Under the pieces are notes generated by a model. That model was not told the origin of the DNA and did not search any database. It was given only the letters and a program-made list of their open reading frames with translations. The translations under genes and the position numbers were made by a program. A stretch of DNA of 64,000 nucleotides from a virus, in the IMG/VR virus record IMGVR_UViG_3300030107_001446, positions 1-64,000 of that record, one strand, 5' to 3'. Shown here in pieces: positions 1 to 64,000 of the stretch. Numbering within the stretch: the stretch's first letter is position 1; every line of letters begins with the position of its first letter.

Positions 1-3000
1 GATGACCTAGTAGTAGGAGATGCTGGTTCATTCGGTGGTAACGTTGACATCACAGGAACTTTAGATGTCACAAATGACTTTGCAGTATCTAATAAGTTTA
101 GCGTTGCATCTTCAACAGGTAATACCAACATTGAAGGTACACTTACTGTTGATGGTAATGCTACCATTGGTGATGCAGCAGGTGATTCACACACAGTAAC
201 TGGTGTTGTCCAGTTTAACCAAGCAATAACTTCTACAGATATCACTGCTGATCAGATTAAGATCGGTGTTGATGCTGCTAATGAGATCAGTACTACTGCT
301 GGTAACTTAATACTAGATTCTGACGGAGGCACAGTTAATGTAACTGATGACCTTGATGTAGACAATAATTTAAACGTAGATGGAAATGCTAAAGTCGATG
401 GTACCTTTACAGTTGATGGGAATGCTACTATCGGGGATGCTTCTGGTGACAATCATGTGGTTAATGGAACAATTACTTTCAACCAAGCCATTACATCAAC
501 AAACATCACTGCTGATTCTGTTACCATTGGCGTGGATTCTGATGGTGAGATTAGCACAACTTCTGGCGTTAACCTCATCCTCGACTCTGCCACTGGAGAG
601 ACTCAGGTTGATGATAACCTAACTGTTACAGGTACATTAGATGTAGATGGTAACACACAGATTGGTAACAACTCTAGTGATGCTCATGCCTTTACAGGTA
701 CAGTAACATTCAATCAGGCAGTCACTTCTACTGACATCACTGCTGATAACGTCCGTATTGGTGTAGCAGGTGCATCTGAAATTGATACTTCTTCTGGTAA
801 CTTAACTCTTGACTCTAATACAGGAGAGACAGTTATTGATGATAACGTCACTGTATCTGGCACAGCAGACATTGGTGGTTTAACTACTATCACTGATTCT
901 CTAACAGTCAAGGCAGATAATAAGTTAGTTTCTATTCAGAATGCTGCTGGTCTAACCAAGTTTGAGATTGATACAGACAACGGTAATACAGATATTCAAG
1001 GCACTGTAAACATAGAGGGTGCTACAACTGTTGATGATACATTCAATGTAACTCAGGCAACTGATTTAGATGGCACTCTAAATGTAGATGGCACTGCAAC
1101 ATTCCAAAACGATGTTGTATTGAATGCTGACAATAAGAACTTTAAGATTCAGTTAGATAATGGCACAGACAAATTCACTGTTGCTTCAGCATCAGGTAAC
1201 ACGGATATTCAAGGAACACTGGATGTCAATGGAGCTACTAATGTTACTAACACTGTTGGTATCACTGGTGTTACCTCCGTTACTAATGCTACTAATCCTT
1301 CTAACCTAATTGACACTGCTGCGTTTAACGTGACAGGTGGTGCAGTTATTAATAAGGATGTCTTCTTCGGTGAAGACTTCTATATGGGTCCAAACAATGC
1401 TCCTACCTTATCAGTTGTAGGTGCATCTGGAAATACAACTATTCTTGGTACTCTTAACGTTACCAACACAACTACATTAGGGACTGCTGCTATCAGCACA
1501 CTTAACCTATCATCGAATGCTAATATCACAGGTTCGATTATAGTTAACACTGACAAATTTATTGTTGCAGGACTTACAGGTAATACTGACATCTTTGGTA
1601 CCTTAGATGTTAATGGTGCTACTACTATTACTAACACTCTTAATGTCACACAGAATGTAGACTTTGATGCTGACCTTAACGTAGATGGTAATCAGCAATT
1701 AGATGGCACACTTACTGTCGATTCAACTTCACTATTCAAAGATAGTCTTGTATTGAGAGGTGGTAGTAAGACATTAAAACTTCAGAATGGATCTGGCACT
1801 GACAAGGTTACATTACATTCCACAACTGGTAATGCTGAGATAACTGGTACTTCAACTCTTGGCACTCTTGACGTAACAAACAACACCACCATAGGTGGCA
1901 CACTTGGTGTAACAGGACAAATCACTGGTAACGTAACTGGTGACCTAACTGGTAATGCAGACACAGCATCGTTGGTTGACGTAACTGAGACTGCTACATC
2001 AAACTTGACATACTATCCTACTTTTGTTTCTACTACATCTGGTAACACTGAAGTCAGGACAGACTCTTCAAACTTACAATACAATCCTTCAACTAATACT
2101 CTTACAGTTACTAACTTTAAATCAGTTACTGACTTTGAGATTCAAGGTAACTTAAACGTTACTGGAGCATTGACATTCTTCCAGTCACAGGTTGGTAGTA
2201 TTGCTAACCATGATACTGATGCTCTTACTGAAGGAAGCACAAATCTTTATTTCACCAACGAGAGAGTTGATGATAGGGTTAACAACCTAATCAACGCTGG
2301 TACAGGTATATCTGCAACATATGATGATGCAGGTAATATGCTCACCTTGAGTGCAGTCCAGTCAGACCTTAATACTGACAACTTCACTGAAGGATCTACC
2401 AACCTCTTCACCACTGCAGCTAGAACGAGGACTCATTTCACGTATGGTAACGGTGTTGAGTTATCGGGTGGTGGAGAACTTTCTGTTACTCAGGCAGACA
2501 TTAATACTGATAACGTAACTGAAGGTTCTACTAATCTATTCACCACTGCTGCTAGGACTCGTGGACATGTTAGTGCTACTGGAGACATAGCATATAATGC
2601 TGCTACTGGTGTATTCTCATACACAACTCCTACAACTATTGCATCTCTATCTAACCATGATACTGATGACCTTGCTGAAGGATCAAATCTATACTATACA
2701 GATGAGAGAGTTGATGACAGAATCAATGCTCTAATCATTGCTGGTACTGGTGTTACTAAGGTCTATGACGATGGTGCTAATACATACACACTATCTGTTA
2801 CTCAGGCAGATGTTAACTCTGATAACATCACTGAGGGATCAACAAATCTCTTTACCACTGCTGCCAGAACAAGGACACACTTTACATATGGCACAGGTAT
2901 AACACATAGTGGTGGCACTCTATCTGTTACACAGGCAGATATTAATACTGATAATGTAACTGAAGGATCTACCAATATCTTCTATACAGAGGGACGTTTC

Positions 3001-3825
3001 GACGCAAGTCTTGGAGGTAAGAGTACAGCAGATTTGGCAGAGGGAGCTAACCTCTACTATACAGATGCTAGAGCAGACGCAAGAATTGCTGCTGCTGACA
3101 CTGGAGATCTTAGTGAGGGTAGTAACCTTTACTGGACTAATGCTCGTGGTGATGCTCGTATTGCATTACAAGTTGGTGCAAACCTTGACCTATCAAGTAA
3201 GTCAACTTCTGACCTATCTGAAGGCACAAATCTTTACTACACAGATGCTAGAGCAGACGCAAGAATTGCTGCTGCTGATACAGATGACCTATCTGAAGGA
3301 TCATCTAACCTTTACTTCACTAATGCTAGAGCAGATGCACGTATCGCTGCTGCTGATACTGGAGACCTTGCAGAAGGAAGTAATCTTTACTACACCGATG
3401 CACGTGCTGATGCTCGTGTAACAGCAGGTATTACTGGAAAACTTGATGCTTCTGCTGTTAGCACCTTCGGTGGAACTCTAATTGATGACGCAGACGCTGC
3501 TGCTGCAAGGACAACTCTTGGACTTGGTACTGCTGCTCAATCTGCTACAGGTGACTTCGCTACTGCTGCACAAGGTACTAAAGCAGATGATGCTGCACCA
3601 TTAGCATCTCCTACACTGACAGGTACACCTGCTGCACCTACTGCTGCTCAAGCAACCAACACAACACAGATTGCTACCACAGCATTTGTCCAGTCTAATT
3701 TAACTGCTGCATTACTTCGCACTGCTCTTGGTATTGTTTCAGCAGCAAACGATGCTGGTTCTGGACTTGCATCTGGAGAGATGTATTTCAATACCACATC
3801 TAACACCTACGTACTTGTAGCATAA
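1..3825 (+). CDS. Repeat-built tail-fibre-like structural protein, 5' end outside window
   Basis: The reading frame is open from base 1, so the N terminus lies outside the window; about 1,274 residues are visible. The first half is a series of beta-type repeats of the pattern TLDVDGNTTIG / SGNTDIQGTLNV / FNQAITSTDITAD. The second half repeats EGSTNLFTTAARTR and EGSNLYYTDARADARIA. The last 100 residues contain ASPTLTGTPAAPTA and TTQIATTAFVQ, common near the C termini of phage tail fibres. The gene sits directly before neck genes 13 and 14. It is probably a virion fibre or whisker-type appendage protein; the exact role is inferred. Stop codon and gp13 start overlap (TAATG). Confidence 0.8.
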   Translation, partial: DDLVVGDAGSFGGNVDITGTLDVTNDFAVSNKFSVASSTGNTNIEGTLTVDGNATIGDAAGDSHTVTGVVQFNQAITSTDITADQIKIGVDAANEISTTAGNLILDSDGGTVNVTDDLDVDNNLNVDGNAKVDGTFTVDGNATIGDASGDNHVVNGTITFNQAITSTNITADSVTIGVDSDGEISTTSGVNLILDSATGETQVDDNLTVTGTLDVDGNTQIGNNSSDAHAFTGTVTFNQAVTSTDITADNVRIGVAGASEIDTSSGNLTLDSNTGETVIDDNVTVSGTADIGGLTTITDSLTVKADNKLVSIQNAAGLTKFEIDTDNGNTDIQGTVNIEGATTVDDTFNVTQATDLDGTLNVDGTATFQNDVVLNADNKNFKIQLDNGTDKFTVASASGNTDIQGTLDVNGATNVTNTVGITGVTSVTNATNPSNLIDTAAFNVTGGAVINKDVFFGEDFYMGPNNAPTLSVVGASGNTTILGTLNVTNTTTLGTAAISTLNLSSNANITGSIIVNTDKFIVAGLTGNTDIFGTLDVNGATTITNTLNVTQNVDFDADLNVDGNQQLDGTLTVDSTSLFKDSLVLRGGSKTLKLQNGSGTDKVTLHSTTGNAEITGTSTLGTLDVTNNTTIGGTLGVTGQITGNVTGDLTGNADTASLVDVTETATSNLTYYPTFVSTTSGNTEVRTDSSNLQYNPSTNTLTVTNFKSVTDFEIQGNLNVTGALTFFQSQVGSIANHDTDALTEGSTNLYFTNERVDDRVNNLINAGTGISATYDDAGNMLTLSAVQSDLNTDNFTEGSTNLFTTAARTRTHFTYGNGVELSGGGELSVTQADINTDNVTEGSTNLFTTAARTRGHVSATGDIAYNAATGVFSYTTPTTIASLSNHDTDDLAEGSNLYYTDERVDDRINALIIAGTGVTKVYDDGANTYTLSVTQADVNSDNITEGSTNLFTTAARTRTHFTYGTGITHSGGTLSVTQADINTDNVTEGSTNIFYTEGRFDASLGGKSTADLAEGANLYYTDARADARIAAADTGDLSEGSNLYWTNARGDARIALQVGANLDLSSKSTSDLSEGTNLYYTDARADARIAAADTDDLSEGSSNLYFTNARADARIAAADTGDLAEGSNLYYTDARADARVTAGITGKLDASAVSTFGGTLIDDADAAAARTTLGLGTAAQSATGDFATAAQGTKADDAAPLASPTLTGTPAAPTAAQATNTTQIATTAFVQSNLTAALLRTALGIVSAANDAGSGLASGEMYFNTTSNTYVLVA
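3022..3420 (+). repeat. Tandem coding repeats in fibre gene
   Basis: This stretch encodes several copies of a unit reading approximately DLSEGSNLYYTDARADARI. Two copies are identical over 38 bases (3061-3098 and 3241-3278), 180 bases apart, although the rest of the protein repeats only loosely. Such exact direct repeats can gain or lose units by recombination. Confidence 0.8.
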
Positions 3826-4631
3826 TGGCAACACCCACATCAAAAGCTGAATTAAAAGAATATGCTTTACGCAGGTTAGGTAAACCTGTACTAGAGATCA
3901 ACGTCTCTGATGATCAATGCGATGACGCTATTGATTATACCTTACAGAAGTTTCAACAGTTCCATTATGATGGTGCTGAAAGAGTCTACCTAAAGCATAA
4001 GATAACTCAGGCGGATCTTGATAGGGCAAAGGATACTAATGATACTACAACTACTTCAGTAGCTGGAAATTCCACGTGGTTGGAATCAAATACTTATATA
4101 GAAATACCACAACATATACTTTCCATTGAAGGAATATTCTCCTTCACTGATAAGGGTACTGCAAACATATTTGATATTAGATATCAGATGCGTTTGAATG
4201 ACTTGTATGATTTTACATCTACACAGTTCTATCATTACTATATGATTCAGCAACACTTGGGTACAATTGATTTTCTATTAGAAGGAATCAAACCTACTCG
4301 TTATATTGCTACTCAGAATAGATTATATCTTGATATGGATTGGCAAGCAGATGTATTATTAGATCAGTATTTTGTTATTAAATGTTGGAGAGCATTGGAT
4401 CCTCTCACATGGACAGAGATATATGACAACATGTGGGTCAAGGATTACACTGCTGCTAAGATTAAGAAGCAGTGGGGTGCTAATATGACCAAATTCCAAA
4501 ACGTCCAGATGCCAGGTGGTGTCACTCTTAACGGAGAGATGATTTATAATGATGCAGTCCAAGAGTTAAAAGATTTGGATGAGCAACTCAGACAACAGTG
4601 GGAAACTCCACCATTAGACATGATAGGATAA
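3825..4631 (+). CDS. gp13: Neck protein gp13
   Basis: A 268-residue protein matching cyanophage gp13, the head-completion/neck protein that with gp14 closes the portal vertex before tail joining (T4 gp13 is 309 residues). Recognised from the N-terminal pattern ELKEYALRRLGKPVLEINVS, the acidic DDQCDDAIDYTLQKF helix and the aromatic-rich middle. No membrane segment is visible. The start overlaps the preceding stop, and gp14 follows after one base, so the genes are co-transcribed and probably translationally coupled. Confidence 0.9.
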   Translation: MATPTSKAELKEYALRRLGKPVLEINVSDDQCDDAIDYTLQKFQQFHYDGAERVYLKHKITQADLDRAKDTNDTTTTSVAGNSTWLESNTYIEIPQHILSIEGIFSFTDKGTANIFDIRYQMRLNDLYDFTSTQFYHYYMIQQHLGTIDFLLEGIKPTRYIATQNRLYLDMDWQADVLLDQYFVIKCWRALDPLTWTEIYDNMWVKDYTAAKIKKQWGANMTKFQNVQMPGGVTLNGEMIYNDAVQELKDLDEQLRQQWETPPLDMIG

Positions 4632-4632
4632 C

Positions 4633-5508
4633 ATGGCTACTAACCCTTATTTTACTCAAGGAACTACAGGTGAGCAAGACATGCATGAAAGTCTTGTCAT
4701 TGAGCAGATTAAGATGTACGGTAAGAATGTTTATTATATCCCAAGGACTTTAGTTAAAACTGATAGTGTATTCGGTGAGGATACAATGTCGAAGTTTGAG
4801 GGAGCATTTGAGATAGAAGCATACATTGAAGACAACACAGGATTCCGAGGAGACGGTGATATGTTCTCCAAATTCGGAGTCCAAATTGCTGATCAGGCAA
4901 CGTTTGTTATCTCAAGAACAAGATTCACTACTGCGGTAGATGATAACGCAACCTTAATAGTGGAGGGTAGACCAAATGAAGGCGATCTCGTATACTTCCC
5001 GATGGCAAATAAGATCTTTGAGATCCAGTTTGTCGAGTATGAAGTACCATTTTTCACGTTGGGTAAACAATATACTTGGGGACTCAGATGTGAACTCTTC
5101 CAGTACAGCGACGAAGATATCGACACAGGAATCACAGAAGTTGATGCAGTGGAGGTCAATTATGCCAATGCAATAAGTGTTAACGTTGCTGATGGTGGTA
5201 GCGGAGACTTCGTTGCTGAGGAGATTGTAACAGGTGGTAACTCTAATGTCACTGCTACTGTTAAGTCTTGGAATAGTGCTACACGTCAGTTAGTTGTATA
5301 CAATAGGTCAGGAATCTTCAGTATACCTGAGACTCTTACTGGTAATACATCTAGTGCTGCGTGGACTTCTGCTACATATAATACACTAAATAATGTGAAT
5401 GACGAATCACAAGCCAACTTTGTCATAGAGACACAGGCAGATGGTATCATTGATTTCACTGAAGGCAATCCCTTTGGTGAGTTTGGAAATAAAGGAAGTA
5501 GTATCTAA
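4633..5508 (+). CDS. gp14: Neck protein gp14
   Basis: A 291-residue neck protein. The N terminus (NPYFTQGTTGEQDMHESLVI) and the following KMYGKNVYYIPR segment are typical of gp14, which forms the neck with gp13 and the collar. The first 170 residues are the conserved core. The C-terminal 110 residues form a beta-rich, Ser/Thr/Asn-rich extension that makes it longer than T4 gp14 (256 residues). The stop codon overlaps the gp15 start. Confidence 0.9.
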   Translation: MATNPYFTQGTTGEQDMHESLVIEQIKMYGKNVYYIPRTLVKTDSVFGEDTMSKFEGAFEIEAYIEDNTGFRGDGDMFSKFGVQIADQATFVISRTRFTTAVDDNATLIVEGRPNEGDLVYFPMANKIFEIQFVEYEVPFFTLGKQYTWGLRCELFQYSDEDIDTGITEVDAVEVNYANAISVNVADGGSGDFVAEEIVTGGNSNVTATVKSWNSATRQLVVYNRSGIFSIPETLTGNTSSAAWTSATYNTLNNVNDESQANFVIETQADGIIDFTEGNPFGEFGNKGSSI

Positions 5509-6305
5509 TGTTAGGAACTTATTCATATCACGAAATTATTAAGAAGACAGTGGTCGGTTTCGGTACACTGTTTAATAATATTGAACTTCGTAGGGTAACA
5601 TCTGGTAAAACAGAAGTTATGAAAGTGCCTCTGGCATATGGTCCTCGTCAGAAATTTCTACAACGTCTGCAACAGGTAGGTCTTAATAAGACTACAACTC
5701 AAATTACTCTACCTCGTATCTCCTTTGAGATACAAGGGTTTAATTATGATGCTACTCGTAAGGTATCTCCTACTCAGTATTTAAGGTCTACTCAAGCTGA
5801 TGGTAAAGAGTTTAAATCCTTTATGCCAATACCATATAATTTGAATTTTGAATTGGCAATCATGGCAAAGAATCAAGACGATGGTCTTCAGATTCTTGAG
5901 CAGATATTACCTTACTTTCAACCAAGTTTTAGTATCACACTAAACCTTGTGCCTACTATGGATGAGAAGAAGGACTATCCAATTACATTAACATCTATAG
6001 ATTATCAGGATGTATATGAGGGTGACTACGATACTCGTAGGACTCTGGTATATACTTTACAGTTTGTTGCTAAGACTTACCTATACGGTCCAGTCCAAGA
6101 CAAGTCTGGAGAGGTTATCAAGAAGGCTATTGTTGATTACACTGCTGATACTAAGAATGCACCTAATGCACCACGTGAGATTAGATATCAGGTAACACCT
6201 GATCCAATCACTGCTGACGCAGATGACGATTTTGGATTCAGTGAGATGACCAGTGAGTTTGTAGATGCTAAACAGTATAACCCAGTGACAGGACAAGATG
6301 AGTGA
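5508..6305 (+). CDS. gp15: Tail terminator / sheath stabiliser gp15
   Basis: A 265-residue homologue of T4 gp15 (272 residues), the ring that caps the tail tube and sheath and docks onto the neck. Recognised by MLGTYSYHEIIKKTVVGFGT, the FNNIELRR strand and PLAYGPRQKFLQR near residues 41-55. It lies between gp14 and gp16, the usual neck-to-packaging order in cyanomyoviruses. It overlaps the gp16 start by 8 bases. Confidence 0.9.
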   Translation: MLGTYSYHEIIKKTVVGFGTLFNNIELRRVTSGKTEVMKVPLAYGPRQKFLQRLQQVGLNKTTTQITLPRISFEIQGFNYDATRKVSPTQYLRSTQADGKEFKSFMPIPYNLNFELAIMAKNQDDGLQILEQILPYFQPSFSITLNLVPTMDEKKDYPITLTSIDYQDVYEGDYDTRRTLVYTLQFVAKTYLYGPVQDKSGEVIKKAIVDYTADTKNAPNAPREIRYQVTPDPITADADDDFGFSEMTSEFVDAKQYNPVTGQDE

Positions 6306-6726
6306 TTTTGAAGCTATTGAAAATGCAATGAACGTGGACACTTCCATTGTTGAAAATGAAGGTGGTTGCGTTAAACGCAGTGATAAGGCACTTGAGGTCG
6401 CACAAGATACTAAAAAACAACTGAGGAAAGACTATGACTATACAAGAGGTAATTTATATTCTCTAATAGAAAAAGGTCAAGAAGCAGTTGATGGTATACT
6501 TGAGTTAGCACAAGAGTCAGACCAACCAAGAGCATATGAAGTAGCAGGACAACTTATCAAACATGTCGGTGACGTTGCTGATAAACTTGCAGACCTTCAT
6601 AAAAAAGTTAATGAGATAGAGAATCCGAAAGGATCTTCATCTGATAAACAAGTCACCAACAACACCATGTTTGTTGGTAGCACAGCAGAACTTGCTAAAT
6701 TCTTAAAACAAAAGCAAGATAAATAA
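6298..6726 (+). CDS. gp16: Small terminase gp16
   Basis: A 142-residue, mostly helical and charged protein, identified as the small terminase subunit by its content (ALEVAQDTKKQLRKDYDYTR, then helices around KGQEAVDGILELAQES) and its place after gp15. The T4 protein is 164 residues and forms rings that regulate gp17 packaging. Unlike in T4, the large subunit gene is about 3.8 kb downstream, which is common in cyanophages. Confidence 0.8.
   Translation: MSDFEAIENAMNVDTSIVENEGGCVKRSDKALEVAQDTKKQLRKDYDYTRGNLYSLIEKGQEAVDGILELAQESDQPRAYEVAGQLIKHVGDVADKLADLHKKVNEIENPKGSSSDKQVTNNTMFVGSTAELAKFLKQKQDK
6718..6725 (+). promoter_or_regulatory. Late-promoter-like box GATAAATA
   Basis: GATAAATA, one mismatch from the T4 late -10 box TATAAATA, overlaps the gp16 stop and lies 24 bases before the next start codon. 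The spacing suits a gp55-dependent promoter for the structural gene at 6750. Confidence 0.45.
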
Positions 6727-6749
6727 TCTAGTAAAGGTATTCTTTAAAC

Positions 6750-7283
6750 ATGTCAGTATTAAATGTTATTGATACGCAAACAGTAAGTGGTTCGGGTACT
6801 GCCTACATCACAGTTAAATCTGGTGTACTGCGTGTCCTTGCAACTTCAGCGTCTTCAATACAAGTTAACGCTGGACCTGCAATCACCCTCGCAGCAGGTG
6901 TCCCTGAGTTAATCTCATGTGGCAAACCTGCAAACGCAAGAATTGCATCTGCAACTGATGCTAACCCTATGGTTATCACTGTAGAAAGTGGTGGTACTCC
7001 TGCACATAAATTTGTGGCTGGAGATTATATCTCTACTCAGAATGGTGGTGACTCTAACTTCGCAGCAGCATTTGTTTCTGTTGTAGGTGGGGGTAAAGCA
7101 GTTGCTTCTGTAACTGATACTACTATTACTACTAACATCGATTCATCTGGTGCTAGTGGAGACTATAGTAATGCTGATGCACAACTAATAGCTGGTGAAA
7201 CTCCTCAAGTTAATAGAGCAGTTAAACTAACAGCAGGTAGTGCTGATGTAATCGTAGAGCAAGTCCAAATCGTTGGTGGATAA
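6750..7283 (+). CDS. Putative virion structural protein, unknown fold
   Basis: A 177-residue protein, strongly enriched in Ala, Gly, Thr, Val and Ser and predicted to be all-beta, with no Cys pairs, signal peptide or membrane segment. A late-type box precedes it and structural genes surround it, so a virion or decoration role is likely. This is inference; I do not recognise the family. C-terminal residues near 154-177 (VNRAVKLTAGSADVIVEQVQ) look like paired strands of a beta-sandwich. Confidence 0.7.
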   Translation: MSVLNVIDTQTVSGSGTAYITVKSGVLRVLATSASSIQVNAGPAITLAAGVPELISCGKPANARIASATDANPMVITVESGGTPAHKFVAGDYISTQNGGDSNFAAAFVSVVGGGKAVASVTDTTITTNIDSSGASGDYSNADAQLIAGETPQVNRAVKLTAGSADVIVEQVQIVGG

Positions 7284-7284
7284 C

Positions 7285-8889
7285 ATGTTATCTTTCTCAC
7301 AACTTAATGAGCTGAAGAATTCAACTTTATTAAGTTACAGTCAAAAAGCAACAAATGATTTAGCCTTCAGTGGTGATGGTAAAAAGAAAGCTCGTAAGAG
7401 AGCTACTGGAATCAAAACCGCTACAGGGAGATTAGCATTGAGAGCTACTGATCCTGATGGTAAGTTAGGAGTCAATAAGAATCCTAAGAATGAAGAGTTT
7501 GAGCAGGAAGGTACAACTTGGGGTCTCTATAAGGGAGACGGTAAACCTAAAGGTGCTGCTGCTGCTTTTGTTAAGAAAAAGAAAGATAAGAAAAAGGAAG
7601 AAAAGAAGACTGTAGATGAGGCAAAGGTAGATAAAGGTCGTAGCGATTACGGTAAAGCATCTATCAGAAACTACAGAAGAGCAGGTCCAGGTCACGGTGA
7701 ACCTGGTATGTTTGACCCTGAAGGTAAGAGAGGGAAAACTATTGACAAACGTAGGGAAGAGCACAAAGCACGTCGTGGTGTAAAGGGTGCTAAAGTACCT
7801 GCATATAAGAGAGAAGAGTATGTCCCAGAGGAGGGATATGACCACTGGAGAGACAAGCAACTAGAAAGAGGTACTTGGAAAGGTGGTGGTGGATCCTCTG
7901 GCGGTGGAGGTAAGAAATCCAAAGGTAAAACTGTTTACCAAAAACAAGCAGAGAAGGAGCACGGTAAGGGTGTTACTGCTCTCGACATCGTTAAGAAAAA
8001 CATTGAAAAGAAACATGGTAAAGGAGCTATTATGAAAAACGAAGAAGTAATCAGTGAATTATCTGCTGATAAACTATTAGATGCATCTAAGGCTGCTGAT
8101 AAAGACCGTGGTAAGAAAGCAGTAGCTGGCGATAGAGAAGGTGCTAAGAAGCGAGTCAAGCAAGCAGCTAAATTCTATACAGCAAGTGCTAAGAAAAGAA
8201 AGTCTGAAGCAAAGGAAGAGTATACTGTTACCAATGCTGACAAGAAAGGTAACACACCTGCATGGCAAGGATACAAGTCAGGTAAGAAGAATGCCAAGAC
8301 AGGTAAACCTCTATACAAGGCTGCTGACCATGTGAAAGAAGGTCACTGGGAGTATCACGAACCAGAAGGACTCAAGAGATTCTCTGAATTTCTTAAGGAA
8401 GGTAACCCCACTACTCGTATGATGAGTAAGTCTAAGACACAAACCACTGGAAACATTAGTGCAGACAGAGGTACAGACGCAAAAAAGAATAAAGAGTCCC
8501 GCAAGGGGCTCGAAAAAGACCTCAAGAAGAAAGGAATAGGATATAAGAAGGGAGTAGGTGAATACAAATATAAGAAGGATGGTAAAGAAGGTACTGGACG
8601 TGAAGTATCATACCAAACCTCACCAGGTAAAGGTATGAGTAAGAGACGCTTTGGTAAAGTTATGCGACGATTGGGTCGTAAACATGGACAAGAAAGTGTT
8701 ATAACTAAAGATAAGGATAAGCCAGCACGTTTACATGACACCCAGTCTAAGAAACCAGGCAAGTCAGAAAAGTTAGGTAAGACAAAAGCTGGTAAACATC
8801 CTAAGGGATACGGTGAGACATCTGGTACAAAGGTCAGAAGTAAAAACTTATCTAAGAAGACAAACAAACCGAGTTACCATTATGGCTAA
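7285..8889 (+). CDS. Lysine-rich structural-type protein with C-terminal globular domain
   Basis: The ATG at 7285 follows the previous stop by one base and is preferred over in-frame TTG/GTG codons upstream. About 534 residues, extremely rich in Lys and Gly. Contents: basic low-complexity regions; a GGGGSSGGGG linker near residue 200; a helical ELSADKLLDASKAADKDRGK segment; and a C-terminal domain containing GREVSYQTS, LGRKHGQESVI and ARLHDTQSKK. That last pattern (N-rich start, ExSY strand, GQESV, L/H strand) resembles small phage and bacterial domains of the DUF3293 type. A DNA-contacting internal head protein is possible, but the function is unknown. Confidence 0.75.
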   Translation: MLSFSQLNELKNSTLLSYSQKATNDLAFSGDGKKKARKRATGIKTATGRLALRATDPDGKLGVNKNPKNEEFEQEGTTWGLYKGDGKPKGAAAAFVKKKKDKKKEEKKTVDEAKVDKGRSDYGKASIRNYRRAGPGHGEPGMFDPEGKRGKTIDKRREEHKARRGVKGAKVPAYKREEYVPEEGYDHWRDKQLERGTWKGGGGSSGGGGKKSKGKTVYQKQAEKEHGKGVTALDIVKKNIEKKHGKGAIMKNEEVISELSADKLLDASKAADKDRGKKAVAGDREGAKKRVKQAAKFYTASAKKRKSEAKEEYTVTNADKKGNTPAWQGYKSGKKNAKTGKPLYKAADHVKEGHWEYHEPEGLKRFSEFLKEGNPTTRMMSKSKTQTTGNISADRGTDAKKNKESRKGLEKDLKKKGIGYKKGVGEYKYKKDGKEGTGREVSYQTSPGKGMSKRRFGKVMRRLGRKHGQESVITKDKDKPARLHDTQSKKPGKSEKLGKTKAGKHPKGYGETSGTKVRSKNLSKKTNKPSYHYG

Positions 8890-9001
8890 ATTAGTATGTC
8901 AGCACTGTGGACTGACACCTCCTCAAGGTCACCCAGACCCAGAGAGATATATAAAACAGCATGAGGCTAACTGCCCCAAGCATCCTAATCACAACAAATA
9001 A
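8882..9001 (+). CDS. Small zinc-ribbon-like protein
   Basis: A 39-residue ORF starting ATG at 8882, overlapping the previous stop. The sequence begins MAKLVCQHCGLTPPQGHP and continues with an HEANCPKHPNHNK tail, so a CxxC pair is followed by H, C and H ligands. That arrangement suggests one structural zinc. Its size and compactness match the strings of small conserved genes seen between structural modules of cyanophages. Function unknown. Confidence 0.6.
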   Translation: MAKLVCQHCGLTPPQGHPDPERYIKQHEANCPKHPNHNK

Positions 9002-9005
9002 AATC

Positions 9006-9248
9006 ATGGGTACATTACATATGAGAGAGCAACTATTACGTGCTATGTTGGCACATGCTCAAGGTGAAATTGAAAAGCATAAGGCAAACGTCAATGTTTA
9101 CCTAGAACATCCAGCTGGTATTGGAGAGCATTCTGATATCACCGAAGCAATCGGTCAAGAGCTTGATAAGATATCAAGATACCATGATCAGGTTGAGGTT
9201 ATAAATAAGTATTTCAGAGCCCCAACAACAGCAAGAATAAATGAGTGA
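9006..9248 (+). CDS. Conserved cyanophage small helical protein
   Basis: 80 residues from the ATG at 9006. Two or three amphipathic helices (REQLLRAMLAHAQGEIEKHK, then EAIGQELDKISRYHDQ). The pattern of AHAQG-IEKHKANV followed by P-GIGEHSDI-EAI recalls a conserved hypothetical protein of T4-like cyanophages. No catalytic motif seen. Its end overlaps the next start by 8 bases. Confidence 0.75.
   Translation: MGTLHMREQLLRAMLAHAQGEIEKHKANVNVYLEHPAGIGEHSDITEAIGQELDKISRYHDQVEVINKYFRAPTTARINE
9200..9207 (+). promoter_or_regulatory. Late promoter box TATAAATA
   Basis: An exact TATAAATA inside the 3' end of the 9006 gene, 33 bases before the next start (9241). Spacing suits a late promoter, but its location inside a gene makes chance possible in AT-rich DNA. 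Confidence 0.4.
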
Positions 9249-9390
9249 CACCGAAGACAAGAAGGTAGCGAAGAAGATAATTAAACAACGTAAAGCAAAC
9301 AAAAACCTTTGGACAAAGGAGGATGTTTTGTATGCTAAATTGGTCAGGAAACGCATAAAAGAGATACAAAAACAAGACAAAAAAGTATAA
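9241..9390 (+). CDS. Very small basic protein
   Basis: A 49-residue ORF starting ATG at 9241, overlapping the end of the preceding gene. It is highly basic (many Lys and Arg), begins MSDTEDKKVAKKIIKQRK and is probably helical throughout. No motif. Translational coupling with its neighbour and lack of other coding potential in the gap support it. Confidence 0.55.
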   Translation: MSDTEDKKVAKKIIKQRKANKNLWTKEDVLYAKLVRKRIKEIQKQDKKV

Positions 9391-9393
9391 ATA
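9386..9393 (+). promoter_or_regulatory. Late promoter box TATAAATA
   Basis: An exact TATAAATA, overlapping the stop codon of the small basic gene and 38 bases before the ATG at 9431. It sits in one of the few intergenic gaps here, supporting a real gp55-dependent late promoter. Confidence 0.65.
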
Positions 9394-9430
9394 CTTACAT
9401 ACTTTGAAACTTAGTGGAGTTGAAACTATC

Positions 9431-9598
9431 ATGTCCCACTATACGGTTGGCTACCACGATACAAGCCGCAATCACTATGAAATATGTGAGTATGCAGAAG
9501 ATGCATATGAAGCAATAAAGAATTCAAAAGAGGATGTCCCTGGTCTAAGGGAGCATCCTCATTTTATTGATTACTGTACCATGGGTATGGAGCTATGA
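9431..9598 (+). CDS. Small conserved-type protein
   Basis: 55 residues, starting MSHYTVGYHDTSRNHYEICE. Rich in aromatic and acidic residues, with an internal EYAEDAYEAIKNS helix. The ATG at 9431 follows a late box by 38 bases and is preferred over an upstream TTG. The stop overlaps the next start (ATGA). Function unknown. Confidence 0.65.
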   Translation: MSHYTVGYHDTSRNHYEICEYAEDAYEAIKNSKEDVPGLREHPHFIDYCTMGMEL

Positions 9599-9708
9599 GT
9601 CGTATTACGAAGCATAAGCATGAGATAATGTGGTGGATGAGTAGACTCACAGTGATGGGAGTTTCTCTAGGATTAGCATTTAGACTTGCTGCTGAAGCAT
9701 ACGTCTAA
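9595..9708 (+). CDS. 37-residue membrane protein
   Basis: ATG at 9595 overlaps the previous stop; ends at 9708, where the next gene starts. A basic N terminus (MSRITKHKHE) is followed by one hydrophobic segment (WWMSRLTVMGVSLGLAFRLA). Probably a single-span inner-membrane peptide. Function unknown. Confidence 0.5.
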   Translation: MSRITKHKHEIMWWMSRLTVMGVSLGLAFRLAAEAYV

Positions 9709-9878
9709 TGGTTGTGTGGGGTGTTATCTGGATGATCGCAATACTACTCATTGCGGTAGGGGTGGTAATCGTATACATATTTAAGTATGATGATTGGTAC
9801 CCCAATGGGAAAGATGACACCACCGTCGAGGAAGAGTTGCTACAACTTCCGAGTGACGGAGATAGTAAAAGTAGTTGA
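9708..9878 (+). CDS. 56-residue membrane-anchored protein
   Basis: Starts at 9708, sharing bases with the preceding stop (TAATG). Residues 3-25 form a strong transmembrane helix (VWGVIWMIAILLIAVGVVIV), followed by an acidic tail of about 30 residues (DDWYPNGKDD, EEELLQLPSD). It overlaps the start of the nuclease gene in another frame. A small membrane gene next to a nuclease may act at the cell envelope; that is inference only. Confidence 0.55.
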   Translation: MVVWGVIWMIAILLIAVGVVIVYIFKYDDWYPNGKDDTTVEEELLQLPSDGDSKSS

Positions 9879-10347
9879 TGGAGATACCATTGACGTAGTA
9901 ATAGATTTAGGATTTGATATCTATAAGCACGAACGTGTAAGAATAGCTGGTATTGATACTCCTGAGAAGAGGACTAGAGATCTAGAAGAGAAGGCATTAG
10001 GAATAGATGCTACTAACTGGATGAAGGGAACTTTAGAAGATACAATTAAAGGAGACGATGAACTTACCATTAGAACTGAACTTAAAGGTGGCATGGGTAA
10101 GTATGGTAGGCTTCTTGGTTGGTTATACGTTGGCGATGCTGAGACATCACTTAACGAACAGATGATCGAAGAAGGATATGCTTGGGAGTATGATGGAGGT
10201 ACGAAGCGTAAAGATTTTGCATCACTGAGAGCAATCAGAGAAGCAAATGGTACCATTGAAGTGGAACCAAGTGAGGGAGACCCACTACCAGAGGTAGGTG
10301 ATGGAATTCAATCTACCACTGCTGCAAACTTACCAGGATTATACTAA
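9814..10347 (+). CDS. Staphylococcal-nuclease-family (thermonuclease-like) protein
   Basis: A SNase-fold nuclease. Core motif VVDGDTIDVVIDLGF is followed by ERVRIAGIDTPE, then EEKALG and GKYGRLLGWLYV. These supply the family's catalytic Arg, Glu and second Arg and the Asp ligands for calcium. The ATG at 9814 (177 residues) has a GGGAAAG stretch just upstream; an in-frame ATG at 9787 would add nine residues. The core is followed by an acidic, Pro-rich C-terminal tail. No clear signal peptide. It may degrade host DNA or RNA for nucleotide recycling. Confidence 0.85.
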   Translation: MTPPSRKSCYNFRVTEIVKVVDGDTIDVVIDLGFDIYKHERVRIAGIDTPEKRTRDLEEKALGIDATNWMKGTLEDTIKGDDELTIRTELKGGMGKYGRLLGWLYVGDAETSLNEQMIEEGYAWEYDGGTKRKDFASLRAIREANGTIEVEPSEGDPLPEVGDGIQSTTAANLPGLY

Positions 10348-10538
10348 TGTTTTCTGTATTAAATGTCGTAGAGGCATGGAATGAAATTTCATGGGGAGAT
10401 GCTATCCCATTTATCCTCGTTTTAACTGGTCTTTACTGGGTTAAAGTAAAGATAGATGCATCTGTTGGCATCGGTAGAAAGAAACAGAATCAATTGAAAA
10501 GGACTATCGTAGAGGCAATCAAAGAAGCCAATGGCTGA
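10347..10538 (+). CDS. 63-residue membrane protein
   Basis: A single hydrophobic segment (AIPFILVLTGLYWVKVKI, residues 19-36) with a basic C-terminal helix (GRKKQNQLKRTIVEAIKEA). It overlaps the nuclease stop by one base and the gp17 start by eight bases. Function unknown; a membrane-anchored accessory peptide is the simplest reading. Confidence 0.65.
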   Translation: MFSVLNVVEAWNEISWGDAIPFILVLTGLYWVKVKIDASVGIGRKKQNQLKRTIVEAIKEANG

Positions 10539-12189
10539 AAAGCAGGAGATATATCTAGGTAACCCCAATCTCAAACGGGCTAACGTTAACACTAACTTCA
10601 CACCTGATCAGGTGCAGGAGTTTATAAAGTGTAGCGAGAGTCCTGTTTATTTCATTCGTAACTATATCAAGATCGTTAACCTCGATCAAGGTATAGTTGG
10701 GTTTGACCTGTACGATTTCCAAGAAGACATGGTGAATCGATTCCATGAGCATCGATTCAATATAGCAAAGCTACCACGTCAGTCAGGTAAGTCTACAGTG
10801 GTTACTGCATATCTTTTGTGGTACGCAATCTTTAATGATAATGTCAACATCGCAATCCTCGCAAACAAAGCAGCCACTGCAAGAGAAATGTTGGGTCGCT
10901 TACAACTTTCTTACGAAAATCTCCCTAAATGGCTTCAACAAGGTGTGGTCAACTGGAACAGGGGTTCCTTGGAGTTGGAGAATGGAAGTAAGATCTTGGC
11001 TGCTTCTACTTCTGCAAGTGCTGTTCGGGGTATGTCCTTTAACATTATATTTTTGGACGAATTCGCCTTTATTCCGACGCATATTGCTGACGAGTTCTTT
11101 AGTTCTGTCTATCCTACTATATCTTCTGGTAAGAGCACTAAGGTTATAATCATATCTACCCCCAAGGGTATGAATATGTTCTATAAACTGTGGCATGACG
11201 CAGAGAAAGGACAGAATGAATACACTACAACAGAGGTACACTGGCAACAGGTACCTGGTAGAGATGCTAAATGGAAAGAAGAGACGATACGAAACACATC
11301 AGAGGAGCAATTCAACCAAGAATTTGAGTGTGAATTCCTAGGATCTGTTAATACTCTCATCAGTAGTACTAAATTAAAGACTTTAGTCTATGAAGAACCT
11401 ATTAAGAAGGAAGCAGGACTGTCAGTCTATGAAGAACCAGAGGAAGGACACTCATATCACATATGTGTTGACGTTGCTAGAGGTCTAACTAAGGATTATT
11501 CTGCATTTACAGTCATTGATACCACAGAAATACCCTATATGGTGGTAGCAAAGTATAGAAACAATAAGATTAAACCATTATTATTCCCAGATATCATTCA
11601 TAGGGTCGCCACTGCATATAACCAGGCGTATATAATGATAGAAGTTAATGATATTGGTGGACAGGTAGCAGATATTATACAATTTGACCTAGAATACGAG
11701 AATTTACTCATGTGTGCCATGAGAGGTAGGGCAGGTCAGGTAGTAGGACAAGGATTTAGTGGTACTAAGGTACAACTAGGGGTTAAGATGAGCACAACAG
11801 TCAAGAAAACTGGTTGCTCTAACCTAAAACAGTTGATTGAAGATGATAAACTCATCTTTAAAGACTATGATATTATGGCAGAGCTAACTACATTCATTCA
11901 GAGAGGTCCAGCATGGGAAGCTGAGGAAGGATGTAACGATGACCTAGCAATGTGCTTAGTTATCTTCGCATGGTTAGCAACCACAGATTACTTCAGAGAA
12001 TTACATGACGATGACGTACGTCTCCGCATGTATCAGGAGCAAAAAGATGGTATAGAAGCGGACATGGCTCCGTTTGGTTTTATCGATGACGGAGTTGGGT
12101 ACGAGGAGACCTTCACGGATGCGGAAGGTGACACTTGGAAGACAGATGAGTACGGAGATAAGGCATATATGTGGGAGTACCTCTCGTAA
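10531..12189 (+). CDS. gp17: Large terminase gp17
   Basis: A 552-residue packaging motor (T4 gp17 is 610). ATPase domain: Walker A KLPRQSGKSTV near residues 80-90; Walker B IIFLDEFAFI; coupling motif VIIISTPKG. The C-terminal RNase-H-fold nuclease begins with the strand HICVDVARG carrying the first metal-binding Asp, and ends with acidic residues in GCNDDLAMCLVIFAW. It docks on the portal gp20 and, with gp16, cuts concatemers and pumps DNA into proheads. Confidence 0.97.
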   Translation: MAEKQEIYLGNPNLKRANVNTNFTPDQVQEFIKCSESPVYFIRNYIKIVNLDQGIVGFDLYDFQEDMVNRFHEHRFNIAKLPRQSGKSTVVTAYLLWYAIFNDNVNIAILANKAATAREMLGRLQLSYENLPKWLQQGVVNWNRGSLELENGSKILAASTSASAVRGMSFNIIFLDEFAFIPTHIADEFFSSVYPTISSGKSTKVIIISTPKGMNMFYKLWHDAEKGQNEYTTTEVHWQQVPGRDAKWKEETIRNTSEEQFNQEFECEFLGSVNTLISSTKLKTLVYEEPIKKEAGLSVYEEPEEGHSYHICVDVARGLTKDYSAFTVIDTTEIPYMVVAKYRNNKIKPLLFPDIIHRVATAYNQAYIMIEVNDIGGQVADIIQFDLEYENLLMCAMRGRAGQVVGQGFSGTKVQLGVKMSTTVKKTGCSNLKQLIEDDKLIFKDYDIMAELTTFIQRGPAWEAEEGCNDDLAMCLVIFAWLATTDYFRELHDDDVRLRMYQEQKDGIEADMAPFGFIDDGVGYEETFTDAEGDTWKTDEYGDKAYMWEYLS

Positions 12190-12200
12190 ATATACATTTC

Positions 12201-12208
12201 TATAAATA
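12201..12208 (+). promoter_or_regulatory. Late promoter box TATAAATA for gp18
   Basis: An exact T4 late box in the 59-base gap between gp17 and gp18, 40 bases before the sheath ATG at 12249. A CAGGAGAT ribosome-binding stretch follows before the ATG. Strong case for late transcription of the sheath-tube-portal block. Confidence 0.8.
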
Positions 12209-12248
12209 ATTTCAGCATCCGAATTGGAATTCATTCAGGAGATCACAC

Positions 12249-15020
12249 ATGGCTTCGACACAGCTTTCACCAGGAGTTGTTGTTCTTGAGAGAGATCTGA
12301 CCACCGTCGCAAATGCAACAGTAGATAATATTGCTGCAATCGTTGGTGCGTTTGAGAAAGGTCCTGTCGAGGAAATAACAAATGTAACTAGCGAGAAGGA
12401 ACTTCTCAGCATATTTGGTAAACCTACCGACTATAACTACGAGTATTGGTTTAGTGCAGCACAGTTTTTACTTTACGGTGGTACCGTTAAGATAGTTCGT
12501 GCAACTAACGATTCTTTAAAGAACGCAATAGACACTGCACAGTATACAGTAACAAGTTTCAGTGCAAATGACACTACTTTAACTGTTACTTCATCAACAG
12601 ATTTCGACGTAGCAGACGTACTACTAATCGACTCAGAATTATTGGTTATCCAGAGTGTATCTGGTAGCGATGTAGTTGTATTACGTGGTCAACTTTCTAC
12701 TTCTGCTGTTAGTCACGCTGCATCAGCACCAATTACTCTAATCGAAGCTGCTGGTACATCTTCTACAATCAATGAAGGGTCAACCTTTACTGATTCTGAT
12801 ACAACTCTGACTGTAACATCTGCTGCTGCACTAGGTGGTGGTACTAACAGTTACATCAGAATTGACGATGAAATCCTACAAATTTCTGGTGTTGCAGGTA
12901 ATGATTTGACAGTTGTAAGAGCACAACTAGGTACAACTGCTACATCTCATACCGATGGATCTACTGTTACCCTACAGAATGTTACATCACAGAAGACAAC
13001 AATCAATGAGCAAACTGCTACTGGTGTTGCTTCACCTCTCATTAAGAATCTTGATGCTTACGAATCTAATGTAGAGACTGCTTCTAACAACTGGAAGTGG
13101 GGTGCTAAAACAGCTGGTATTTACGGTAACTCACTAAGAGTTCTTGTAACAGACGCTGGTCCTGACCAAATTCTTTATCTTGCTCAACCAACAAGTGCTG
13201 AGTGGGAATTTGATAATAACGCTGAAGTTTCCTATTCATCTGCTAACGTATATGGTCGTGTATATTCATACACAGTTACTGTTACTTTAGCTGATGCTGC
13301 AACTTTAATAGGTAAATTTGAGACAGACAACTATATCACTGCTGTTAGTGGTGGTGTTACTGGACGTGTTGTTGCATATGATGAAGAGCATCGTAAGTTA
13401 GAAATAACTGTTGACTCCACATCTGCTGACATCATTGAAGTTGGAGACACAATTTCTGAGTTAGCAAATAACTCTAACACACCTGGCTCTGCCACTGGTG
13501 ATGCAGGGGTTGTTGAGTCTGTAACTCGTGAATTGCGTGTTGCTCTTAATCAAGGGTCACCTCAGTTCCAAGCAAACCAGACAGTTGTTGATAAGAATAC
13601 TACAACAATCGCTGTTGCTAACGTAGAGTCTGACTATGAGTCAAGAGTTTACGGAGAAAATGCTAAGTGGATTAACTTAGCTGCAAGACCTACTACTTCA
13701 GCATGGACTGCTGACCGTGGTGGACACAATGACTTAATGCACATCTTAGTCATCGATGGAGATGGAGCAGTAACAGGAGTTCCTGGATCAGTTGTTGAGA
13801 AGCATCTTAATGTTTCTAAAGCAACAGATGCTAAGTCACCTCAAGGCGATAACATCTATTACAAAGATGTAATTAAGAATTTCTCTGAGTATCTCTATTG
13901 GGGTAGTCATGAAACAGCACAGGTATATGATAAAGATACTAACGCTGCTGGATCATGGGGTGTGTCAGGTATTAATAGGGAATTTGACCTTATTAAATCA
14001 GATTCATCTCTGAATAACATGGATGACCCAAGTGGTACAAATCCATTATCACTCGCTCTACTTGGTACAAAGAATAGAGCAACACTTAAGTATAGTCTAC
14101 AAGGTGGTGTAGATGGATATACAGTTTCAAGGCCAAACTCACTCGCTGCATACGATCTATTCAACGATGCTGAGACAGTTGATGTAGACTACATTCTAAT
14201 GGGTCCATCAATGAGTGGTGTTGATGATACAATCGCTAAAGCACAGCACATAATTTCTATTGCTGCTGCTAGAAAAGATTGTATTGCTTTCGTATCTCCT
14301 TATCGTGGTGATATTATCGGTCAACCTAGAGTTTCTGATATCGTAACAAGAACAGTTAACTACTTCGACCAGTTATCAAGCACATCATATGCTGTATTTG
14401 ATAACAACTACAAGTATATCTACGACAAGTATAATGATGTTTATCGTTACATCCCATGTAACGCAGACGTTGCAGGACTTGTATTAAGCACAACTATCAA
14501 CCAAGAACCTTGGTATTCACCAGCTGGTTTCAACAGAGGACAGTTACTTAATGCAATCAAACTTGCTTACTCACCTCTTAAAGATCATAGAGACACACTT
14601 TATGCTTCAAGAGTTAACCCAATCGTAGCATTCCCTGGAGAAGGATTAGTCCTCTTCGGAGATAAGACTGCACTTTCTTATCAGTCTGCATTCGATAGAA
14701 TTAACGTAAGAAGGTTATTCTTAGTCATCGAGGAAGCAATTTCTGCTGCTGCTAAGACACAACTCTTTGAATTAAATGACGAGTTTACTCGTGCACAATT
14801 CAAGAACATAGTTGAGCCTTTCCTACGCAGTGTGCAAGCACGTCGTGGTATCGTTGACTTCTTAGTAGTCTGCGACAGCACTAACAACCCTGCCGAGTCT
14901 ATTGACCGTGGTGAATTCTATGCTGAAATCTTCGTGAAGCCAACACGTAGTATCAACTTCATCACATTGACATTCACAGCAACAAGATCTGGAGCAAGCT
15001 TCAGTGAGTTAGTATCATAA
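12249..15020 (+). CDS. gp18: Tail sheath gp18
   Basis: The contractile tail sheath, 923 residues versus 659 in T4. Recognised by the N terminus STQLSPGVVVLERDLTTV, the following IVGAFEKGPVEE, and the C-terminal sheath domain (FEFNDEFTRAQFKN-like region, then EFYAEIFVKPTRSINFITL at the end). The excess length lies in inserted surface domains, including two related beta modules at about residues 109-164 and 185-243. Expected to form the helical sheath around gp19 that contracts on adsorption. Confidence 0.96.
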   Translation: MASTQLSPGVVVLERDLTTVANATVDNIAAIVGAFEKGPVEEITNVTSEKELLSIFGKPTDYNYEYWFSAAQFLLYGGTVKIVRATNDSLKNAIDTAQYTVTSFSANDTTLTVTSSTDFDVADVLLIDSELLVIQSVSGSDVVVLRGQLSTSAVSHAASAPITLIEAAGTSSTINEGSTFTDSDTTLTVTSAAALGGGTNSYIRIDDEILQISGVAGNDLTVVRAQLGTTATSHTDGSTVTLQNVTSQKTTINEQTATGVASPLIKNLDAYESNVETASNNWKWGAKTAGIYGNSLRVLVTDAGPDQILYLAQPTSAEWEFDNNAEVSYSSANVYGRVYSYTVTVTLADAATLIGKFETDNYITAVSGGVTGRVVAYDEEHRKLEITVDSTSADIIEVGDTISELANNSNTPGSATGDAGVVESVTRELRVALNQGSPQFQANQTVVDKNTTTIAVANVESDYESRVYGENAKWINLAARPTTSAWTADRGGHNDLMHILVIDGDGAVTGVPGSVVEKHLNVSKATDAKSPQGDNIYYKDVIKNFSEYLYWGSHETAQVYDKDTNAAGSWGVSGINREFDLIKSDSSLNNMDDPSGTNPLSLALLGTKNRATLKYSLQGGVDGYTVSRPNSLAAYDLFNDAETVDVDYILMGPSMSGVDDTIAKAQHIISIAAARKDCIAFVSPYRGDIIGQPRVSDIVTRTVNYFDQLSSTSYAVFDNNYKYIYDKYNDVYRYIPCNADVAGLVLSTTINQEPWYSPAGFNRGQLLNAIKLAYSPLKDHRDTLYASRVNPIVAFPGEGLVLFGDKTALSYQSAFDRINVRRLFLVIEEAISAAAKTQLFELNDEFTRAQFKNIVEPFLRSVQARRGIVDFLVVCDSTNNPAESIDRGEFYAEIFVKPTRSINFITLTFTATRSGASFSELVS

Positions 15021-15033
15021 TGAGTAAACCGTG

Positions 15034-15047
15034 GCACGTCTTCGTGC
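15034..15047 (+). other. Hairpin and 13-codon mini-ORF between gp18 and gp19
   Basis: GCACG-TCTT-CGTGC forms a 5-bp hairpin in the 53-base gp18-gp19 gap. No T-run follows, so it is not a standard terminator. A mini-ORF of 13 codons (MSKPWHVFVLNLK, 15020-15061) starts on the gp18 stop and ends just before the gp19 ribosome-binding site. It could couple translation or mark an RNA processing site. Confidence 0.3.
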
Positions 15048-15073
15048 TCAACCTCAAATAGGAGACAAATAAA

Positions 15074-15766
15074 ATGGCAAATGAAGTAGAAAAACTCCCT
15101 GGTCAGGAAACCAATGCTAGAGTTTCCACACCAATACTTACTTTTAGGGACAAAATTGGCGATTTAGCCCGTCCTAACCTGTTTCAGGTTGACTTAGGAT
15201 GGCCTGATGTGGTAACATCAGATGGTAAGCCTGATCCTGGTGCTGATCCTGGATCTACTGCACAAGACAATGAGTCTAAGAGTGGTGCATCTACACTTGG
15301 AACTAATGCATCTTCATCAAGTTTCGCAAGTTTCTTGATTAAGGCAGCAAACATACCCGCAGCAACAGTGGGTGTTATTGAAGTTCCTTATAGAGGTAGG
15401 ACACTTAAGATTGCAGGAGACAGGACGTTTGAACCTTGGACAATTACTGTCCTTAACGACCAAAACTTTGCACTTAGGAATAAGTTTGAAGAATGGTCTA
15501 CTAAGATTCAAGCACTTCATCAGAACAAGCAATCCACAAATCAGATTGAAAAATATCAGACTAATGCTTGGGTAAGACAATTAGGAAGACAAGGACAAGT
15601 CATTAAGACTTATAAGTTTGAGGGTATATGGCCTTCAACTATTTCCGCAATTGATCTTGCATGGGATAGTAACGATACTCCAGAAGAGTATACAGTTGAG
15701 TTCCAGGTTCAGTACTGGACATACGACTCTGACAGAAACACAGGTAACTCTACCTCTTTAAACTAG
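15074..15766 (+). CDS. gp19: Tail tube gp19
   Basis: A 230-residue tail-tube protein (T4 gp19 is 163), identified by position between sheath and portal and by the tube-fold pattern RPNLFQVDLGWPDV, AANIPAATVGVIEVPYRGR, GDRTFEPWTITVLND and the C-terminal YKFEGIWPSTISAIDLAWD. The extra length is mostly a flexible Gly/Ser-rich insert at about residues 50-75. GGAG ribosome-binding site upstream. Hexamer rings stack into the DNA conduit. Confidence 0.93.
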   Translation: MANEVEKLPGQETNARVSTPILTFRDKIGDLARPNLFQVDLGWPDVVTSDGKPDPGADPGSTAQDNESKSGASTLGTNASSSSFASFLIKAANIPAATVGVIEVPYRGRTLKIAGDRTFEPWTITVLNDQNFALRNKFEEWSTKIQALHQNKQSTNQIEKYQTNAWVRQLGRQGQVIKTYKFEGIWPSTISAIDLAWDSNDTPEEYTVEFQVQYWTYDSDRNTGNSTSLN

Positions 15767-15770
15767 GGTC

Positions 15771-15778
15771 TATAAATA
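15771..15778 (+). promoter_or_regulatory. Late promoter box TATAAATA for gp20
   Basis: An exact TATAAATA just after the gp19 stop and 22 bases before the portal ATG, with TGGAGAT between as ribosome-binding site. Another instance of the late box in a genuine intergenic gap. Confidence 0.8.
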
Positions 15779-15800
15779 TAATTAAATGGAGATAAGTTGA

Positions 15801-17411
15801 ATGGCACAGTTATTTGGTTATTCACTTGATCGAAAGAAGAAGGGGTCTAAAGGTTTAGGCCCTTCTTTCGTAACGAAAGATTCGGATGACGCAGCACAAC
15901 CCATTGTAGCTGGTGGTTATTTTGGACAGTACGTAGATCTAGGTGATGCGGCTAATAAAGCAAGTGATGTAGATTTGATTGGTAGATACCGTGAGATGTC
16001 TTTACATCCAGAGGTAGATCAAGCAGTCGGAGATATAGTTAATGAAGCCATTGCAGGTGACTTAGACGATAAAACAATAGAAATTAATTTAGAACACTTT
16101 CCTGGTAGTAACTCAGTTAAGACAAGAATTCGTGAAGAGTTTGAAAATGTATTAACTCTACTAGATTTTGATAGGAAAGCATATGATATCTTCCGTAGGT
16201 GGTACATCGACGGAAGACTTTTTTATCATAAGATGATTAACCCTGACAATCCTCAGGAAGGTATCACTGAGCTTAGGTATATCGACCCTAGAAAGATTAA
16301 AAAGGTGATTGAATATGATAAACCAAAAGACAGGGTTTCCCCCGCAGACCCAGAAGTTAATACTTTAATACCAAAGAGTGTAGAGTATTTCATTTATTCA
16401 CCCAAGGGGTTACGTGGGTATGAGAACCACGGAATAAAAATTGCACCTGACGCAGTATGCTTTGTCCACTCAGGACAATTAGATATGCAGCGTAACTATG
16501 TGCTATCTCATCTACATAAAGCTATTAAGGCAACTAACCAGTTGAGAATGATTGAAGATTCACTGGTTATTTACCGTATGTCTCGTGCACCAGAGCGTAG
16601 AATCTTCTATATAGATGTGGGTAACCTACCGAAGCAAAAAGCGGAGCAATATCTCCGTGAGGTTATGTCTCGCTATAGGAATAAGTTAGTATATAACGCT
16701 GACACTGGTGAAATAAGAGACGATAAGAAATTCATGTCTATGCTAGAAGACTTCTGGCTACCAAGACGTGAGGGTGGAAGAGGTACAGAAATTTCTACTC
16801 TACCAGGTGGACAAAACCTAGGTGAATTAGAAGATATTAAGTACTTCCAGAAGAAACTCTACCGTGCATTGAATGTACCTGAGTCACGTTTAGAATCTGA
16901 CAGCTCCTTTAATGTAGGACGTAGTGCAGAAATCACACGTGATGAAGTTAAATTCCAAAAGTTTGTAACCAGACTTCGTAAGAGATTCTCTGACCTATTC
17001 CTTGACCTACTTAAGACACAAATTTGTCTTAAAGGTGTCCTAACTCTTGATGAGTGGGACTTAGTTAAGGAGCACATCCAGTTTGATTTCATTGCTGACA
17101 ACTACTTTGCTGAGTTGAAAGAGCAGGAGATCATGAATGAGCGTATGAATCTAGTCGCTCAAATGGATCCGCTAACTGGTAAATATTTCTCTATAGAATA
17201 CATGCGTAGGCATGTGTTACGTCAGACTGAGGTTGAATACAATGAGATTCAAGCACAGATGGATGCAGAAATAGCAGAGGGTAAGTTAGTTTCACCTGTT
17301 GAGCTTCAAAAACTTGAAGTAGAACAGATGGAGATGGCATTACAACCTCCAGAACCAGATCCCGCAACCTTAGGTATTAGTCCTGCGGATTATAAAAAAG
17401 GAGATATCTAA
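15801..17411 (+). CDS. gp20: Portal protein gp20
   Basis: A 536-residue portal (T4 gp20 is 524). Characteristic segments: RYREMSLHPEVDQAVGDIVN, RIREEFENVLTLLDF, then RRWYIDGRLFYHK and YIDPRKIKKV, plus SRAPERRIFYIDVGNLPK and a WLPRREGGRGTEISTLPGG loop widely used as a cyanophage marker region. It forms the dodecameric vertex through which DNA enters, contacting gp17 and the neck. Confidence 0.97.
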   Translation: MAQLFGYSLDRKKKGSKGLGPSFVTKDSDDAAQPIVAGGYFGQYVDLGDAANKASDVDLIGRYREMSLHPEVDQAVGDIVNEAIAGDLDDKTIEINLEHFPGSNSVKTRIREEFENVLTLLDFDRKAYDIFRRWYIDGRLFYHKMINPDNPQEGITELRYIDPRKIKKVIEYDKPKDRVSPADPEVNTLIPKSVEYFIYSPKGLRGYENHGIKIAPDAVCFVHSGQLDMQRNYVLSHLHKAIKATNQLRMIEDSLVIYRMSRAPERRIFYIDVGNLPKQKAEQYLREVMSRYRNKLVYNADTGEIRDDKKFMSMLEDFWLPRREGGRGTEISTLPGGQNLGELEDIKYFQKKLYRALNVPESRLESDSSFNVGRSAEITRDEVKFQKFVTRLRKRFSDLFLDLLKTQICLKGVLTLDEWDLVKEHIQFDFIADNYFAELKEQEIMNERMNLVAQMDPLTGKYFSIEYMRRHVLRQTEVEYNEIQAQMDAEIAEGKLVSPVELQKLEVEQMEMALQPPEPDPATLGISPADYKKGDI

Positions 17412-17414
17412 ATA
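17408..17414 (+). promoter_or_regulatory. Late-promoter variant CTAAATA
   Basis: CTAAATA overlaps the gp20 stop and lies 21 bases before the ATG at 17436. The same variant recurs before gp22, the 20920 gene, the 54251 gene and, reversed, the minus-strand operon, suggesting it is an accepted late box here. Confidence 0.45.
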
Positions 17415-17435
17415 GTAATATTGATAAGTAACATT

Positions 17436-17702
17436 ATGCCAACACAAGCAGCACGAGATATAGTTAACGCACTTTTTGCGGGTAAGAAAGATCTTTCTGA
17501 TTATGTTGTCCAAGGTATGAATGATAAAGCATTAGATGCCATAGAGACACAGAAGAAAGAGATTGGTAAAACTATGTTCAAACCACAGGAAGACGGTCCT
17601 GAAAACACCGAGCAACCTGAGGATGCATCACCCGAAGCATCTGCTGAAACTGAAACCGAAACCGAGGAACCAAAAGATGAAACTGATCAGGGAGGAAATT
17701 GA
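17436..17702 (+). CDS. gp67-like prohead core protein
   Basis: 88 residues from the ATG at 17436 (an upstream TTG at 17421 is less likely). N-terminal half helical (MPTQAARDIVNALFAGKKDL, MNDKALDAIETQKKEIGKTM); C-terminal half a highly acidic Glu/Thr/Pro tail. It occupies the slot of T4 gene 67, a small acidic prohead core protein, between portal and protease. Assignment is by position and composition, not sequence. It overlaps the protease start by 26 bases. Confidence 0.65.
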   Translation: MPTQAARDIVNALFAGKKDLSDYVVQGMNDKALDAIETQKKEIGKTMFKPQEDGPENTEQPEDASPEASAETETETEEPKDETDQGGN

Positions 17703-18324
17703 AACCGCTAAGGTAACAATCACCGAAGGTAAGAATGGTAAGAAGAACCATTTTATCGAGGGTGTATTTTTGCAAGGCGAAATCAAAAACCGCAATGGTC
17801 GGATGTATCCTATCTCGACTTTACAACGTGAAGCAGCTAACTACAACACTAAGTACATCGAGAAAGGTCGTGCACTTGGTGAGTTAGGTCACCCAGATGG
17901 TCCAACTATCAACCTAGATAGAGTGTCACATCTAATTACTTCTCTTAAGCAAGAAGGTAATAACTATGTTGGTAAGGCAAGACTATTGGATACACCAATG
18001 GGAAACATTGCCAAGAATCTTATCGATGAAGGTGTCAAACTAGGTGTATCGTCACGTGGTTTAGGTACCATAAGAGAAAAAGATGGTATTAAAGTCGTCA
18101 TGGATGACTTTATGCTCGCCACAGCAGCAGATATTGTTGCTGATCCTTCCGCACCTGACGCTTTTGTCAATGGTATCATGGAAGGTAAGGAATGGATCTA
18201 TAATAATGGAGCTGTTCAAGAGCAAACAGTGGAGCAAATCAAGAAAAGAATTGATAATGCTGCACTAAATCAAATGGAAGAGGTAAAACTTTCCGCATTA
18301 AACCAGTATATTTCATCACTGTAA
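17677..18324 (+). CDS. gp21: Prohead core protease gp21
   Basis: 215 residues from the internal ATG at 17677, which has a GAGG ribosome-binding site and starts MKLIREEIETAKVTITE as in relatives; upstream codons of this frame only shadow the core protein gene. Serine-protease features: GELGHPDGPTINLD supplies the catalytic His (residue 72), and KLGVSSRGLGTI the catalytic Ser (125 or 126). T4 gp21 cleaves scaffold and capsid proteins after (I/L)xE during head maturation. The C terminus is probably self-trimmed. Confidence 0.94.
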   Translation: MKLIREEIETAKVTITEGKNGKKNHFIEGVFLQGEIKNRNGRMYPISTLQREAANYNTKYIEKGRALGELGHPDGPTINLDRVSHLITSLKQEGNNYVGKARLLDTPMGNIAKNLIDEGVKLGVSSRGLGTIREKDGIKVVMDDFMLATAADIVADPSAPDAFVNGIMEGKEWIYNNGAVQEQTVEQIKKRIDNAALNQMEEVKLSALNQYISSL

Positions 18325-18336
18325 ATATCTGGTTGT

Positions 18337-18343
18337 CTAAATA
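18337..18343 (+). promoter_or_regulatory. Late-promoter variant CTAAATA for gp22
   Basis: CTAAATA in the 57-base gap between gp21 and gp22, 38 bases before the gp22 ATG. An AAGGAG ribosome-binding site follows. Confidence 0.5.
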
Positions 18344-18381
18344 ATCTATAGCAATCGCATTTTGTCGCAAGGAGACTTCTA

Positions 18382-19428
18382 ATGTCAGAAGAGAATACTA
18401 AAACTCTGGATGAATCAAGTGTAACCGCAGGAGCGAAGCCCGCAGACCCTCAAGGAAAGCTTGAAGGTGATCAGTCTCGTCTTGGTGGAGCACAAGATTT
18501 AGGTGGACCTACACCTTTTAATTCCAAACCAACAGATGATAGTAACAAATACAAAACTATCGCAGGTGGAAACGCCCAAGCACCTACAACTAAACCATCT
18601 GATGCTTCCGCACAGAAGGCAGAATTTAGTGATAAGGGTGATGTAAAAGCAGGACACGAACCAGAAGGTGACGTGATTGCCGAAGATCCTCAAACAGAGG
18701 AAGAAAGAACTATTGAGGTAGACTTATCTGCTGACGTAGCTGCACTTACTGAAGGTGAAGAACTATCAGAAGAATTCAAAGAGAAAGCAAAAACTATCTT
18801 TGAAGCAGCAGTAGTATCTCGCCTTAATGAAGAACTAGACCGCATGCATGTAGACTATGCAAAGGCACTAGAAGAAGAAATTGAGACTGTAAAGACAGAC
18901 CTCTCTGAGAAGGTAGATGAGTACCTTACATACGCTGTAGAAGCATGGATGAAGAAGAATCACCTCCAAGTTGAAGCAGGTATTAAGGCAGAGATGGGAG
19001 AGTCAGTACTTAAAGGTCTTAAGCAAGTTTTCGTCGAGAATTACATTGAAATTCCCGATGAGAAAGTTGATTTCGTAGATGATCTACAGAGTCAGCTTAA
19101 TAATATGGAGTCTAAACTCAACGAATCAATTGAAGAAAACGTTGGTCTGTCTAAGCAGGTTGGCGGCTATATTAAGAATGGGATTGTGACAGAGATTGCA
19201 GAGGGCTTAAGTCTCTCTCAGAAAGAGAAACTTATTTCTCTAGCAGAAGCTGTTGAGTTTGTCGATGAAGAATCCTTCCGCACGAAGGTTTCTACACTAC
19301 GTGAATCCTATTTCTCTACAAAGCCTGAGAAGACAACTGTCACTGAGGATGTCCAAGTAGAGAACGCACCTGAGCAAGGCACTGCTATGGAAGCATACGC
19401 ACAAGCCATTGCAAGATGGGGCAAATAA
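18382..19428 (+). CDS. gp22: Prohead scaffold gp22
   Basis: 348 residues. N-terminal 110 residues are disordered and rich in Gly, Pro, Asp and Lys. The rest is long, charged coiled-coil helix (EEFKEKAKTIFEAAVVSRLN, EEELDRMHVDYAKALEEEIE, LQSQLNNMESKLNESIEENV). Position directly before gp23 and the helical make-up identify the scaffold core, assembled inside the prohead and degraded by gp21. GGAG ribosome-binding site upstream. Confidence 0.93.
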   Translation: MSEENTKTLDESSVTAGAKPADPQGKLEGDQSRLGGAQDLGGPTPFNSKPTDDSNKYKTIAGGNAQAPTTKPSDASAQKAEFSDKGDVKAGHEPEGDVIAEDPQTEEERTIEVDLSADVAALTEGEELSEEFKEKAKTIFEAAVVSRLNEELDRMHVDYAKALEEEIETVKTDLSEKVDEYLTYAVEAWMKKNHLQVEAGIKAEMGESVLKGLKQVFVENYIEIPDEKVDFVDDLQSQLNNMESKLNESIEENVGLSKQVGGYIKNGIVTEIAEGLSLSQKEKLISLAEAVEFVDEESFRTKVSTLRESYFSTKPEKTTVTEDVQVENAPEQGTAMEAYAQAIARWGK

Positions 19429-19461
19429 TCCACAATCTATTTCTTACGGAGTCAGTTAACA

Positions 19462-20829
19462 ATGTTTAACGCAGAAGCACTTCAGGAAAAGTGGGACCCA
19501 ATTCTAGAGCATTCTGAGCTCGATCCTATTAAGGATACCTATAGAAAAGCGGTAACATCAGTCCTCCTGGAGAACCAAGAAAGATTTTTGAAAGAAGAGA
19601 GAGGTCTCGTAACTGAAGCAGCACCTACCAACTCACTTGGTGGTACTGGTTACTCAGGAAGTAGCACCGCTACAGGTCCTGTTGCAGGTTTCGACCCAGT
19701 TCTAATTTCATTAATCCGTCGTAGTATGCCTAAGCTAATCGCTTACGACATTTGCGGAGTTCAACCAATGACAGGTCCTACTGGACTTATCTTTGCAATG
19801 AGATCCACAAAAGGCACAAACAGAGATATCAACAACAGTGCAGTTGAAACATTCTTCAACGAAGTTGATACCGAGCATTCATCTGAGAACAGTGGCAACA
19901 GTCTTGCTTCTAATACTCAGACAGGAAGCAACCCAGGTCTACTAACTGACGGTGCAGGACAATACACCATCGGTGGTCAGGGTATGACTACTGCTCAGTC
20001 TGAAGCATTAGGTGACGCAGCTGGCAACCACTTCAACGAGATGGGATTCTCGATTGAGAAGGTTACTGTTACTGCTAAGTCACGTGCTTTGAAAGCTGAG
20101 TACAGTTTAGAGCTTGCTCAAGACTTGAAGGCAGTTCACGGACTAGACGCTGAGTCTGAATTGGCAAACATCCTCTCAACAGAGGTACTTGCTGAAATCA
20201 ACCGTGAAGTTGTAAGAACAGTCTACAAGATCGCTCGCCCAGGTGCACAGAATAACACAGCAACAGCTGGTGTTTTTGACCTCGACGTTGACTCAAACGG
20301 AAGATGGTCAGTTGAAAAGTTTAAGGGACTACTTTTCCAAATCGAAAGAGACATGAATGCCATCGGGCATGAAACTCGTCGTGGGAAGGGCAACATCCTC
20401 ATCTGCTCTGCTGATGTGGCATCTGCTCTCTCTATGGCTGGAGTTCTCGACTACTCTTCTGGCATCAATGGTGCTGTAGGAGGACTAGGAAACGTAGATG
20501 ATAACTCTTCTACTCTTGTTGGAACCCTAAACGGACGCATTAAGGTCTATGTTGACCCTTATTCAGCAAACGTAAGTGACGCTCACTTCTATGTTTCTGG
20601 ATACAAAGGTAGCTCTGCATATGACGCAGGATTATTCTACTGCCCTTACGTGCCATTACAGATGGTCAGAGCTGTAGGACAAGACACCTTCCAACCAAAA
20701 ATTGGATTCAAGACTCGTTACGGAATGGTCGCAAACCCATTCGCAGAGGGTCTAACCCAAGGTCAAGGTGCTCTAACTGCTAATGCTAACCGTTATTACA
20801 GACGTGTTAGAGTTAACAACCTAATGTAA
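19462..20829 (+). CDS. gp23: Major capsid protein gp23
   Basis: 455 residues (T4 gp23 is 521). Motifs: N-terminal propeptide ending near GLVTE/AAPTN (E52), a likely gp21 cleavage point; then ATGPVAGFDPVLISLIRRSM, YDICGVQPMTGPTGLIFAMR and the conserved KARALKAEYSLELAQDLKAV-like helix (here KSRALKAEYSLELAQDLKA). C-terminal ANPFAEGLTQGQG is typical of T4-like capsids. Codons are richer in C-ending forms than neighbours, as expected for the most abundant virion protein. Confidence 0.98.
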   Translation: MFNAEALQEKWDPILEHSELDPIKDTYRKAVTSVLLENQERFLKEERGLVTEAAPTNSLGGTGYSGSSTATGPVAGFDPVLISLIRRSMPKLIAYDICGVQPMTGPTGLIFAMRSTKGTNRDINNSAVETFFNEVDTEHSSENSGNSLASNTQTGSNPGLLTDGAGQYTIGGQGMTTAQSEALGDAAGNHFNEMGFSIEKVTVTAKSRALKAEYSLELAQDLKAVHGLDAESELANILSTEVLAEINREVVRTVYKIARPGAQNNTATAGVFDLDVDSNGRWSVEKFKGLLFQIERDMNAIGHETRRGKGNILICSADVASALSMAGVLDYSSGINGAVGGLGNVDDNSSTLVGTLNGRIKVYVDPYSANVSDAHFYVSGYKGSSAYDAGLFYCPYVPLQMVRAVGQDTFQPKIGFKTRYGMVANPFAEGLTQGQGALTANANRYYRRVRVNNLM

Positions 20830-20851
20830 TAATATCGATTACGATATCAAC

Positions 20852-20878
20852 AAAAAGACCCCTCTGGGGTCTTTTTTT
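20852..20878 (+). terminator. Intrinsic terminator after gp23
   Basis: AAAGACCCC-TCT-GGGGTCTTT forms a 9-bp stem with a three-base loop, followed by a run of T. It lies 25-50 bases after the gp23 stop and closes the head gene block. Confidence 0.92.
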
Positions 20879-20890
20879 ATGCTAAGACAC

Positions 20891-20897
20891 CTAAATA
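20891..20897 (+). promoter_or_regulatory. Late-promoter variant CTAAATA
   Basis: CTAAATA just after the gp23 terminator, 23 bases before the ATG at 20920. The position after a terminator strengthens the case for promoter activity. Confidence 0.5.
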
Positions 20898-20919
20898 TTA
20901 GTGTAGAATAGGTATAGCC

Positions 20920-21084
20920 ATGAACGGCAGACTGGACAAAGTTGCTATGACCTCTAGACTTATGCAACTCAAAAGAGAACTGCACTACAAGTGTGAGATC
21001 GGAGAGAAGGGTGAGTGGGAGTGTAAAGGTGCAGATGAATATTTAAATAGGACACTGGACGTACTAGACGAATATTGGATGTAA
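20920..21084 (+). CDS. Conserved 54-residue cyanophage protein
   Basis: Begins MNGRLDKVAMTSRLMQLKRE and continues with an acidic region containing CEIGEKGEWECKGADEYLN. Two Cys and a conserved Trp suggest a small folded domain. The pattern is familiar from the same position after gp23 in T4-like cyanophages. Function unknown. Confidence 0.75.
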   Translation: MNGRLDKVAMTSRLMQLKRELHYKCEIGEKGEWECKGADEYLNRTLDVLDEYWM

Positions 21085-21099
21085 TGATACAATACACAT

Positions 21100-21414
21100 A
21101 TGACAGAAGAAATGATCAGAAAGATCTCCTATACAAAGGAGGAGGTCGATATACTAATTGCTGAGGCAGTTGCAGAAGCACGACGCATCGATGAAGAATC
21201 CATGCGTAAGCATAATCGTGACGCTACTATCATCAGTATGATTCTGGGATTCACATGTTTAGCATTATTTGTTGATGGTTTATTAAGAATCTTAGGTATC
21301 ATCCCACCATTTATGAATATTGATGTTGATATAATCGATCAGATTGTAGAGAGAGTAGAGAATGATGTTATACCACAAGTTGAGAAGTATAAGAGTTATA
21401 TACCACGGATATAA
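21100..21414 (+). CDS. 104-residue membrane protein
   Basis: N-terminal charged helix (SYTKEEVDILIAEAVAEARR), one long hydrophobic segment at about residues 44-70 (TIISMILGFTCLALFVDGLL, then RILGIIPPF), and an acidic C-terminal helix (DQIVERVENDVIPQVEKY). Probably a single-pass membrane protein with its C-terminal part on one face. Function unknown. Confidence 0.7.
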   Translation: MTEEMIRKISYTKEEVDILIAEAVAEARRIDEESMRKHNRDATIISMILGFTCLALFVDGLLRILGIIPPFMNIDVDIIDQIVERVENDVIPQVEKYKSYIPRI

Positions 21415-21416
21415 AT

Positions 21417-21602
21417 ATGTTAAGCAAGGACTATAGACTTAGACTAACAATCATTGCCTGTAAAACTAAACTTAACAGGGAAGTTAGTCTGGAAGATAGG
21501 ATTTGGGCTCAGAAATTAGTTGAGCATAACAATCATGCCAGAGGAATCTGGGACCGACTAACGTATAGATATGACAACCTGGAACAAGCAAATAGAGAAT
21601 AG
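21417..21602 (+). CDS. Small basic helical protein
   Basis: 61 residues starting MLSKDYRLRLTIIACKTKLN, predicted helical and rich in Arg and Asn. Overlaps the next gene by 32 bases in another frame. No recognised family. Confidence 0.55.
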   Translation: MLSKDYRLRLTIIACKTKLNREVSLEDRIWAQKLVEHNNHARGIWDRLTYRYDNLEQANRE

Positions 21603-22125
21603 AAACTTCCTATCACCCATAGGATTTAAGTTTTCTATTGCAAAATTTCCAAAAGTATCTTACTTCTGCCAGAGTGCTAACATTCCTACCTTGAATTTAA
21701 ATATTCAAGAGCAACCAACACCTACTAGACAGTTACCTTTAGAAGGTTTCTGTACCTATGACCCACTTACTATCTCATTCTTAGTGGATGAGAATATGGA
21801 AAACTATTTGATTCTCCATAACTGGATACGTGCACTAGGTACACCAGAGTTTGGTACTGAAAGAGGAGAGTATTTAAATAAATTCAGACAGAATTTTGGT
21901 GGTAATTTACTCTATGCAGACGCTACATTGTTTGTATTGAATAGTAATTTCCAACATAACTTTGATGTAGTATTTGAAGACTTAATACCAACAGGGTTGA
22001 ATGCATTGGAATTTAATGCTACAGTAGATGGTACTGAATATGCTATGGCACAGGTATCATTCCGTTACTTGGCATACGAAATCAGAACTAAGGAAGATAC
22101 GAAGCGGAATAAACAATTAGATTAA
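21571..22125 (+). CDS. gp3: gp3-like tail completion / tube-fold protein
   Basis: 184 residues (T4 gp3 is 176). The order before uvsY and uvsW matches gp3 in other cyanomyoviruses. Sequence pattern SPIGFKFSIAKFPKVSYFCQ, then SANIPTLNLNIQEQPTPTRQ and YDPLTISFLVDENMENYLIL, is that of the tail-tube/tail-terminator fold. In T4, gp3 caps the tube tip before gp15 joins. A baseplate tube protein of the same fold (gp48/gp54 type) is the alternative. Confidence 0.7.
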   Translation: MTTWNKQIENRNFLSPIGFKFSIAKFPKVSYFCQSANIPTLNLNIQEQPTPTRQLPLEGFCTYDPLTISFLVDENMENYLILHNWIRALGTPEFGTERGEYLNKFRQNFGGNLLYADATLFVLNSNFQHNFDVVFEDLIPTGLNALEFNATVDGTEYAMAQVSFRYLAYEIRTKEDTKRNKQLD

Positions 22126-22568
22126 TGAATCTTGATAAAATTGAAGAGTTATGGAAGAAGGATTCACAAGCATTCTTTGACCATAGGGAGTTACCAGAGT
22201 TGCTTGCCAACGATAGTATGGAAACACCTAGACTCCATGCAAAATATGTGCAATTACATAATGAATTTAAACTCATGCTATCAGATGCTGAGGTTAAGTA
22301 TAAAAAATTGCTAAGAGAGAAGTGGGAATATTACTCAGGTAAAGCACCATCTCATGTATACAAAGAAAATCCTTTTGATTTAAAGATATTAAAGGGTGAC
22401 CTTGACATGTACATCCATAGTGATACTCAGATGTGCAAGGCCAAACAAAAAATAGATTACCTAGAAACTTGTATAAATTGTGTTGATAGGATTCTTAAGC
22501 AGATCGATTCACGTGGGTTTGCCATCAAGAATACTATTGAAATTGTTAAGTATTATGGAATTAGGTGA
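22125..22568 (+). CDS. uvsY: Recombination mediator UvsY
   Basis: 147 residues (T4 UvsY 137). Starts MNLDKIEELWKKDSQAFFDH; helical and basic, with LHNEFKLMLSDAEVKYKKLL and KWEYYSGKAPSHVYKENPFD characteristic of the family. UvsY loads UvsX recombinase on gp32-coated ssDNA. It directly precedes uvsW and overlaps its GTG start. Confidence 0.92.
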   Translation: MNLDKIEELWKKDSQAFFDHRELPELLANDSMETPRLHAKYVQLHNEFKLMLSDAEVKYKKLLREKWEYYSGKAPSHVYKENPFDLKILKGDLDMYIHSDTQMCKAKQKIDYLETCINCVDRILKQIDSRGFAIKNTIEIVKYYGIR

Positions 22569-24025
22569 CACTCATCTACAAAAAGAATGAAGTCTTTCTG
22601 AAAGTAGAGGCAGAACCCCATCTACATAAGGAATTATCTGATCATTTCCAGTTTGAAGTGCCTGGTGCAAAGTATATGCCAGCCGTCAAACGTAGATATT
22701 GGGATGGAAAGATAAGACTTTACTCACCTGGTACAGGAGAAATATATTGTGGTCTATTTGATTACCTAACTGATTACCTAGAAGAAAAGGGGTATGATTA
22801 TAAGGTAGTAGAAGATAAATATTATGGTAGACCTAACGAAGTAGAAGAATATGTCACACCTGAAGGCACAGCGGCTTTTATTCGTGCTCTTAGGATCCCC
22901 TTCAAAATCCGAGATTACCAACTGCGAGGAATTTACACAGCGATTAAATTTCGTCGCAAGCTTTTACTATCCCCTACAGGGTCAGGTAAATCTCTGATAA
23001 TATATGCCTTGGTACGTTGGCACTTATTAAAGAAGAGGCAGATATTAATTATTGTTCCTACGGTCTCGCTTGTAGAACAATTGTATAAGGATTTTGTAGA
23101 GTATGGTTGGAATGTCAGGCATTATGTCCACAAGATTAGTGCGGGTGAAGAGAAGTATGTTGATAATCCAGTCGTTATTAGTACTTGGCAGAGCATTTAT
23201 AAAGAATCCAAGAAGTTCTTTGAACGTTTTGATGTCGTTATCGGGGATGAAGCACACTTATATAAAGCTAAGTCGCTCACTGGCATCCTCACGAAGTGTT
23301 ATGATGCGAAGTATAAGGTAGGACTAACTGGTACCCTAGACGGTATGGAGTCGCACCAACTGGTGTTAGAAGGACTCTTTGGTAGGGTAGATAGGGTCAC
23401 CAATACAGTTGAATTGATGAAGAAAGGACATCTTACACCATTAAAGGTGCGTTGTCTAGTCCTTAAGCATGGGTGGGTACCCTTTGACCATTACCAACAG
23501 GAGATGGATTACCTATGTATGCACACCAAGCGTAGTAATTTCATCTGTAACCTAGCACTAGACCTAGAAGGTAACACATTGGTGCTTTTTAACTACATAG
23601 AGAAACACGGAGAACCACTTTGGGAATTACTAAATAGTAAAGTAAATAAGGATCGTAAGATCTTTTACATACACGGTGGTGTAGATGCTGTTGAGAGAGA
23701 AGAAGCAAGAAAAATTTGCGAATCCGAAAAGGATGCTATAATAATGGCATCATATGGAACTTTCTCCACTGGTATTAATATCAGAAACTTACACAATGTT
23801 ATCTTCGCATCCCCTAGTAAGTCTAGGGTGAGGAATCTACAGTCTATAGGACGTGTTTTAAGGAAGGGAGACAATAAAGCACAGGCAGTGTTGTATGACA
23901 TTGCTGATGACTGCTCTAAAGGGTCTCAATATAATTACACTCTTCGTCATCTTGTCGAAAGGATGAAGATATACGATGAAGAGGAATTTGATTATGATAT
24001 AACTAAAATCAACTTTAGGAAATGA
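22565..24025 (+). CDS. uvsW: Recombination helicase UvsW
   Basis: 486 residues, beginning at a GTG that overlaps the uvsY stop (GTGA). N-terminal domain VPGAKYMPAVKRRYWDGKIR is the UvsW signature. Helicase motifs: Walker A SPTGSGKS (136-143), DEAH (228-231), GLTGTL, and motif VI SIGRVLRKG. UvsW unwinds branched recombination intermediates and R-loops, helping switch from origin- to recombination-driven replication. Confidence 0.96.
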   Translation: MTLIYKKNEVFLKVEAEPHLHKELSDHFQFEVPGAKYMPAVKRRYWDGKIRLYSPGTGEIYCGLFDYLTDYLEEKGYDYKVVEDKYYGRPNEVEEYVTPEGTAAFIRALRIPFKIRDYQLRGIYTAIKFRRKLLLSPTGSGKSLIIYALVRWHLLKKRQILIIVPTVSLVEQLYKDFVEYGWNVRHYVHKISAGEEKYVDNPVVISTWQSIYKESKKFFERFDVVIGDEAHLYKAKSLTGILTKCYDAKYKVGLTGTLDGMESHQLVLEGLFGRVDRVTNTVELMKKGHLTPLKVRCLVLKHGWVPFDHYQQEMDYLCMHTKRSNFICNLALDLEGNTLVLFNYIEKHGEPLWELLNSKVNKDRKIFYIHGGVDAVEREEARKICESEKDAIIMASYGTFSTGINIRNLHNVIFASPSKSRVRNLQSIGRVLRKGDNKAQAVLYDIADDCSKGSQYNYTLRHLVERMKIYDEEEFDYDITKINFRK

Positions 24026-24456
24026 TTAATTATATTAAACATGAGCAAGAATTCTACGGTATAATAAAGTTACGATCAGGTGAGACCGTTATGGGATCCA
24101 TGATTGCTACCGAAGAAGACTTTCAACCAGGTAAAACGGTATTTTATATACAAGAACCTGCTACTCCAGTTAATCATCAAGTGGAGAAGGAGGGACAGCC
24201 AGGTATGGCGGTAGGTCTTATCAAGTGGATGATGTTTTCCGATGAAGATTTCTACATGGTTAATGAAGATGATGTAATAACTTGTGCTCCCATGGCAATG
24301 GAAGCAGTATTAATGTATAAAATGTGGTTAAGAAAAGAGAAGGGTGGTAAGAATTCAGACGTTGAGATTGAGATGAATAAAAATATGGGACTTGTTGGTA
24401 AGGTCTCTGACTTTAGATCTAAATTAGAAGACTTCTGGAGACGCACTAACGCTTGA
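24022..24456 (+). CDS. Conserved protein with Sm-like N-terminal pattern
   Basis: 144 residues. N-terminal pattern YGIIKLRSGETVMGSMIATE resembles the first strands of Sm/Lsm-like beta barrels, followed by GLIKWMMFSDEDFYMVNEDD and a helical, charged C terminus. A second gene at 46993 shows the same layout. It lies between uvsW and the late sigma factor. An RNA-binding or regulatory role is conceivable but unproven. Confidence 0.65.
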   Translation: MINYIKHEQEFYGIIKLRSGETVMGSMIATEEDFQPGKTVFYIQEPATPVNHQVEKEGQPGMAVGLIKWMMFSDEDFYMVNEDDVITCAPMAMEAVLMYKMWLRKEKGGKNSDVEIEMNKNMGLVGKVSDFRSKLEDFWRRTNA

Positions 24457-24481
24457 CATAACTACATTAGTTCCTTATAAT
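24453..24481 (+). promoter_or_regulatory. Host-type sigma-70 promoter before gp55
   Basis: TTGACA (24453-24458), a 17-base spacer and TATAAT (24476-24481): both hexamers match consensus perfectly. Transcription would start near 24488, 14 bases before the gp55 ATG. Host polymerase should therefore make the late sigma factor early. Confidence 0.88.
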
Positions 24482-24501
24482 GAATCAGGTGAGATAGAGA
24501 T

Positions 24502-24981
24502 ATGGCAAGAAAGGTGGCACGTAAACAGAAACAACATTACGTTGACAACAAAAAGTTTTTAGAAGAGATCATTAAGTATCGCCAAGCGGTTGATGATGCT
24601 CGTGCTTCCGACTGGGATAAACCTGTCATATCAAGATATCTTGCTGAATGTTTTTTAAAAATAGCAACACACTTATCATATAGACCTAACTTCATTAACT
24701 ATATGTTTAAAGAGGATATGATATCCGATGGTGTTGAAAATTGTGTCCAATATATTGATAACTTTGACCCAACTAAATCTAAGAATCCCTTTGCCTATTT
24801 CACACAGATAATATATTACGCTTTCTTAAGAAGAATAGCAAAAGAGAAGCGTCAAATGGATATCAGAGATAAACTCATAGAAAAGAGTGGATATGATCAA
24901 GTATTCCATTCAGATGATAAAGATAACCATGCTGATATGAATCAGATTAAAGGTCGTATCGAAACTAATATGCGACAGTGA
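24502..24981 (+). CDS. gp55: Late sigma factor gp55
   Basis: 159 residues (T4 gp55 185). Sigma region 2-like segment: ECFLKIATHLSYRPNF, DMISDGVENCVQYIDNFDPT, KNPFAYFTQIIYYAFLRRIA. It directs host RNA polymerase to TATAAATA-type late promoters with gp33 and the gp45 clamp. A perfect sigma-70 promoter lies just upstream. The stop overlaps the next start. Confidence 0.94.
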   Translation: MARKVARKQKQHYVDNKKFLEEIIKYRQAVDDARASDWDKPVISRYLAECFLKIATHLSYRPNFINYMFKEDMISDGVENCVQYIDNFDPTKSKNPFAYFTQIIYYAFLRRIAKEKRQMDIRDKLIEKSGYDQVFHSDDKDNHADMNQIKGRIETNMRQ

Positions 24982-25172
24982 TGTATGAATTAACAGAGGA
25001 GGAGTGGGAATGTGTGAGAGTATGTTTATCTAACGCACCCATACCCTATGACATTAGTATGAAGAAGATACCAGCTGATATCCTAGCAAAGATAGGTGAA
25101 CCAACACCACGTAAGGGTGAACCTTTAGTGGTGGCAAAATATGATCTAACACCATACGGAATACATGACTGA
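24981..25172 (+). CDS. 63-residue protein of unknown function
   Basis: ATG at 24981 overlaps the gp55 stop (TGATG). Sequence starts MYELTEEEWECVRVCLSNAP; acidic and helical at first, then Pro/Lys-rich. No recognised motif. It overlaps pebS by 8 bases, so gp55, this gene, pebS and pcyA form one tightly coupled run. Confidence 0.6.
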   Translation: MYELTEEEWECVRVCLSNAPIPYDISMKKIPADILAKIGEPTPRKGEPLVVAKYDLTPYGIHD

Positions 25173-25806
25173 TTTATGGGCTGGTTATAGGTCAGCAGTC
25201 TTTGATGCGTTTCCTGACCTAACATTTGAATCTAATCATGCAACGTGGGAGAATAAGAAAGGAGTTAAGTTAACTGCTGACTTATACAGTGGTAAATACT
25301 TCCTCAAGTCTAGGCATGTAGATATATGGGACGGAAAAAATCTTAATATACACAACAATATAATATATCCTAAGACACCACAGGTAGGAGACGAGATAAT
25401 CCCTTGCTTTGGTATGGACTTGATGGGATTTAGTGAGAAGAAAGTTATAATAGTATTTGATTTCCAACATCCAATAGAGAATTATCTGTATGAGGTAGAC
25501 AGTCTACCATTTGCAGAGAAAGATTATAGATTCTTTGAGAAGGGTAATCATTTTTCAAAGAATATTTACGTTAGATACTGTAAAGCATCAGAGGTAGATG
25601 ATTTTCTACCAATGTTTAAGACATATCTAATTTGGTATAAGCATTTAATAGATGAAGGAAAACCTACTGGAGAAGATGGTAACTTTTACCATGACTTTGA
25701 TAAGTATATGATTAAGTTAGACCCTATATCAGGGTATCTAGGTAGTGCCTTCGGTAAAGAAGAGTCGGAGAAAATAATCAGGGAATTCTTTTTTAGTTAT
25801 GCGTGA
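25165..25806 (+). CDS. pebS: Phycoerythrobilin synthase PebS
   Basis: A 213-residue ferredoxin-dependent bilin reductase of the HY2 family. PebS reduces biliverdin IXa by four electrons to phycoerythrobilin. The match to phage PebS (233 residues in P-SSM2) is direct: IPCFGMDLMGFSEKKVIIVF, YRFFEKGNHFSKNIYVRYCK and YMIKLDPISGYLG. The two catalytic Asp residues of PebS (105 and 206) correspond to D85 and D186 here, 101 residues apart in both. It lacks about 20 residues at the N terminus. Electrons would come from host or phage ferredoxin. PebA is the main alternative, less likely from the motif match. Confidence 0.9.
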   Translation: MTDLWAGYRSAVFDAFPDLTFESNHATWENKKGVKLTADLYSGKYFLKSRHVDIWDGKNLNIHNNIIYPKTPQVGDEIIPCFGMDLMGFSEKKVIIVFDFQHPIENYLYEVDSLPFAEKDYRFFEKGNHFSKNIYVRYCKASEVDDFLPMFKTYLIWYKHLIDEGKPTGEDGNFYHDFDKYMIKLDPISGYLGSAFGKEESEKIIREFFFSYA

Positions 25807-26506
25807 GTTAACAGAGGACATAGGTGGATTAATCCTTAGTACTATTGAGGATTTACCTGATGTAGAACCATTACCAAGTAATCATAGTATAGTTGAGAAG
25901 GATGGTCTCACCATTCGTAATAGAATGTTTAAGACACCTGAGTTAAGGAAGATTCATATAGAAGAAGCAGAGATAGGTGGGATAAAGATACTACATTGTG
26001 TATTTTTTCCTGATCCTCACTATGCTATACCTATATTTGGATGTGATATTGTATCCAATGGTAAGGTAGTTACTGCTGCTATAGTTGATGTCTCTCCTGT
26101 GCATGGTGTTGGTGAGGAATTCTATAGTGAGATAAGAGATCTTAGTAACAAGTTTACCTTTAGTGGTAAGAGAGCACTCCCACTATGGGGTGATGAGATC
26201 TTCTCACCCTACTGTAAGTTCACACGTTTGAGTGAAGAGATTGATAAGGCAAACTTTTATTGTATAGTGCTCCTATATCTTAAGGAGTATCGTGATATAG
26301 TACTCTCTAGTGAGAGAGATACCTTCTGGGTTAATACCATGAAGAGATTGGATGACCAGATATGGTACTGCGAGAGTCAGAAGCGAAATGATAAAACTCG
26401 TGGTATACTAGAGAAGTGGTTTGACAAAGACTGGACAGATAATTATATGAATGAGGTATTATTTGATGCACCAACTGCAAAATCTATTTCAAGTACCAGT
26501 ATATAA
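25799..26506 (+). CDS. pcyA: Phycocyanobilin:ferredoxin oxidoreductase PcyA
   Basis: 235 residues, HY2 family. PcyA reduces biliverdin IXa to phycocyanobilin. The segments TPELRKIHIEEAEIGG and HCVFFPDPHYAIPIFGCDIV carry the known catalytic trio: Glu (E55), His (H66) and Asp (D83), with the same H-to-D spacing of 17 as in cyanobacterial PcyA (H88/D105). The C-terminal QKRNDKTRGILEKWF and NYMNEVLFD are also PcyA-typical. It overlaps pebS by 8 bases and the following oxygenase by about 40. No heme oxygenase gene is in this window to make biliverdin. Confidence 0.93.
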   Translation: MRELTEDIGGLILSTIEDLPDVEPLPSNHSIVEKDGLTIRNRMFKTPELRKIHIEEAEIGGIKILHCVFFPDPHYAIPIFGCDIVSNGKVVTAAIVDVSPVHGVGEEFYSEIRDLSNKFTFSGKRALPLWGDEIFSPYCKFTRLSEEIDKANFYCIVLLYLKEYRDIVLSSERDTFWVNTMKRLDDQIWYCESQKRNDKTRGILEKWFDKDWTDNYMNEVLFDAPTAKSISSTSI

Positions 26507-27038
26507 AGGACATTTAGAGCAGGATTTTAAGATTCCTGACCTATGGAGTGGTCTTAGTAAGAATGTATGGTCTGGTGAAAGTGGATTCTCCACAGCACAG
26601 TGTGACCTACAACTGCATGATAGTAGTGTGGAGGTATGTGATGTCATTGAGGCACTATTTCCTCATGTAATAGAGTATTGGAATACCTTAGGGTATGCAC
26701 CTGCTCAGATAAGACCAACTGCATCATGGGCTAATTGGCATGAAGCAGGAGACCATACCTCAGAACATTCACATTGCGATGGCACTAGACAAACTCACAT
26801 AGCTTCGGTATACTATATTGAAAAGGGTGAAGGTGGAGATATCGAACTGATAAATCCATTGGATTATATCCATAGGCTAACACCACTTGCGGGAGAGCAG
26901 GGTGATATGCTAATGTCGGAAAGTATAAAGTGCGTGAGTGGTGACTTCCTATTGTTTCCAGGATGGTTACGACACCGTACACAAATCACACAGTCACCCA
27001 GAAAAGCATTAAGTATAAATTTTAACGGTTATCTATGA
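26466..27038 (+). CDS. 2-oxoglutarate/Fe(II) oxygenase-like protein A
   Basis: 190 residues from the ATG at 26466 inside the end of pcyA (an in-frame ATG at 26451 would add five). Double-stranded beta-helix pattern: HTSEHSHCDG supplies the first metal His residues (about 101-103), IASVYYIEKGEGGDIELI the following strands, FLLFPGWLRHRTQ the distal His (170), and SPRKALSINF the 2-oxoglutarate-binding Arg. The family (TIGR02466-like) has no assigned substrate. It overlaps gene 47. Confidence 0.8.
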   Translation: MHQLQNLFQVPVYKGHLEQDFKIPDLWSGLSKNVWSGESGFSTAQCDLQLHDSSVEVCDVIEALFPHVIEYWNTLGYAPAQIRPTASWANWHEAGDHTSEHSHCDGTRQTHIASVYYIEKGEGGDIELINPLDYIHRLTPLAGEQGDMLMSESIKCVSGDFLLFPGWLRHRTQITQSPRKALSINFNGYL

Positions 27039-28063
27039 AAGTCTTATTAATAACAGACCAACACTTCGGTGTCAGAAATGACAACGTGCACTATGTTGAT
27101 AGGTATCGTAAGTTTTATACAGAAACTGTCCTTCCTATCATTGATAAGGAAGGTATAACAGAGATATTATGTCTTGGTGATACCTTTGATAGAAGAAAGG
27201 GGGTTAACTTTAACTCTCTAGAAGCAGCAAAGGACATGTGGTTTAGACCTCTAAAAGATAGGGGTGTAAAAATGACAATGTTGCTAGGTAACCATGACAT
27301 CTATTTCAAAAATACTCTTCGGGTTAACGCTCCTGACCTTCTCCTTGGGGAGTTTGATAATATTGAGATCATTTATTGTCCAGGTGAGAGGCTTATAGGT
27401 GGTAAGAAGATGATGCTTGTCCCTTGGATCTGTGAAGAGAATAGGGATGCATGTTTTGAAGCAATATCAGAGACAGATGCTGAATATTGCATGGGACACT
27501 TTGAATTAAATGGTTTTGAACCAGTTCCTGGTGTCGTCATGGAGAAGGGGGAAGACCCAAACAAACTATCTAAGTTTAAGATGGTATGCTCAGGTCATTT
27601 CCACTGTAAAAGTACTAAATCTAACGTCCATTACCTAGGTAATCCATGTCAACTCTACTGGAATGATTACGGTCATGATCGTGGGTTTCATATACTAAAT
27701 ACTAATACCACAAGACTTAAGTTTTATAAGAATCCTTTCGAGACATTCCATAAAATATACTACACAGGCAACAAGACAGAGATTCCTACTGGTTTAGAAG
27801 GAAAGTATGTTAAAGTTGTAGTTGAAACGAAAGGAGACCAGTTAATTTTTGATCATAAGATGCGTGAGTTACAGGACTCTGGTCTCGCTGACCTCAAAAT
27901 AATTGAGGACATGTCTTATGATACAGATGTATGGGATAACGTAGGTGATATTGAATTAGAAGACACTCTGACCCTGTTAGAGCAGTCTTTAGAGGATATG
28001 CCTAATAAGGATAATATATTTAATATACTGAAGTCATTATATATGGAAGCATCGGAGGTATGA
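27035..28063 (+). CDS. gp47: Recombination nuclease subunit gp47
   Basis: 342 residues (T4 gp47 339), an Mre11/SbcD-type phosphoesterase. Metal-binding motifs: LITDQHFG (D8, H10), GDTFDRR (48-54), LGNHDIY (84-90), and SGHFHCKS near residue 190. With gp46 it resects DNA ends for recombination-dependent replication and helps degrade host DNA. The pair is separated here by two small genes. Confidence 0.96.
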   Translation: MKVLLITDQHFGVRNDNVHYVDRYRKFYTETVLPIIDKEGITEILCLGDTFDRRKGVNFNSLEAAKDMWFRPLKDRGVKMTMLLGNHDIYFKNTLRVNAPDLLLGEFDNIEIIYCPGERLIGGKKMMLVPWICEENRDACFEAISETDAEYCMGHFELNGFEPVPGVVMEKGEDPNKLSKFKMVCSGHFHCKSTKSNVHYLGNPCQLYWNDYGHDRGFHILNTNTTRLKFYKNPFETFHKIYYTGNKTEIPTGLEGKYVKVVVETKGDQLIFDHKMRELQDSGLADLKIIEDMSYDTDVWDNVGDIELEDTLTLLEQSLEDMPNKDNIFNILKSLYMEASEV

Positions 28064-28794
28064 TCTCCCTAGATAAACTTAGAGCAGACATTAAAGAAGT
28101 AACAGATGACTATGAAGGTTTCCTCTACGAGATAGACGTAACTACCTTCGCTGAGGACAATAGATTTTCTAAACAAAAACCTATACCTGATAGACCACCT
28201 GAGACTCCTCCTAAGTCTGTACTCGTAATGAGTATGTTTAGCTATGTCGGTGGTGATTATTTCTATTCACATGAGATAGTCCCACGGATATATGATCATC
28301 TCAATAAAAAATATAATGCTGAACGTATATGGTTCCAAGATGATGGATATGTGTTTGATCGTAAGCAATATGCTATGAGGTCAGGGGTGGCCAAACTAAC
28401 CAAACCCTCTATCACTTTCCATCATAAGTATGGATTGAATTGGAAGTTAGAATTACTGTTTACTAACCTTGAATTTGAGGAATCGGTGACAGTTGAAGAA
28501 AGTTTATATGATAACTGTATAGGATGTGACGCACCATGTGAATCTAATTGTCCAGAAGGGTGCAGGATGAATTTTAAGTTGCTCGACTGGGAGAAGTGTG
28601 CTAACGTAGTTGAAGGAAGGCATATATTCATGTATCCTGAGAGAGTATGTAGAATTTGTCAAGATAGTTGTCCATATTCAGAAGAATTAAAACTTAAAAT
28701 ACTTGAAGACCATCCTGATTGTGGTGGTTTTATGCAACCCTTATCATACTATAAGGACTATTACTCTTTAGGCATACCCGCAGAGGACATTTGA
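28060..28794 (+). CDS. QueG-like iron-sulfur protein
   Basis: 244 residues with nine Cys. CIGCDAPCESNCPEGC (C153, C156, C160, C164, C168), then C180, and CRICQDSCP (C197, C200, C204): the paired CxxCxxxCxxxCP layout of two 4Fe-4S clusters. The region before (FDRKQYAMRSGVAK, HKYGLNWKLELLFTNLEFEE) parallels the ERxxAxxAGLGWxGKN and GSWxxLxELLTxLEL parts of epoxyqueuosine reductase QueG. It is shorter than QueG and lies between 47 and 46. A role in a redox step or modified base is inferred, not shown. Confidence 0.7.
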   Translation: MISLDKLRADIKEVTDDYEGFLYEIDVTTFAEDNRFSKQKPIPDRPPETPPKSVLVMSMFSYVGGDYFYSHEIVPRIYDHLNKKYNAERIWFQDDGYVFDRKQYAMRSGVAKLTKPSITFHHKYGLNWKLELLFTNLEFEESVTVEESLYDNCIGCDAPCESNCPEGCRMNFKLLDWEKCANVVEGRHIFMYPERVCRICQDSCPYSEELKLKILEDHPDCGGFMQPLSYYKDYYSLGIPAEDI

Positions 28795-29060
28795 TGTTTG
28801 TGCTATTAGATAAAAAAACTGGTGGAGTATATGCGGTCAGGGATGATGACCATACTGAAAGAGTTGTTCAGATATTCCTTGACAAAGATGACGCATCACG
28901 TTATTATGATATGTTGAAGGCCGATGATTATCCTAGGAAGTTATCGGTGACTGAAATAGGAGAGGAGCAGGTAAAAGAAAACTGCACCATACATGGGTAT
29001 GCCTTTACTATGATTAGTCCAGATGAATTTGTAATACCTCCCCCACAAGACGGTAAATGA
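28794..29060 (+). CDS. DUF3110-like protein
   Basis: 88 residues, ATG overlapping the previous stop. Pattern MFVLLDKKTGGVYAVRDDD, DKDDASRYYDMLKADDYPRK, then CTIHGYAFTMISPD and a closing IPPPQDGK resembles the cyanobacterial DUF3110 layout (DDA-RYA--LEAQDFP, then C---GY and PP). Conserved between 47 and 46 in cyanophages. Function unknown. Possibly acquired from a host. Confidence 0.65.
   Translation: MFVLLDKKTGGVYAVRDDDHTERVVQIFLDKDDASRYYDMLKADDYPRKLSVTEIGEEQVKENCTIHGYAFTMISPDEFVIPPPQDGK
28879..28907 (+). promoter_or_regulatory. Sigma-70-like promoter upstream of gp46
   Basis: TTGACA (28879-28884), 17 bases, TATTAT (28902-28907), inside the DUF3110-like gene and about 150 bases before gp46. 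Five of six -10 bases match. The internal location lowers confidence. Confidence 0.5.
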
Positions 29061-30679
29061 TAACTTTTGAGAAGATTCGTTGGAAGAATTTCCTATCTAC
29101 TGGTAATACTTTCACCGAAGTGACTTTGAATGGTGCTAGATCGCACCTTATAATTGGAGCAAATGGAGCAGGGAAGTCTACGATGTTAGATGCACTCTGC
29201 TTTGGTTTGTTCAATAAACCATTTCGTAAGATAAGTATTAGTCAGTTGGTTAATAGTATCAACGAGAAAGAATTAATAGTAGAGATTGAGTTTAGTATCG
29301 GATCTGTCCATTACAAAGTAAAACGAGGGAGGAAACCTAATGTATTTGAAATTTATAGAAACGGTAAACTACTTGACCAAGATGCTGCTACCAAAGATTC
29401 ACAGAAGTACCTTGAACATTCAGTCCTCAAACTTAACTTTAAGAGTTTCACACAGGTCGTCATCCTTGGTTCATCCACATTTGTACCCTTCATGCAACTC
29501 GGAGCAAGTGTCAGGAGAGAAGTTATCGAAGATATATTGGACATCCAGATCTTCTCAAGAATGAATGGTATCCTTAAGGATAAAGTAAGAGATGTAAGAG
29601 AGAATCAAATTAAAGCAGAAGGTAAACTGACTAAAGAGAAAGCAGTATTGACATTAGAGGAACAATATTTTGAAGAGAGAAAGAAGGAGAAGGGTAAGAG
29701 AATAGGTGAGATTGATGCACGAATGTATGAGTGCCATGACGAGATAGAAATACTAAGTAGGAAGGCCAAAGACCTAGGTGAAGTTAAAGCCAAGTATGAT
29801 GAGATGAAAGACATGAGAATCAAGATATCTCACAACCTAGACAAGGCCAAGAGTGATTTGAAATTGTATTGGGAGAATGATACATGTCCTACATGTAATC
29901 AAGAGATACAGGATAAGACATTGATGATATCAAATGCTCAGGAAAGAGAGAAGAAGTTTATAGAAGGTCTTAAAGTCATCACTGATGCCCTTAATCGAGG
30001 TCACAAGCAAGTAAAACAGTTACAGGGGTATGCTGATGAGATATCTCAAATTAACTACGAGCTGAAGTCATTACAGCAAGAGCAGAATGTATTATTACAG
30101 CAAGAACAGAACTATTCCAAGACGGATTTGGATAAGTATAGAGACTCAGTTGATAAACTGGCACAAGAGGTAGCGACAATCAACGAAGAGTCTGATAATC
30201 TTAAGGTGGTAGGTAGTTTACTAAGGGATACTGGGATCAAATCTAAGATCATCAGTAAGTTCATCCCCTTGATCAATCAAAAGATTAATAAATACCTGCA
30301 ATCAATGGATTTCTTTGTCAACTTTACTATTGATGAAGAGTTCAAAGAAGTTATCAAGAGTAGATACAGAGATGAGTTCTCCTATGCTTCCTTTTCAGAG
30401 GGTGAGAAGCAAAAGATTGACTTATCTGTCTTGTTTACATGGAGAGAGATAGCAAAGATGAAAAACTCTGCTGCTACCAACCTCCTGATACTGGATGAAG
30501 TATTTGATTCTTCCTTGGATGACTCTAGTACAGATGAATTACTCAAGATTCTGAAGGCACTAGACAAAACTGTGAACTTATTCGTCATTTCACATAAAGG
30601 GGAGTTACTTCTTGATAAATTCGATAAGACCCTCAAGTTCGAGAAGACCAATGATTTTTCCAAACTGGCAGCATCATAG
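29057..30679 (+). CDS. gp46: Recombination nuclease subunit gp46
   Basis: 540 residues (T4 gp46 560), a Rad50/SbcC-type ABC ATPase. Walker A GANGAGKST (34-42); long coiled coil with the zinc-hook CPTC at residues 277-280; signature YASFSEGEKQKIDLSVLF; Walker B LLILDEVFDSSLD. Partner of gp47. Confidence 0.96.
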   Translation: MITFEKIRWKNFLSTGNTFTEVTLNGARSHLIIGANGAGKSTMLDALCFGLFNKPFRKISISQLVNSINEKELIVEIEFSIGSVHYKVKRGRKPNVFEIYRNGKLLDQDAATKDSQKYLEHSVLKLNFKSFTQVVILGSSTFVPFMQLGASVRREVIEDILDIQIFSRMNGILKDKVRDVRENQIKAEGKLTKEKAVLTLEEQYFEERKKEKGKRIGEIDARMYECHDEIEILSRKAKDLGEVKAKYDEMKDMRIKISHNLDKAKSDLKLYWENDTCPTCNQEIQDKTLMISNAQEREKKFIEGLKVITDALNRGHKQVKQLQGYADEISQINYELKSLQQEQNVLLQQEQNYSKTDLDKYRDSVDKLAQEVATINEESDNLKVVGSLLRDTGIKSKIISKFIPLINQKINKYLQSMDFFVNFTIDEEFKEVIKSRYRDEFSYASFSEGEKQKIDLSVLFTWREIAKMKNSAATNLLILDEVFDSSLDDSSTDELLKILKALDKTVNLFVISHKGELLLDKFDKTLKFEKTNDFSKLAAS

Positions 30680-30763
30680 TAAGAAGGAGGCAAAGCGTCA
30701 TCTCAAACCGCAAGCACTCCGACAGGCACGAAAAAGAACGAGACAGTTGAAAAAGTGTCTACT

Positions 30764-30790
30764 AAACCCTCCCAAGCGGAGGGTTTCCTA
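30764..30790 (+). terminator. Hairpin terminator after gp46
   Basis: AAACCCTCC-CAAGC-GGAGGGTTT: a 9-bp perfect stem with a five-base loop, 85 bases after the gp46 stop. The T-run is short (TTTCCTATT), so termination may be partial. Confidence 0.65.
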
Positions 30791-30791
30791 T

Positions 30792-30797
30792 TATAAT
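30792..30797 (+). promoter_or_regulatory. TATAAT -10 element before metalloprotease/VWA gene
   Basis: A consensus TATAAT just after the gp46 hairpin, 22 bases before the ATG at 30820. No good -35 hexamer sits 17 bases upstream (that position falls in the hairpin), so an activator or a weak promoter is likely. Confidence 0.45.
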
Positions 30798-30819
30798 GTG
30801 AATATACACAGGAAATTAG

Positions 30820-33033
30820 ATGACCAACGAAGTAAAAGGACAACTTGCTAAACTACTAGCAACAGAAAATCTTATAGTAGAGCATAGGGTATGTCAGACA
30901 GCAATGTTTGATGTTGATAAGAGAGTCTTGACACTTCCTATCTGGGATACAACAGAAAGAGTTTATAATATGTTGGTTGGACATGAGGTAGGACACGCAC
31001 TCTTCACTCCAACAGATGATTGGAAAGAGATGACAATACATCCTGACCTTCCTCAATCATATGTGAATGTTACAGAGGATGCACGTATCGAGAAGTTGAT
31101 GAAGAGAAAGTTTCCTGGTCTTTCTAAAGATTTCTTTGAAGGTTACAGACAATTAAATGACCAAGACTTCTTTCAGATAGAAGAGGAGATTCCTGAGGAC
31201 ATTCATCTAATCGATAGAATCAATCTACACTTCAAGATTGGTGCTTATAGTGTTATGCCATTTAATGACGCTGAGAGAGTCCTCAGAGACGCTGTAGAGG
31301 TCGCTGAGACATTCCAACAAGCAGTTGATGCAGCAGCAGCAATTTATGAATATGAAAAGAAGAAGCAAGAGCAAGAAAAAATTGAGTCACTATCAGAAGA
31401 TGGAGGTACAGATGACATAAGTCTTGACCAGAAATCAGGTGATAGTATAGGTGCAAGTCCAGATGACTCTGGTGAAGAAGGTAAAGCACAGAATAAGAAA
31501 GGTGACCATGAGGAAGGTAAGAAGGGAGATTCTGATACTACAGCAGAAGCACAGCCTGAAGGTGGACGTGAGAATAGTAACCTAGAAGCAAAGACAGATG
31601 CAGCATTAAAAGAAAGTCTCGAAGACTTGGTTGATAAGAGTGAGTCACATCCACCTGTCTATGTTACTGTCCCTAATGTAGACCTAGAGCATCATATTGT
31701 TGATGCATCGAAAGTCCATGAATTAAACAATGAGTATTGGGGTAATGATTACTATACTAATCCAGACCATGAGTATTACAGACCATTAGATTGGACATAC
31801 ACCGACAACGAGTATCGTCAGTTTAAAAAGGATTGCTCTCGTGAAGTAAACTATCTTTCTAAAGAGTTTGAAATGAAGAAAGCAGCAACTTCATATGCAA
31901 GACAATCTGTTTCTCGCACAGGAGTGTTAGATACAAAGAAACTCTTTAGTTACAAATACAATGAGGATATATTCAAGAGAATTACATCCACACCTGATGG
32001 TAAGAACCATGGTTTAATCTTCTTACTTGATTGGTCAGGGTCAATGGCAGATGAATTACTTGATACTTACAAGCAATTACTATCTCTTTGCTTATTCTGT
32101 AGGAAATCAGGTATCCCATTCGATGTTTATGCATTCGTGCAGGATGGACACTACTGGAGTCAAAACTGCACCGTAGCAGATATGGATAAAGGTAATAAAG
32201 ATGAGATGCATATTCCTCCTTCTTTCTTCCTAGTTAACTATCTTAACAGTAGACTTAACAACGCAACATTTGATACCTATGCACGTGATTTGTGGAGGAT
32301 ATGCTATATGATTGACACAAAATACACCTATAGATACAGTTCAAGAAAAAACATAGATTTTGAAAGAGCATCATCAGTACCTGATGCTGTCCCATCACAC
32401 ATGCAGTTGGGTGGCACACCATTAAACGAAGCAATAGCATGTCTTCAAAGTCTTATTCCTGACTTCCAAAGAAAGAATGGAGTAGAGAAGGTGCATGTAT
32501 CTATTCTTACTGATGGTGAAGGTGCACATCCTGGTTACTGGAGAGAACCATCAGAGCATAGGAAGCAAATTAATCAAGAGTATGGGTATAAAACTGAAGA
32601 ATGTTATAGAAGTGCAATGCCATGGTCAACTCAACTAAGAGATAGAAACAATGGTAGAGTATATTCAATGAGTATGAGAGGTCATTCTGATTATACTAAG
32701 TTACTTCTAAGATATCTTAAAGGTAGATTCCCAGAGTGTAACTTCTTAGGTTTCCGTATTGCACAGGCAAGAGAAATCAGAAGATACTTTGAGTATGAGA
32801 CAAAGGATAGTGAAAAGTATATGAAAACTTTCTCGAAGACCAAGTGTGTATCAGCACCTATCCTAGGGTATCAAGAAATCTTCTTTATTAACCCTACCTC
32901 GCTAAATACAGACGACTCATTCGAACCTAAGTCTGATTCTAAAGCAGATATCAAGAGAGCATTCACTAAATCTCTTAAGTCTAAAAAGAATAACAAGAAA
33001 ATTTTATCATCATTCATTGACCAGATAGCATGA
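30820..33033 (+). CDS. Metalloprotease-like protein with VWA domain (CobT/MoxR-partner type)
   Basis: 737 residues. N-terminal HExxH zinc-protease motif (GHEVGHALF, residues 54-62) with VNVTEDARIEKLMKRKFPG, typical of peptidase domains in CobT-like proteins. A disordered acidic linker at about residues 180-270. A C-terminal von Willebrand A domain with the MIDAS motif LLDWSGSMAD (D404, S406, S408). Paired downstream with a CobS-like AAA+ ATPase; such ATPase-VWA pairs remodel or insert metal into protein complexes. The phage target is unknown. Confidence 0.8.
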   Translation: MTNEVKGQLAKLLATENLIVEHRVCQTAMFDVDKRVLTLPIWDTTERVYNMLVGHEVGHALFTPTDDWKEMTIHPDLPQSYVNVTEDARIEKLMKRKFPGLSKDFFEGYRQLNDQDFFQIEEEIPEDIHLIDRINLHFKIGAYSVMPFNDAERVLRDAVEVAETFQQAVDAAAAIYEYEKKKQEQEKIESLSEDGGTDDISLDQKSGDSIGASPDDSGEEGKAQNKKGDHEEGKKGDSDTTAEAQPEGGRENSNLEAKTDAALKESLEDLVDKSESHPPVYVTVPNVDLEHHIVDASKVHELNNEYWGNDYYTNPDHEYYRPLDWTYTDNEYRQFKKDCSREVNYLSKEFEMKKAATSYARQSVSRTGVLDTKKLFSYKYNEDIFKRITSTPDGKNHGLIFLLDWSGSMADELLDTYKQLLSLCLFCRKSGIPFDVYAFVQDGHYWSQNCTVADMDKGNKDEMHIPPSFFLVNYLNSRLNNATFDTYARDLWRICYMIDTKYTYRYSSRKNIDFERASSVPDAVPSHMQLGGTPLNEAIACLQSLIPDFQRKNGVEKVHVSILTDGEGAHPGYWREPSEHRKQINQEYGYKTEECYRSAMPWSTQLRDRNNGRVYSMSMRGHSDYTKLLLRYLKGRFPECNFLGFRIAQAREIRRYFEYETKDSEKYMKTFSKTKCVSAPILGYQEIFFINPTSLNTDDSFEPKSDSKADIKRAFTKSLKSKKNNKKILSSFIDQIA

Positions 33034-33569
33034 ATATCTTTGCAGTAGATGAGGATCCTGCACTAGCAGCATTCTCTCTACCTGACAAATACGTTGTTAA
33101 GATGCCAGTTGAGACCACGCAAATCATTGCGTTGGTCTTTTCTAAGTGGTACCATGGGTATGGAAATGTATTAAAGTCAGACAATCAACCTTACAATACT
33201 ACTAAGGGTGCATTTAGAAATCATCCTTGTACTAAATGGGCAGCAAAAACTGATGATAATCTACAATGGTTATTCCAACATGGGATATCATTATGTAATG
33301 AATATGAGTCTAGGTATGGTAAGAAACATGCGTGTGAGAGAAGTATCCGACTAGCAGCACTTACTAGGATGGAGAATGGATGTCCAGAGAAACACACACC
33401 TTTTGTTAGGGCAATGCCTGATGCATTAAAGTATGATAATAGTATTACTACTACTCATGCTTATAGATTATATCTTGCTACGAAGCCATGGATACTAGAA
33501 AATTATAAGCGTGTGCCAGATAAGAAACCGTCATGGTTACCTACACAACCTTTAGTTTTGGGGTTATAA
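33030..33569 (+). CDS. Conserved phage protein of unknown function
   Basis: 179 residues. Pattern MNIFAVDEDPALAAFSLPDK, YVVKMPVETTQIIAL, AFRNHPCTKWAAKTDDNLQW, and TPFVRAMPDALK occurs in many T4-like and other phages (usually NIFVLDxDPxxAA--CDKHVVKM). Conserved Asp, His and Lys suggest an enzyme, but no activity is assigned. It overlaps the VWA gene and the cobS region start, suggesting co-expression. Confidence 0.75.
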   Translation: MNIFAVDEDPALAAFSLPDKYVVKMPVETTQIIALVFSKWYHGYGNVLKSDNQPYNTTKGAFRNHPCTKWAAKTDDNLQWLFQHGISLCNEYESRYGKKHACERSIRLAALTRMENGCPEKHTPFVRAMPDALKYDNSITTTHAYRLYLATKPWILENYKRVPDKKPSWLPTQPLVLGL

Positions 33570-33595
33570 TAAGTGTATACAAAACAAAAAGATCA

Positions 33596-34684
33596 ATGCC
33601 TCAACTTTGCACAGTGACAACAGACGACCTAAGAGATTATTTAATCAGTAACTTCGGTGAGAAGGTGGATGCTAACCACTTAAAAAAAGCACAAAAGAAA
33701 TTTAAACTTTCATATCAGACAGTAAGTAAGTATTTGAATGATTTTAAAGTTAAACGTGGTAAGTGGGACTTATCAATAGCAGAAGTTAAACAGCAGTTGG
33801 AATCAACTGTGCAATACACAGCAGGAGAGAGTCTAGTACCTGCAATAGATAGTCACTTCGTACCATTCGGTGACTTCCCTGACCTCAAGAAGGTTATAGC
33901 ATCTAAGATATTCTATCCTATATTCATCACAGGATTATCTGGTAACGGTAAGACATTCGGTGTAGAGCAAGCATGTGCAGCATCAAAGAGAGACTTAATT
34001 CGTGTTAATATTACAGTTGAAACTGATGAAGATGACTTGATTGGTGGATTCAGACTTGTCGATGGCAACACAGTATGGCATAATGGACCTGTTATTGAAG
34101 CACTTGAGAGAGGGTCAGTATTATTACTTGATGAGATTGACCTAGCATCTAATAAGATTCTATGTTTACAATCTATTCTTGAGGGTAACGGTGTATTCTT
34201 GAAGAAGGTAGGACGTTATGTTAAACCTGCACCTGGTTTTACAGTTGTAGCAACTGCTAACACTAAGGGTAAAGGATCAGACGACGGTAGATTCATTGGT
34301 ACTAATGTATTAAATGAAGCATTCCTAGAGAGATTCCCAATTACATTTGAGCAGGAGTATCCAAAACCTAAGACAGAGATAAGAATGCTCAACAACTACT
34401 GTAAGGAATTAGATTGTTGCGATGACAAATACATTGCTAACCTTACAAACTGGGCAGAGATTATCCGTAAGACATTCAAGGATGGTGGTGTTGATGAAGT
34501 TATATCAACACGTAGACTTGTCCACATTATCAGGGCATATTCTATATTCTCTGATAGAGTTAAGGCAATACAAGTATGTCTAGCACGTTTCGATGATGAA
34601 ACAAAGAGGTCATTCTTGGAATTATATGATAAGATAGACAACGAGGTTGATATCGAATCACTTGACAACCCATTAGCAAACTGA
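33596..34684 (+). CDS. cobS: CobS-like AAA+ ATPase
   Basis: 362 residues from the ATG at 33596 (codons upstream lie over the previous gene). MoxR/CobS-clade features: TGLSGNGKTFG Walker A (112-122), VETDEDDLIGGFRL, VLLLDEIDLA Walker B (175-184), VVATANTKGKG sensor 1. Cyanophage copies are traditionally called cobS for a cobaltochelatase subunit. No other cobalamin gene is visible, and the VWA protein nearby lacks evidence of chelatase function, so a general MoxR-VWA chaperone is equally likely. Confidence 0.88.
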   Translation: MPQLCTVTTDDLRDYLISNFGEKVDANHLKKAQKKFKLSYQTVSKYLNDFKVKRGKWDLSIAEVKQQLESTVQYTAGESLVPAIDSHFVPFGDFPDLKKVIASKIFYPIFITGLSGNGKTFGVEQACAASKRDLIRVNITVETDEDDLIGGFRLVDGNTVWHNGPVIEALERGSVLLLDEIDLASNKILCLQSILEGNGVFLKKVGRYVKPAPGFTVVATANTKGKGSDDGRFIGTNVLNEAFLERFPITFEQEYPKPKTEIRMLNNYCKELDCCDDKYIANLTNWAEIIRKTFKDGGVDEVISTRRLVHIIRAYSIFSDRVKAIQVCLARFDDETKRSFLELYDKIDNEVDIESLDNPLAN

Positions 34685-34690
34685 TATAGT
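34662..34690 (+). promoter_or_regulatory. Sigma-70-like promoter before the clamp genes
   Basis: TTGACA (34662-34667), 17 bases, TATAGT (34685-34690), within the end of cobS. The -10 touches the next ATG (34691), so transcription would begin just inside that gene. It would serve clamp 45 and loader 44 downstream. Confidence 0.6.
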
Positions 34691-35011
34691 ATGAAGTATA
34701 GAGAAGAGGATACGATCAAGGTCATCCAAGATTATATCTCGCAGACCTACAGGTCGCACTACTCAAATGAAGAGAAGGGGGTCCAGACTTTGGATCTCCT
34801 TGAGGCCATCGGGACAGCAGAAGCATTCTGCCAATCCAATATCATTAAGTATGCGTCTCGTTACAAAAAGAAAGGTAAGCATAAAGAAGATGTGTTAAAA
34901 ATCATTCATTATGCTATACTATTATATTACTTCTCAGGGACATCGTATCCAAATGATAAACCAGAGATAAACCAGGTTCCAACTCCCGCAGAATTTATAG
35001 ATTATGACTGA
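34691..35011 (+). CDS. DUF3310-like protein
   Basis: 106 residues. Central pattern DLLEAIGTAEAFCQSNIIKYASRYKKKG followed by HKEDVLKIIHYAILL matches the DUF3310 layout (E-I----AF--GN-IKY--RYK-KG---DL-KA--Y), a small family common in phages near replication genes. Mostly helical. It overlaps gp45 by 8 bases. Confidence 0.75.
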   Translation: MKYREEDTIKVIQDYISQTYRSHYSNEEKGVQTLDLLEAIGTAEAFCQSNIIKYASRYKKKGKHKEDVLKIIHYAILLYYFSGTSYPNDKPEINQVPTPAEFIDYD

Positions 35012-35762
35012 TCAAAAAGACCCAAGATTGAATATCAAATTGAGTAAGGCAACGATTGACCTTCTTCGTAACTTCAGCACTATTAATAAGTCCATTCTTA
35101 TTGAGAGTGGTAAGTTTGTGCAAACGATGTCGGTCAATAAGAATATTATTGCAATGGGCACAATTAGGGAGCAAGTACCACATGACATGGCAATCTACGA
35201 CCTGCCATTATTTCTAGGAGCAGTGTCTCTGTTTAGAGAACCATGGTTATTCTTCCCTGATGACAAGAAAGTCATCATATATGATGAGGAGAGTAAGGGT
35301 AAGACAACATTCTATTATAGTGACCCTAGTGTAATCGTTACACCTCCTGAGTTTAACCCTGACTTACCTGATAAGTTGGTGCATTTTGACCTACCACAGA
35401 GAGATTTAACCCAACTGCTTCAAGCAGCAAAGGTATATGGTGTGGAAGACCTATGTATCAATGGATTTAGAGGTGAGTATAGTATCTGTGTTAAGGATAA
35501 GAAGAATGATACATCAAATGTATTCTCCTTACCTCTTAAGAAAGTTATTTTCCCACCATCAACAGGTCAAGATGGTGAGTTTCAAGCACCATCCTCTGAG
35601 GACATGACAAAGCAACGTAACTTCTGTCATTGCTTTAAGGTAGAGAATCTTAAGTTGATTGATTCATCTTATCATGTGACTTTGAGTGGTAAAAACATTG
35701 CAAACTTCACATCACTTGTTAATTCGGAGTTGAATTACTTCGTAGCGTTGGAGCCTAACTAA
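35004..35762 (+). CDS. gp45: Sliding clamp gp45
   Basis: 252 residues (T4 gp45 228). Identified by RNFSTINKSILIESGKFVQT, MAIYDLPLFLGAVSLF and FHVTLSGKNIANF-type end (here SSYHVTLSGKNIANFTSLVN). Trimeric processivity ring for gp43 and, in T4, the mobile activator of late transcription with gp55 and gp33. Stop overlaps gp44. Confidence 0.94.
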   Translation: MTDQKDPRLNIKLSKATIDLLRNFSTINKSILIESGKFVQTMSVNKNIIAMGTIREQVPHDMAIYDLPLFLGAVSLFREPWLFFPDDKKVIIYDEESKGKTTFYYSDPSVIVTPPEFNPDLPDKLVHFDLPQRDLTQLLQAAKVYGVEDLCINGFRGEYSICVKDKKNDTSNVFSLPLKKVIFPPSTGQDGEFQAPSSEDMTKQRNFCHCFKVENLKLIDSSYHVTLSGKNIANFTSLVNSELNYFVALEPN

Positions 35763-36694
35763 TGTTTCTATGGGTAGAGAAGTATAGACCACATACAATA
35801 GAAGAATGCGTCCTACCTGATGATACTAAGCAAGTATTCCGAGGATTTTTAGAGCAAGGGGAGATACCAAACCTCTTGCTCTCTGGGTCTGCGGGTGTAG
35901 GCAAAACCACAATAGCGAAAGCATTATGCGAAGAGTTAGGAGCAGACAGTTATGTTATTAATGGGTCTGATGAGGGTAGATTCTTGGACACTGTACGCAA
36001 TCAGGCAAAGACCTTTGCTTCTACTGTTTCTCTTACATCTTCATCAAAGCATAAGGTTATCATTGTGGATGAAGCGGATAATACAACACCAGATGTCCAA
36101 CTTCTATTACGTGCAGCGATTGAAGAGTTTCAAAAGAACTGCAGGTTCATCTTCACGTGTAATTATAAAAATAAAATCATAGACCCACTCCATAGTAGGT
36201 GTTCTGTGGTTGATTTTACTGTTAGTAAGAATAAACAGAAGTTAGCAGCAGCATTCTTCGAGAAGGTTAGAGTTATTCTTGATAAGGAATCAATTAAGTA
36301 TGAACCTAAGGTAGTAGCAGAGGTAGTAACCAAATACTTCCCTGACTTTCGTAGGACTCTTAATGAGTTGCAGAGATATTCTGCATGTGGTATCATTGAT
36401 GCAGGTATCTTAACTTCTGGTGCTGAGTTTAGCATAGAGAAGTTAGTAGGTTACCTTAAGGTGAAAGAGTTTACCAACATGAAGAAGTGGGTATCTCAGA
36501 ATTTAGATAACGAACCACAGGTTATAATGAGAAAGGTATATGATAATCTTTATCAGTATCTTAATCCTGCATCTATACCTGAGGCAGTGTTGATTATCTC
36601 TGAGTATCAATACAAATCTTCCTTTGTGGTAGACCAAGAGATAAATATGGTCGCATTTATGACCGAGTTAATGATGAGGTGTGAATTTAAGTAA
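35762..36694 (+). CDS. gp44: Clamp loader ATPase gp44
   Basis: 310 residues (T4 gp44 319). Starts MFLWVEKYRPHTIEECVLPD; Walker A SGSAGVGKTT (41-50), Walker B VIIVDEADNTT, sensor FIFTCNYKNKIIDPLHSRC with the arginine-finger SRC motif. Loads gp45 with gp62, whose gene is here displaced 3.3 kb downstream by inserted genes. Confidence 0.96.
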   Translation: MFLWVEKYRPHTIEECVLPDDTKQVFRGFLEQGEIPNLLLSGSAGVGKTTIAKALCEELGADSYVINGSDEGRFLDTVRNQAKTFASTVSLTSSSKHKVIIVDEADNTTPDVQLLLRAAIEEFQKNCRFIFTCNYKNKIIDPLHSRCSVVDFTVSKNKQKLAAAFFEKVRVILDKESIKYEPKVVAEVVTKYFPDFRRTLNELQRYSACGIIDAGILTSGAEFSIEKLVGYLKVKEFTNMKKWVSQNLDNEPQVIMRKVYDNLYQYLNPASIPEAVLIISEYQYKSSFVVDQEINMVAFMTELMMRCEFK

Positions 36695-36765
36695 TGTGGT
36701 ATACACTATTCTGGACAGTAATTATCATGTATGTTCTAATTCGTATTGGAGTGTTTAGAAAATGA
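36694..36765 (+). CDS. 23-residue membrane peptide
   Basis: MWYTLFWTVIIMYVLIRIGV followed by FRK. ATG overlaps the gp44 stop, and its stop overlaps the next ATG. One short hydrophobic helix with a basic end. Very short, but the double coupling favours a real peptide. Confidence 0.4.
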   Translation: MWYTLFWTVIIMYVLIRIGVFRK

Positions 36766-36968
36766 CTGCTAAGTGGGTCAAGGACATTCCTAACTGGGAG
36801 AAAGAATATTTACAGTGGAACTCTGACTTATCACGTCGTCAGAAGGAAATACTAGAGGGTGATGACATCAAATCACATGAAGGTATGTTGTATGGTGAGA
36901 TGTATTCTCAATGGAAGAGGAATAAGATACTCTATGCAGCAGATATGTCGGAGGGTGAGTGTGACTAA
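36762..36968 (+). CDS. Small charged protein after gp44
   Basis: 68 residues, starting MTAKWVKDIPNWEKEYLQWN; helical, Trp-rich and charged. Overlaps its neighbours by 1-4 bases. It occupies the usual gp62 position but is too short and lacks gp62 features; true gp62 is at 39972. Confidence 0.6.
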   Translation: MTAKWVKDIPNWEKEYLQWNSDLSRRQKEILEGDDIKSHEGMLYGEMYSQWKRNKILYAADMSEGECD

Positions 36969-37096
36969 TGAAAGAAGCAGACATCCTACCTATCCTCATG
37001 AAATACTTTAAAGTATACAGAGGTAAAGACCAAAACTACAAGAATATATTTTATTGTTGTGATGAGTTGGTGAAGAAATTAAATGAAGGAGTTTAA
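36968..37096 (+). CDS. 42-residue protein
   Basis: Starts MKEADILPILMKYFKVYRGK, ends CCDELVKKLNEGV. ATG overlaps the preceding stop. Amphipathic helices with a CC pair; no known family. Confidence 0.5.
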   Translation: MKEADILPILMKYFKVYRGKDQNYKNIFYCCDELVKKLNEGV

Positions 37097-37098
37097 TT

Positions 37099-37248
37099 AT
37101 GAATCCTATTGACACAAACAGAATTGCTAACGCACTCGAAAGAATCGCACAAGCATTAGAGCATTTCAATATTGAGCATGCTCACATAGATGAGATAGAT
37201 CATAATCATGTTGAAGGTGATGTCAACACTCACGCTAAAACTTGGTAA
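37099..37248 (+). CDS. 49-residue His-rich protein
   Basis: Starts MNPIDTNRIANALERIAQAL; the second half (EHFNIEHAHIDEIDHNHVEG) alternates His and acidic residues and could bind metal. It directly precedes three oxygenase genes that need Fe(II), a suggestive but unproven association. Stop overlaps the next ATG. Confidence 0.5.
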   Translation: MNPIDTNRIANALERIAQALEHFNIEHAHIDEIDHNHVEGDVNTHAKTW

Positions 37249-37856
37249 TGAAAAAAGTAGAGTTGTATCCTGTAGAATGCTACGAATTTGAATCCAACCA
37301 TAAGTGGCAATGGATTGAAAAGATACATGAACTAGACTTGAAGGAGACAGGCACAGGTACTCTTAATACAGGTCCAGAATTACATAAAAATGAAAAGTTT
37401 AAACCTATTGTAGATTTTATTAATGAATGTTTGGGAAAAATTAGGTTACACTATAACTATGATTGTAGTGGTTTCAAGATTACTTCTATGTGGGGTAACT
37501 ACTACCGACCTGGCACAGACCAACACGCACACAGGCATGCCAATTCATACTATAGCGGGGTATTATACCTCAGTGGGGGTGCACCCACAGTCTTTTATGA
37601 CCCATTAGCACAGAGGTATCAAGCACAGTTTGATTTATTCACACTCCCTAAGTCATCCGTAGATGGATTTGACCAGAATGGACCGAGGTTTGAAAAGTCA
37701 GAGGCCGAAGCAGGTAAAATGATAGTATTTCCTAGTTGGTTGGTACATAGTACTGCTATAGCACAAGAGGATAGATATAGTATAGCCTTTAATGCTATGC
37801 CATATGGTAAGATTAATAGCAAGTGGGATTCTGTATTGAATATTGAGGTATTATGA
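37248..37856 (+). CDS. 2-oxoglutarate/Fe(II) oxygenase-like protein B
   Basis: 202 residues, TIGR02466-like. Metal and cosubstrate residues: DQHAHRHANSYYSGVLYLSG (H95, H97), GKMIVFPSWLVHSTA (H167), and EDRYSIAFNAMPYG (R176). First of three adjacent paralogues, overlapping the next by 4 bases. Substrate unknown. Confidence 0.82.
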   Translation: MKKVELYPVECYEFESNHKWQWIEKIHELDLKETGTGTLNTGPELHKNEKFKPIVDFINECLGKIRLHYNYDCSGFKITSMWGNYYRPGTDQHAHRHANSYYSGVLYLSGGAPTVFYDPLAQRYQAQFDLFTLPKSSVDGFDQNGPRFEKSEAEAGKMIVFPSWLVHSTAIAQEDRYSIAFNAMPYGKINSKWDSVLNIEVL

Positions 37857-38515
37857 GACAGAAATATGACGAGTTACCTTTGTTCCCTGTAAGGACATTT
37901 ACTTTTATAGCACCTGAGGATCTACTGGAAGATACCTTAGAGAAGTGTAAGAAGTTACAGTATAAAGAATATAATCCTCCTGGTGGGGTAGGTACTAGCG
38001 ATGACATTCATATTAATGATGACTTTAAAGGTATCATTAATTGGTTTCAAGAGTGTATGGACACCCTACATGCAGATGAAGGGTGGTATACTGACCGTGT
38101 AGCAGTTTGTAAGGCATGGGTTAATAGATCCGATAAAGAGAGTTCAGATTGTCACGATGCTCATCGACATCCTATGTCATTGATGAGTGGTATATTCTAC
38201 CTTACTAATACACCTTATGCTCCTACTATATTTTTGGATCCCATTGATAAAAGAGAGTGGGATGCATTCTCAGTAGATGGTACACGTGATGAGTTTCATA
38301 GACAGTATGTCACACCAAAGAGAGGTGGATTAATTATCTTCCCTAGTTGGTTGATACATGCATCTATGCCTAACAACTCGTTGGATGATAGGTATACTAT
38401 TGCATTCAATACATTTCCTATGGGTGATATCAATAAGGGTGGTTGGGACCGTCCTATGGTACAAATTGATAACCCATTAGGTCCATTAGATTTAGGGACA
38501 TATGGTAAAGGTTAA
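37853..38515 (+). CDS. 2-oxoglutarate/Fe(II) oxygenase-like protein C
   Basis: 220 residues. HDAHRHPMSLMSGIFYLTNT (H104, H106), GGLIIFPSWLIHASM (H169) and DDRYTIAFNTFPMGD (R180) repeat the motifs of protein B. Both begin with a variable 90-residue N-terminal helical part. Tandem duplication with divergence is the simplest origin. Confidence 0.82.
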   Translation: MRQKYDELPLFPVRTFTFIAPEDLLEDTLEKCKKLQYKEYNPPGGVGTSDDIHINDDFKGIINWFQECMDTLHADEGWYTDRVAVCKAWVNRSDKESSDCHDAHRHPMSLMSGIFYLTNTPYAPTIFLDPIDKREWDAFSVDGTRDEFHRQYVTPKRGGLIIFPSWLIHASMPNNSLDDRYTIAFNTFPMGDINKGGWDRPMVQIDNPLGPLDLGTYGKG

Positions 38516-39143
38516 TGAAAGACATCTATTTCCAGTCGTCGTCAGGGAATACCATAAACCTGAGGATGATTTACATGAACATCTAATAGAATACTTTAAG
38601 ACATACCCTGCACAACCTTCTAATTTTCCAGAAGGTGTGTTGACAAGCAAACCAGACCTCCATAAGTCTGATAATATACATGTCAAAAGACTAATAGAAT
38701 TTTTTGATGGTTGTCTACATGAGTATCGTAATCAGTATCAGTTATACTGTGACAAGTTAGACATATCTCTTTGTTGGTTTAACCATGCACCTGCTAAGAG
38801 TGGGTATGGACACCCATTACATAGACATCCGATGTCATATTTGAGTGCAGTATATTATCTGACAGATGGTGCACCAACTATATTTGATGACCCATGCACA
38901 CCGAGGGTTTACGATACGCTCGATGTGTGGTATCATGATAAGATGGAAGCTGAACTTGGTATCAATGAGAAGATTGATGCTGAACCAGGTAAACTGATAC
39001 TCTTCCCTGCATGGTTGAGACACTTCTCAGGTAGACAGATGGAGGATTATGACAGATGGACAATATCATTTAATGCATTCCCTACTGGCCGAATAAATAC
39101 TGGACCGTGGGAGATGCCACAACTTGAGGTAAGTATAAAATGA
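38502..39143 (+). CDS. 2-oxoglutarate/Fe(II) oxygenase-like protein D
   Basis: 213 residues; ATG at 38502 overlaps the preceding gene by 14 bases. GHPLHRHPMSYLSAVYYLTD (H107, H109), GKLILFPAWLRHFSG (H174), DRWTISFNAFPTG (R185). Third paralogue of the run. It overlaps the methylase start by 4 bases. Confidence 0.82.
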   Translation: MVKVNERHLFPVVVREYHKPEDDLHEHLIEYFKTYPAQPSNFPEGVLTSKPDLHKSDNIHVKRLIEFFDGCLHEYRNQYQLYCDKLDISLCWFNHAPAKSGYGHPLHRHPMSYLSAVYYLTDGAPTIFDDPCTPRVYDTLDVWYHDKMEAELGINEKIDAEPGKLILFPAWLRHFSGRQMEDYDRWTISFNAFPTGRINTGPWEMPQLEVSIK

Positions 39144-39979
39144 AGACTAGAAAAACACCACTAAGATATCCAGGCGGTAAGTCTAGGGTTGCTAAAGATT
39201 TTATCCCTAGATTTCCTAGAGATATGACAGAGTATAGAGAACCATTTGTCGGTGGTGGCTCAGTTGCTTTATTGTTCACACAGATGTATCCTGACATCCC
39301 AGTGTGGGTTAATGATAAGTATGAATATCTTTATAACTTTTGGATTCAATTACAAAAGAATGGACAGGAGTTATCAGATACTTTAGTAGAGATTAAGAGA
39401 GAGCATAGCACAGAAGATAAAGCAAAAGAATTATTTAAGGGTGCTAAGGATAAGATTAAGAAGGAACCCGATGACTTTGAGAGAGCATGTCTCTTCTGGA
39501 TACTTAACAAGTGTTCTTACTCAGGACTAACAGAGAATAGTTCCTTCAGTGCTACTGCATCTAGACAAAACTTCACCACTCGTGGTGCTAGTTATCTCTA
39601 TGAGATATCTCAACTGATAAAGAATTGGAGAATCACTAACCATGATTACTCTGAAGTAATGCATGCACCAGGTGACAATGTATTCATGTTTTTAGATCCA
39701 CCTTATAAGATAGGGACATATCTATACGGTAGTAATGCTGAGTTACATAAGTCATTCAAACATGAAGAGTTTATACAACACTGTAGAGATTGTAAACATG
39801 ATTGGTTTGTAACATATAATGACGATGACTATCTTAAGTCAGAGTATGAAGGTTATCATCAAGAATTGTTTCAAATTACTTACGGTATGAAGCATAGGCC
39901 AGATAATAAACAGAAGAAGGAGTTGTTAGTATGCAACTACGAGATAAACAAGACACCACTAGAGGCATTGTATGCATGA
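39140..39979 (+). CDS. dam: D12-class adenine-N6 DNA methyltransferase (Dam-like)
   Basis: 279 residues. Motifs in Dam order: LRYPGGKSR (8-16), REPFVGGGSVALLF (33-46), ND-YEYLYNFW, CSYSGLTENSSFSA, and the catalytic FLDPPYK (D186-Y189). It probably methylates adenine in phage DNA to evade restriction or mark phage DNA; GATC is the family's usual site but the specificity here is unknown. It separates gp44 from gp62 with the oxygenases. Confidence 0.93.
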   Translation: MKTRKTPLRYPGGKSRVAKDFIPRFPRDMTEYREPFVGGGSVALLFTQMYPDIPVWVNDKYEYLYNFWIQLQKNGQELSDTLVEIKREHSTEDKAKELFKGAKDKIKKEPDDFERACLFWILNKCSYSGLTENSSFSATASRQNFTTRGASYLYEISQLIKNWRITNHDYSEVMHAPGDNVFMFLDPPYKIGTYLYGSNAELHKSFKHEEFIQHCRDCKHDWFVTYNDDDYLKSEYEGYHQELFQITYGMKHRPDNKQKKELLVCNYEINKTPLEALYA

Positions 39980-40358
39980 GTATCCGCTAAAGGATTACCT
40001 TAACAGTATCAATCTAAAGCAGGGAGATCTCTCTAATGATGAGAGAGCAATGAAGAAGTACCCTGCTTTTATTGTGAACAAATGTTTGTCTGGATTCATC
40101 GACACTGTTATGCATGCAAATGAGATGAATTCTTCGTCACATTTACCTAACATCCTCCAGTATCAATATTTTATACATAGTGTTAGGAAATCGAAGAGAT
40201 TTTCTCCTTGGGATAAGAAGTCTAAAGACAGTGACCTCGACTTAGTGAAGCAATACTATGGTTACAATACTGAGAAAGCTCAGCAAGCAATGAAGATCTT
40301 GACTAGGGAGCAACTTGAAGTTATTAAATCAAAACTGAATACTGGAGGAAGACAATGA
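39972..40358 (+). CDS. gp62: Clamp loader small subunit gp62
   Basis: 128 residues (T4 gp62 187). Starts MHEYPLKDYLNSINLKQGDL; YPAFIVNKCLSGFIDTVMHA and HLPNILQYQYFIHSVRKSKR are the conserved cyanophage gp62 segments. It precedes regA as in T4, but three kilobases of inserted genes separate it from gp44. Confidence 0.87.
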   Translation: MHEYPLKDYLNSINLKQGDLSNDERAMKKYPAFIVNKCLSGFIDTVMHANEMNSSSHLPNILQYQYFIHSVRKSKRFSPWDKKSKDSDLDLVKQYYGYNTEKAQQAMKILTREQLEVIKSKLNTGGRQ

Positions 40359-40771
40359 GTGAAGAGATCTCGTGGTCTCAAGATATGATGTTAGAAGTTA
40401 CCCTTAAGGAACCCGATGACTTTCTCAAAGTGAGAGAGACATTGACTCGTATAGGTGTAGCATCTCGTAAAGAGCGTAAGCTCTATCAGTCTTGTCACAT
40501 TCTACATAAGCGTGGTAAGTATTACATCGTGCACTTCAAAGAACTCTTTGCATTAGATGGGAAACCAACTAATATTACAGAGAATGATGTGCAACGTCGC
40601 AATCGTATCGCTAAACTCCTATCTGATTGGGGGTTATTAGAGATAGTAGGTAATGCCGAGAACCTAGCACCACTAAATCAAATTAAGGTACTGTCATTTA
40701 AGGATAAAAACGAATGGACTTTGGAATCCAAATATAATATTGGAAAGAAGAAGGTTACTGCGGAGGTTTAA
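40355..40771 (+). CDS. regA: Translational repressor RegA
   Basis: 138 residues (T4 RegA 122). MLEVTLKEPDDFLKVRETLT, YQSCHILHKRGKYYIVHFKE, RRNRIAKLLSDWGLLEIV align closely with T4 RegA. It binds ribosome-binding sites of early mRNAs, including clamp-loader genes and its own in T4. It follows gp62 with a 4-base overlap. The C-terminal KNEWTLESKYNIGKKKV is also conserved. Confidence 0.95.
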   Translation: MSEEISWSQDMMLEVTLKEPDDFLKVRETLTRIGVASRKERKLYQSCHILHKRGKYYIVHFKELFALDGKPTNITENDVQRRNRIAKLLSDWGLLEIVGNAENLAPLNQIKVLSFKDKNEWTLESKYNIGKKKVTAEV

Positions 40772-41212
40772 ATGACTGAGAAAAAAGGTGAAGAGAAAAA
40801 GAAAGGAGTTCTTGGTACCATAAAGGACAAGATACTACCAGATGAAGACGAACAAGCAGCCATCATATCTACTTTTGTGAGACTTGGTGTACTTGTTTGG
40901 AGTGGTGGAATATTGACGTTAAACTACGTCGCTATCCCAGGAGTACCACAACAGAAAATTGATCCGACTTTTATAGCCTCGGTTTTTACTGGAGTTTTAG
41001 CTAGCTTTGGGATTCAGACCGCTTCTAAGAAGGGTGATGGTACCATGAAGATGAATGGTGGTGGTAGTGCTAACATAACTAAAGATGATATGAAGATGTT
41101 GATAGAGAAGGCTGCGAATACCGCACCTGCTCAGACAATTCGTATCGAACAAGCCCCGCTAAATATAACAGCGTCAGCTCCGAAGGCAGACGATAAAAAA
41201 TACAATCTATAA
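40772..41212 (+). CDS. Two-span membrane protein (holin-like topology)
   Basis: 146 residues. Charged N terminus (TEKKGEEKKKG), two hydrophobic segments (about 35-55 and 66-85: FVRLGVLVWSGGILTLNYVA and TFIASVFTGVLASFGIQTA), then a Lys-rich linker and Ala-rich C-terminal tail. The two-helix layout with charged ends is compatible with a holin, but no direct evidence exists. Confidence 0.65.
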   Translation: MTEKKGEEKKKGVLGTIKDKILPDEDEQAAIISTFVRLGVLVWSGGILTLNYVAIPGVPQQKIDPTFIASVFTGVLASFGIQTASKKGDGTMKMNGGGSANITKDDMKMLIEKAANTAPAQTIRIEQAPLNITASAPKADDKKYNL

Positions 41213-41224
41213 AAATGAAGTATC

Positions 41225-41476
41225 ATGCAAAAATTTGTAAATGTTCTTGCGATAGCAAGTGCAACTGTAAGCCTTGCAGTTGTTAGCGGTGGAATCTATC
41301 TGTATACACAGAAAGATGCAATCATAGAGTCAGTTACTGAGAAAGCACTAGGATCTCTTGGTGGTGGTGCTCTTGGTGGTATAACAGACAGTCTTTCTAC
41401 AGAAGGTCTTGGATCAGCTGTCCCTGTACCTGATATGGAAGCACCTCAAGCAGCACCAATGGAATCTCCATTTTAA
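41225..41476 (+). CDS. Small membrane/secreted protein
   Basis: 83 residues. N-terminal hydrophobic helix (MQKFVNVLAIASATVSLAVV), then a Gly-rich stretch (SLGGGALGGITDSLS) and a Pro/Ala-rich tail. May be a signal anchor. Conserved-looking, function unknown. Confidence 0.6.
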   Translation: MQKFVNVLAIASATVSLAVVSGGIYLYTQKDAIIESVTEKALGSLGGGALGGITDSLSTEGLGSAVPVPDMEAPQAAPMESPF

Positions 41477-41974
41477 ATGAAGATATATAAATCCAATGTT
41501 GTTTTAGATAACGTTGGAGTGATGACTTCCATACTAGATGATGTAACGTATGAAGGTGACCTCACCATGTCATACGATAGATATAATATCTTCGGATTAA
41601 CCTCTCCAACTCAGGTCTTTTACGACCTCTTCAATGAGTTGAGAGGTTTTGTTTATGACTATACAGATGCTGATCAATTGTGGATGCAAGCATGGTTAAA
41701 TAGACATATGCCTGAGGATGTGTTACCATGGCATGACCATGCGTGGCCTATTCATGGCTATATAAGTATAAGACCCTTCAATACTACAACTGTATTTGAA
41801 GATTTTGAAATACAAAATGAAGTTGGTAATGTTTATATCGGACCAGGTTATATGAAGCATAAGGTTGTGGTTAATGAACCATTTACTACACCTCGTCTTA
41901 CTATAGGGTTTGATATACTACATGAACCAGGTAGATACTCTGCCAATTTAGGATTGATACCTTTTCCAAAATGA
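41477..41974 (+). CDS. 2-oxoglutarate/Fe(II) oxygenase-like protein E
   Basis: 165 residues. PWHDHAWPIHGYISIRPF gives the first metal residues (H86, D87, H88), YIGPGYMKHKVVV the distal His (H128), and TPRLTIGFDIL the cosubstrate Arg (R140). More divergent than B-D, but the order and spacing of motifs fit the fold. It overlaps the next oxygenase by 4 bases. Confidence 0.65.
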   Translation: MKIYKSNVVLDNVGVMTSILDDVTYEGDLTMSYDRYNIFGLTSPTQVFYDLFNELRGFVYDYTDADQLWMQAWLNRHMPEDVLPWHDHAWPIHGYISIRPFNTTTVFEDFEIQNEVGNVYIGPGYMKHKVVVNEPFTTPRLTIGFDILHEPGRYSANLGLIPFPK

Positions 41975-42540
41975 GTTGTCCCTTTGAAACACTAGAGAAT
42001 CCATTGACCTCTGGGTACAGAGAGCTAAAGGATTTTATATTATCTGAACAGTTTCCTTGGTTTTATAACAACCAAGCAACACCATATGCTGAAGCATTGG
42101 GGTTTGAGCAAGAGCATAAGGACTTATCCTTCTACTCTCATGCAGTCCTACATGGACCTGCACACCCTGCTACTATGAGTAGTGAGCATAGGAGATATCC
42201 TAGGTCTAACTCTCAGTATCTTGATGCTTTTGATGACGTTATCAATGACATCATGTTACATAATAATATGAATGTCCATTGTATATACAGGATAAATGCT
42301 AACGCAGTGCATCCAGTAGAGGGTAATGTATTAACTGTTCCTCATAAGGACCATGAGTTTCCTCATAAAAACTTAATAATATACTTGACAGATTCTGGTG
42401 GTAGGACTTATTGTGAAGAGGATGGCATGGACCATTACTTTGAACCTCTTGAAGATGACATTGTAACATTTGAAGGTCTACATTATATGCAACCTCCTAA
42501 ATCTAAGAGGAGAGTAGTAATAGTAGTAACGTATCTCTAA
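41971..42540 (+). CDS. 2-oxoglutarate/Fe(II) oxygenase-like protein F
   Basis: 189 residues. TVPHKDHEFPHKNLIIYLTD supplies the HxD pair (H125, D127), IVTFEGLHYMQPPKSKRRVV the distal His (H171) and Arg (about R180). Its N-terminal half is unlike B-D. Coupled to gene E by overlap. Confidence 0.75.
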   Translation: MSCPFETLENPLTSGYRELKDFILSEQFPWFYNNQATPYAEALGFEQEHKDLSFYSHAVLHGPAHPATMSSEHRRYPRSNSQYLDAFDDVINDIMLHNNMNVHCIYRINANAVHPVEGNVLTVPHKDHEFPHKNLIIYLTDSGGRTYCEEDGMDHYFEPLEDDIVTFEGLHYMQPPKSKRRVVIVVTYL

Positions 42541-42797
42541 TGGATTTACAGAAAGCAGCATCAACAACAACAGCAGTAGCAGTCTTAGGGACTGGTGCAT
42601 TTGTAGGGGGTAACCATGTCGTCGATCAGCAGACTGGTGGTCCTCAGAAGAGACAAGATGCTCAGATAGAAGCAATCAGGCAAGTCGTCAGGGAAGAAGT
42701 TTACCTACAACTGATAAACGCATGGCCGAAAACATCAGGACCCGTACGAGGACTTAAAAAACCAGAAGATTACAAACAGACAATACCAAAACAATGA
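42540..42797 (+). CDS. Small protein with hydrophobic N terminus
   Basis: 85 residues: an N-terminal Ala/Thr/Gly-rich hydrophobic segment (STTTAVAVLGTGAFVGG), then a helix (AQIEAIRQVVREEVYLQLIN) and a basic tail. Possibly membrane-associated. Overlaps both neighbours. Confidence 0.55.
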   Translation: MDLQKAASTTTAVAVLGTGAFVGGNHVVDQQTGGPQKRQDAQIEAIRQVVREEVYLQLINAWPKTSGPVRGLKKPEDYKQTIPKQ

Positions 42798-43057
42798 GTG
42801 GAGACCAGAAAGACCAACCAGTTATCTTCTATAGTGAGGAGACTACTAAGGCAAAACAAATAGTTATTCAACACAAAAAGGATGATTCAATGAGCGACAT
42901 ACTCTTTCACGTATATGATAAGAAGTCAGAGGTGATAGCTCATACTCTTAGTGTTGAGGAATTGGAAGAGAAATTAAGAAAGAAAGAAATATCTACAAGT
43001 AAGCATGAGATTGTCCCAGTATGGGAACCACCCTATGATATGGATCTATCGCAGTGA
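42794..43057 (+). CDS. 87-residue protein of unknown function
   Basis: Starts MSGDQKDQPVIFYSEETTKA; alternating charged strands and a helix (SVEELEEKLRKKEISTSKHE). No recognised motif. Overlaps the next GTG start. Confidence 0.55.
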   Translation: MSGDQKDQPVIFYSEETTKAKQIVIQHKKDDSMSDILFHVYDKKSEVIAHTLSVEELEEKLRKKEISTSKHEIVPVWEPPYDMDLSQ

Positions 43058-43938
43058 CAATACCTAACATTACGATACCTGATGCAGGTGTGCCTAACAT
43101 TATAATAAATGGTACAGGTATTAGGTTCATTCGTGATGTTAGAACATGGAATCCAGGTATAGCAAATATTCAGTTAGCAGAGTTACGTCCATGGGAGACT
43201 ACCAGTCAGGTTGTTACTCCATTGGATCCACCAGTAGTAATAAACATAGGACAACCTATTGTTGATATACCTGGATGCGTTAAAGTCCATAAGGAGAACA
43301 CAGGTAAAGACCCATCTCTCAATAAGAATCTAGTTAATGATGACCCTAAAGGTAATGTAGTAGCATGTGATGCAGGTATGCCATACTATGAACCACCTAA
43401 CTATGATGCTAGAGAGTTAACATGGCAGACAGTATATACTGAGCAAGACGAGGTTGATGAAGGAGTAGATACAGGAGATATAGCACAGGCAGAATTTGAT
43501 ACACCAGAAACACCTGAGATACCACCGACAGGTTCAGAAAAGGTAGAGTGTCCTCCACCCAATGCTAGACGCATAGGAGATAGGAATCAGAAAGGTGATG
43601 AGCAAGTAAAAGAATATAAACTAACACCTGACGGTAAAATCTGTGAGACCATCTGGGAACCAGTACCAGCAGTGGAACAGTATCTACCAACGGTTGGTAC
43701 CGTATCTACAACAGCAGTCATAGCAACAGTCGCAACAACATCAGCTTTATTTGCAAAACCCTTAGCAGATTTAATACTAAGGGTTGTGAAACCTGTTATT
43801 AAGAAGGTTATGGGTAAGGTTAACTCTATTCTTGGTCGTCAGACTCGGAGACCGTCCCGATCTGAAGTGTTGGCAGACCAATACCGTTTGAAGAAGGGGT
43901 TACTTCCACTGAAGAAGACTCTAAAGAAGAAGAAGTAG
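43054..43938 (+). CDS. Putative structural protein with C-terminal membrane segment
   Basis: 294 residues from a GTG at 43054. Beta/Pro-rich N-terminal region (NITIPDAGVPNIIINGTGIR), an acidic middle, a hydrophobic segment at about 231-262 (TVSTTAVIATVATTSALFAK) and a very basic end (LKKGLLPLKKTLKKKK). The final 113 bases overlap the oppositely oriented exported-protein gene. Late structural role inferred from context only. Confidence 0.7.
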   Translation: MTIPNITIPDAGVPNIIINGTGIRFIRDVRTWNPGIANIQLAELRPWETTSQVVTPLDPPVVINIGQPIVDIPGCVKVHKENTGKDPSLNKNLVNDDPKGNVVACDAGMPYYEPPNYDARELTWQTVYTEQDEVDEGVDTGDIAQAEFDTPETPEIPPTGSEKVECPPPNARRIGDRNQKGDEQVKEYKLTPDGKICETIWEPVPAVEQYLPTVGTVSTTAVIATVATTSALFAKPLADLILRVVKPVIKKVMGKVNSILGRQTRRPSRSEVLADQYRLKKGLLPLKKTLKKKK

Positions 43939-44731
43939 GTTGAGTCCACTTAGGTTGTGGTAACTGATGCTCGTGTGGAATTATCTGTCCACCTGGTGCT
44001 GTTACTACTACATCAGCACAAACACTATGATAAGGACTAGCGGGATGGAAAAATATCCCGCTTTTTTTCAGCTCACCACAATTTTTAAGACGAGCTAATT
44101 CAAAGTCTAATCTCTTGTTAGATATTAATTGCTCTTGCATATTAATCTGTGCTTGTGCTGCTTCATGGCACTGCTTAACTAACTTTCTATTCAATGGTAT
44201 AGACAGAGTAGCAGAGAAACCTGCATTGAATGACTGATTAGCAGACATGTCTGTCCTCACTGGTTTAAACCAAGTAGGAGTCATGGTACCATTACTTACT
44301 ACATCTGGTACTCCATCAGGACCATCTATATCCATTGTGATTTGCATGTCAGCACCATCTTCAAACCATCTACTACCATCTGCCTTGGTTCTGGTGTCAT
44401 ACCATGTCTCCCAAGGATAGTTTTTAACTGTTACTGTAGTAGGAGTCATCTTACCACTGGTATCAGTCAAATTATATTGTGGTTCATCATAAAAATCGAC
44501 CCAAGGATCCTTCCTAGAGTCGGCAAACTGCACATAGGGTGTAAGGTTAAAGGTACTACCCTGACATTGGACACCACCACCATAGGTGTTGGTTATGTAT
44601 GGACCTTGTAAAACTTGTATTGCCTGGTTCGTCACCGAGCCAGAACTATTGGCGATAGGGTTCGCTGTTGCACTAACTCCACCAACTTCTGCTCTTGCAG
44701 GTAAAGTTTGGACGCTGAGAAGTGCTGCAAT
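43826..44731 (-). CDS. Exported conserved cyanophage protein without a standard start codon
   Basis: The conserved product begins around a signal-like segment (KRNRHNKYVYPVIAALLSVQ, then ALPARA-type cleavage region LPARAEVGG) and continues ANPIANSSGSVTNQAIQVLQ, GPYITNTYGGGVQCQGSTF, ATLSIPLNRKLV, RLKNCGELKKSGIFFHPASP. No ATG, GTG or TTG lies in frame near this point; the next one upstream (complement of 45040) is deep inside the preceding gene. The boundary given (44731) is an ATT. An unusual start, a frameshift from the previous gene or a damaged start are all possible. Confidence 0.7.
   Translation of the reverse strand: MAALLSVQTLPARAEVGGVSATANPIANSSGSVTNQAIQVLQGPYITNTYGGGVQCQGSTFNLTPYVQFADSRKDPWVDFYDEPQYNLTDTSGKMTPTTVTVKNYPWETWYDTRTKADGSRWFEDGADMQITMDIDGPDGVPDVVSNGTMTPTWFKPVRTDMSANQSFNAGFSATLSIPLNRKLVKQCHEAAQAQINMQEQLISNKRLDFELARLKNCGELKKSGIFFHPASPYHSVCADVVVTAPGGQIIPHEHQLPQPKWTQPTSSSLESSSVEVTPSSNGIGLPTLQIGTVSESDDQE
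44039..44068 (+). terminator. Intrinsic terminator embedded in opposite-strand gene
   Basis: AGCGGGAT-GGAAAAAT-ATCCCGCT: 8 bp perfect stem, eight-base loop, followed by seven T on the + strand. It should stop + transcripts coming from the 43054 gene about 100 bases after its stop. The same bases encode KSGIFFHPAS of the minus-strand gene. Confidence 0.85.
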
Positions 44732-45198
44732 TACTGGGTAAACGTACTTGTTGTGTCTGTTACGCTTCGGATGGTGGTTACTCTTTGTATGAGAGTTTGG
44801 TTGGTGACCCCTGGTCCTTGATAACTCTGTACGAATTGGAACGCCTCCCCTGGAGTCGTTATCGTAAACTGAGTTTGATTGTTGAAGTCCAAGTTGTCGA
44901 AGGATGAAGTCACTGTACCTGTTATGGCTGCGTCTCCTGACCCCACGCTTGGGCTTACTGTTACTGTTGATGTATTCACGTTGGGGTTTAGTGCTTCTCC
45001 ATTGTTTGAAATGCCTACCCCACTCACGGTGTATTCCCATCCTGTCCTCATGTCAATCGAATTTATGGTTTCCGTCACGGTAGATTCAGTCTCCGTGTGG
45101 GATGTCATCGATCCCTGTTGGAAATTTGGTACCACAGGCACTGCATAAGCAGCAGTACCTCCGAAACTAAGCAGTAGTAGTACTAAAACTCGTTTCAT
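44731..45198 (-). CDS. Exported beta-rich protein
   Basis: 155 residues. Signal peptide MKRVLVLLLLSFGGTAAYA with a probable cut after AYA, followed by Thr/Ser/Asn-rich beta strands (TESTVTETINSIDMRTGWEY, FNNQTQFTITTPGEAF). Middle gene of three on the minus strand. An exported or virion-bound protein is likely; family not recognised. Confidence 0.78.
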   Translation of the reverse strand: MKRVLVLLLLSFGGTAAYAVPVVPNFQQGSMTSHTETESTVTETINSIDMRTGWEYTVSGVGISNNGEALNPNVNTSTVTVSPSVGSGDAAITGTVTSSFDNLDFNNQTQFTITTPGEAFQFVQSYQGPGVTNQTLIQRVTTIRSVTDTTSTFTQ

Positions 45199-45210
45199 TA
45201 TGTAGCATCC

Positions 45211-45720
45211 TTAGCGTATGGTTATTTCTGTGACGAATTGTCCCGTAGCCGAAGTACCTGAACCTCCAGCTGTTAGAGTCATAGCACCCGAACTCAAAAT
45301 AGTTCCAGCCAAGGAACCAGCGGTACCAGGGGCAGTGGAGACTATATTACTATAACCAAGCACGTCACCTACGTCCGCAGCAGTGGTTACAATAGCATCA
45401 CCTGTAGTTATATTTTGTGTAAAACTATATGCATTTCCTTGGGTTGTCTGTGCTACGTCAGGTAGGGCAAAAGTTGCTACACCTGCTGTGCTGACAGCAG
45501 ATATACCACCTAAATCATTTGTTGCACTACCACCAGACGGTGTAATAGTTGTGCTGACACCAGATCCACTGGTGCTATAAGAATTACCTGCTCTTGAAAC
45601 TTGAGTATAACCCGCATCTACTTGGAGTTGCGTAGAGCTACTAAGTCTATGAGTCAGATCGGCACGTGCTGCTGTGCCACTCATCAAAATCATACCAAAA
45701 AGCAATACTGCTCTTTTCAT
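45211..45720 (-). CDS. Exported Gly/Thr/Ser-rich protein
   Basis: 169 residues. Signal peptide MKRAVLLFGMILMSGTAARA (cut probably after ARA), then TQLQVDAGYTQVSRAGNSYS and a long Gly/Ala/Ser/Thr-rich beta region. First gene of the minus-strand operon; a CTAAATA late box lies 23 bases upstream. Function unknown. Confidence 0.78.
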   Translation of the reverse strand: MKRAVLLFGMILMSGTAARADLTHRLSSSTQLQVDAGYTQVSRAGNSYSTSGSGVSTTITPSGGSATNDLGGISAVSTAGVATFALPDVAQTTQGNAYSFTQNITTGDAIVTTAADVGDVLGYSNIVSTAPGTAGSLAGTILSSGAMTLTAGGSGTSATGQFVTEITIR

Positions 45721-45730
45721 TTATCCTAAG

Positions 45731-45744
45731 TAGAAGTACTTCTA
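45731..45744. repeat. Perfect 14-bp palindrome between divergent genes
   Basis: TAGAAGTACTTCTA reads the same on both strands and touches the minus-strand late box (45743-45749). It could be an operator, or the base of an mRNA hairpin in the leader of the exported-protein operon. Confidence 0.5.
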
Positions 45745-45749
45745 TTTAG
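45743..45749 (-). promoter_or_regulatory. Minus-strand late-promoter box CTAAATA
   Basis: TATTTAG on the + strand, i.e. CTAAATA on the minus strand, ending 23 bases before the ATG of the first exported-protein gene. The only late box found for the minus-strand operon. Confidence 0.55.
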
Positions 45750-45783
45750 CAAAAACCGTACTGTAACAAATGTACCATTACGG

Positions 45784-45813
45784 ATACCCCTATTGCTAGT
45801 GTCTCAGGGGTAT
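45784..45813. repeat. Inverted repeat upstream of hsp20 promoter
   Basis: ATACCCC (45784-45790) and GGGGTAT (45807-45813) pair with a 16-base loop. It abuts the hsp20 late box (45816). Candidate regulatory hairpin or operator; no T-run follows. Confidence 0.45.
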
Positions 45814-45815
45814 GG

Positions 45816-45823
45816 TATAAATA
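45816..45823 (+). promoter_or_regulatory. Late promoter box TATAAATA for hsp20
   Basis: An exact T4 late box in the divergent intergenic region, 57 bases before the hsp20 ATG. Confidence 0.75.
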
Positions 45824-45879
45824 TATGTGGATGCCGAAAGGGTCCACAATTAACACTCGCTTATTTAAGGAGACCTATC

Positions 45880-46320
45880 ATGGGAAAAATACAAAGATAT
45901 CGTAGTGCGGATTTACCTGCACTAATGGACAAGATTTTTACTAACTCACTAGGGTTGGATGATTATTTTGATAGCTTTAACTCGATGGAAGCTCAGAATT
46001 ATCCACCCTATAATATTGTTCATGTAAATAATCACGAGTCAAGACTAGAGGTTGCTCTAGCAGGGTTCAAAAAGGATGAAGTCAATGTCTACACAGAATA
46101 CGGTAAACTCCACGTCGAAGGAAGCAAACCAACCAAAGAAGATATTTCTACAGAGGAACAATTCTTCCATAGAGGACTTGCACAAAGAAGTTTCAAACGC
46201 TCTTGGGCAGTTGCAGAAGACACTAAAGTAACTGATGTTACATTTGAGGATGGTCTATTGGTAGTTAAACTTGGTAAGGTAATACCTGAGCATCATGCTC
46301 GTAAAGATTACCTAACATGA
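45880..46320 (+). CDS. hsp20: Small heat-shock protein Hsp20
   Basis: 146 residues from the ATG at 45880 with an AAGGAG ribosome-binding site; upstream codons in the frame cross the promoter and are not coding. Alpha-crystallin domain: PPYNIVHVNNHESRLEVALA, GFKKDEVNVYTEYGKLHVEG, FKRSWAVAEDTKVTDVTFED, and GLLVVKLGKVIP. A common cyanophage protein thought to chaperone virion assembly or protect proteins in the infected cell. Confidence 0.93.
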   Translation: MGKIQRYRSADLPALMDKIFTNSLGLDDYFDSFNSMEAQNYPPYNIVHVNNHESRLEVALAGFKKDEVNVYTEYGKLHVEGSKPTKEDISTEEQFFHRGLAQRSFKRSWAVAEDTKVTDVTFEDGLLVVKLGKVIPEHHARKDYLT

Positions 46321-46499
46321 AGACAGAAGATGTCGTTATGCACCCCTTATGGATAGGGCCTGTGCTGATACTGGGTATGTTGGTCATGATACAGACCCTT
46401 CATACCCTCACCCACTGGAGGATGGAGATAGATGCTGATGCATACTGTCGAAACAATGCTGAGTGGGTAGAGTCACAGACAAATGATGATGACTACTAA
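46317..46499 (+). CDS. 60-residue membrane protein
   Basis: One hydrophobic helix (WIGPVLILGMLVMIQTLHTL) and an acidic C terminus. ATG overlaps the hsp20 stop (ATGA). Function unknown. Confidence 0.6.
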   Translation: MKTEDVVMHPLWIGPVLILGMLVMIQTLHTLTHWRMEIDADAYCRNNAEWVESQTNDDDY

Positions 46500-46509
46500 A
46501 TAATATACA

Positions 46510-46731
46510 ATGGAACAGGTATTACTAATGAGTGACCCGATAATAACACCACCAGAGTATGCTAATGACCCTCTTGCATATGTCCCAGACACAAGCATAG
46601 AGGAAAAACTAGATGAGATTAACGCTAAGTTAGATCATTTGTTAGAGCATGCACATCAACCTTACACAGGAACTATTCATTTAGATCCTCCTGCTAAGGT
46701 ATCAAGTGGTAAAGTAACAGGTGATGTTTAG
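46510..46731 (+). CDS. Small acidic helical protein
   Basis: 73 residues from ATG 46510, or 67 from an in-frame ATG at 46528. A CTAAATA at 46496-46502 lies only 8 bases before the first ATG, so a transcript from it would favour the second. Sequence: Pro-rich start, then IEEKLDEINAKLDHLLEHAH coiled-coil-like helix, which suggests oligomers. Ends at an intrinsic terminator. Confidence 0.6.
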   Translation: MEQVLLMSDPIITPPEYANDPLAYVPDTSIEEKLDEINAKLDHLLEHAHQPYTGTIHLDPPAKVSSGKVTGDV

Positions 46732-46753
46732 ACACCTATATAATTTAACAACC

Positions 46754-46779
46754 AAAGAGACCTTCAGAGGTCTCTTTTT
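46754..46779 (+). terminator. Intrinsic terminator
   Basis: AAAGAGACCT-TCAG-AGGTCTCTTT with a following T-run: a 10-bp stem with a tetraloop. Closes the hsp20 transcript before the polymerase region. Confidence 0.9.
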
Positions 46780-46796
46780 ATATGGAGTTGATTATT

Positions 46797-47042
46797 ATGA
46801 ACATGTATGTTAATATATGTCCAGAGTCCAATGAAAAGAAAGATACACTGACGTTAGACCTACCGCCAGAGTTATCAGAAGAGTTTATGCAGATGGTGCA
46901 TATGCTTTCTGACCAACGAAACGTGTCTGCTAGGAAAGCATTCGGTGATTTAGTTAGAGGTACTTACTATAATTTAATGGAGGGTCAAGGATATGTCAGT
47001 AAGAGTCGCAAGAATGCAAAACGGAGAGGACGTAATAGCTGA
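46797..47042 (+). CDS. Small protein before gp43 region
   Basis: 81 residues from the ATG at 46797 (GGAG nine bases upstream; another ATG at 46782 sits in the terminator tail). MNMYVNICPESNEKKDTLTL, DLPPELSEEFMQMVHMLSDQ, then a basic end KSRKNAKRRGRNS. Possibly nucleic-acid binding. Overlaps the next gene by 50 bases. Confidence 0.6.
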   Translation: MNMYVNICPESNEKKDTLTLDLPPELSEEFMQMVHMLSDQRNVSARKAFGDLVRGTYYNLMEGQGYVSKSRKNAKRRGRNS

Positions 47043-47427
47043 TATCAAGGAGATACGTCCTGATGCTACAGGTAAAACTGCTATAGCATATGAATTCATT
47101 GATGCATTCACCGTGACAATCTTGAGACAAGTTGAAGATATGTTTCAAGAGGGTGATAAAGTTGACATGGAGTCTCTTGGTAATATAGAATTAGAATTCT
47201 TTCCGTGGTCACCATTGTCAACTGGAAGAAATATTGTTACACTATATTCAGTAGTGGCAATTTCAGAGCCACATTCCAACGTCGTTGACGGATGGCAACA
47301 GGCAATAAAAAAATACAAAGAGATAAAGAAAGACGATGCTAAAGTTGATCATACTCAAACACCGCCCACAGCTGTATTTGTTGGGGAAGATAACGGAACT
47401 GGACGAGGAACCGAGTCTACTGATTGA
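46993..47427 (+). CDS. Sm-like conserved protein
   Basis: 144 residues; AAGGAT ribosome-binding site before the ATG. VRVARMQNGEDVIADIKEIR followed by AYEFIDAFTVTIL and FFPWSPLSTGRNIVTLYSVV has the strand layout of phage Sm/Lsm-like proteins, like the 24022 gene. The C-terminal third is disordered. It may bind RNA. It precedes gp43. Confidence 0.65.
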   Translation: MSVRVARMQNGEDVIADIKEIRPDATGKTAIAYEFIDAFTVTILRQVEDMFQEGDKVDMESLGNIELEFFPWSPLSTGRNIVTLYSVVAISEPHSNVVDGWQQAIKKYKEIKKDDAKVDHTQTPPTAVFVGEDNGTGRGTESTD

Positions 47428-47593
47428 GAATTGTTATTCTGTTGGACCTGAAGGTGTGTTGGATACATTTCCATTACATACAGACCAACGAGATTTGTTC
47501 TTGACATCTGACCAGGTCTTGACTATACTGGATCCCTCTGCTGTTGTTGCAGAGAAATATGGAGAAGCAGTAGGTTCTGAAATTAATGAGTGA
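47336..47593 (+). CDS. Small protein overlapping gp43 start
   Basis: 85 residues as drawn. The conserved-looking part is EEPSLLIENCYSVGPEGVLD, FPLHTDQRDLFLTSDQVLTI, LDPSAVVAEKYGEAVG. The first 20 residues overlap the previous gene in another frame, so a TTG near 47375 could be the real start. Ends 8 bases inside gp43. Function unknown. Confidence 0.55.
   Translation: MLKLIILKHRPQLYLLGKITELDEEPSLLIENCYSVGPEGVLDTFPLHTDQRDLFLTSDQVLTILDPSAVVAEKYGEAVGSEINE
47501..47529 (+). promoter_or_regulatory. Sigma-70-like promoter before gp43
   Basis: TTGACA (47501-47506), 17 bases, TATACT (47524-47529), 57 bases before the polymerase start and inside the preceding gene. Five of six -10 bases match. Confidence 0.72.
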
Positions 47594-50075
47594 TTTCTAT
47601 ACAAATTTATGTCTATTAGGAAATGATATTCTCTACCGTGGGTATGAGAATGGACAACCTGTACAATACAGAGAGAAGTCACAACCAACATTGTATCTGG
47701 TACCAGATGCACAAAAGAAACCATCTAAGTATAAGACTTTAGATGGTAGGAAAGCATACCCAAAGAAGTTTGATGGTGCTAGAGAAGCAAGAGAGTTTCT
47801 TAGGCAGTATGAAGATGCTGCGGGTATGGAAGTCCATGGTTATGAGAGGTATCTGTATCAGCATATCGCTGAGAAATATCCTAGAGACATAGATTATGAT
47901 ATGACCAAGATGAAAATCTATACGATTGACATTGAGGTTGCATGTGAGAATGGTTTCCCTGATGTAGAAGCATGTGCAGAGCAGATGCTATGCATTACTA
48001 TAAAGGATTTCAATACTAAGAAGATAATCACGTGGGGTACACGAGAGTTTCAATCTCAGCATGAGTATAGAGTATTCTGGTCGGAAGATAAGATGCTTGC
48101 AGACTTTGTTGAGTGGTGGGCAAAGAATACCCCTGACATTATTACAGGATGGAACTGTAACCTCTATGACATACCTTATATTTGTCGTAGAGTAGAGAGA
48201 ATACTAGGAGAGAAGTGGAAGAAGTCTCTGTCACCTTGGAAGAGGGTGCATGACAGAGAGATTGTCATTCAAGGACGTAGGAATATTGCTTATGATCTTA
48301 CTGGTGTTAGTATTCTTGACTACCTTGACCTCTATAAGAAGTTTACTTATACAAACCAAGAGTCATATAGACTAGACCACATTGCAATGGTTGAGTTAGA
48401 TGATAAGAAGTTAGATCACTCTCAGTATGAAAACTTTAAAGACTTCTATACTAATGATTGGGATAGGTTTGTAGAGTATAACATCCATGACGTTGAACTT
48501 GTTGACCAACTGGAAGACAAGATGAAACTGGTGGAGTTGTGTGTCGCTATGGCATACGATGCCAAGGTTAACTTTGAGGATGTGTATTCTCAGGTTAAAG
48601 TATGGGACACTCTCATATATAATGACCTTAGTAAAAGAAATATTGTAGTACCACCAAGGAGTTCAACTAGAAAAGATGACAAATACGCAGGAGCATATGT
48701 CAAAGAGCCGAAGCCTGGCATCTACGATTGGGTGGTTAGTTTTGACCTCAACAGTCTATATCCTCACCTTATCATGCAGTACAACATCTCCCCCGAAACC
48801 CTCGTCGAGCGAAGACACCCCACCGCCACCGTCGAGGGAATGCTCAGTGGAGACGTTCGGATCGATGAAGACTTTGCAGTGTGTGCAAACGGAGCCCAAT
48901 ATCGGAAGGACATACATGGATTCCTCCCCGAAATGATGCAACGCATCTACGATGAGAGGACAATCTATAAGAAGAAAATGCTTAAGGCAAAGAGTGAGTA
49001 TGAAAAGAAACCAACAGCACAACTCAAGCGAGACATCGCCAAGTTCAACAACATCCAGATGGCAAGAAAGATACAACTTAACTCTGCCTATGGTGCTATC
49101 GGTAACCAATACTTCAGATATTACAATCTTGCGAACGCTGAAGCGATCACATTGTCTGGACAAGTAGCAATCCGATGGATTGAAAACAAAGTAAACAATT
49201 ATTTAAACAAAGTATTAAAAACAGAGGAGACTGATTATGTTATTGCTAGTGACACTGATTCTATTTACCTTAATCTTGGTCCTCTGGTACAAGCTGTATT
49301 CCCCAGTGGAGAGAAGGACGATCAGAGTACACTTAGGTTCCTTAAAAAGGTGTGTGATGTGGAACTTGATCGCTATATTGCGAGTGCTTATGAAGAAATG
49401 GCAACCGTTGTAAATGCTTATGAGCAGAAGATGGTGATGAAGAGAGAAAACATTGCCAACAAGGGTATATGGACAGCGAAGAAGAGATATATTTTAAACG
49501 TATGGAATAGTGAAGGTGTCCAGTATGAGAAACCTAAACTAAAGATGATGGGTATAGAGGCAGTTAAGTCTTCTACACCTATGCCATGTCGTACTGCTAT
49601 TAAGGAAGCACTTAATGTTATTATGACAGGTAGTGAGAGTGACACTCAGAAATATATTAAGGACTTCCGTGAGAGGTTTGAGAAGATGTCACCAGAGGAA
49701 GTAGCATTCCCACGTGGTTGTAATAATATACAGAAGAATACATCTAGTGCTACAATATATGGTAAGGGATGTCCCATGCATGTCAGGGGTGCATTGATGT
49801 ATAATTATCACATCAAGAAGAAGAAACTACAGCACAAGTATCCCATCATACAGGAGGGTGAGAAGATTAAATACTTACATCTTCGCACACCAAATAAGAT
49901 TAATGAGAATATAATCTCATTCTTCCAGACTCTTCCAAAGGAATTTGGGCTTGACAATTCTATTGATTATGACCTACAATTTGAGAAGAGTTTTCTTGCA
50001 CCCTTACAGGCTATACTTGATTGTATAGGGTGGAAGGCAGAGAAAATGAATACATTAGAGGCACTTTGGTCGTGA
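47586..50075 (+). CDS. gp43: DNA polymerase gp43
   Basis: 829 residues (T4 gp43 898), family B. Exonuclease motif [12 protein letters not shown] (D115, E117); palm motif [13 protein letters not shown] (D387); motif [17 protein letters not shown]; motif [10 protein letters not shown] (D556, D558). Interacts with clamp gp45 through its C-terminal end. Bases 48770-48960 are markedly richer in G+C and C-ending codons than the rest. It overlaps the uvsX GTG start. Confidence 0.98.
49951..49980 (+). promoter_or_regulatory. Sigma-70-like promoter upstream of uvsX
   Basis: TTGACA (49951-49956), 18-base spacer, TACAAT (49975-49980), in the end of gp43 and about 90 bases before uvsX. Confidence 0.5.
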
Positions 50076-51079
50076 GTTTTTTAAAAGATATAGTAAAAGA
50101 AATAGACAATGAATATGCTACTATCGTTGCTGATGGTGTTGCAGCTGGGGATACTGGTTCGTTTATCGATACGGGCTCGTACATCTTTAACGGACTTGTC
50201 AGTGGATCCATCAACAAAGGGGTTCCAGGAAACAAAATCACTGCTATTGCAGGTGAATCAAGCACAGGCAAAACGTTTTTCTGTCTTGGTATCGTACGTC
50301 ATTTCCTCGAATCTAATCCTGATGGTGGGGTTATTTACTTTGAGTCTGAAAGTGCGTTAAGTAAAGAGATGATCGAGTCTAGGAATATTGATTCCAAGCG
50401 TATGATTATAGTACCTGTCACTACAGTGCAGGAGTTTCGGACACAAGCAATTAAGATTCTTGATACTTATATGAAGGATAAGAATCAACCACCTATGATG
50501 ATGGTACTTGATTCATTAGGTATGCTATCCACTTCTAAGGAGATGGAAGACAGTGAAGCAGGTAAAGAAACAAGAGATATGACACGTGCACAGGTAGTTA
50601 AATCTATCTTCCGTGTGTTGACATTGAAACTTGGTAAAGCAAATGTTCCTTTAATAGTTACCAACCATACATATGATGTGGTGGGTGCTTATATGCCTAC
50701 CAAAGAGATGGGTGGAGGTAGTGGTTTAAAATATGCTGCAACTAATATCATCTACCTTAGCAAGTCTAAGGAGAAGGATGGTAAAGAGGTTATCGGTAAT
50801 ATTATTAAAGCAAAACTTGCTAAGTCTCGACTTGCTAAAGAGAATGCTCAGGTTGCGATCCGTTTATATTATGATGAAAGAGGATTGGATCGTTACTATG
50901 GTTTGATAGAATTAGGAGAAAAATATGGAGTCTTTGAGCGTAAAGGAAATCGCATCGTTGTCGGTGATAGTTCTGTATATCCTTCTGCAATGCTTAAGGA
51001 TCCAGATAAATACTTCTCGCCAGAAATCTTACAAGCACTAGATGAGTGTGCTCAGAAGGAGTTTTCATATGGATCTTAA
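50072..51079 (+). CDS. uvsX: RecA-like recombinase UvsX
   Basis: 335 residues from a GTG overlapping the gp43 stop (GTGA); codons upstream in the frame lie within gp43. Walker A GESSTGKT (61-68), Walker [13 protein letters not shown], followed by [10 protein letters not shown] and [10 protein letters not shown] loop L2. Forms filaments on ssDNA with UvsY and UvsW for repair and recombination-dependent replication (T4 UvsX 391 residues). Confidence 0.96.
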
Positions 51080-51635
51080 AGATTATATCATCACCTATGA
51101 TGATGTTCTCGATGCAAACTTTTGCAAGAATGCTATCGATTTATTCGATAACGAGATTGATAAGATAACTCGTCAGGATACTGATTTGTGTGCTTTCTCT
51201 ATGTTAAATGTCACAGAGGAAGTAGAAAAGAATCAGAATGTAAAGTTTAATCCTGTACATCAACAGTGCTTACTTGCCATCAAGTCATGTGGTGAGAAGT
51301 ATATGAAAGATTTGGATTGTGAACGTTACTGGCCTAGACAGAACTCACTAGAGCAAGTTAAGATGATGAAGTTTCAGCACAGGACTGCTGACCACTTCAA
51401 CCGTCACATAGATGTTGGTGACTATGCATCTGCTAGACGCTTTGTTACCTATCACATGTTTTTAAACGATGACTTTGAGGATGGAGACATATACTTTGAT
51501 GACATTGACTATGCTATCCCTGCAAAACGTGGTAGAGTAGTAATGTTCCCTGCGACATGGACGTTTGCTCATTCATATAGAGCACCGAAAGAGCAGGATA
51601 AGTATTCTCTTATAACCTACTTACATTATACATGA
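51069..51635 (+). CDS. 2-oxoglutarate/Fe(II) oxygenase-like protein G
   Basis: 188 residues from the ATG at 51069 inside the end of uvsX. Prolyl-4-hydroxylase-like layout: [11 protein letters not shown] (H113, D115), [35 protein letters not shown] (H168), and a final basic residue in [11 protein letters not shown] different subfamily from B-D. Substrate unknown. Confidence 0.78.
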
Positions 51636-53002
51636 GTTTAAAGATAGAAGAGATCACCTTAAGTAATCTCATATTTAATGAGACATATACTAGGAAGGTC
51701 TTACCATTCATAAAGGATGAGTACTTTGATACTCATACTCATAAGGTATTGTTTAATGCCTTATCAGATTATGTAAATAAATTTGAGGCTACCCCCGAAC
51801 CTAATGCCCTAAAGATAGAAGTAGAGAAACGTCGGGACATCTCCGAGGAAATATATCAGGAGGTCGAGCAGTTTCTTAATAATTTAGATAGGGAAGCGTA
51901 TAACGAGGACTGGCTTGTTGAAACCACTGAGAAGTGGTGCAAAGAAAGAGCAATTTATCTTGCTCTAATGGAGTCTGTCAAGATAGCTGACGGACAAGAC
52001 AAGACACGTACAAAGGATGCGATACCTAGTATCATGTCTGAAGCCCTTGGTGTGTGTTTTGATGATCATGTAGGACACGATTACATACAGGACTCTGATG
52101 AACGATACGACTTCTATCACAAGAAGGAAGAGAAGATACCATTTGATCTTGAGTATCTTAACAAAATTACAAAAGGTGGTCTACCTAATAAGACTCTTAA
52201 TATCGCACTTGCTGGTACAGGTGTCGGGAAGTCTTTATTCATGTGCCATGTTGCTAGCTCCGTGCTGCTCCAAGGGAGGAACGTTCTCTACATTACAATG
52301 GAGATGGCAGAGGAGAAAATTGCAGAGCGAGTTGATGCCAACCTCTTGGACATCCCAATCCAATCACTCAACGACCCACTCCTCACAAAAGAAAAATACT
52401 CCTCCAAGTTGCTTCAGTTAAAGAAGAAGACACAGGGTAAGTTAATCATCAAGGAGTATCCCACAGCATCAGCACATGTGGGTCACTTCAAGGCACTCTT
52501 AAATGAGTTGTCCATGAAGAAAGGATTTAGTCCTGATATTATATTCATAGACTACTTAAATATATGTGCTTCAGCTAGATATAAAGGGACTATAGTTAAC
52601 AGTTATACCTATGTCAAAGCGATTGCAGAAGAACTTAGAGGTTTGGCGGTTGAGTTTAATGTTCCTATCGTCAGTGCAACCCAAACAACTCGTAGTGGGT
52701 TTGCTAACAGTGATGTCGATCTTACTGATACCTCTGAGTCATTCGGTCTTCCCGCTACTGCTGACCTTATGCTTGCTCTCATCAGTACAGAAGATATGGA
52801 ACAACTCGGACAAATAATGGTCAAGCAGTTGAAGAATCGCTATAATGATCCTACAATGTATAAGAGATTCGTTGTAGGGATTGACAGAGCGAAGATGAGG
52901 CTGTATGATTGTGAGCAAAGTGCACAAGATGATATCATCGACGCAGGTGATATCGAACCAACAACTAATACTAAGAAACAATTCGAGGGATTTAAAGTAT
53001 AA
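51632..53002 (+). CDS. gp41: Replicative helicase gp41
   Basis: 456 residues (T4 gp41 475), DnaB-like. Walker A AGTGVGKSLF (about 194-203), VLYITMEMAEEKIAERVDAN, Walker B IIFIDYLNICAS, then PIVSATQTTRSG. The hexamer drives forks and pairs with primase gp61. Overlaps neighbours by 1-4 bases. Confidence 0.96.
   Translation: MSLKIEEITLSNLIFNETYTRKVLPFIKDEYFDTHTHKVLFNALSDYVNKFEATPEPNALKIEVEKRRDISEEIYQEVEQFLNNLDREAYNEDWLVETTEKWCKERAIYLALMESVKIADGQDKTRTKDAIPSIMSEALGVCFDDHVGHDYIQDSDERYDFYHKKEEKIPFDLEYLNKITKGGLPNKTLNIALAGTGVGKSLFMCHVASSVLLQGRNVLYITMEMAEEKIAERVDANLLDIPIQSLNDPLLTKEKYSSKLLQLKKKTQGKLIIKEYPTASAHVGHFKALLNELSMKKGFSPDIIFIDYLNICASARYKGTIVNSYTYVKAIAEELRGLAVEFNVPIVSATQTTRSGFANSDVDLTDTSESFGLPATADLMLALISTEDMEQLGQIMVKQLKNRYNDPTMYKRFVVGIDRAKMRLYDCEQSAQDDIIDAGDIEPTTNTKKQFEGFKV
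52881..52909 (+). promoter_or_regulatory. Sigma-70-like promoter before mazG
   Basis: TTGACA (52881-52886), 17 bases, TATGAT (52904-52909), in the end of gp41 and about 93 bases before mazG. Confidence 0.6.
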
Positions 53003-53655
53003 TGGCAGAAAATTTAACCAACCAAGCACCTTCTGATCCAGAACAGGATAAAGCTGCTGAAGAGTTGTCGAATGCTAGTCAAGATAAAGTAGACTCTAAT
53101 AAGGATCAAGCCAAACAGATGGCTGATGATGCACCAAAGACTGCTGAGGACTATGATACTGATGAGCGTATGGGTAGTGCTCCTGCTGCTCGTAAAGTAC
53201 TACAAGATAAGAAAAAGAAATCAAAAGAGAAAGGTGGTAAGAAAGAGAAGTTTGAGATTGACTTAGATAACTACATGGCATTTGTAGATAGAGTTACATC
53301 AAATGCTAGTAAGAATTTCCCTGACTTAATAGACAGATATAAAGAGTTGCATGATGCTAAGTGTAACATCTCTCGTCTTGACACTGCTGCATCAGGTATG
53401 TGCTCTGAAGCAGGTGAGTTTATGGAGATAGTTAAGAAGTTAAAGTTCCAAGGCAAACCATATAACAGAGCAAACAAAGAGCACTTAGAGAAAGAGTTGG
53501 GTGACATCATGTGGTATGTTGCACAAGCAGCACTAGCATTAGACCTTAGATTAGATGAGGTTATCTATACTAATACTCTTAAGTTAGCAGCACGTTATCC
53601 TAATCAAATGTTTGAGGTAGGATACTCAGAAAACAGAGCACCAGGGGACATATGA
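53002..53655 (+). CDS. mazG: MazG-like nucleotide pyrophosphohydrolase
   Basis: 217 residues. A disordered acidic/basic N-terminal extension of about 85 residues precedes the MazG fold: DTAASGMCSEAGEFMEIVKK (E136, E139, E142), then LEKELGDIMWYVAQAALALD (E165, D168). These acidic residues bind Mg and the substrate pyrophosphate. Cyanophage MazG is thought to hydrolyse (d)GTP or (d)CTP and was proposed to alter ppGpp-linked host physiology. Confidence 0.92.
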   Translation: MAENLTNQAPSDPEQDKAAEELSNASQDKVDSNKDQAKQMADDAPKTAEDYDTDERMGSAPAARKVLQDKKKKSKEKGGKKEKFEIDLDNYMAFVDRVTSNASKNFPDLIDRYKELHDAKCNISRLDTAASGMCSEAGEFMEIVKKLKFQGKPYNRANKEHLEKELGDIMWYVAQAALALDLRLDEVIYTNTLKLAARYPNQMFEVGYSENRAPGDI

Positions 53656-53993
53656 TATCATTAATACCTGACGACAACCCTAGACCAGAAGAAGAGATAG
53701 CAAACTTCTGGTCATCTGCCAATAGGGATGCTTCCTCAAAAGAGTTACTCTATGTTATGGACAATAAGATAGATGATTTACATAGGAAGTTAGATAGATT
53801 ATCAGGTGATGACTTAGTTGCACCACCAGAGGTGGAGACACATGGTAGTCTGTCAGTTGTGGTACCAATGGATGATATGAAAGACATCGTTGCTCAACTA
53901 TGGAAGTCACGTGATACTGAACCAAGGGTGGGTGAATTATGGAGAAAATATAAAGATTTAATATTTGAGCTTGACAAGGAAGAAGAAGGGTAG
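53652..53993 (+). CDS. 113-residue acidic protein
   Basis: Starts MISLIPDDNPRPEEEIANFW; helical and acidic (DDLHRKLDRLSGDDLVAPPE, GELWRKYKDLIFELDKEEEG). No recognised motif. Its final codons contain the TTGACA of the RNA promoter (53971-53976). Confidence 0.65.
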   Translation: MISLIPDDNPRPEEEIANFWSSANRDASSKELLYVMDNKIDDLHRKLDRLSGDDLVAPPEVETHGSLSVVVPMDDMKDIVAQLWKSRDTEPRVGELWRKYKDLIFELDKEEEG

Positions 53994-53999
53994 TATATT
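53971..53999 (+). promoter_or_regulatory. Sigma-70-like promoter for the candidate ncRNA
   Basis: TTGACA (53971-53976), 17 bases, TATATT (53994-53999). The stop codon of the preceding gene lies in the spacer. Transcription would start near 54006, exactly at the first hairpin of the structured region. Confidence 0.8.
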
Positions 54000-54218
54000 A
54001 AAAGGGTGAAGAAGGCCACTTCACATGGGAGTGACTGAATAAACTTACTGGCATATAGCTGGTTAAGGTGATGAGACACAGGTGGTGCTGCTCCTAGGGA
54101 ACTAGGAGAATCGACTTACCAGTCGGGTCTCAGGCAGAGGAGAAATTCTAAACTGTAGAAATGCCCTCCTCTTGATGGTACACAGGACTCCATCCTCCCC
54201 ACCCACACACAAGAGAGA

Positions 54219-54225
54219 CTAAATA
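54219..54225 (+). promoter_or_regulatory. Late-promoter variant CTAAATA
   Basis: CTAAATA overlaps the 5' arm of the terminator. Late transcription from here would begin near 54232, inside the hairpin, so the downstream gene could be read without passing the full terminator. Confidence 0.45.
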
Positions 54226-54250
54226 GAGGGTAGAGATACCCTCTATTTTT
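54223..54250 (+). terminator. Intrinsic terminator of the candidate RNA
   Basis: ATAGAGGGTA-GAGA-TACCCTCTAT: a 10-bp perfect stem with a tetraloop and a T-run ending directly at the ATG of the next gene (54251). Confidence 0.9.
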
Positions 54251-55594
54251 ATGGCTTACGAACCGTCGGAAGGATTGTTTGCAGGTCTAGCGTTGGTTCC
54301 ACATAATGTATTAGATGCAGCAAAGGATAATAAAATTTGCTTTGAGAAATTGATGAAGACTGCTAGAGATAATCTAGCAGGTCCAAAAGTGTTAGATGCT
54401 TCAGACGAAAAGACAAAGAATGGTATGATTGCTGCCACTGATATTGATTCAGCGACAGCAGCAAAACAGAAAGCAATTTATGCTGACCTAGCAGCAGCAT
54501 TGTCTGCTATACTTGGTGCTAGAAATAAAAAAGATTCTATACCAGATAATGTATACCTGACAGGTAACAAGTGGCATCCAAACGTGGAGAAGTTTAAGAT
54601 AGAAGCGTTTGGGATGAAAGATTATAATTCATCTGACGTTATCTTACAGTTTGGTAGTGAGTATCATGGTATATCTTTAAAGAAGAAACCCAAGTCACAG
54701 TCAGCAAGTCCCACCCTTATCAACAACGCATTCTCACAGTATGTTGAGGGTGATGACTTGAAGTTTGCAAAGGATATGTTGGATGACCATAGGATTAAAT
54801 TCTTTGCGGGTGTTATCAAGGAAGCATGTGATGACCCTAAGTTATTGAAGGGGTTTGCTACCAAGTATGATAAGGGTGGTAAGTCTATCGCTGATTTGAA
54901 TCCAGATAACCTTGCTGATGCTAAGGAGTTATGGAATATAAGAGTCCCAAGAGTAAAGAATAATAAGGTAGAAAATATTGCATTGATAAACCTTAAGTCT
55001 GAGAATGAGTTAGCAGACAGAGATGGTTTGGTACGAAAAATAGATTCAACTGGTAAGCAAGAAGAGTTTAGGAAGTTTGTTAACAGTAAGCTAGTCAGTC
55101 AGGGTAATGTATTGAACCCATTGTATAAGGGTTTCTTAGATATAATGAATAGACCTAAGGTCAAAGATAAACTAGCATCCACTCTATTAAATAGGGTGTT
55201 AAAGTTAAGTCTCTTAGATGAGTTGGACACTTGGGGTGACGCAGAATTTAAATTTTATCTGACAGAAGGTGTTGGAACTGTTGGTAATAACATGGAACCA
55301 CTGGTAGGACATGCTAATGTAGTTGATTTAGATAGTATTATAGTTGCTATAGCAGCATATCGTAATGCTAAGACTACTATAGAATTAAATAAGACAGAGA
55401 CATTTAGTCCAGGTAGAGAAGCAGCAAAGGTATTCTTTACTGTTGTTAAGGGTGCTGAGAGTAAGGATAGAATGCCTATACTTGATATTGAATTGAGATA
55501 CAAGGGTAGTTTCACTGCCTATCCTCAGTTCTTTGCAGGTATGACCAAGGAATTTAAGAAATTCTTAGAGACCATGGTCCCGTACTCAAACTGA
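54251..55594 (+). CDS. Conserved protein of unknown function downstream of the RNA
   Basis: 447 residues, starting MAYEPSEGLFAGLALVPHNV. The ATG follows the terminator T-run with no ribosome-binding site between. The DVILQFGSEYHGISLKKKP segment (about 127-145) faintly recalls the D...xLK strands of PD-(D/E)XK nucleases, but the acidic residues are not clearly placed. The C-terminal region ends RYKGSFTAYPQFFAGMTKEF. No confident family. Confidence 0.7.
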   Translation: MAYEPSEGLFAGLALVPHNVLDAAKDNKICFEKLMKTARDNLAGPKVLDASDEKTKNGMIAATDIDSATAAKQKAIYADLAAALSAILGARNKKDSIPDNVYLTGNKWHPNVEKFKIEAFGMKDYNSSDVILQFGSEYHGISLKKKPKSQSASPTLINNAFSQYVEGDDLKFAKDMLDDHRIKFFAGVIKEACDDPKLLKGFATKYDKGGKSIADLNPDNLADAKELWNIRVPRVKNNKVENIALINLKSENELADRDGLVRKIDSTGKQEEFRKFVNSKLVSQGNVLNPLYKGFLDIMNRPKVKDKLASTLLNRVLKLSLLDELDTWGDAEFKFYLTEGVGTVGNNMEPLVGHANVVDLDSIIVAIAAYRNAKTTIELNKTETFSPGREAAKVFFTVVKGAESKDRMPILDIELRYKGSFTAYPQFFAGMTKEFKKFLETMVPYSN

Positions 55595-55627
55595 CCACTC
55601 ATCCACCCATTACCCACACTAACCTGC

Positions 55628-55633
55628 TATAAT
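55628..55633 (+). promoter_or_regulatory. Extended -10 promoter just before the ligase-fold gene
   Basis: TGCTATAAT, an extended -10 element, ends 6 bases before the ATG at 55640. No good -35 is seen. Transcription would begin at or next to the ATG, giving a nearly leaderless mRNA. Confidence 0.5.
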
Positions 55634-55639
55634 AAAGAC

Positions 55640-56830
55640 ATGGCAAAGAACACACACCTTGAGCACCTTGAAGATGATATATTTAATCAGGGGTATGCGG
55701 GTGCAAAGAATTCAATTAACTTCCTCAAGTCATTAGAGGAGATGCTATCTACTGGTCACGGTGGTACCAATACTAGGGTGACCGTGAAGTGGGATGGTGC
55801 ACCTGCTATTATATGTGGTAAGGAACCTCAGACAGGGATGTTTTTCGTTGGCACTAAGTCAGTATTCAATAAGACTACCCCTAAGATTTGTTTCAATGAA
55901 GAGAATATAGACTATCATTATGAAGGTGCTATCAATAATATACTTAAGAAGTGTCTCAATGAGTTATCTAAACTACCTATAGATGGTGTGTTACAAGGTG
56001 ACTTATTATATTTTGACGTACCAATGGTGGTACAGATGTGTGGTAAGAAATGTTATAAGTTTAAACCAAATACCATTACATACTGTGTGGAATCAGATAC
56101 TGAGATGGGTAAGAAGGTAGGACAAAGTAAGTTAGGTATAGTATTCCACACCACATATCATGGTGATAGTATCACTGAGATGCATGCCTCTTTTGGTGCT
56201 GATGTGAAGGGTTTGCAGGGTGTTAAGGACGTTGCAGTATTCTCTTCAGACTTCCAGAATATAGATGGTAAAGCAAACCTTGGTACCTCTGAGAAAGCAA
56301 AACTTAAGACCCTAGTAGCATCTGCCGATAGGAATCTAAGAGCAGGTCAGAAATTCTTGAATGATATCAAAGAAGAGCGTGGCACGTTTGCCCATAATGC
56401 CCTGTTTAAGATATACTTCAACAGAGTAATCAAAGAGAATAGAATACCACCTTCCTCTGCTACGATGGCCAAAGGATTCTGTCACTTCGTAGATGAAAGA
56501 TACAATGCTGAGATCAATAAGAAGAAGACAGATAAGGCAAAGAAAATGTGGCAGGAAAGAAGGAACAAAGCTATAAATTACCTAAATAAAAGTAAGAGTC
56601 CAATGTATTCTGCCCTCAGTGGGTTTAGGAATCTGATGGATGCCAAACTTATTATCATAAATAAATTGAATAAGATAGAAGGAATAGGTACCTTCTTGGA
56701 AGATGAAAATGGTTACCGTGCTACTACACCTGAGGGATTTGTAGCAATCAGAGAGGGAACCGCATTGAAATTAGTTGACAGACTTGAATTTAGTCGTGCC
56801 AACTTTACCGCAGCAAAGGATTGGGGATGA
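55640..56830 (+). CDS. ATP-dependent ligase-fold nucleotidyltransferase
   Basis: 396 residues. VKWDGAPAIICG carries the KxDG motif with nucleophile Lys (K50); DGVLQGDLLYF (115-125) matches motif III; PEGFVAIREGTALKLVDR (364-381) matches motifs IV and V (EGFV, LKLVDR). These define the covalent nucleotidyltransferase fold of DNA/RNA ligases and caps. A roughly 150-residue insertion separates III from IV. It overlaps the NMNAT-like gene (ATGA), suggesting joint action on nucleic acid ends or a cofactor. No standard gp30 or Rnl family match. Confidence 0.75.
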   Translation: MAKNTHLEHLEDDIFNQGYAGAKNSINFLKSLEEMLSTGHGGTNTRVTVKWDGAPAIICGKEPQTGMFFVGTKSVFNKTTPKICFNEENIDYHYEGAINNILKKCLNELSKLPIDGVLQGDLLYFDVPMVVQMCGKKCYKFKPNTITYCVESDTEMGKKVGQSKLGIVFHTTYHGDSITEMHASFGADVKGLQGVKDVAVFSSDFQNIDGKANLGTSEKAKLKTLVASADRNLRAGQKFLNDIKEERGTFAHNALFKIYFNRVIKENRIPPSSATMAKGFCHFVDERYNAEINKKKTDKAKKMWQERRNKAINYLNKSKSPMYSALSGFRNLMDAKLIIINKLNKIEGIGTFLEDENGYRATTPEGFVAIREGTALKLVDRLEFSRANFTAAKDWG

Positions 56831-57906
56831 ATTTTACACAATTTTTAAAAGAAGCAACCACTAAGAAGCCTGGAAAGACTGCTGCTGAAAAGAAAGCAGA
56901 AGCACAGGAGGCTGACAATCATGTGGCGATTACTTTCGGTAGGTTTAATCCTCCTCACGCTGGCCATGGTAAACTCCTCGATGCTGTTAAGGCACATGGT
57001 GGAGACTCAGGCAATTATAGAATCTATCCGTCACGGTCACAGGACCATAAGAAAAACCCCCTAGGTGCTGACCAAAAGGTTGGACACATGAGGAAGTTAT
57101 TTCCTAGTCATAAGGATGCTATCCAAAACAATGAAGCACATAGGAATGTCTTTGACATCTTACGTGACATCAATGATGAGGGTAAAGAGCATGTAACTAT
57201 GGTGGTAGGAGACGATAGAGTAAAAGAATTTGAAAAGATTACATCAAAATATAACGGAATACATTACAACTTCAAAACAATTAATATTAAGTCAGCAGGT
57301 AAGAGAGACCCTAAGTCAGAGGATCCAGTTGAGAAACTGAGTGCATCTGGACAGAGGAAGCATGCATCTGGTGACGATTACGATAACTTCCATGCAGGTC
57401 TACCTAAAGGTACCAGTAAGAAGTATGGTAAAATCTTAATGTCTGATGTAAAGGCAGGTATGACACCTCCTAAGAAGGACGGTAAGAAGAAGGTTAAAGA
57501 ATCTGTCTGGGACTATGCTCCTAAGTTAGATTATGATTCCTTCAGAGATTACTATATGCTTAATCAAATCTATAAGGTTGGAGCATTAGTAGAGCATGAC
57601 GACACAGGATTGCGTGGTCATGTAGTCCATCGTGGTACAAATTATATAATTATGAAAGACGACAAAGATATTGAGTTACGTGCTTGGTTACAACATGTTA
57701 CTGAGGTAACAGAGGATGAAGCAGCGACCATTGCTAGGGCAGCTGACACATCTAAAGACCAGTCTAACTATTCTGCTGATGATGAGAGTGGAAACACTTG
57801 GAAAATCGGAACAGATACATATAGGATAGCACTGCAACAGATGACACCTGGTCAGGGGGTCAAGAAGTTTTCTGACTTCAATGCAGAAATCAGAAATAAT
57901 AAATAA
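56827..57906 (+). CDS. NMNAT/cytidylyltransferase-like protein with C-terminal phage domain
   Basis: 359 residues. HIGH-type motif ITFGRFNPPHAGHGKLLDAV (HAGH, 44-47), YPSRSQDHKKNPLGADQK, DDRVKEFEKI, and LSASGQRKHASG in place of the ISSTxxR motif: an adenylyl/cytidylyltransferase of the nicotinamide-mononucleotide adenylyltransferase type. C-terminal region from about residue 220 (WDYAPKLDYDSFRDYYMLNQ, RGTNYIIMKDD) is a separate domain seen in cyanophage structural-type proteins. It may serve NAD metabolism or be virion-associated. Confidence 0.75.
   Translation: MNFTQFLKEATTKKPGKTAAEKKAEAQEADNHVAITFGRFNPPHAGHGKLLDAVKAHGGDSGNYRIYPSRSQDHKKNPLGADQKVGHMRKLFPSHKDAIQNNEAHRNVFDILRDINDEGKEHVTMVVGDDRVKEFEKITSKYNGIHYNFKTINIKSAGKRDPKSEDPVEKLSASGQRKHASGDDYDNFHAGLPKGTSKKYGKILMSDVKAGMTPPKKDGKKKVKESVWDYAPKLDYDSFRDYYMLNQIYKVGALVEHDDTGLRGHVVHRGTNYIIMKDDKDIELRAWLQHVTEVTEDEAATIARAADTSKDQSNYSADDESGNTWKIGTDTYRIALQQMTPGQGVKKFSDFNAEIRNNK
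57898..57905 (+). promoter_or_regulatory. Late-promoter-like box AATAAATA
   Basis: AATAAATA at the stop of the NMNAT-like gene, 42 bases before the next ATG. One mismatch from TATAAATA. Confidence 0.35.
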
Positions 57907-57947
57907 TATCACGTAGAAGACAAACCTTTCTTTTTGGAACAAGACAA

Positions 57948-58538
57948 ATGACATTAGAGATGTTAGTATCGTCTGCTCTTATGGAGTATTCACAGGTAGA
58001 GCAGCAGAGAATCCTTATAGCATTAGAGGAAGGCAAAGAGATGCCAACCCCTAGACTTAAGAAGGGACTTGAGAAAATTATGGAAGTCTTAAACACTTGG
58101 GAGCCTATCGTAGAAGGTTACGCAGGATTCCCTATTGAAAGAGAACTCATTGATAGAAAGAAGCGTGAGCATGACAAGGACCGTAACATTGGTCGTGTAG
58201 TCAGACATGGTAACAACGCTTTCGTTATCAGTGGTAAGAAAGCTGACGGACGTTACATTATCGTCGGCAAAAAAGGAGAGAAAACTGCTAAAGCACCAGA
58301 GGATATGGGCTTGCAGACTCAGAAAGAATCTATTGGTATAGACATCGAAATACTTCACAGACAAATGCTTGCCGAAGCCAAGAAGGGCAAGAAAGTGAAG
58401 AGATGGTGGGATGATGATGGAGATGGTAAGGGCTATGAGAAGCACGAAGTAAAGAAAGAAGGCTTCGTGTCTAAACTTAAGGAGACAGGTATCTTCTCCG
58501 ATGAGGAACTGGCTCGTTTAGCGGAGGTTGACAAATGA
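57948..58538 (+). CDS. Structural-type protein with acidic metal-like motif
   Basis: 196 residues. Helical N terminus (MTLEMLVSSALMEYSQVEQQ), a central beta segment (RNIGRVVRHGNNAFVISGKK) and KRWWDDDGDGKGYEKHEVKK, whose DxDGDG run resembles a calcium-binding loop. C-terminal helix. No enzyme family recognised; a virion or assembly role is inferred from the neighbours. Confidence 0.65.
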   Translation: MTLEMLVSSALMEYSQVEQQRILIALEEGKEMPTPRLKKGLEKIMEVLNTWEPIVEGYAGFPIERELIDRKKREHDKDRNIGRVVRHGNNAFVISGKKADGRYIIVGKKGEKTAKAPEDMGLQTQKESIGIDIEILHRQMLAEAKKGKKVKRWWDDDGDGKGYEKHEVKKEGFVSKLKETGIFSDEELARLAEVDK

Positions 58539-58636
58539 TTAATGAAGTCAACCAAAACGGTAAGTCCAATCAGGAAAACTATCTCAAAACTAAAAAGAAG
58601 GGTAACGTTACAGTTAACCCAAAAAAGGAGGATCTA

Positions 58637-58903
58637 ATGTCCGAATTATACACAAAGAATTTACGCAACGCACTGCAAGATATTAAAGAGAAAGCAGTGA
58701 CCGCAGCAAACGAAACAAAGCAAAAAGAAAAGAAGGCACTTAAGAAGGAAGATCCTCAAGGGGGAGATGTGCAACCACAAAACCCTACATGTGAGGACCA
58801 TGATGACAGTGGTGTTAAGGCAGAGATTGCTGAGAGAATGCGTCAGCGTCTGCTCCAGCTAACTGCTGACCACGATAGTAAGTATATGCTAGAGAAAAAG
58901 TAG
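58637..58903 (+). CDS. Small helical charged protein
   Basis: 88 residues from the ATG at 58637, chosen for a perfect GGAGG ribosome-binding site five bases upstream. A longer form from 58535 (122 residues, ATG overlapping the previous stop) is also open, but its extra N terminus is low-complexity. Sequence: MSELYTKNLRNALQDIKEKA, Lys-rich middle, EIAERMRQRLLQLTADHDSK. Confidence 0.6.
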   Translation: MSELYTKNLRNALQDIKEKAVTAANETKQKEKKALKKEDPQGGDVQPQNPTCEDHDDSGVKAEIAERMRQRLLQLTADHDSKYMLEKK

Positions 58904-58933
58904 TATATATAGAGTACTATACTCGTCATTATT

Positions 58934-59119
58934 ATGACTAAATTCTTACTACCTATTGCTATCAATATAATTGATAAGGCAGTAGACAAAATCCCCGAAG
59001 ACCTTGAGGATAAAATCAAGGAGTTCGTTATTGCATTGCTTAAGAAAGCTGCTGCCAAATCAGGCAACAAAGTTGACGATCAACTTGTCGCTGCTCTAGA
59101 GAAGGCACTACTTTCCTGA
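58934..59119 (+). CDS. 61-residue amphipathic helical protein
   Basis: MTKFLLPIAINIIDKAVDKI then EDKIKEFVIALLKKAAAKSG. Amphipathic and basic/hydrophobic; could contact membrane. Preceded by a T/A-rich gap with a TATACT hexamer near 58917. Function unknown. Confidence 0.6.
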   Translation: MTKFLLPIAINIIDKAVDKIPEDLEDKIKEFVIALLKKAAAKSGNKVDDQLVAALEKALLS

Positions 59120-59122
59120 GTT

Positions 59123-59130
59123 TATAAATA
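59123..59130 (+). promoter_or_regulatory. Late promoter box TATAAATA
   Basis: An exact late box in the 43-base gap before the 59163 structural gene, 32 bases from its ATG. Confidence 0.75.
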
Positions 59131-59162
59131 AAATATAGGAAACCCGTCCACGGAGAATTAAA

Positions 59163-59984
59163 ATGGCAGTCTTTGGTACAATAGACGCTGCTACGTTTGG
59201 CAATACTGTTGCTGTCACGAATGGTGATGCTACTGTTACCAAGAATGCAGCTGATAGCATCGACGTAGGAGACATCATAGTCTTAGATAGCGTTAACTAT
59301 CTTGTAAAGGAAGTAACAAGTACAACATCAATCGAATTACATAAAGTATATGCAGGTAGCACAGCAGGATCTCTTGCAGGTGCTGTTAGACGTACTGCTC
59401 CTAAGGCAGTTGCTGAGTATGTAGTTAAGGGTGGTGATAGTGTAAGTTATGACCTAGTATTCGTTGATACTACAGAGCAATCAATAGCATCAAACAAGAC
59501 AAGAGGAATCACTGGTCCTGGTTGGTGGCAGTATCAAACTTATGTAACACATAACGGTGACACACGTCACAAGGCAGAATATCTTGCACCTGCTAAAGCA
59601 ACAGCTGGTAATGCAGGAGACTTCACTGATGATACAGTCGTAGCAGACGTATTAGAAGTCATCACAGTTGGTACACAACCTGCAAACTCTACTTCTTCTA
59701 GTGGAGCTGGAACATTCGTTGCTGCTGCAACAGTGGATCAGTCAGGTACTATCACATACCAGTGGCAGAGACAGACAGCAAGTGCTACTACTCGTTGGGT
59801 AAATGTAAGTGCTTCACTTGACACAGGTATTACATATGCAAACTTCACTACAGCAACACTTGCTTACAGTGGACTAGCATCTGATGCACTAGACGGTTAC
59901 AAGTATCGCTGTGTTATTAACACAAGCAAGGGTGCTGAAACCAAGAGAACAAACGGAGCTGCCACACTTACATTCGGTAGTTAG
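59163..59984 (+). CDS. Putative virion protein with C-terminal Ig-like domain
   Basis: 273 residues. N-terminal beta module (TVTKNAADSIDVGDIIVLDS) similar in style to the gp18 inserts; middle region with GPGWWQYQTYVTHNGDTRHK; C-terminal Ig-like fold (TITYQWQRQTASATTRWVNV, then GYKYRCVINTSKG with the YxC strand). Late box upstream. Likely a capsid or tail decoration protein that binds surfaces; Ig domains on phage virions often do. Confidence 0.8.
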   Translation: MAVFGTIDAATFGNTVAVTNGDATVTKNAADSIDVGDIIVLDSVNYLVKEVTSTTSIELHKVYAGSTAGSLAGAVRRTAPKAVAEYVVKGGDSVSYDLVFVDTTEQSIASNKTRGITGPGWWQYQTYVTHNGDTRHKAEYLAPAKATAGNAGDFTDDTVVADVLEVITVGTQPANSTSSSGAGTFVAAATVDQSGTITYQWQRQTASATTRWVNVSASLDTGITYANFTTATLAYSGLASDALDGYKYRCVINTSKGAETKRTNGAATLTFGS

Positions 59985-60001
59985 TAATTAAATAATTCGT
60001 A

Positions 60002-60370
60002 ATGCATTTTGAATCACTTAATGAAAAAAACTATTTGATGTTCGCTATTAAGCACTACGATAACCCTCAATCGGTGACAGTAGATGACTTCATGGAGGAT
60101 ATGAAGAAGTTTAAATACCTCAAGAGATTACTCAAGAGGTATTTAAAAACAGGTATCCTCCGAGTGAACCTCATATTGAATCATCTTATTATATTGTTTA
60201 ATGTTTTTGGTGATGCGACCATACCTTTACTAATGTATAAGTTAGAAAGAGAGTATTGGTCTCTTATTAAAACCTTCTTGATATATCTCAACCGATTACC
60301 TGAGTACCATGGTGCACTAGGGACTGTTGATACAGATGAAGAAGTCTCTTCTCTCTTAGAAAGCATATGA
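60002..60370 (+). CDS. Conserved phage protein of unknown function
   Basis: 122 residues. MHFESLNEKNYLMFAIKHYD, VTVDDFMEDMKKFKYLKRLL, LILNHLIILFNVFGDATIPL and EREYWSLIKTFLIYLNRLP form a widely conserved phage pattern. Helical and amphipathic. Function unknown. Confidence 0.75.
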   Translation: MHFESLNEKNYLMFAIKHYDNPQSVTVDDFMEDMKKFKYLKRLLKRYLKTGILRVNLILNHLIILFNVFGDATIPLLMYKLEREYWSLIKTFLIYLNRLPEYHGALGTVDTDEEVSSLLESI

Positions 60371-60801
60371 TTAAGGAAGATGCCCCAACAATGAGTGCTG
60401 GTACTGGTGGATTCTCTGGATCTGCTGCTGCCACTGGTCCTGTTGCGGGTTTTGATCCTATTCTGGGTGGTACTAAAAAGATAAAGAGACGTAAGTATAA
60501 GAGGAAGGAACCAGAGTCAGCTAGAAAACCATATCATCCACCAAAACATGAGAACCCACGTGCTGTAGCAGAGGGACGTGAGGAGAGGACAGGAAGAGAT
60601 TCTTACCTGCCTTTTTTAATTTCATATGATGATGCTGAATCCTATGTGCTATATGGTAGAAGCGTAGCAGAGATTAAGATTCAACTTAGAAAGATTTACA
60701 GACCAGAGAATCATAAGAAGATAAAAGTCAAGAGACTTTATCCCAATGAGGTTATTCAGTGGTACTGGAAGAAGAGACAACAGGCACTGACAAACCAATG
60801 A
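60367..60801 (+). CDS. Small basic protein with capsid-like N terminus
   Basis: 144 residues. Residues 4-33 align without gaps to gp23 residues 52-81 with 21 of 30 identical, including ATGPVAGFDP. MIKE/D fits the T4 protease consensus (I/L)xE just before this segment. The middle is basic (KKIKRRKYKRKEP); the C-terminal half includes LPFLISYDDAESYVLYGRSV and a WYWKKRQQ end. Likely packaged or used in the prohead; unknown otherwise. Confidence 0.7.
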   Translation: MIKEDAPTMSAGTGGFSGSAAATGPVAGFDPILGGTKKIKRRKYKRKEPESARKPYHPPKHENPRAVAEGREERTGRDSYLPFLISYDDAESYVLYGRSVAEIKIQLRKIYRPENHKKIKVKRLYPNEVIQWYWKKRQQALTNQ

Positions 60802-61229
60802 GTGAGATTAATGCAGCAATACTAGAGCGACTGGAAAGGGTCGTTGATAAATTATCTGACAACTCCACCAAGATGGGGGAGTTACTTGCTGTTCACAACG
60901 AGAAACTAGAGAAGCAAGATAGAATAGATGCTGTACTCTTTGAGAAGATAGAGTCAGTCCATAGAGAGGTTAACAGGAGATCAGATGAGATCAAAAAAGG
61001 ATGCGAGAGGGACATCAGAAAGGTCGATGACCGTCTTCGCACGATGGAAAAGAAAATGTGGTCTATTTTTGGTGCTCTGTCTGTTATATCTGTCATCGTT
61101 AGTCCAATCGGACAAAAAGTAATACAGAGCTTGACAGGTTCAGAGCAAGCTGCTACACTTGATTCAGTTAGGAACCCTGAATGGACTACGTTGAGGACAA
61201 ATATATTAGATTCCTCAACACGAGGTTAG
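60798..61229 (+). CDS. Coiled-coil protein with C-terminal membrane segment
   Basis: 143 residues from the ATG at 60798 overlapping the previous stop (ATGA). Coiled coil (AILERLERVVDKLSDNSTKM, EKLEKQDRIDAVLFEKIESV, DDRLRTMEKKMWSIF), then a hydrophobic span at about residues 98-112 (FGALSVISVIVSPIG) and a polar tail. Possible spanin- or anchor-type protein; not proven. Confidence 0.65.
   Translation: MSEINAAILERLERVVDKLSDNSTKMGELLAVHNEKLEKQDRIDAVLFEKIESVHREVNRRSDEIKKGCERDIRKVDDRLRTMEKKMWSIFGALSVISVIVSPIGQKVIQSLTGSEQAATLDSVRNPEWTTLRTNILDSSTRG
61131..61159 (+). promoter_or_regulatory. Sigma-70-like promoter before gp61
   Basis: TTGACA (61131-61136), 17 bases, TACACT (61154-61159), inside the preceding gene and 22 bases before the primase ATG. 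Four of six -10 bases match. Confidence 0.5.
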
Positions 61230-62170
61230 ACAAGTTTAAAAACCTAAAATCTGGAGTATACAACTTCCGTTGTCCCTACTGTGGTGATTCTCAGAAGCAT
61301 CGCAATAAGGCTCGGGGGTATTTTTTTCTCAAGAAGTCAGAATACATTTACAAATGTCACAACTGTGGTGTAGGTAGATCACTTGGTAACTTCTTGAAAG
61401 ATCATGCACCAGACTTACATGACCAGTTTGTCATGGAGAAATATAGGCAAGGCATGACAGGAAAAGGTAGGCACACACCTAACCCTAAGTACAAGTCAGC
61501 TAAGCCTAACTTTTCACCTGACTTAGAGTCTATTGACAAACTAAATAGAAAACACCCCGCAAGAATATATCTTGAGGAGAGACAGATCCCACAAGAAAAG
61601 TTGTCCTCATTATTCTACACGGAAAGGTTCAAGACTTGGATTAACAAGAAGAAACCAGGTACATTTCAGAGTCTCCAGAATGATAGACCACGCATCATAA
61701 TTCCATTAATAGGTAAGGATGGTAAGTGGTTTGGTGTGCAAGGTAGGTCTCTCCTACCTAACACTACGATGAGATACATAACCATTCTGTTTGACGAAGA
61801 CAAGCAGAAAGTATTTGGACTTAATAATGTTAAAGAAACCGAACCAGTTTACGTCGTGGAGGGACCGTTTGATTCCCTCTTCTTGGACAATTCCATTGCG
61901 ATGGCTGGGAGTGATATTGATTGCAGGACGTTTGGTTGGGGCAATTATATTTGGGTTTATGATAACGAACCTCGTAACAGACAAATCATCGACAGACTCG
62001 ACAAGTCCATCGACAGAGGAGACAAGGTAGTTATTTGGCCTAAGTCTATGAAAGAGAAAGACATTAATGATATGTTTCTCAAGGGATATAATGTACAACA
62101 GTTGGTAGACAGTAACATCTACCAAGGATTACAAGCAAAAATAAAATTAACCGATTGGAAAAAAGTATGA
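61181..62170 (+). CDS. gp61: DNA primase gp61
   Basis: 329 residues (T4 gp61 342). Zinc ribbon FRCPYCGDSQ and YKCHNCGVGR (C31, C34, C59, C62), then the TOPRIM-type strand VYVVEGPFDSLFLDN. Makes primers with helicase gp41. It overlaps the coiled-coil gene by 49 bases and the nrdA start by 4. Confidence 0.95.
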   Translation: MDYVEDKYIRFLNTRLDKFKNLKSGVYNFRCPYCGDSQKHRNKARGYFFLKKSEYIYKCHNCGVGRSLGNFLKDHAPDLHDQFVMEKYRQGMTGKGRHTPNPKYKSAKPNFSPDLESIDKLNRKHPARIYLEERQIPQEKLSSLFYTERFKTWINKKKPGTFQSLQNDRPRIIIPLIGKDGKWFGVQGRSLLPNTTMRYITILFDEDKQKVFGLNNVKETEPVYVVEGPFDSLFLDNSIAMAGSDIDCRTFGWGNYIWVYDNEPRNRQIIDRLDKSIDRGDKVVIWPKSMKEKDINDMFLKGYNVQQLVDSNIYQGLQAKIKLTDWKKV

Positions 62171-64000
62171 CCAGTAGCGTTATCAAAAGAAATGGTGAAG
62201 CCGCACCTTTAGATTTGGACAGGGTTCATCATATTGTAGAACATGCTTGCCATGGATTAGCAGGTGTGTCTGAATCACAAGTAGAAATGAATGCAAATTT
62301 ACAATTCTTTGATGGAATTGAGACTAAGGATATCCAAGAGATTCTTATTCGTTCTGCTAATGATTTGATTACGTTGGAGAATCCTAACTATCAATTCGTT
62401 GCTGCTAGACTTCTTCTATTTGGATTAAGGAAGGGAGTTTATCATGGACATCCTGACCATCCACCACACCTTTCAATACACATTGAGAATTGTATCAAGC
62501 AAGGTGTATATGATCCTGCTATTGCAACTCAGTATAGTCCTGAGGAGTGGGATGATATTAATAATTACATAGACTATGACAGGGATTACTTATTTACCTA
62601 TGCGGGTCTCCGTCAGGTGGTAGATAAATATCTTGTACAAGATAGAAGTAGTGGGGAGATCTATGAGACTCCACAGCAGATGTATATTATGATTGCTGCT
62701 ACTCTATTCCAAAACTATTCCATCGAAACTAGGATTTCCTACGTTAAAAAGTATTATGACGCAATCAGCAAGCACAAAATCAACATCCCAACACCAGTCA
62801 TGGCAGGGGTCAGAACACCCATTCGTCAATTTGCATCTTGTGTTTTGGTTGATACTGATGACACCCTCGATAGTATCTTTAGCAGTGATATGGCTATTGG
62901 CAAATATGTCGCACAGAGGGCTGGTATCGGTATTAACGCAGGTAGAATCCGTGGAATCGGATCTAAAATCAGGGGTGGAGAAGTTCAACACACAGGTGTT
63001 GTCCCCTTCCTTAAAAAATTCGAGTCAACTGTTAGGTGCTGTACTCAAAACGGTGTCCGAGGAGGGTCAGCTACTGTCCACTTTCCTATCTGGCATCAAG
63101 AAATCGAAGACATCCTCGTCCTCAAAAACAACAAAGGAACAGAAGACAACAGAGTCAGAAAGTTAGATTATAGTATACAGATAAGTGAATTATTCTATCA
63201 AAGATTCATTGACGACAAGGAGATTAGTCTTTTTTCTCCTCATGATGTGCCAGGGTTGTATGATAGTTTTGGTACAAAAGATTTTAATGAGTTATACTTA
63301 AAGTATGAATCGGATGAGAGCATTCCTCGTAACACTATCGGTGGGCAGGAGTTATTCCTTGACCTATTGAAGGAGAGAGCAGAGACAGGTCGTATATACA
63401 TTATGAATATTGACCACTGCAATGAGCACTCATCCTTTAAGGACCATGTATACATGAGTAACCTTTGTCAGGAGATTACTCTACCTACAGAACCTATTCA
63501 TCATATAGATGATGGTAATGGAGAGATTGCTTTGTGTATTCTATCTGCTATCAACGTAGGTAAGATTACAAACACAGATCAACTTGAAGAGTTATGTGAT
63601 CTATCTGTTAGAGCATTAGAAGAACTAATAGACTATCAGAGATACCCTGTTAAAGCAGCAGAGGTAAGCACCTTAGCACGTCGCTCATTAGGTATAGGGT
63701 TCATAGGTTTAGCACATTATCTTGCTAAGAATAAAGTTAACTATGCTGACCCAGAAGCATGGCAGTTAGTCCATGACCTAACAGAATCATTCCAATACTA
63801 TCTCCTTAAAGCATCTAATCAATTAGCAATAGAGAAGGGAGCATGTGGTAACTTTTCACGTACAAAGTATCACGATGGCATACTACCAATAGATACATAT
63901 AAGAGAGACGTAGATAACATCGTACAGAATAACTTAACACATGATTGGGAATCTCTTAGAGTATCTATCACCACCCACGGTCTTAGGCACTCAACATTGT
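62167..64000 (+). CDS. nrdA: Ribonucleotide reductase large subunit NrdA, 3' end outside window
   Basis: The frame stays open to the window end; about 611 residues are visible. Class Ia features: N-terminal ATP-cone start SSVIKRNGEAAPLDLD; active-site FASCVLVDTDDTLD; MNIDHCNEHSSF with the catalytic Cys and Glu (C418, E420); and NLCQEITLPTEP. ATG overlaps the primase stop (ATGA). It supplies deoxynucleotides with NrdB, which lies beyond the edge. Confidence 0.96.
   Translation, partial: MTSSVIKRNGEAAPLDLDRVHHIVEHACHGLAGVSESQVEMNANLQFFDGIETKDIQEILIRSANDLITLENPNYQFVAARLLLFGLRKGVYHGHPDHPPHLSIHIENCIKQGVYDPAIATQYSPEEWDDINNYIDYDRDYLFTYAGLRQVVDKYLVQDRSSGEIYETPQQMYIMIAATLFQNYSIETRISYVKKYYDAISKHKINIPTPVMAGVRTPIRQFASCVLVDTDDTLDSIFSSDMAIGKYVAQRAGIGINAGRIRGIGSKIRGGEVQHTGVVPFLKKFESTVRCCTQNGVRGGSATVHFPIWHQEIEDILVLKNNKGTEDNRVRKLDYSIQISELFYQRFIDDKEISLFSPHDVPGLYDSFGTKDFNELYLKYESDESIPRNTIGGQELFLDLLKERAETGRIYIMNIDHCNEHSSFKDHVYMSNLCQEITLPTEPIHHIDDGNGEIALCILSAINVGKITNTDQLEELCDLSVRALEELIDYQRYPVKAAEVSTLARRSLGIGFIGLAHYLAKNKVNYADPEAWQLVHDLTESFQYYLLKASNQLAIEKGACGNFSRTKYHDGILPIDTYKRDVDNIVQNNLTHDWESLRVSITTHGLRHSTL

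Follow-up and report, generated by a model that had tools for sequence, protein, structure and literature searches.

A manA-family RNA lying between a predicted promoter and terminator in a T4-like marine cyanophage

Introduction

The manA RNA (Rfam RF01745) was described in 2010 by Weinberg et al. as a riboswitch candidate, usually located in potential 5′ UTRs, and was graded as a certain RNA, a certain cis-regulator and a probable riboswitch; the copies reported then came from marine DNA and metagenomes, from cyanophages and from two gamma-proteobacteria (PMC2864571). Later papers list it in cyanophage S-CREM1 (PMC9964418) and in others (PMC10665884), and Rfam 14 gives 48 significantly covarying pairs for the family (PMC7779021). 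The 2010 description assigned no function, and the literature searched gave neither a function nor a ligand. The other structured RNAs reported in cyanophages, namely wcaG, PhotoRC-II and the glutamine riboswitch, are also labelled cis-regulatory. A different kind of element, the PeSL, is a cassette of early promoter and stem-loop at module boundaries in T4-like phages (Arbiol 2010 and Comeau 2014, as cited in PMC4503421). Early genes of cyanomyoviruses are thought to be transcribed by unmodified host polymerase, and the cyanophage late promoter is given as NATAAATA (PMC2984593).

Results

A full-length manA RNA downstream of mazG

The window, by which we mean the whole 64-kb stretch analysed here, belongs to a 199-kb IMG/VR virus record carrying T4-like genes (UvsX, a DnaB-type helicase and MazG). 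The features at and around the RNA are as follows.

53002..53655, + strand: mazG pyrophosphohydrolase (PF03819, phrog_22758)
53652..53993, + strand: 113-aa ORF separating mazG from the RNA, without a family match; the −35 box lies in its 3′ end
53971..53999, + strand: sigma-70-type promoter, TTGACA at 53971-53976, 17-nt spacer, TATATT at 53994-53999, 11/12 match
54006..54204, + strand: manA RNA, Rfam RF01745, full length (model 1-192/192)
54006..54024, + strand: P1 hairpin (from the Rfam alignment); predicted +1 at 54006 or adjacent to it
54153..54185, + strand: loop-loop pseudoknot, CUGU at 54153-54156 with ACAG at 54182-54185
54219..54225, + strand: late-promoter-like CTAAATA overlapping the start of the terminator hairpin
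54221..54250, + strand: intrinsic terminator, 12-bp stem at 54221-54248, GAGA loop, U-rich tail
54251..55594, + strand: 447-aa gene of unknown function (PHROG 3060), its ATG directly 3′ of the terminator

A cmscan search against Rfam 15 returned manA as the sole match across the whole 64 kb, at 54006-54204, with 171.4 bits and E = 6.6e-46 against a gathering score of 55.2. The window copy matches all helices and conserved segments of the model with hardly any non-standard pairs, and is, virtually beyond doubt, a manA-family RNA of a T4-like marine cyanophage. The first-pass annotation had seen here an RNA that fits no family it recognised and might be a new phage regulatory RNA; the Rfam match overturns that view and rules out a new family, the window RNA being a further copy of one already described. 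None of wcaG, PhotoRC-II and the glutamine riboswitch matches the window RNA in Rfam, and a snoR35 match was dismissed as chance, its 20 bits (E = 0.054) falling short of the gathering score of 40. A sub-threshold glutamine riboswitch-like match (25.1 bits) lies just beyond the window at G000:C1:66994-67041 (+).

No credible protein is encoded within 53971-54250, where the only overlapping ORFs are 30-61 aa long and either antisense or out of frame. The same annotation had reported this absence correctly, but had contrasted it with an otherwise packed genome, and the interval is not uniquely gene-free: the 257-nt gap between the 113-aa ORF and the next gene is one among 15 gaps of more than 150 nt separating the 64 non-overlapping window ORFs of at least 100 aa each. 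It had also placed the RNA beside mazG, with coordinates and description that stand, but missed the intervening 113-aa ORF. That ORF has no Pfam or PHROG match and no relatives in the libraries searched; its DNA is partly conserved at the equivalent position in L068, L072, L086 and L178. No tRNA or tmRNA was found within the 64-kb window. In the DUF6267 protein encoded further downstream, at 55640-56830, the sequence VKWDGAP is similar to the lysine motif seen in ATP-dependent ligases and nucleotidyltransferases.

Deposited annotations of four isolates place small hypothetical proteins over manA, in S-SSM5 (L122:2505-2711), P-HM2 (L124:2556-2730), P-SSM4 (L130:2545-2718) and P-HM1 (L132:2455-2631). 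These proteins are probably spurious.

Fold, covariation and a pseudoknot

The minimum free energy of 54006-54250 is −81.8 kcal/mol (z = −3.2), with an equally stable fold in 0 of 200 shuffles, and the predicted fold is consistent with the covariance-model structure of manA, bearing out the claim of a strongly structured, multi-helix RNA. Compensatory changes at the helices, which the first-pass annotation had set as a check, are present. We aligned 45 diverse manA copies from isolates and IMG/VR with MAFFT and counted the pairs of the Rfam structure together with one pseudoknot placed by eye. Across these copies 89.9% of cells were paired, whereas column shuffles gave 79.2% and slid partners 36-48%. 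Double changes occurred in 38 of 59 pairs, a level reached in 0 of 500 shuffles. The pseudoknot, CUGU with ACAG, was paired in 98.9% of cells and showed double changes in three of its four pairs (C-G to A-U and G-C to U-A exchanges); it may correspond to the 'pseudoknot?' marked in the original description (PMC2864571). Since MAFFT misaligned P1 (42.9% paired), this hairpin was tested copy by copy, and 94% of the 157 distinct copies listed, against 39% of shuffles, have a stem of 5 bp or longer in the interval from the −10 box to the core. The GNRA-type loop noted earlier does exist in the window copy, as GGAA, yet it is not conserved: the same hairpin has UUCG-type or other loops in other copies, which rules out a conserved tertiary contact through this loop.

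A nearly invariant segment might be read as coding, since the conserved GGGAGUGACUGAAUAA spells GUG-ACU-GAA-UAA and could specify a short leader peptide. Its stop is lost (to CAA) in L122, L132 and L141, however, and its first bases pair in the closing helix. The conserved peptide is largely refuted by the unconserved stop, and we regard it as extremely improbable.

A promoter fused to P1 throughout the family

The window promoter site by itself proves little, because chance alone would give about nine promoter-like sites in every 3 kb. Its weight comes from its placement relative to the RNA, which is conserved family-wide. A pattern scan of IMG/VR for manA returned at least 120 stretches; among the matches listed, 121 copies had sufficient upstream sequence, and 103 of them (85%) have a promoter of at least 11/12 within the 85 nt that precede the core. 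In random stretches from the same contigs the figure is 0.6%. P1 begins 3-6 nt past the −10 box, that is, at or beside +1, in 144 of the 157 distinct copies listed. The earlier proposal of a promoter whose start coincides with the first hairpin agrees with the 11/12 match, with P1 at the predicted +1 and with this family-wide placement.

The promoter overlaps an upstream terminator hairpin in 55 of the 157 distinct copies (35%) among the matches listed, an arrangement that would insulate the RNA from upstream transcription. One such composite, GAGGGTTGACACCCTC-TTTTTTTATG, carries its −35 box within the loop. In the terminator-promoter composites generally (for example L042 and L054) the −35 box is often in the loop, with GAGGGTTGACACCCTC followed by T7. 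Inspection of the window promoter revealed no hairpin with a T-run, so it is not of the composite type.

A terminator containing a late-promoter-like motif

The terminator hairpin, with its 12-bp stem and U-rich tail, has z = −5.6, in keeping with the strong terminator reported at first pass. Across the 5′ end of this hairpin runs CTAAATA. The motif is short and only modestly enriched in intergenic DNA: 12 of the 45 plus-strand TAAATA sites in the window fall in the 11.5% of it outside ORFs of at least 100 aa. Its position inside the terminator suggests that a late transcript would start 3′ of the RNA and lack the 5′ arm of the terminator.

The window copy has the sequence anatomy of a standalone small RNA, with its own promoter and its own terminator, and a discrete transcript in this phage is likely on that anatomy. 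Of the two options offered at first pass, a separate RNA or a leader riboregulator, the former fits the window copy better; the latter corresponds to the published guess for the family. A same-strand gene does follow the window RNA, but behind the terminator and a late-promoter-like motif of its own.

Exchange of the gene behind the RNA

Four loci (L039, L068, L072 and L086) have the mazG side and the DUF6267 side in common with the window, as well as the RNA and terminator as far as the ATG, where identity is 80-90% over 54022-54256. All five keep [AC]TAAATAGAGGG-loop-CCCTC-T-run-ATGG, the arms of which co-vary. The gene behind the RNA falls into one BLAST cluster in the window, L039 and L068 (PHROG 3060-like in the window), and is replaced at the equivalent site in L072 and its cluster-mate by a PHROG 1462 gene. 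A further locus, L178, is 95% identical to the window over 53352-54199, to the end of the RNA, and then continues with another hairpin and gp32. L178 and the swapped-gene relatives place the RNA at a module junction where the downstream gene is exchangeable.

Such a junction could also reflect a recombination linker, in which promoter, RNA and terminator form a PeSL-like mobile cassette that is kept for module shuffling through its conserved sequence. The likeness of L178 and the window up to the RNA end and their divergence right after it would fit, as would the differing sites of manA between phages and the resemblance of the 35% composite promoters among the copies listed to PeSLs (PMC4503421). 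A linker role would not, however, demand compensatory changes in most helices and in the pseudoknot, and there is one manA per genome, whereas shuffling regions are said to hold many PeSLs (PMC4503421). We consider a linker improbable. The window RNA departs from PeSLs in that its promoter is not composite and manA is single-copy, the likeness lying in the roughly one-third of listed manA promoters that overlap an upstream terminator. PeSLs themselves are not known to carry a large conserved RNA.

One copy per genome, varied neighbours

Each of 23 carriers (14 isolate genomes, six IMG/VR contigs, P-RSM1, S-SSM4 and the window's record) holds exactly one manA, at differing sites. The RNA adjoins gp32 in P-HM2, purL in P-SSM2 and talC in P-TIM40 and P-RSM6; it follows gp23, in the gp23-gp3 region, in S-SSM5, P-RSM4, P-HM1 and MED4-213, pstS in P-SSM3 and P-SSM4, and ferredoxin in P-SSM7, and lies near gp43 in S-SSM7. 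Single copy number was set aside as proof of action in trans, being weakened by the glutamine riboswitch, a cis element by Rfam type, which also occurs at most once in the same genomes; wcaG, tried as a second comparator, had no match in the panel and was uninformative.

Among the 115 IMG/VR and isolate loci listed, the genes 3′ of manA include gp32 (22), talC (19), hsp20 (13), thyX (11) and the DNA polymerase region (7), and also tRNA genes. The latter, mostly tRNA-Asn, lie 8-19 nt after manA in L003, L022, L035, L065, L095, L105 and L110, and the RNA and the following tRNA are probably co-transcribed there. In many other phages no terminator follows manA, and the RNA ends 29-90 nt before early or middle genes; where gp32 or talC stands this close behind without a terminator, manA is necessarily also a 5′ leader. 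What follows the RNA varies: some copies precede a terminator or a companion hairpin, some a tRNA, and others plain sequence in which a Shine-Dalgarno may be present or absent. No conserved expression platform was found 3′ of manA in the 169 distinct copies listed.

These contexts bear on the published proposal of a cis-acting riboswitch or attenuator, in which a ligand would stabilise the manA fold and CCUCCC, the 3′ strand of its closing helix, would otherwise pair with the terminator GAGGG or a Shine-Dalgarno, switching read-through or translation of the next gene. The proposal has behind it the family's original standing as a candidate usually found in potential 5′ UTRs (PMC2864571), the frequency of early and middle genes behind manA (gp32, talC, thyX, hsp20 and the DNA polymerase region), and long invariant unpaired segments that resemble a ligand pocket; a terminator directly after a structured RNA is typical of transcriptional riboswitches too. 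In the window the closing strand can indeed pair with GAGG in the terminator arm. This pairing is not specific, because unrelated upstream terminators in the group share GAGGG arms, and we discarded it as evidence of an antiterminator switch. A conserved platform is missing, and in the window clade the downstream gene changes between relatives and comes with a late-promoter-like motif of its own. The riboswitch is nevertheless the main rival and a serious one, though somewhat less likely than not.

An undescribed hairpin 3′ of manA in other phages

At 24 of the 115 loci listed, an undescribed hairpin of about 45 nt, GACCTAAGATGCAACT-(loop)-GGGCAGAT-GGTC in DNA and GACC-UAAGAUGCAACU-loop-GGGCAGAU-GGUC as RNA, lies 8-19 nt past the manA end. 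Scanned alone, the pattern occurs in at least 120 places, of which three serve as examples.

L178:1218-1250, − strand: companion hairpin
L066:1126-1157, − strand: companion hairpin
L071:8395-8426, + strand: companion hairpin

Among the matches listed, 104 have a manA core just upstream; the remainder are L141, where a divergent but alignable manA is present, and 15 that lie too near a contig end, 14 of which show an apparent manA 3′ end. Within this set the hairpin is seen exclusively 3′ of manA. Its outer stem exchanges G-C for A-U, and it has no Rfam match. Neither the window's record nor any of 14 isolates contains the exact pattern. A T-run closes about half of the listed matches, and these hairpins could terminate transcription.

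Association with Prochlorococcus phages

In a panel of 17 accessions from Sullivan et al. 2010 (PMC3037559), manA is present in six of six Prochlorococcus-isolated and two of 11 Synechococcus-isolated phages (Fisher one-sided P = 0.0023, uncorrected for phylogeny). Beyond the panel it is present in P-RSM1 and S-SSM4 and absent from S-CAM1, S-CAM8 and S-SKS1. Over the isolates W01-W28, manA occurs in all tested Prochlorococcus-isolated myophages and in a minority of Synechococcus-isolated ones.

A host origin of manA was considered and rejected: the two database matches, L136 and L137, are on contigs with phage genes. The remaining 299 genomes in the family of the Prochlorococcus assembly G001 yielded no copy, and neither did the remaining 368 in the class of G002. 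Our exact-pattern scan did not recover the two gamma-proteobacterial copies of 2010, and is too strict for this to count against them.

Discussion

The window RNA matches the manA model in full and sits, like earlier copies, in a marine T4-like cyanophage. It differs from the family as described, cis-regulatory and in 5′ UTRs, in having its own promoter and terminator and in preceding an interchangeable gene with its own late-promoter-like motif. Beyond what Rfam records, we find a promoter fused to P1, a single copy at varied sites, gene swapping behind the RNA, a 3′ hairpin in other phages and a link to Prochlorococcus.

The reading we prefer, with confidence evenly divided for and against it, is that of a self-contained early regulatory RNA. 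Unmodified host RNA polymerase would transcribe manA early from the sigma-70 promoter, starting at the first hairpin; we infer the early timing from the view that early genes use this polymerase. In the window phage the transcript would end about 245 nt later, at the terminator just before the next start codon, and the next gene would be transcribed late from its own late-promoter-like TAAATA inside the terminator. The discrete early transcript would act by itself, its strictly conserved unpaired segments binding some factor of the host or the phage, independently of whichever gene follows. That the RNA acts mainly in trans is a plausible part of this scheme, to which we lend slightly less than half of our belief. 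Strand-specific RNA-seq of P-HM2 infecting Prochlorococcus MED4 has been published (PMC5082946); its text reports no figure for the manA interval of that phage (GU075905 4771-4969).

Taken across the family, manA may have been mis-typed as a cis-regulator. We put forward, tentatively, that T4-like cyanophages use manA as an early RNA acting in trans, present in single copy, linked to infection of Prochlorococcus and borne on a promoter-fused cassette that moves between modules, sometimes with an undescribed 3′ domain. The anatomy of the family (the P1-fused promoter, the changing neighbours, the 3′ element and the Prochlorococcus link) helps to assign a function and proves none. If manA is only a leader, the present copy is a matter of routine annotation. 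Concrete predictions that separate action in trans from action in cis follow from the relatives with a swapped gene and from the companion hairpin. With a strong promoter in every tested Prochlorococcus-isolated myophage, manA is a candidate host-takeover RNA, and the host concerned in that role would be the ocean's most abundant photosynthetic cell.
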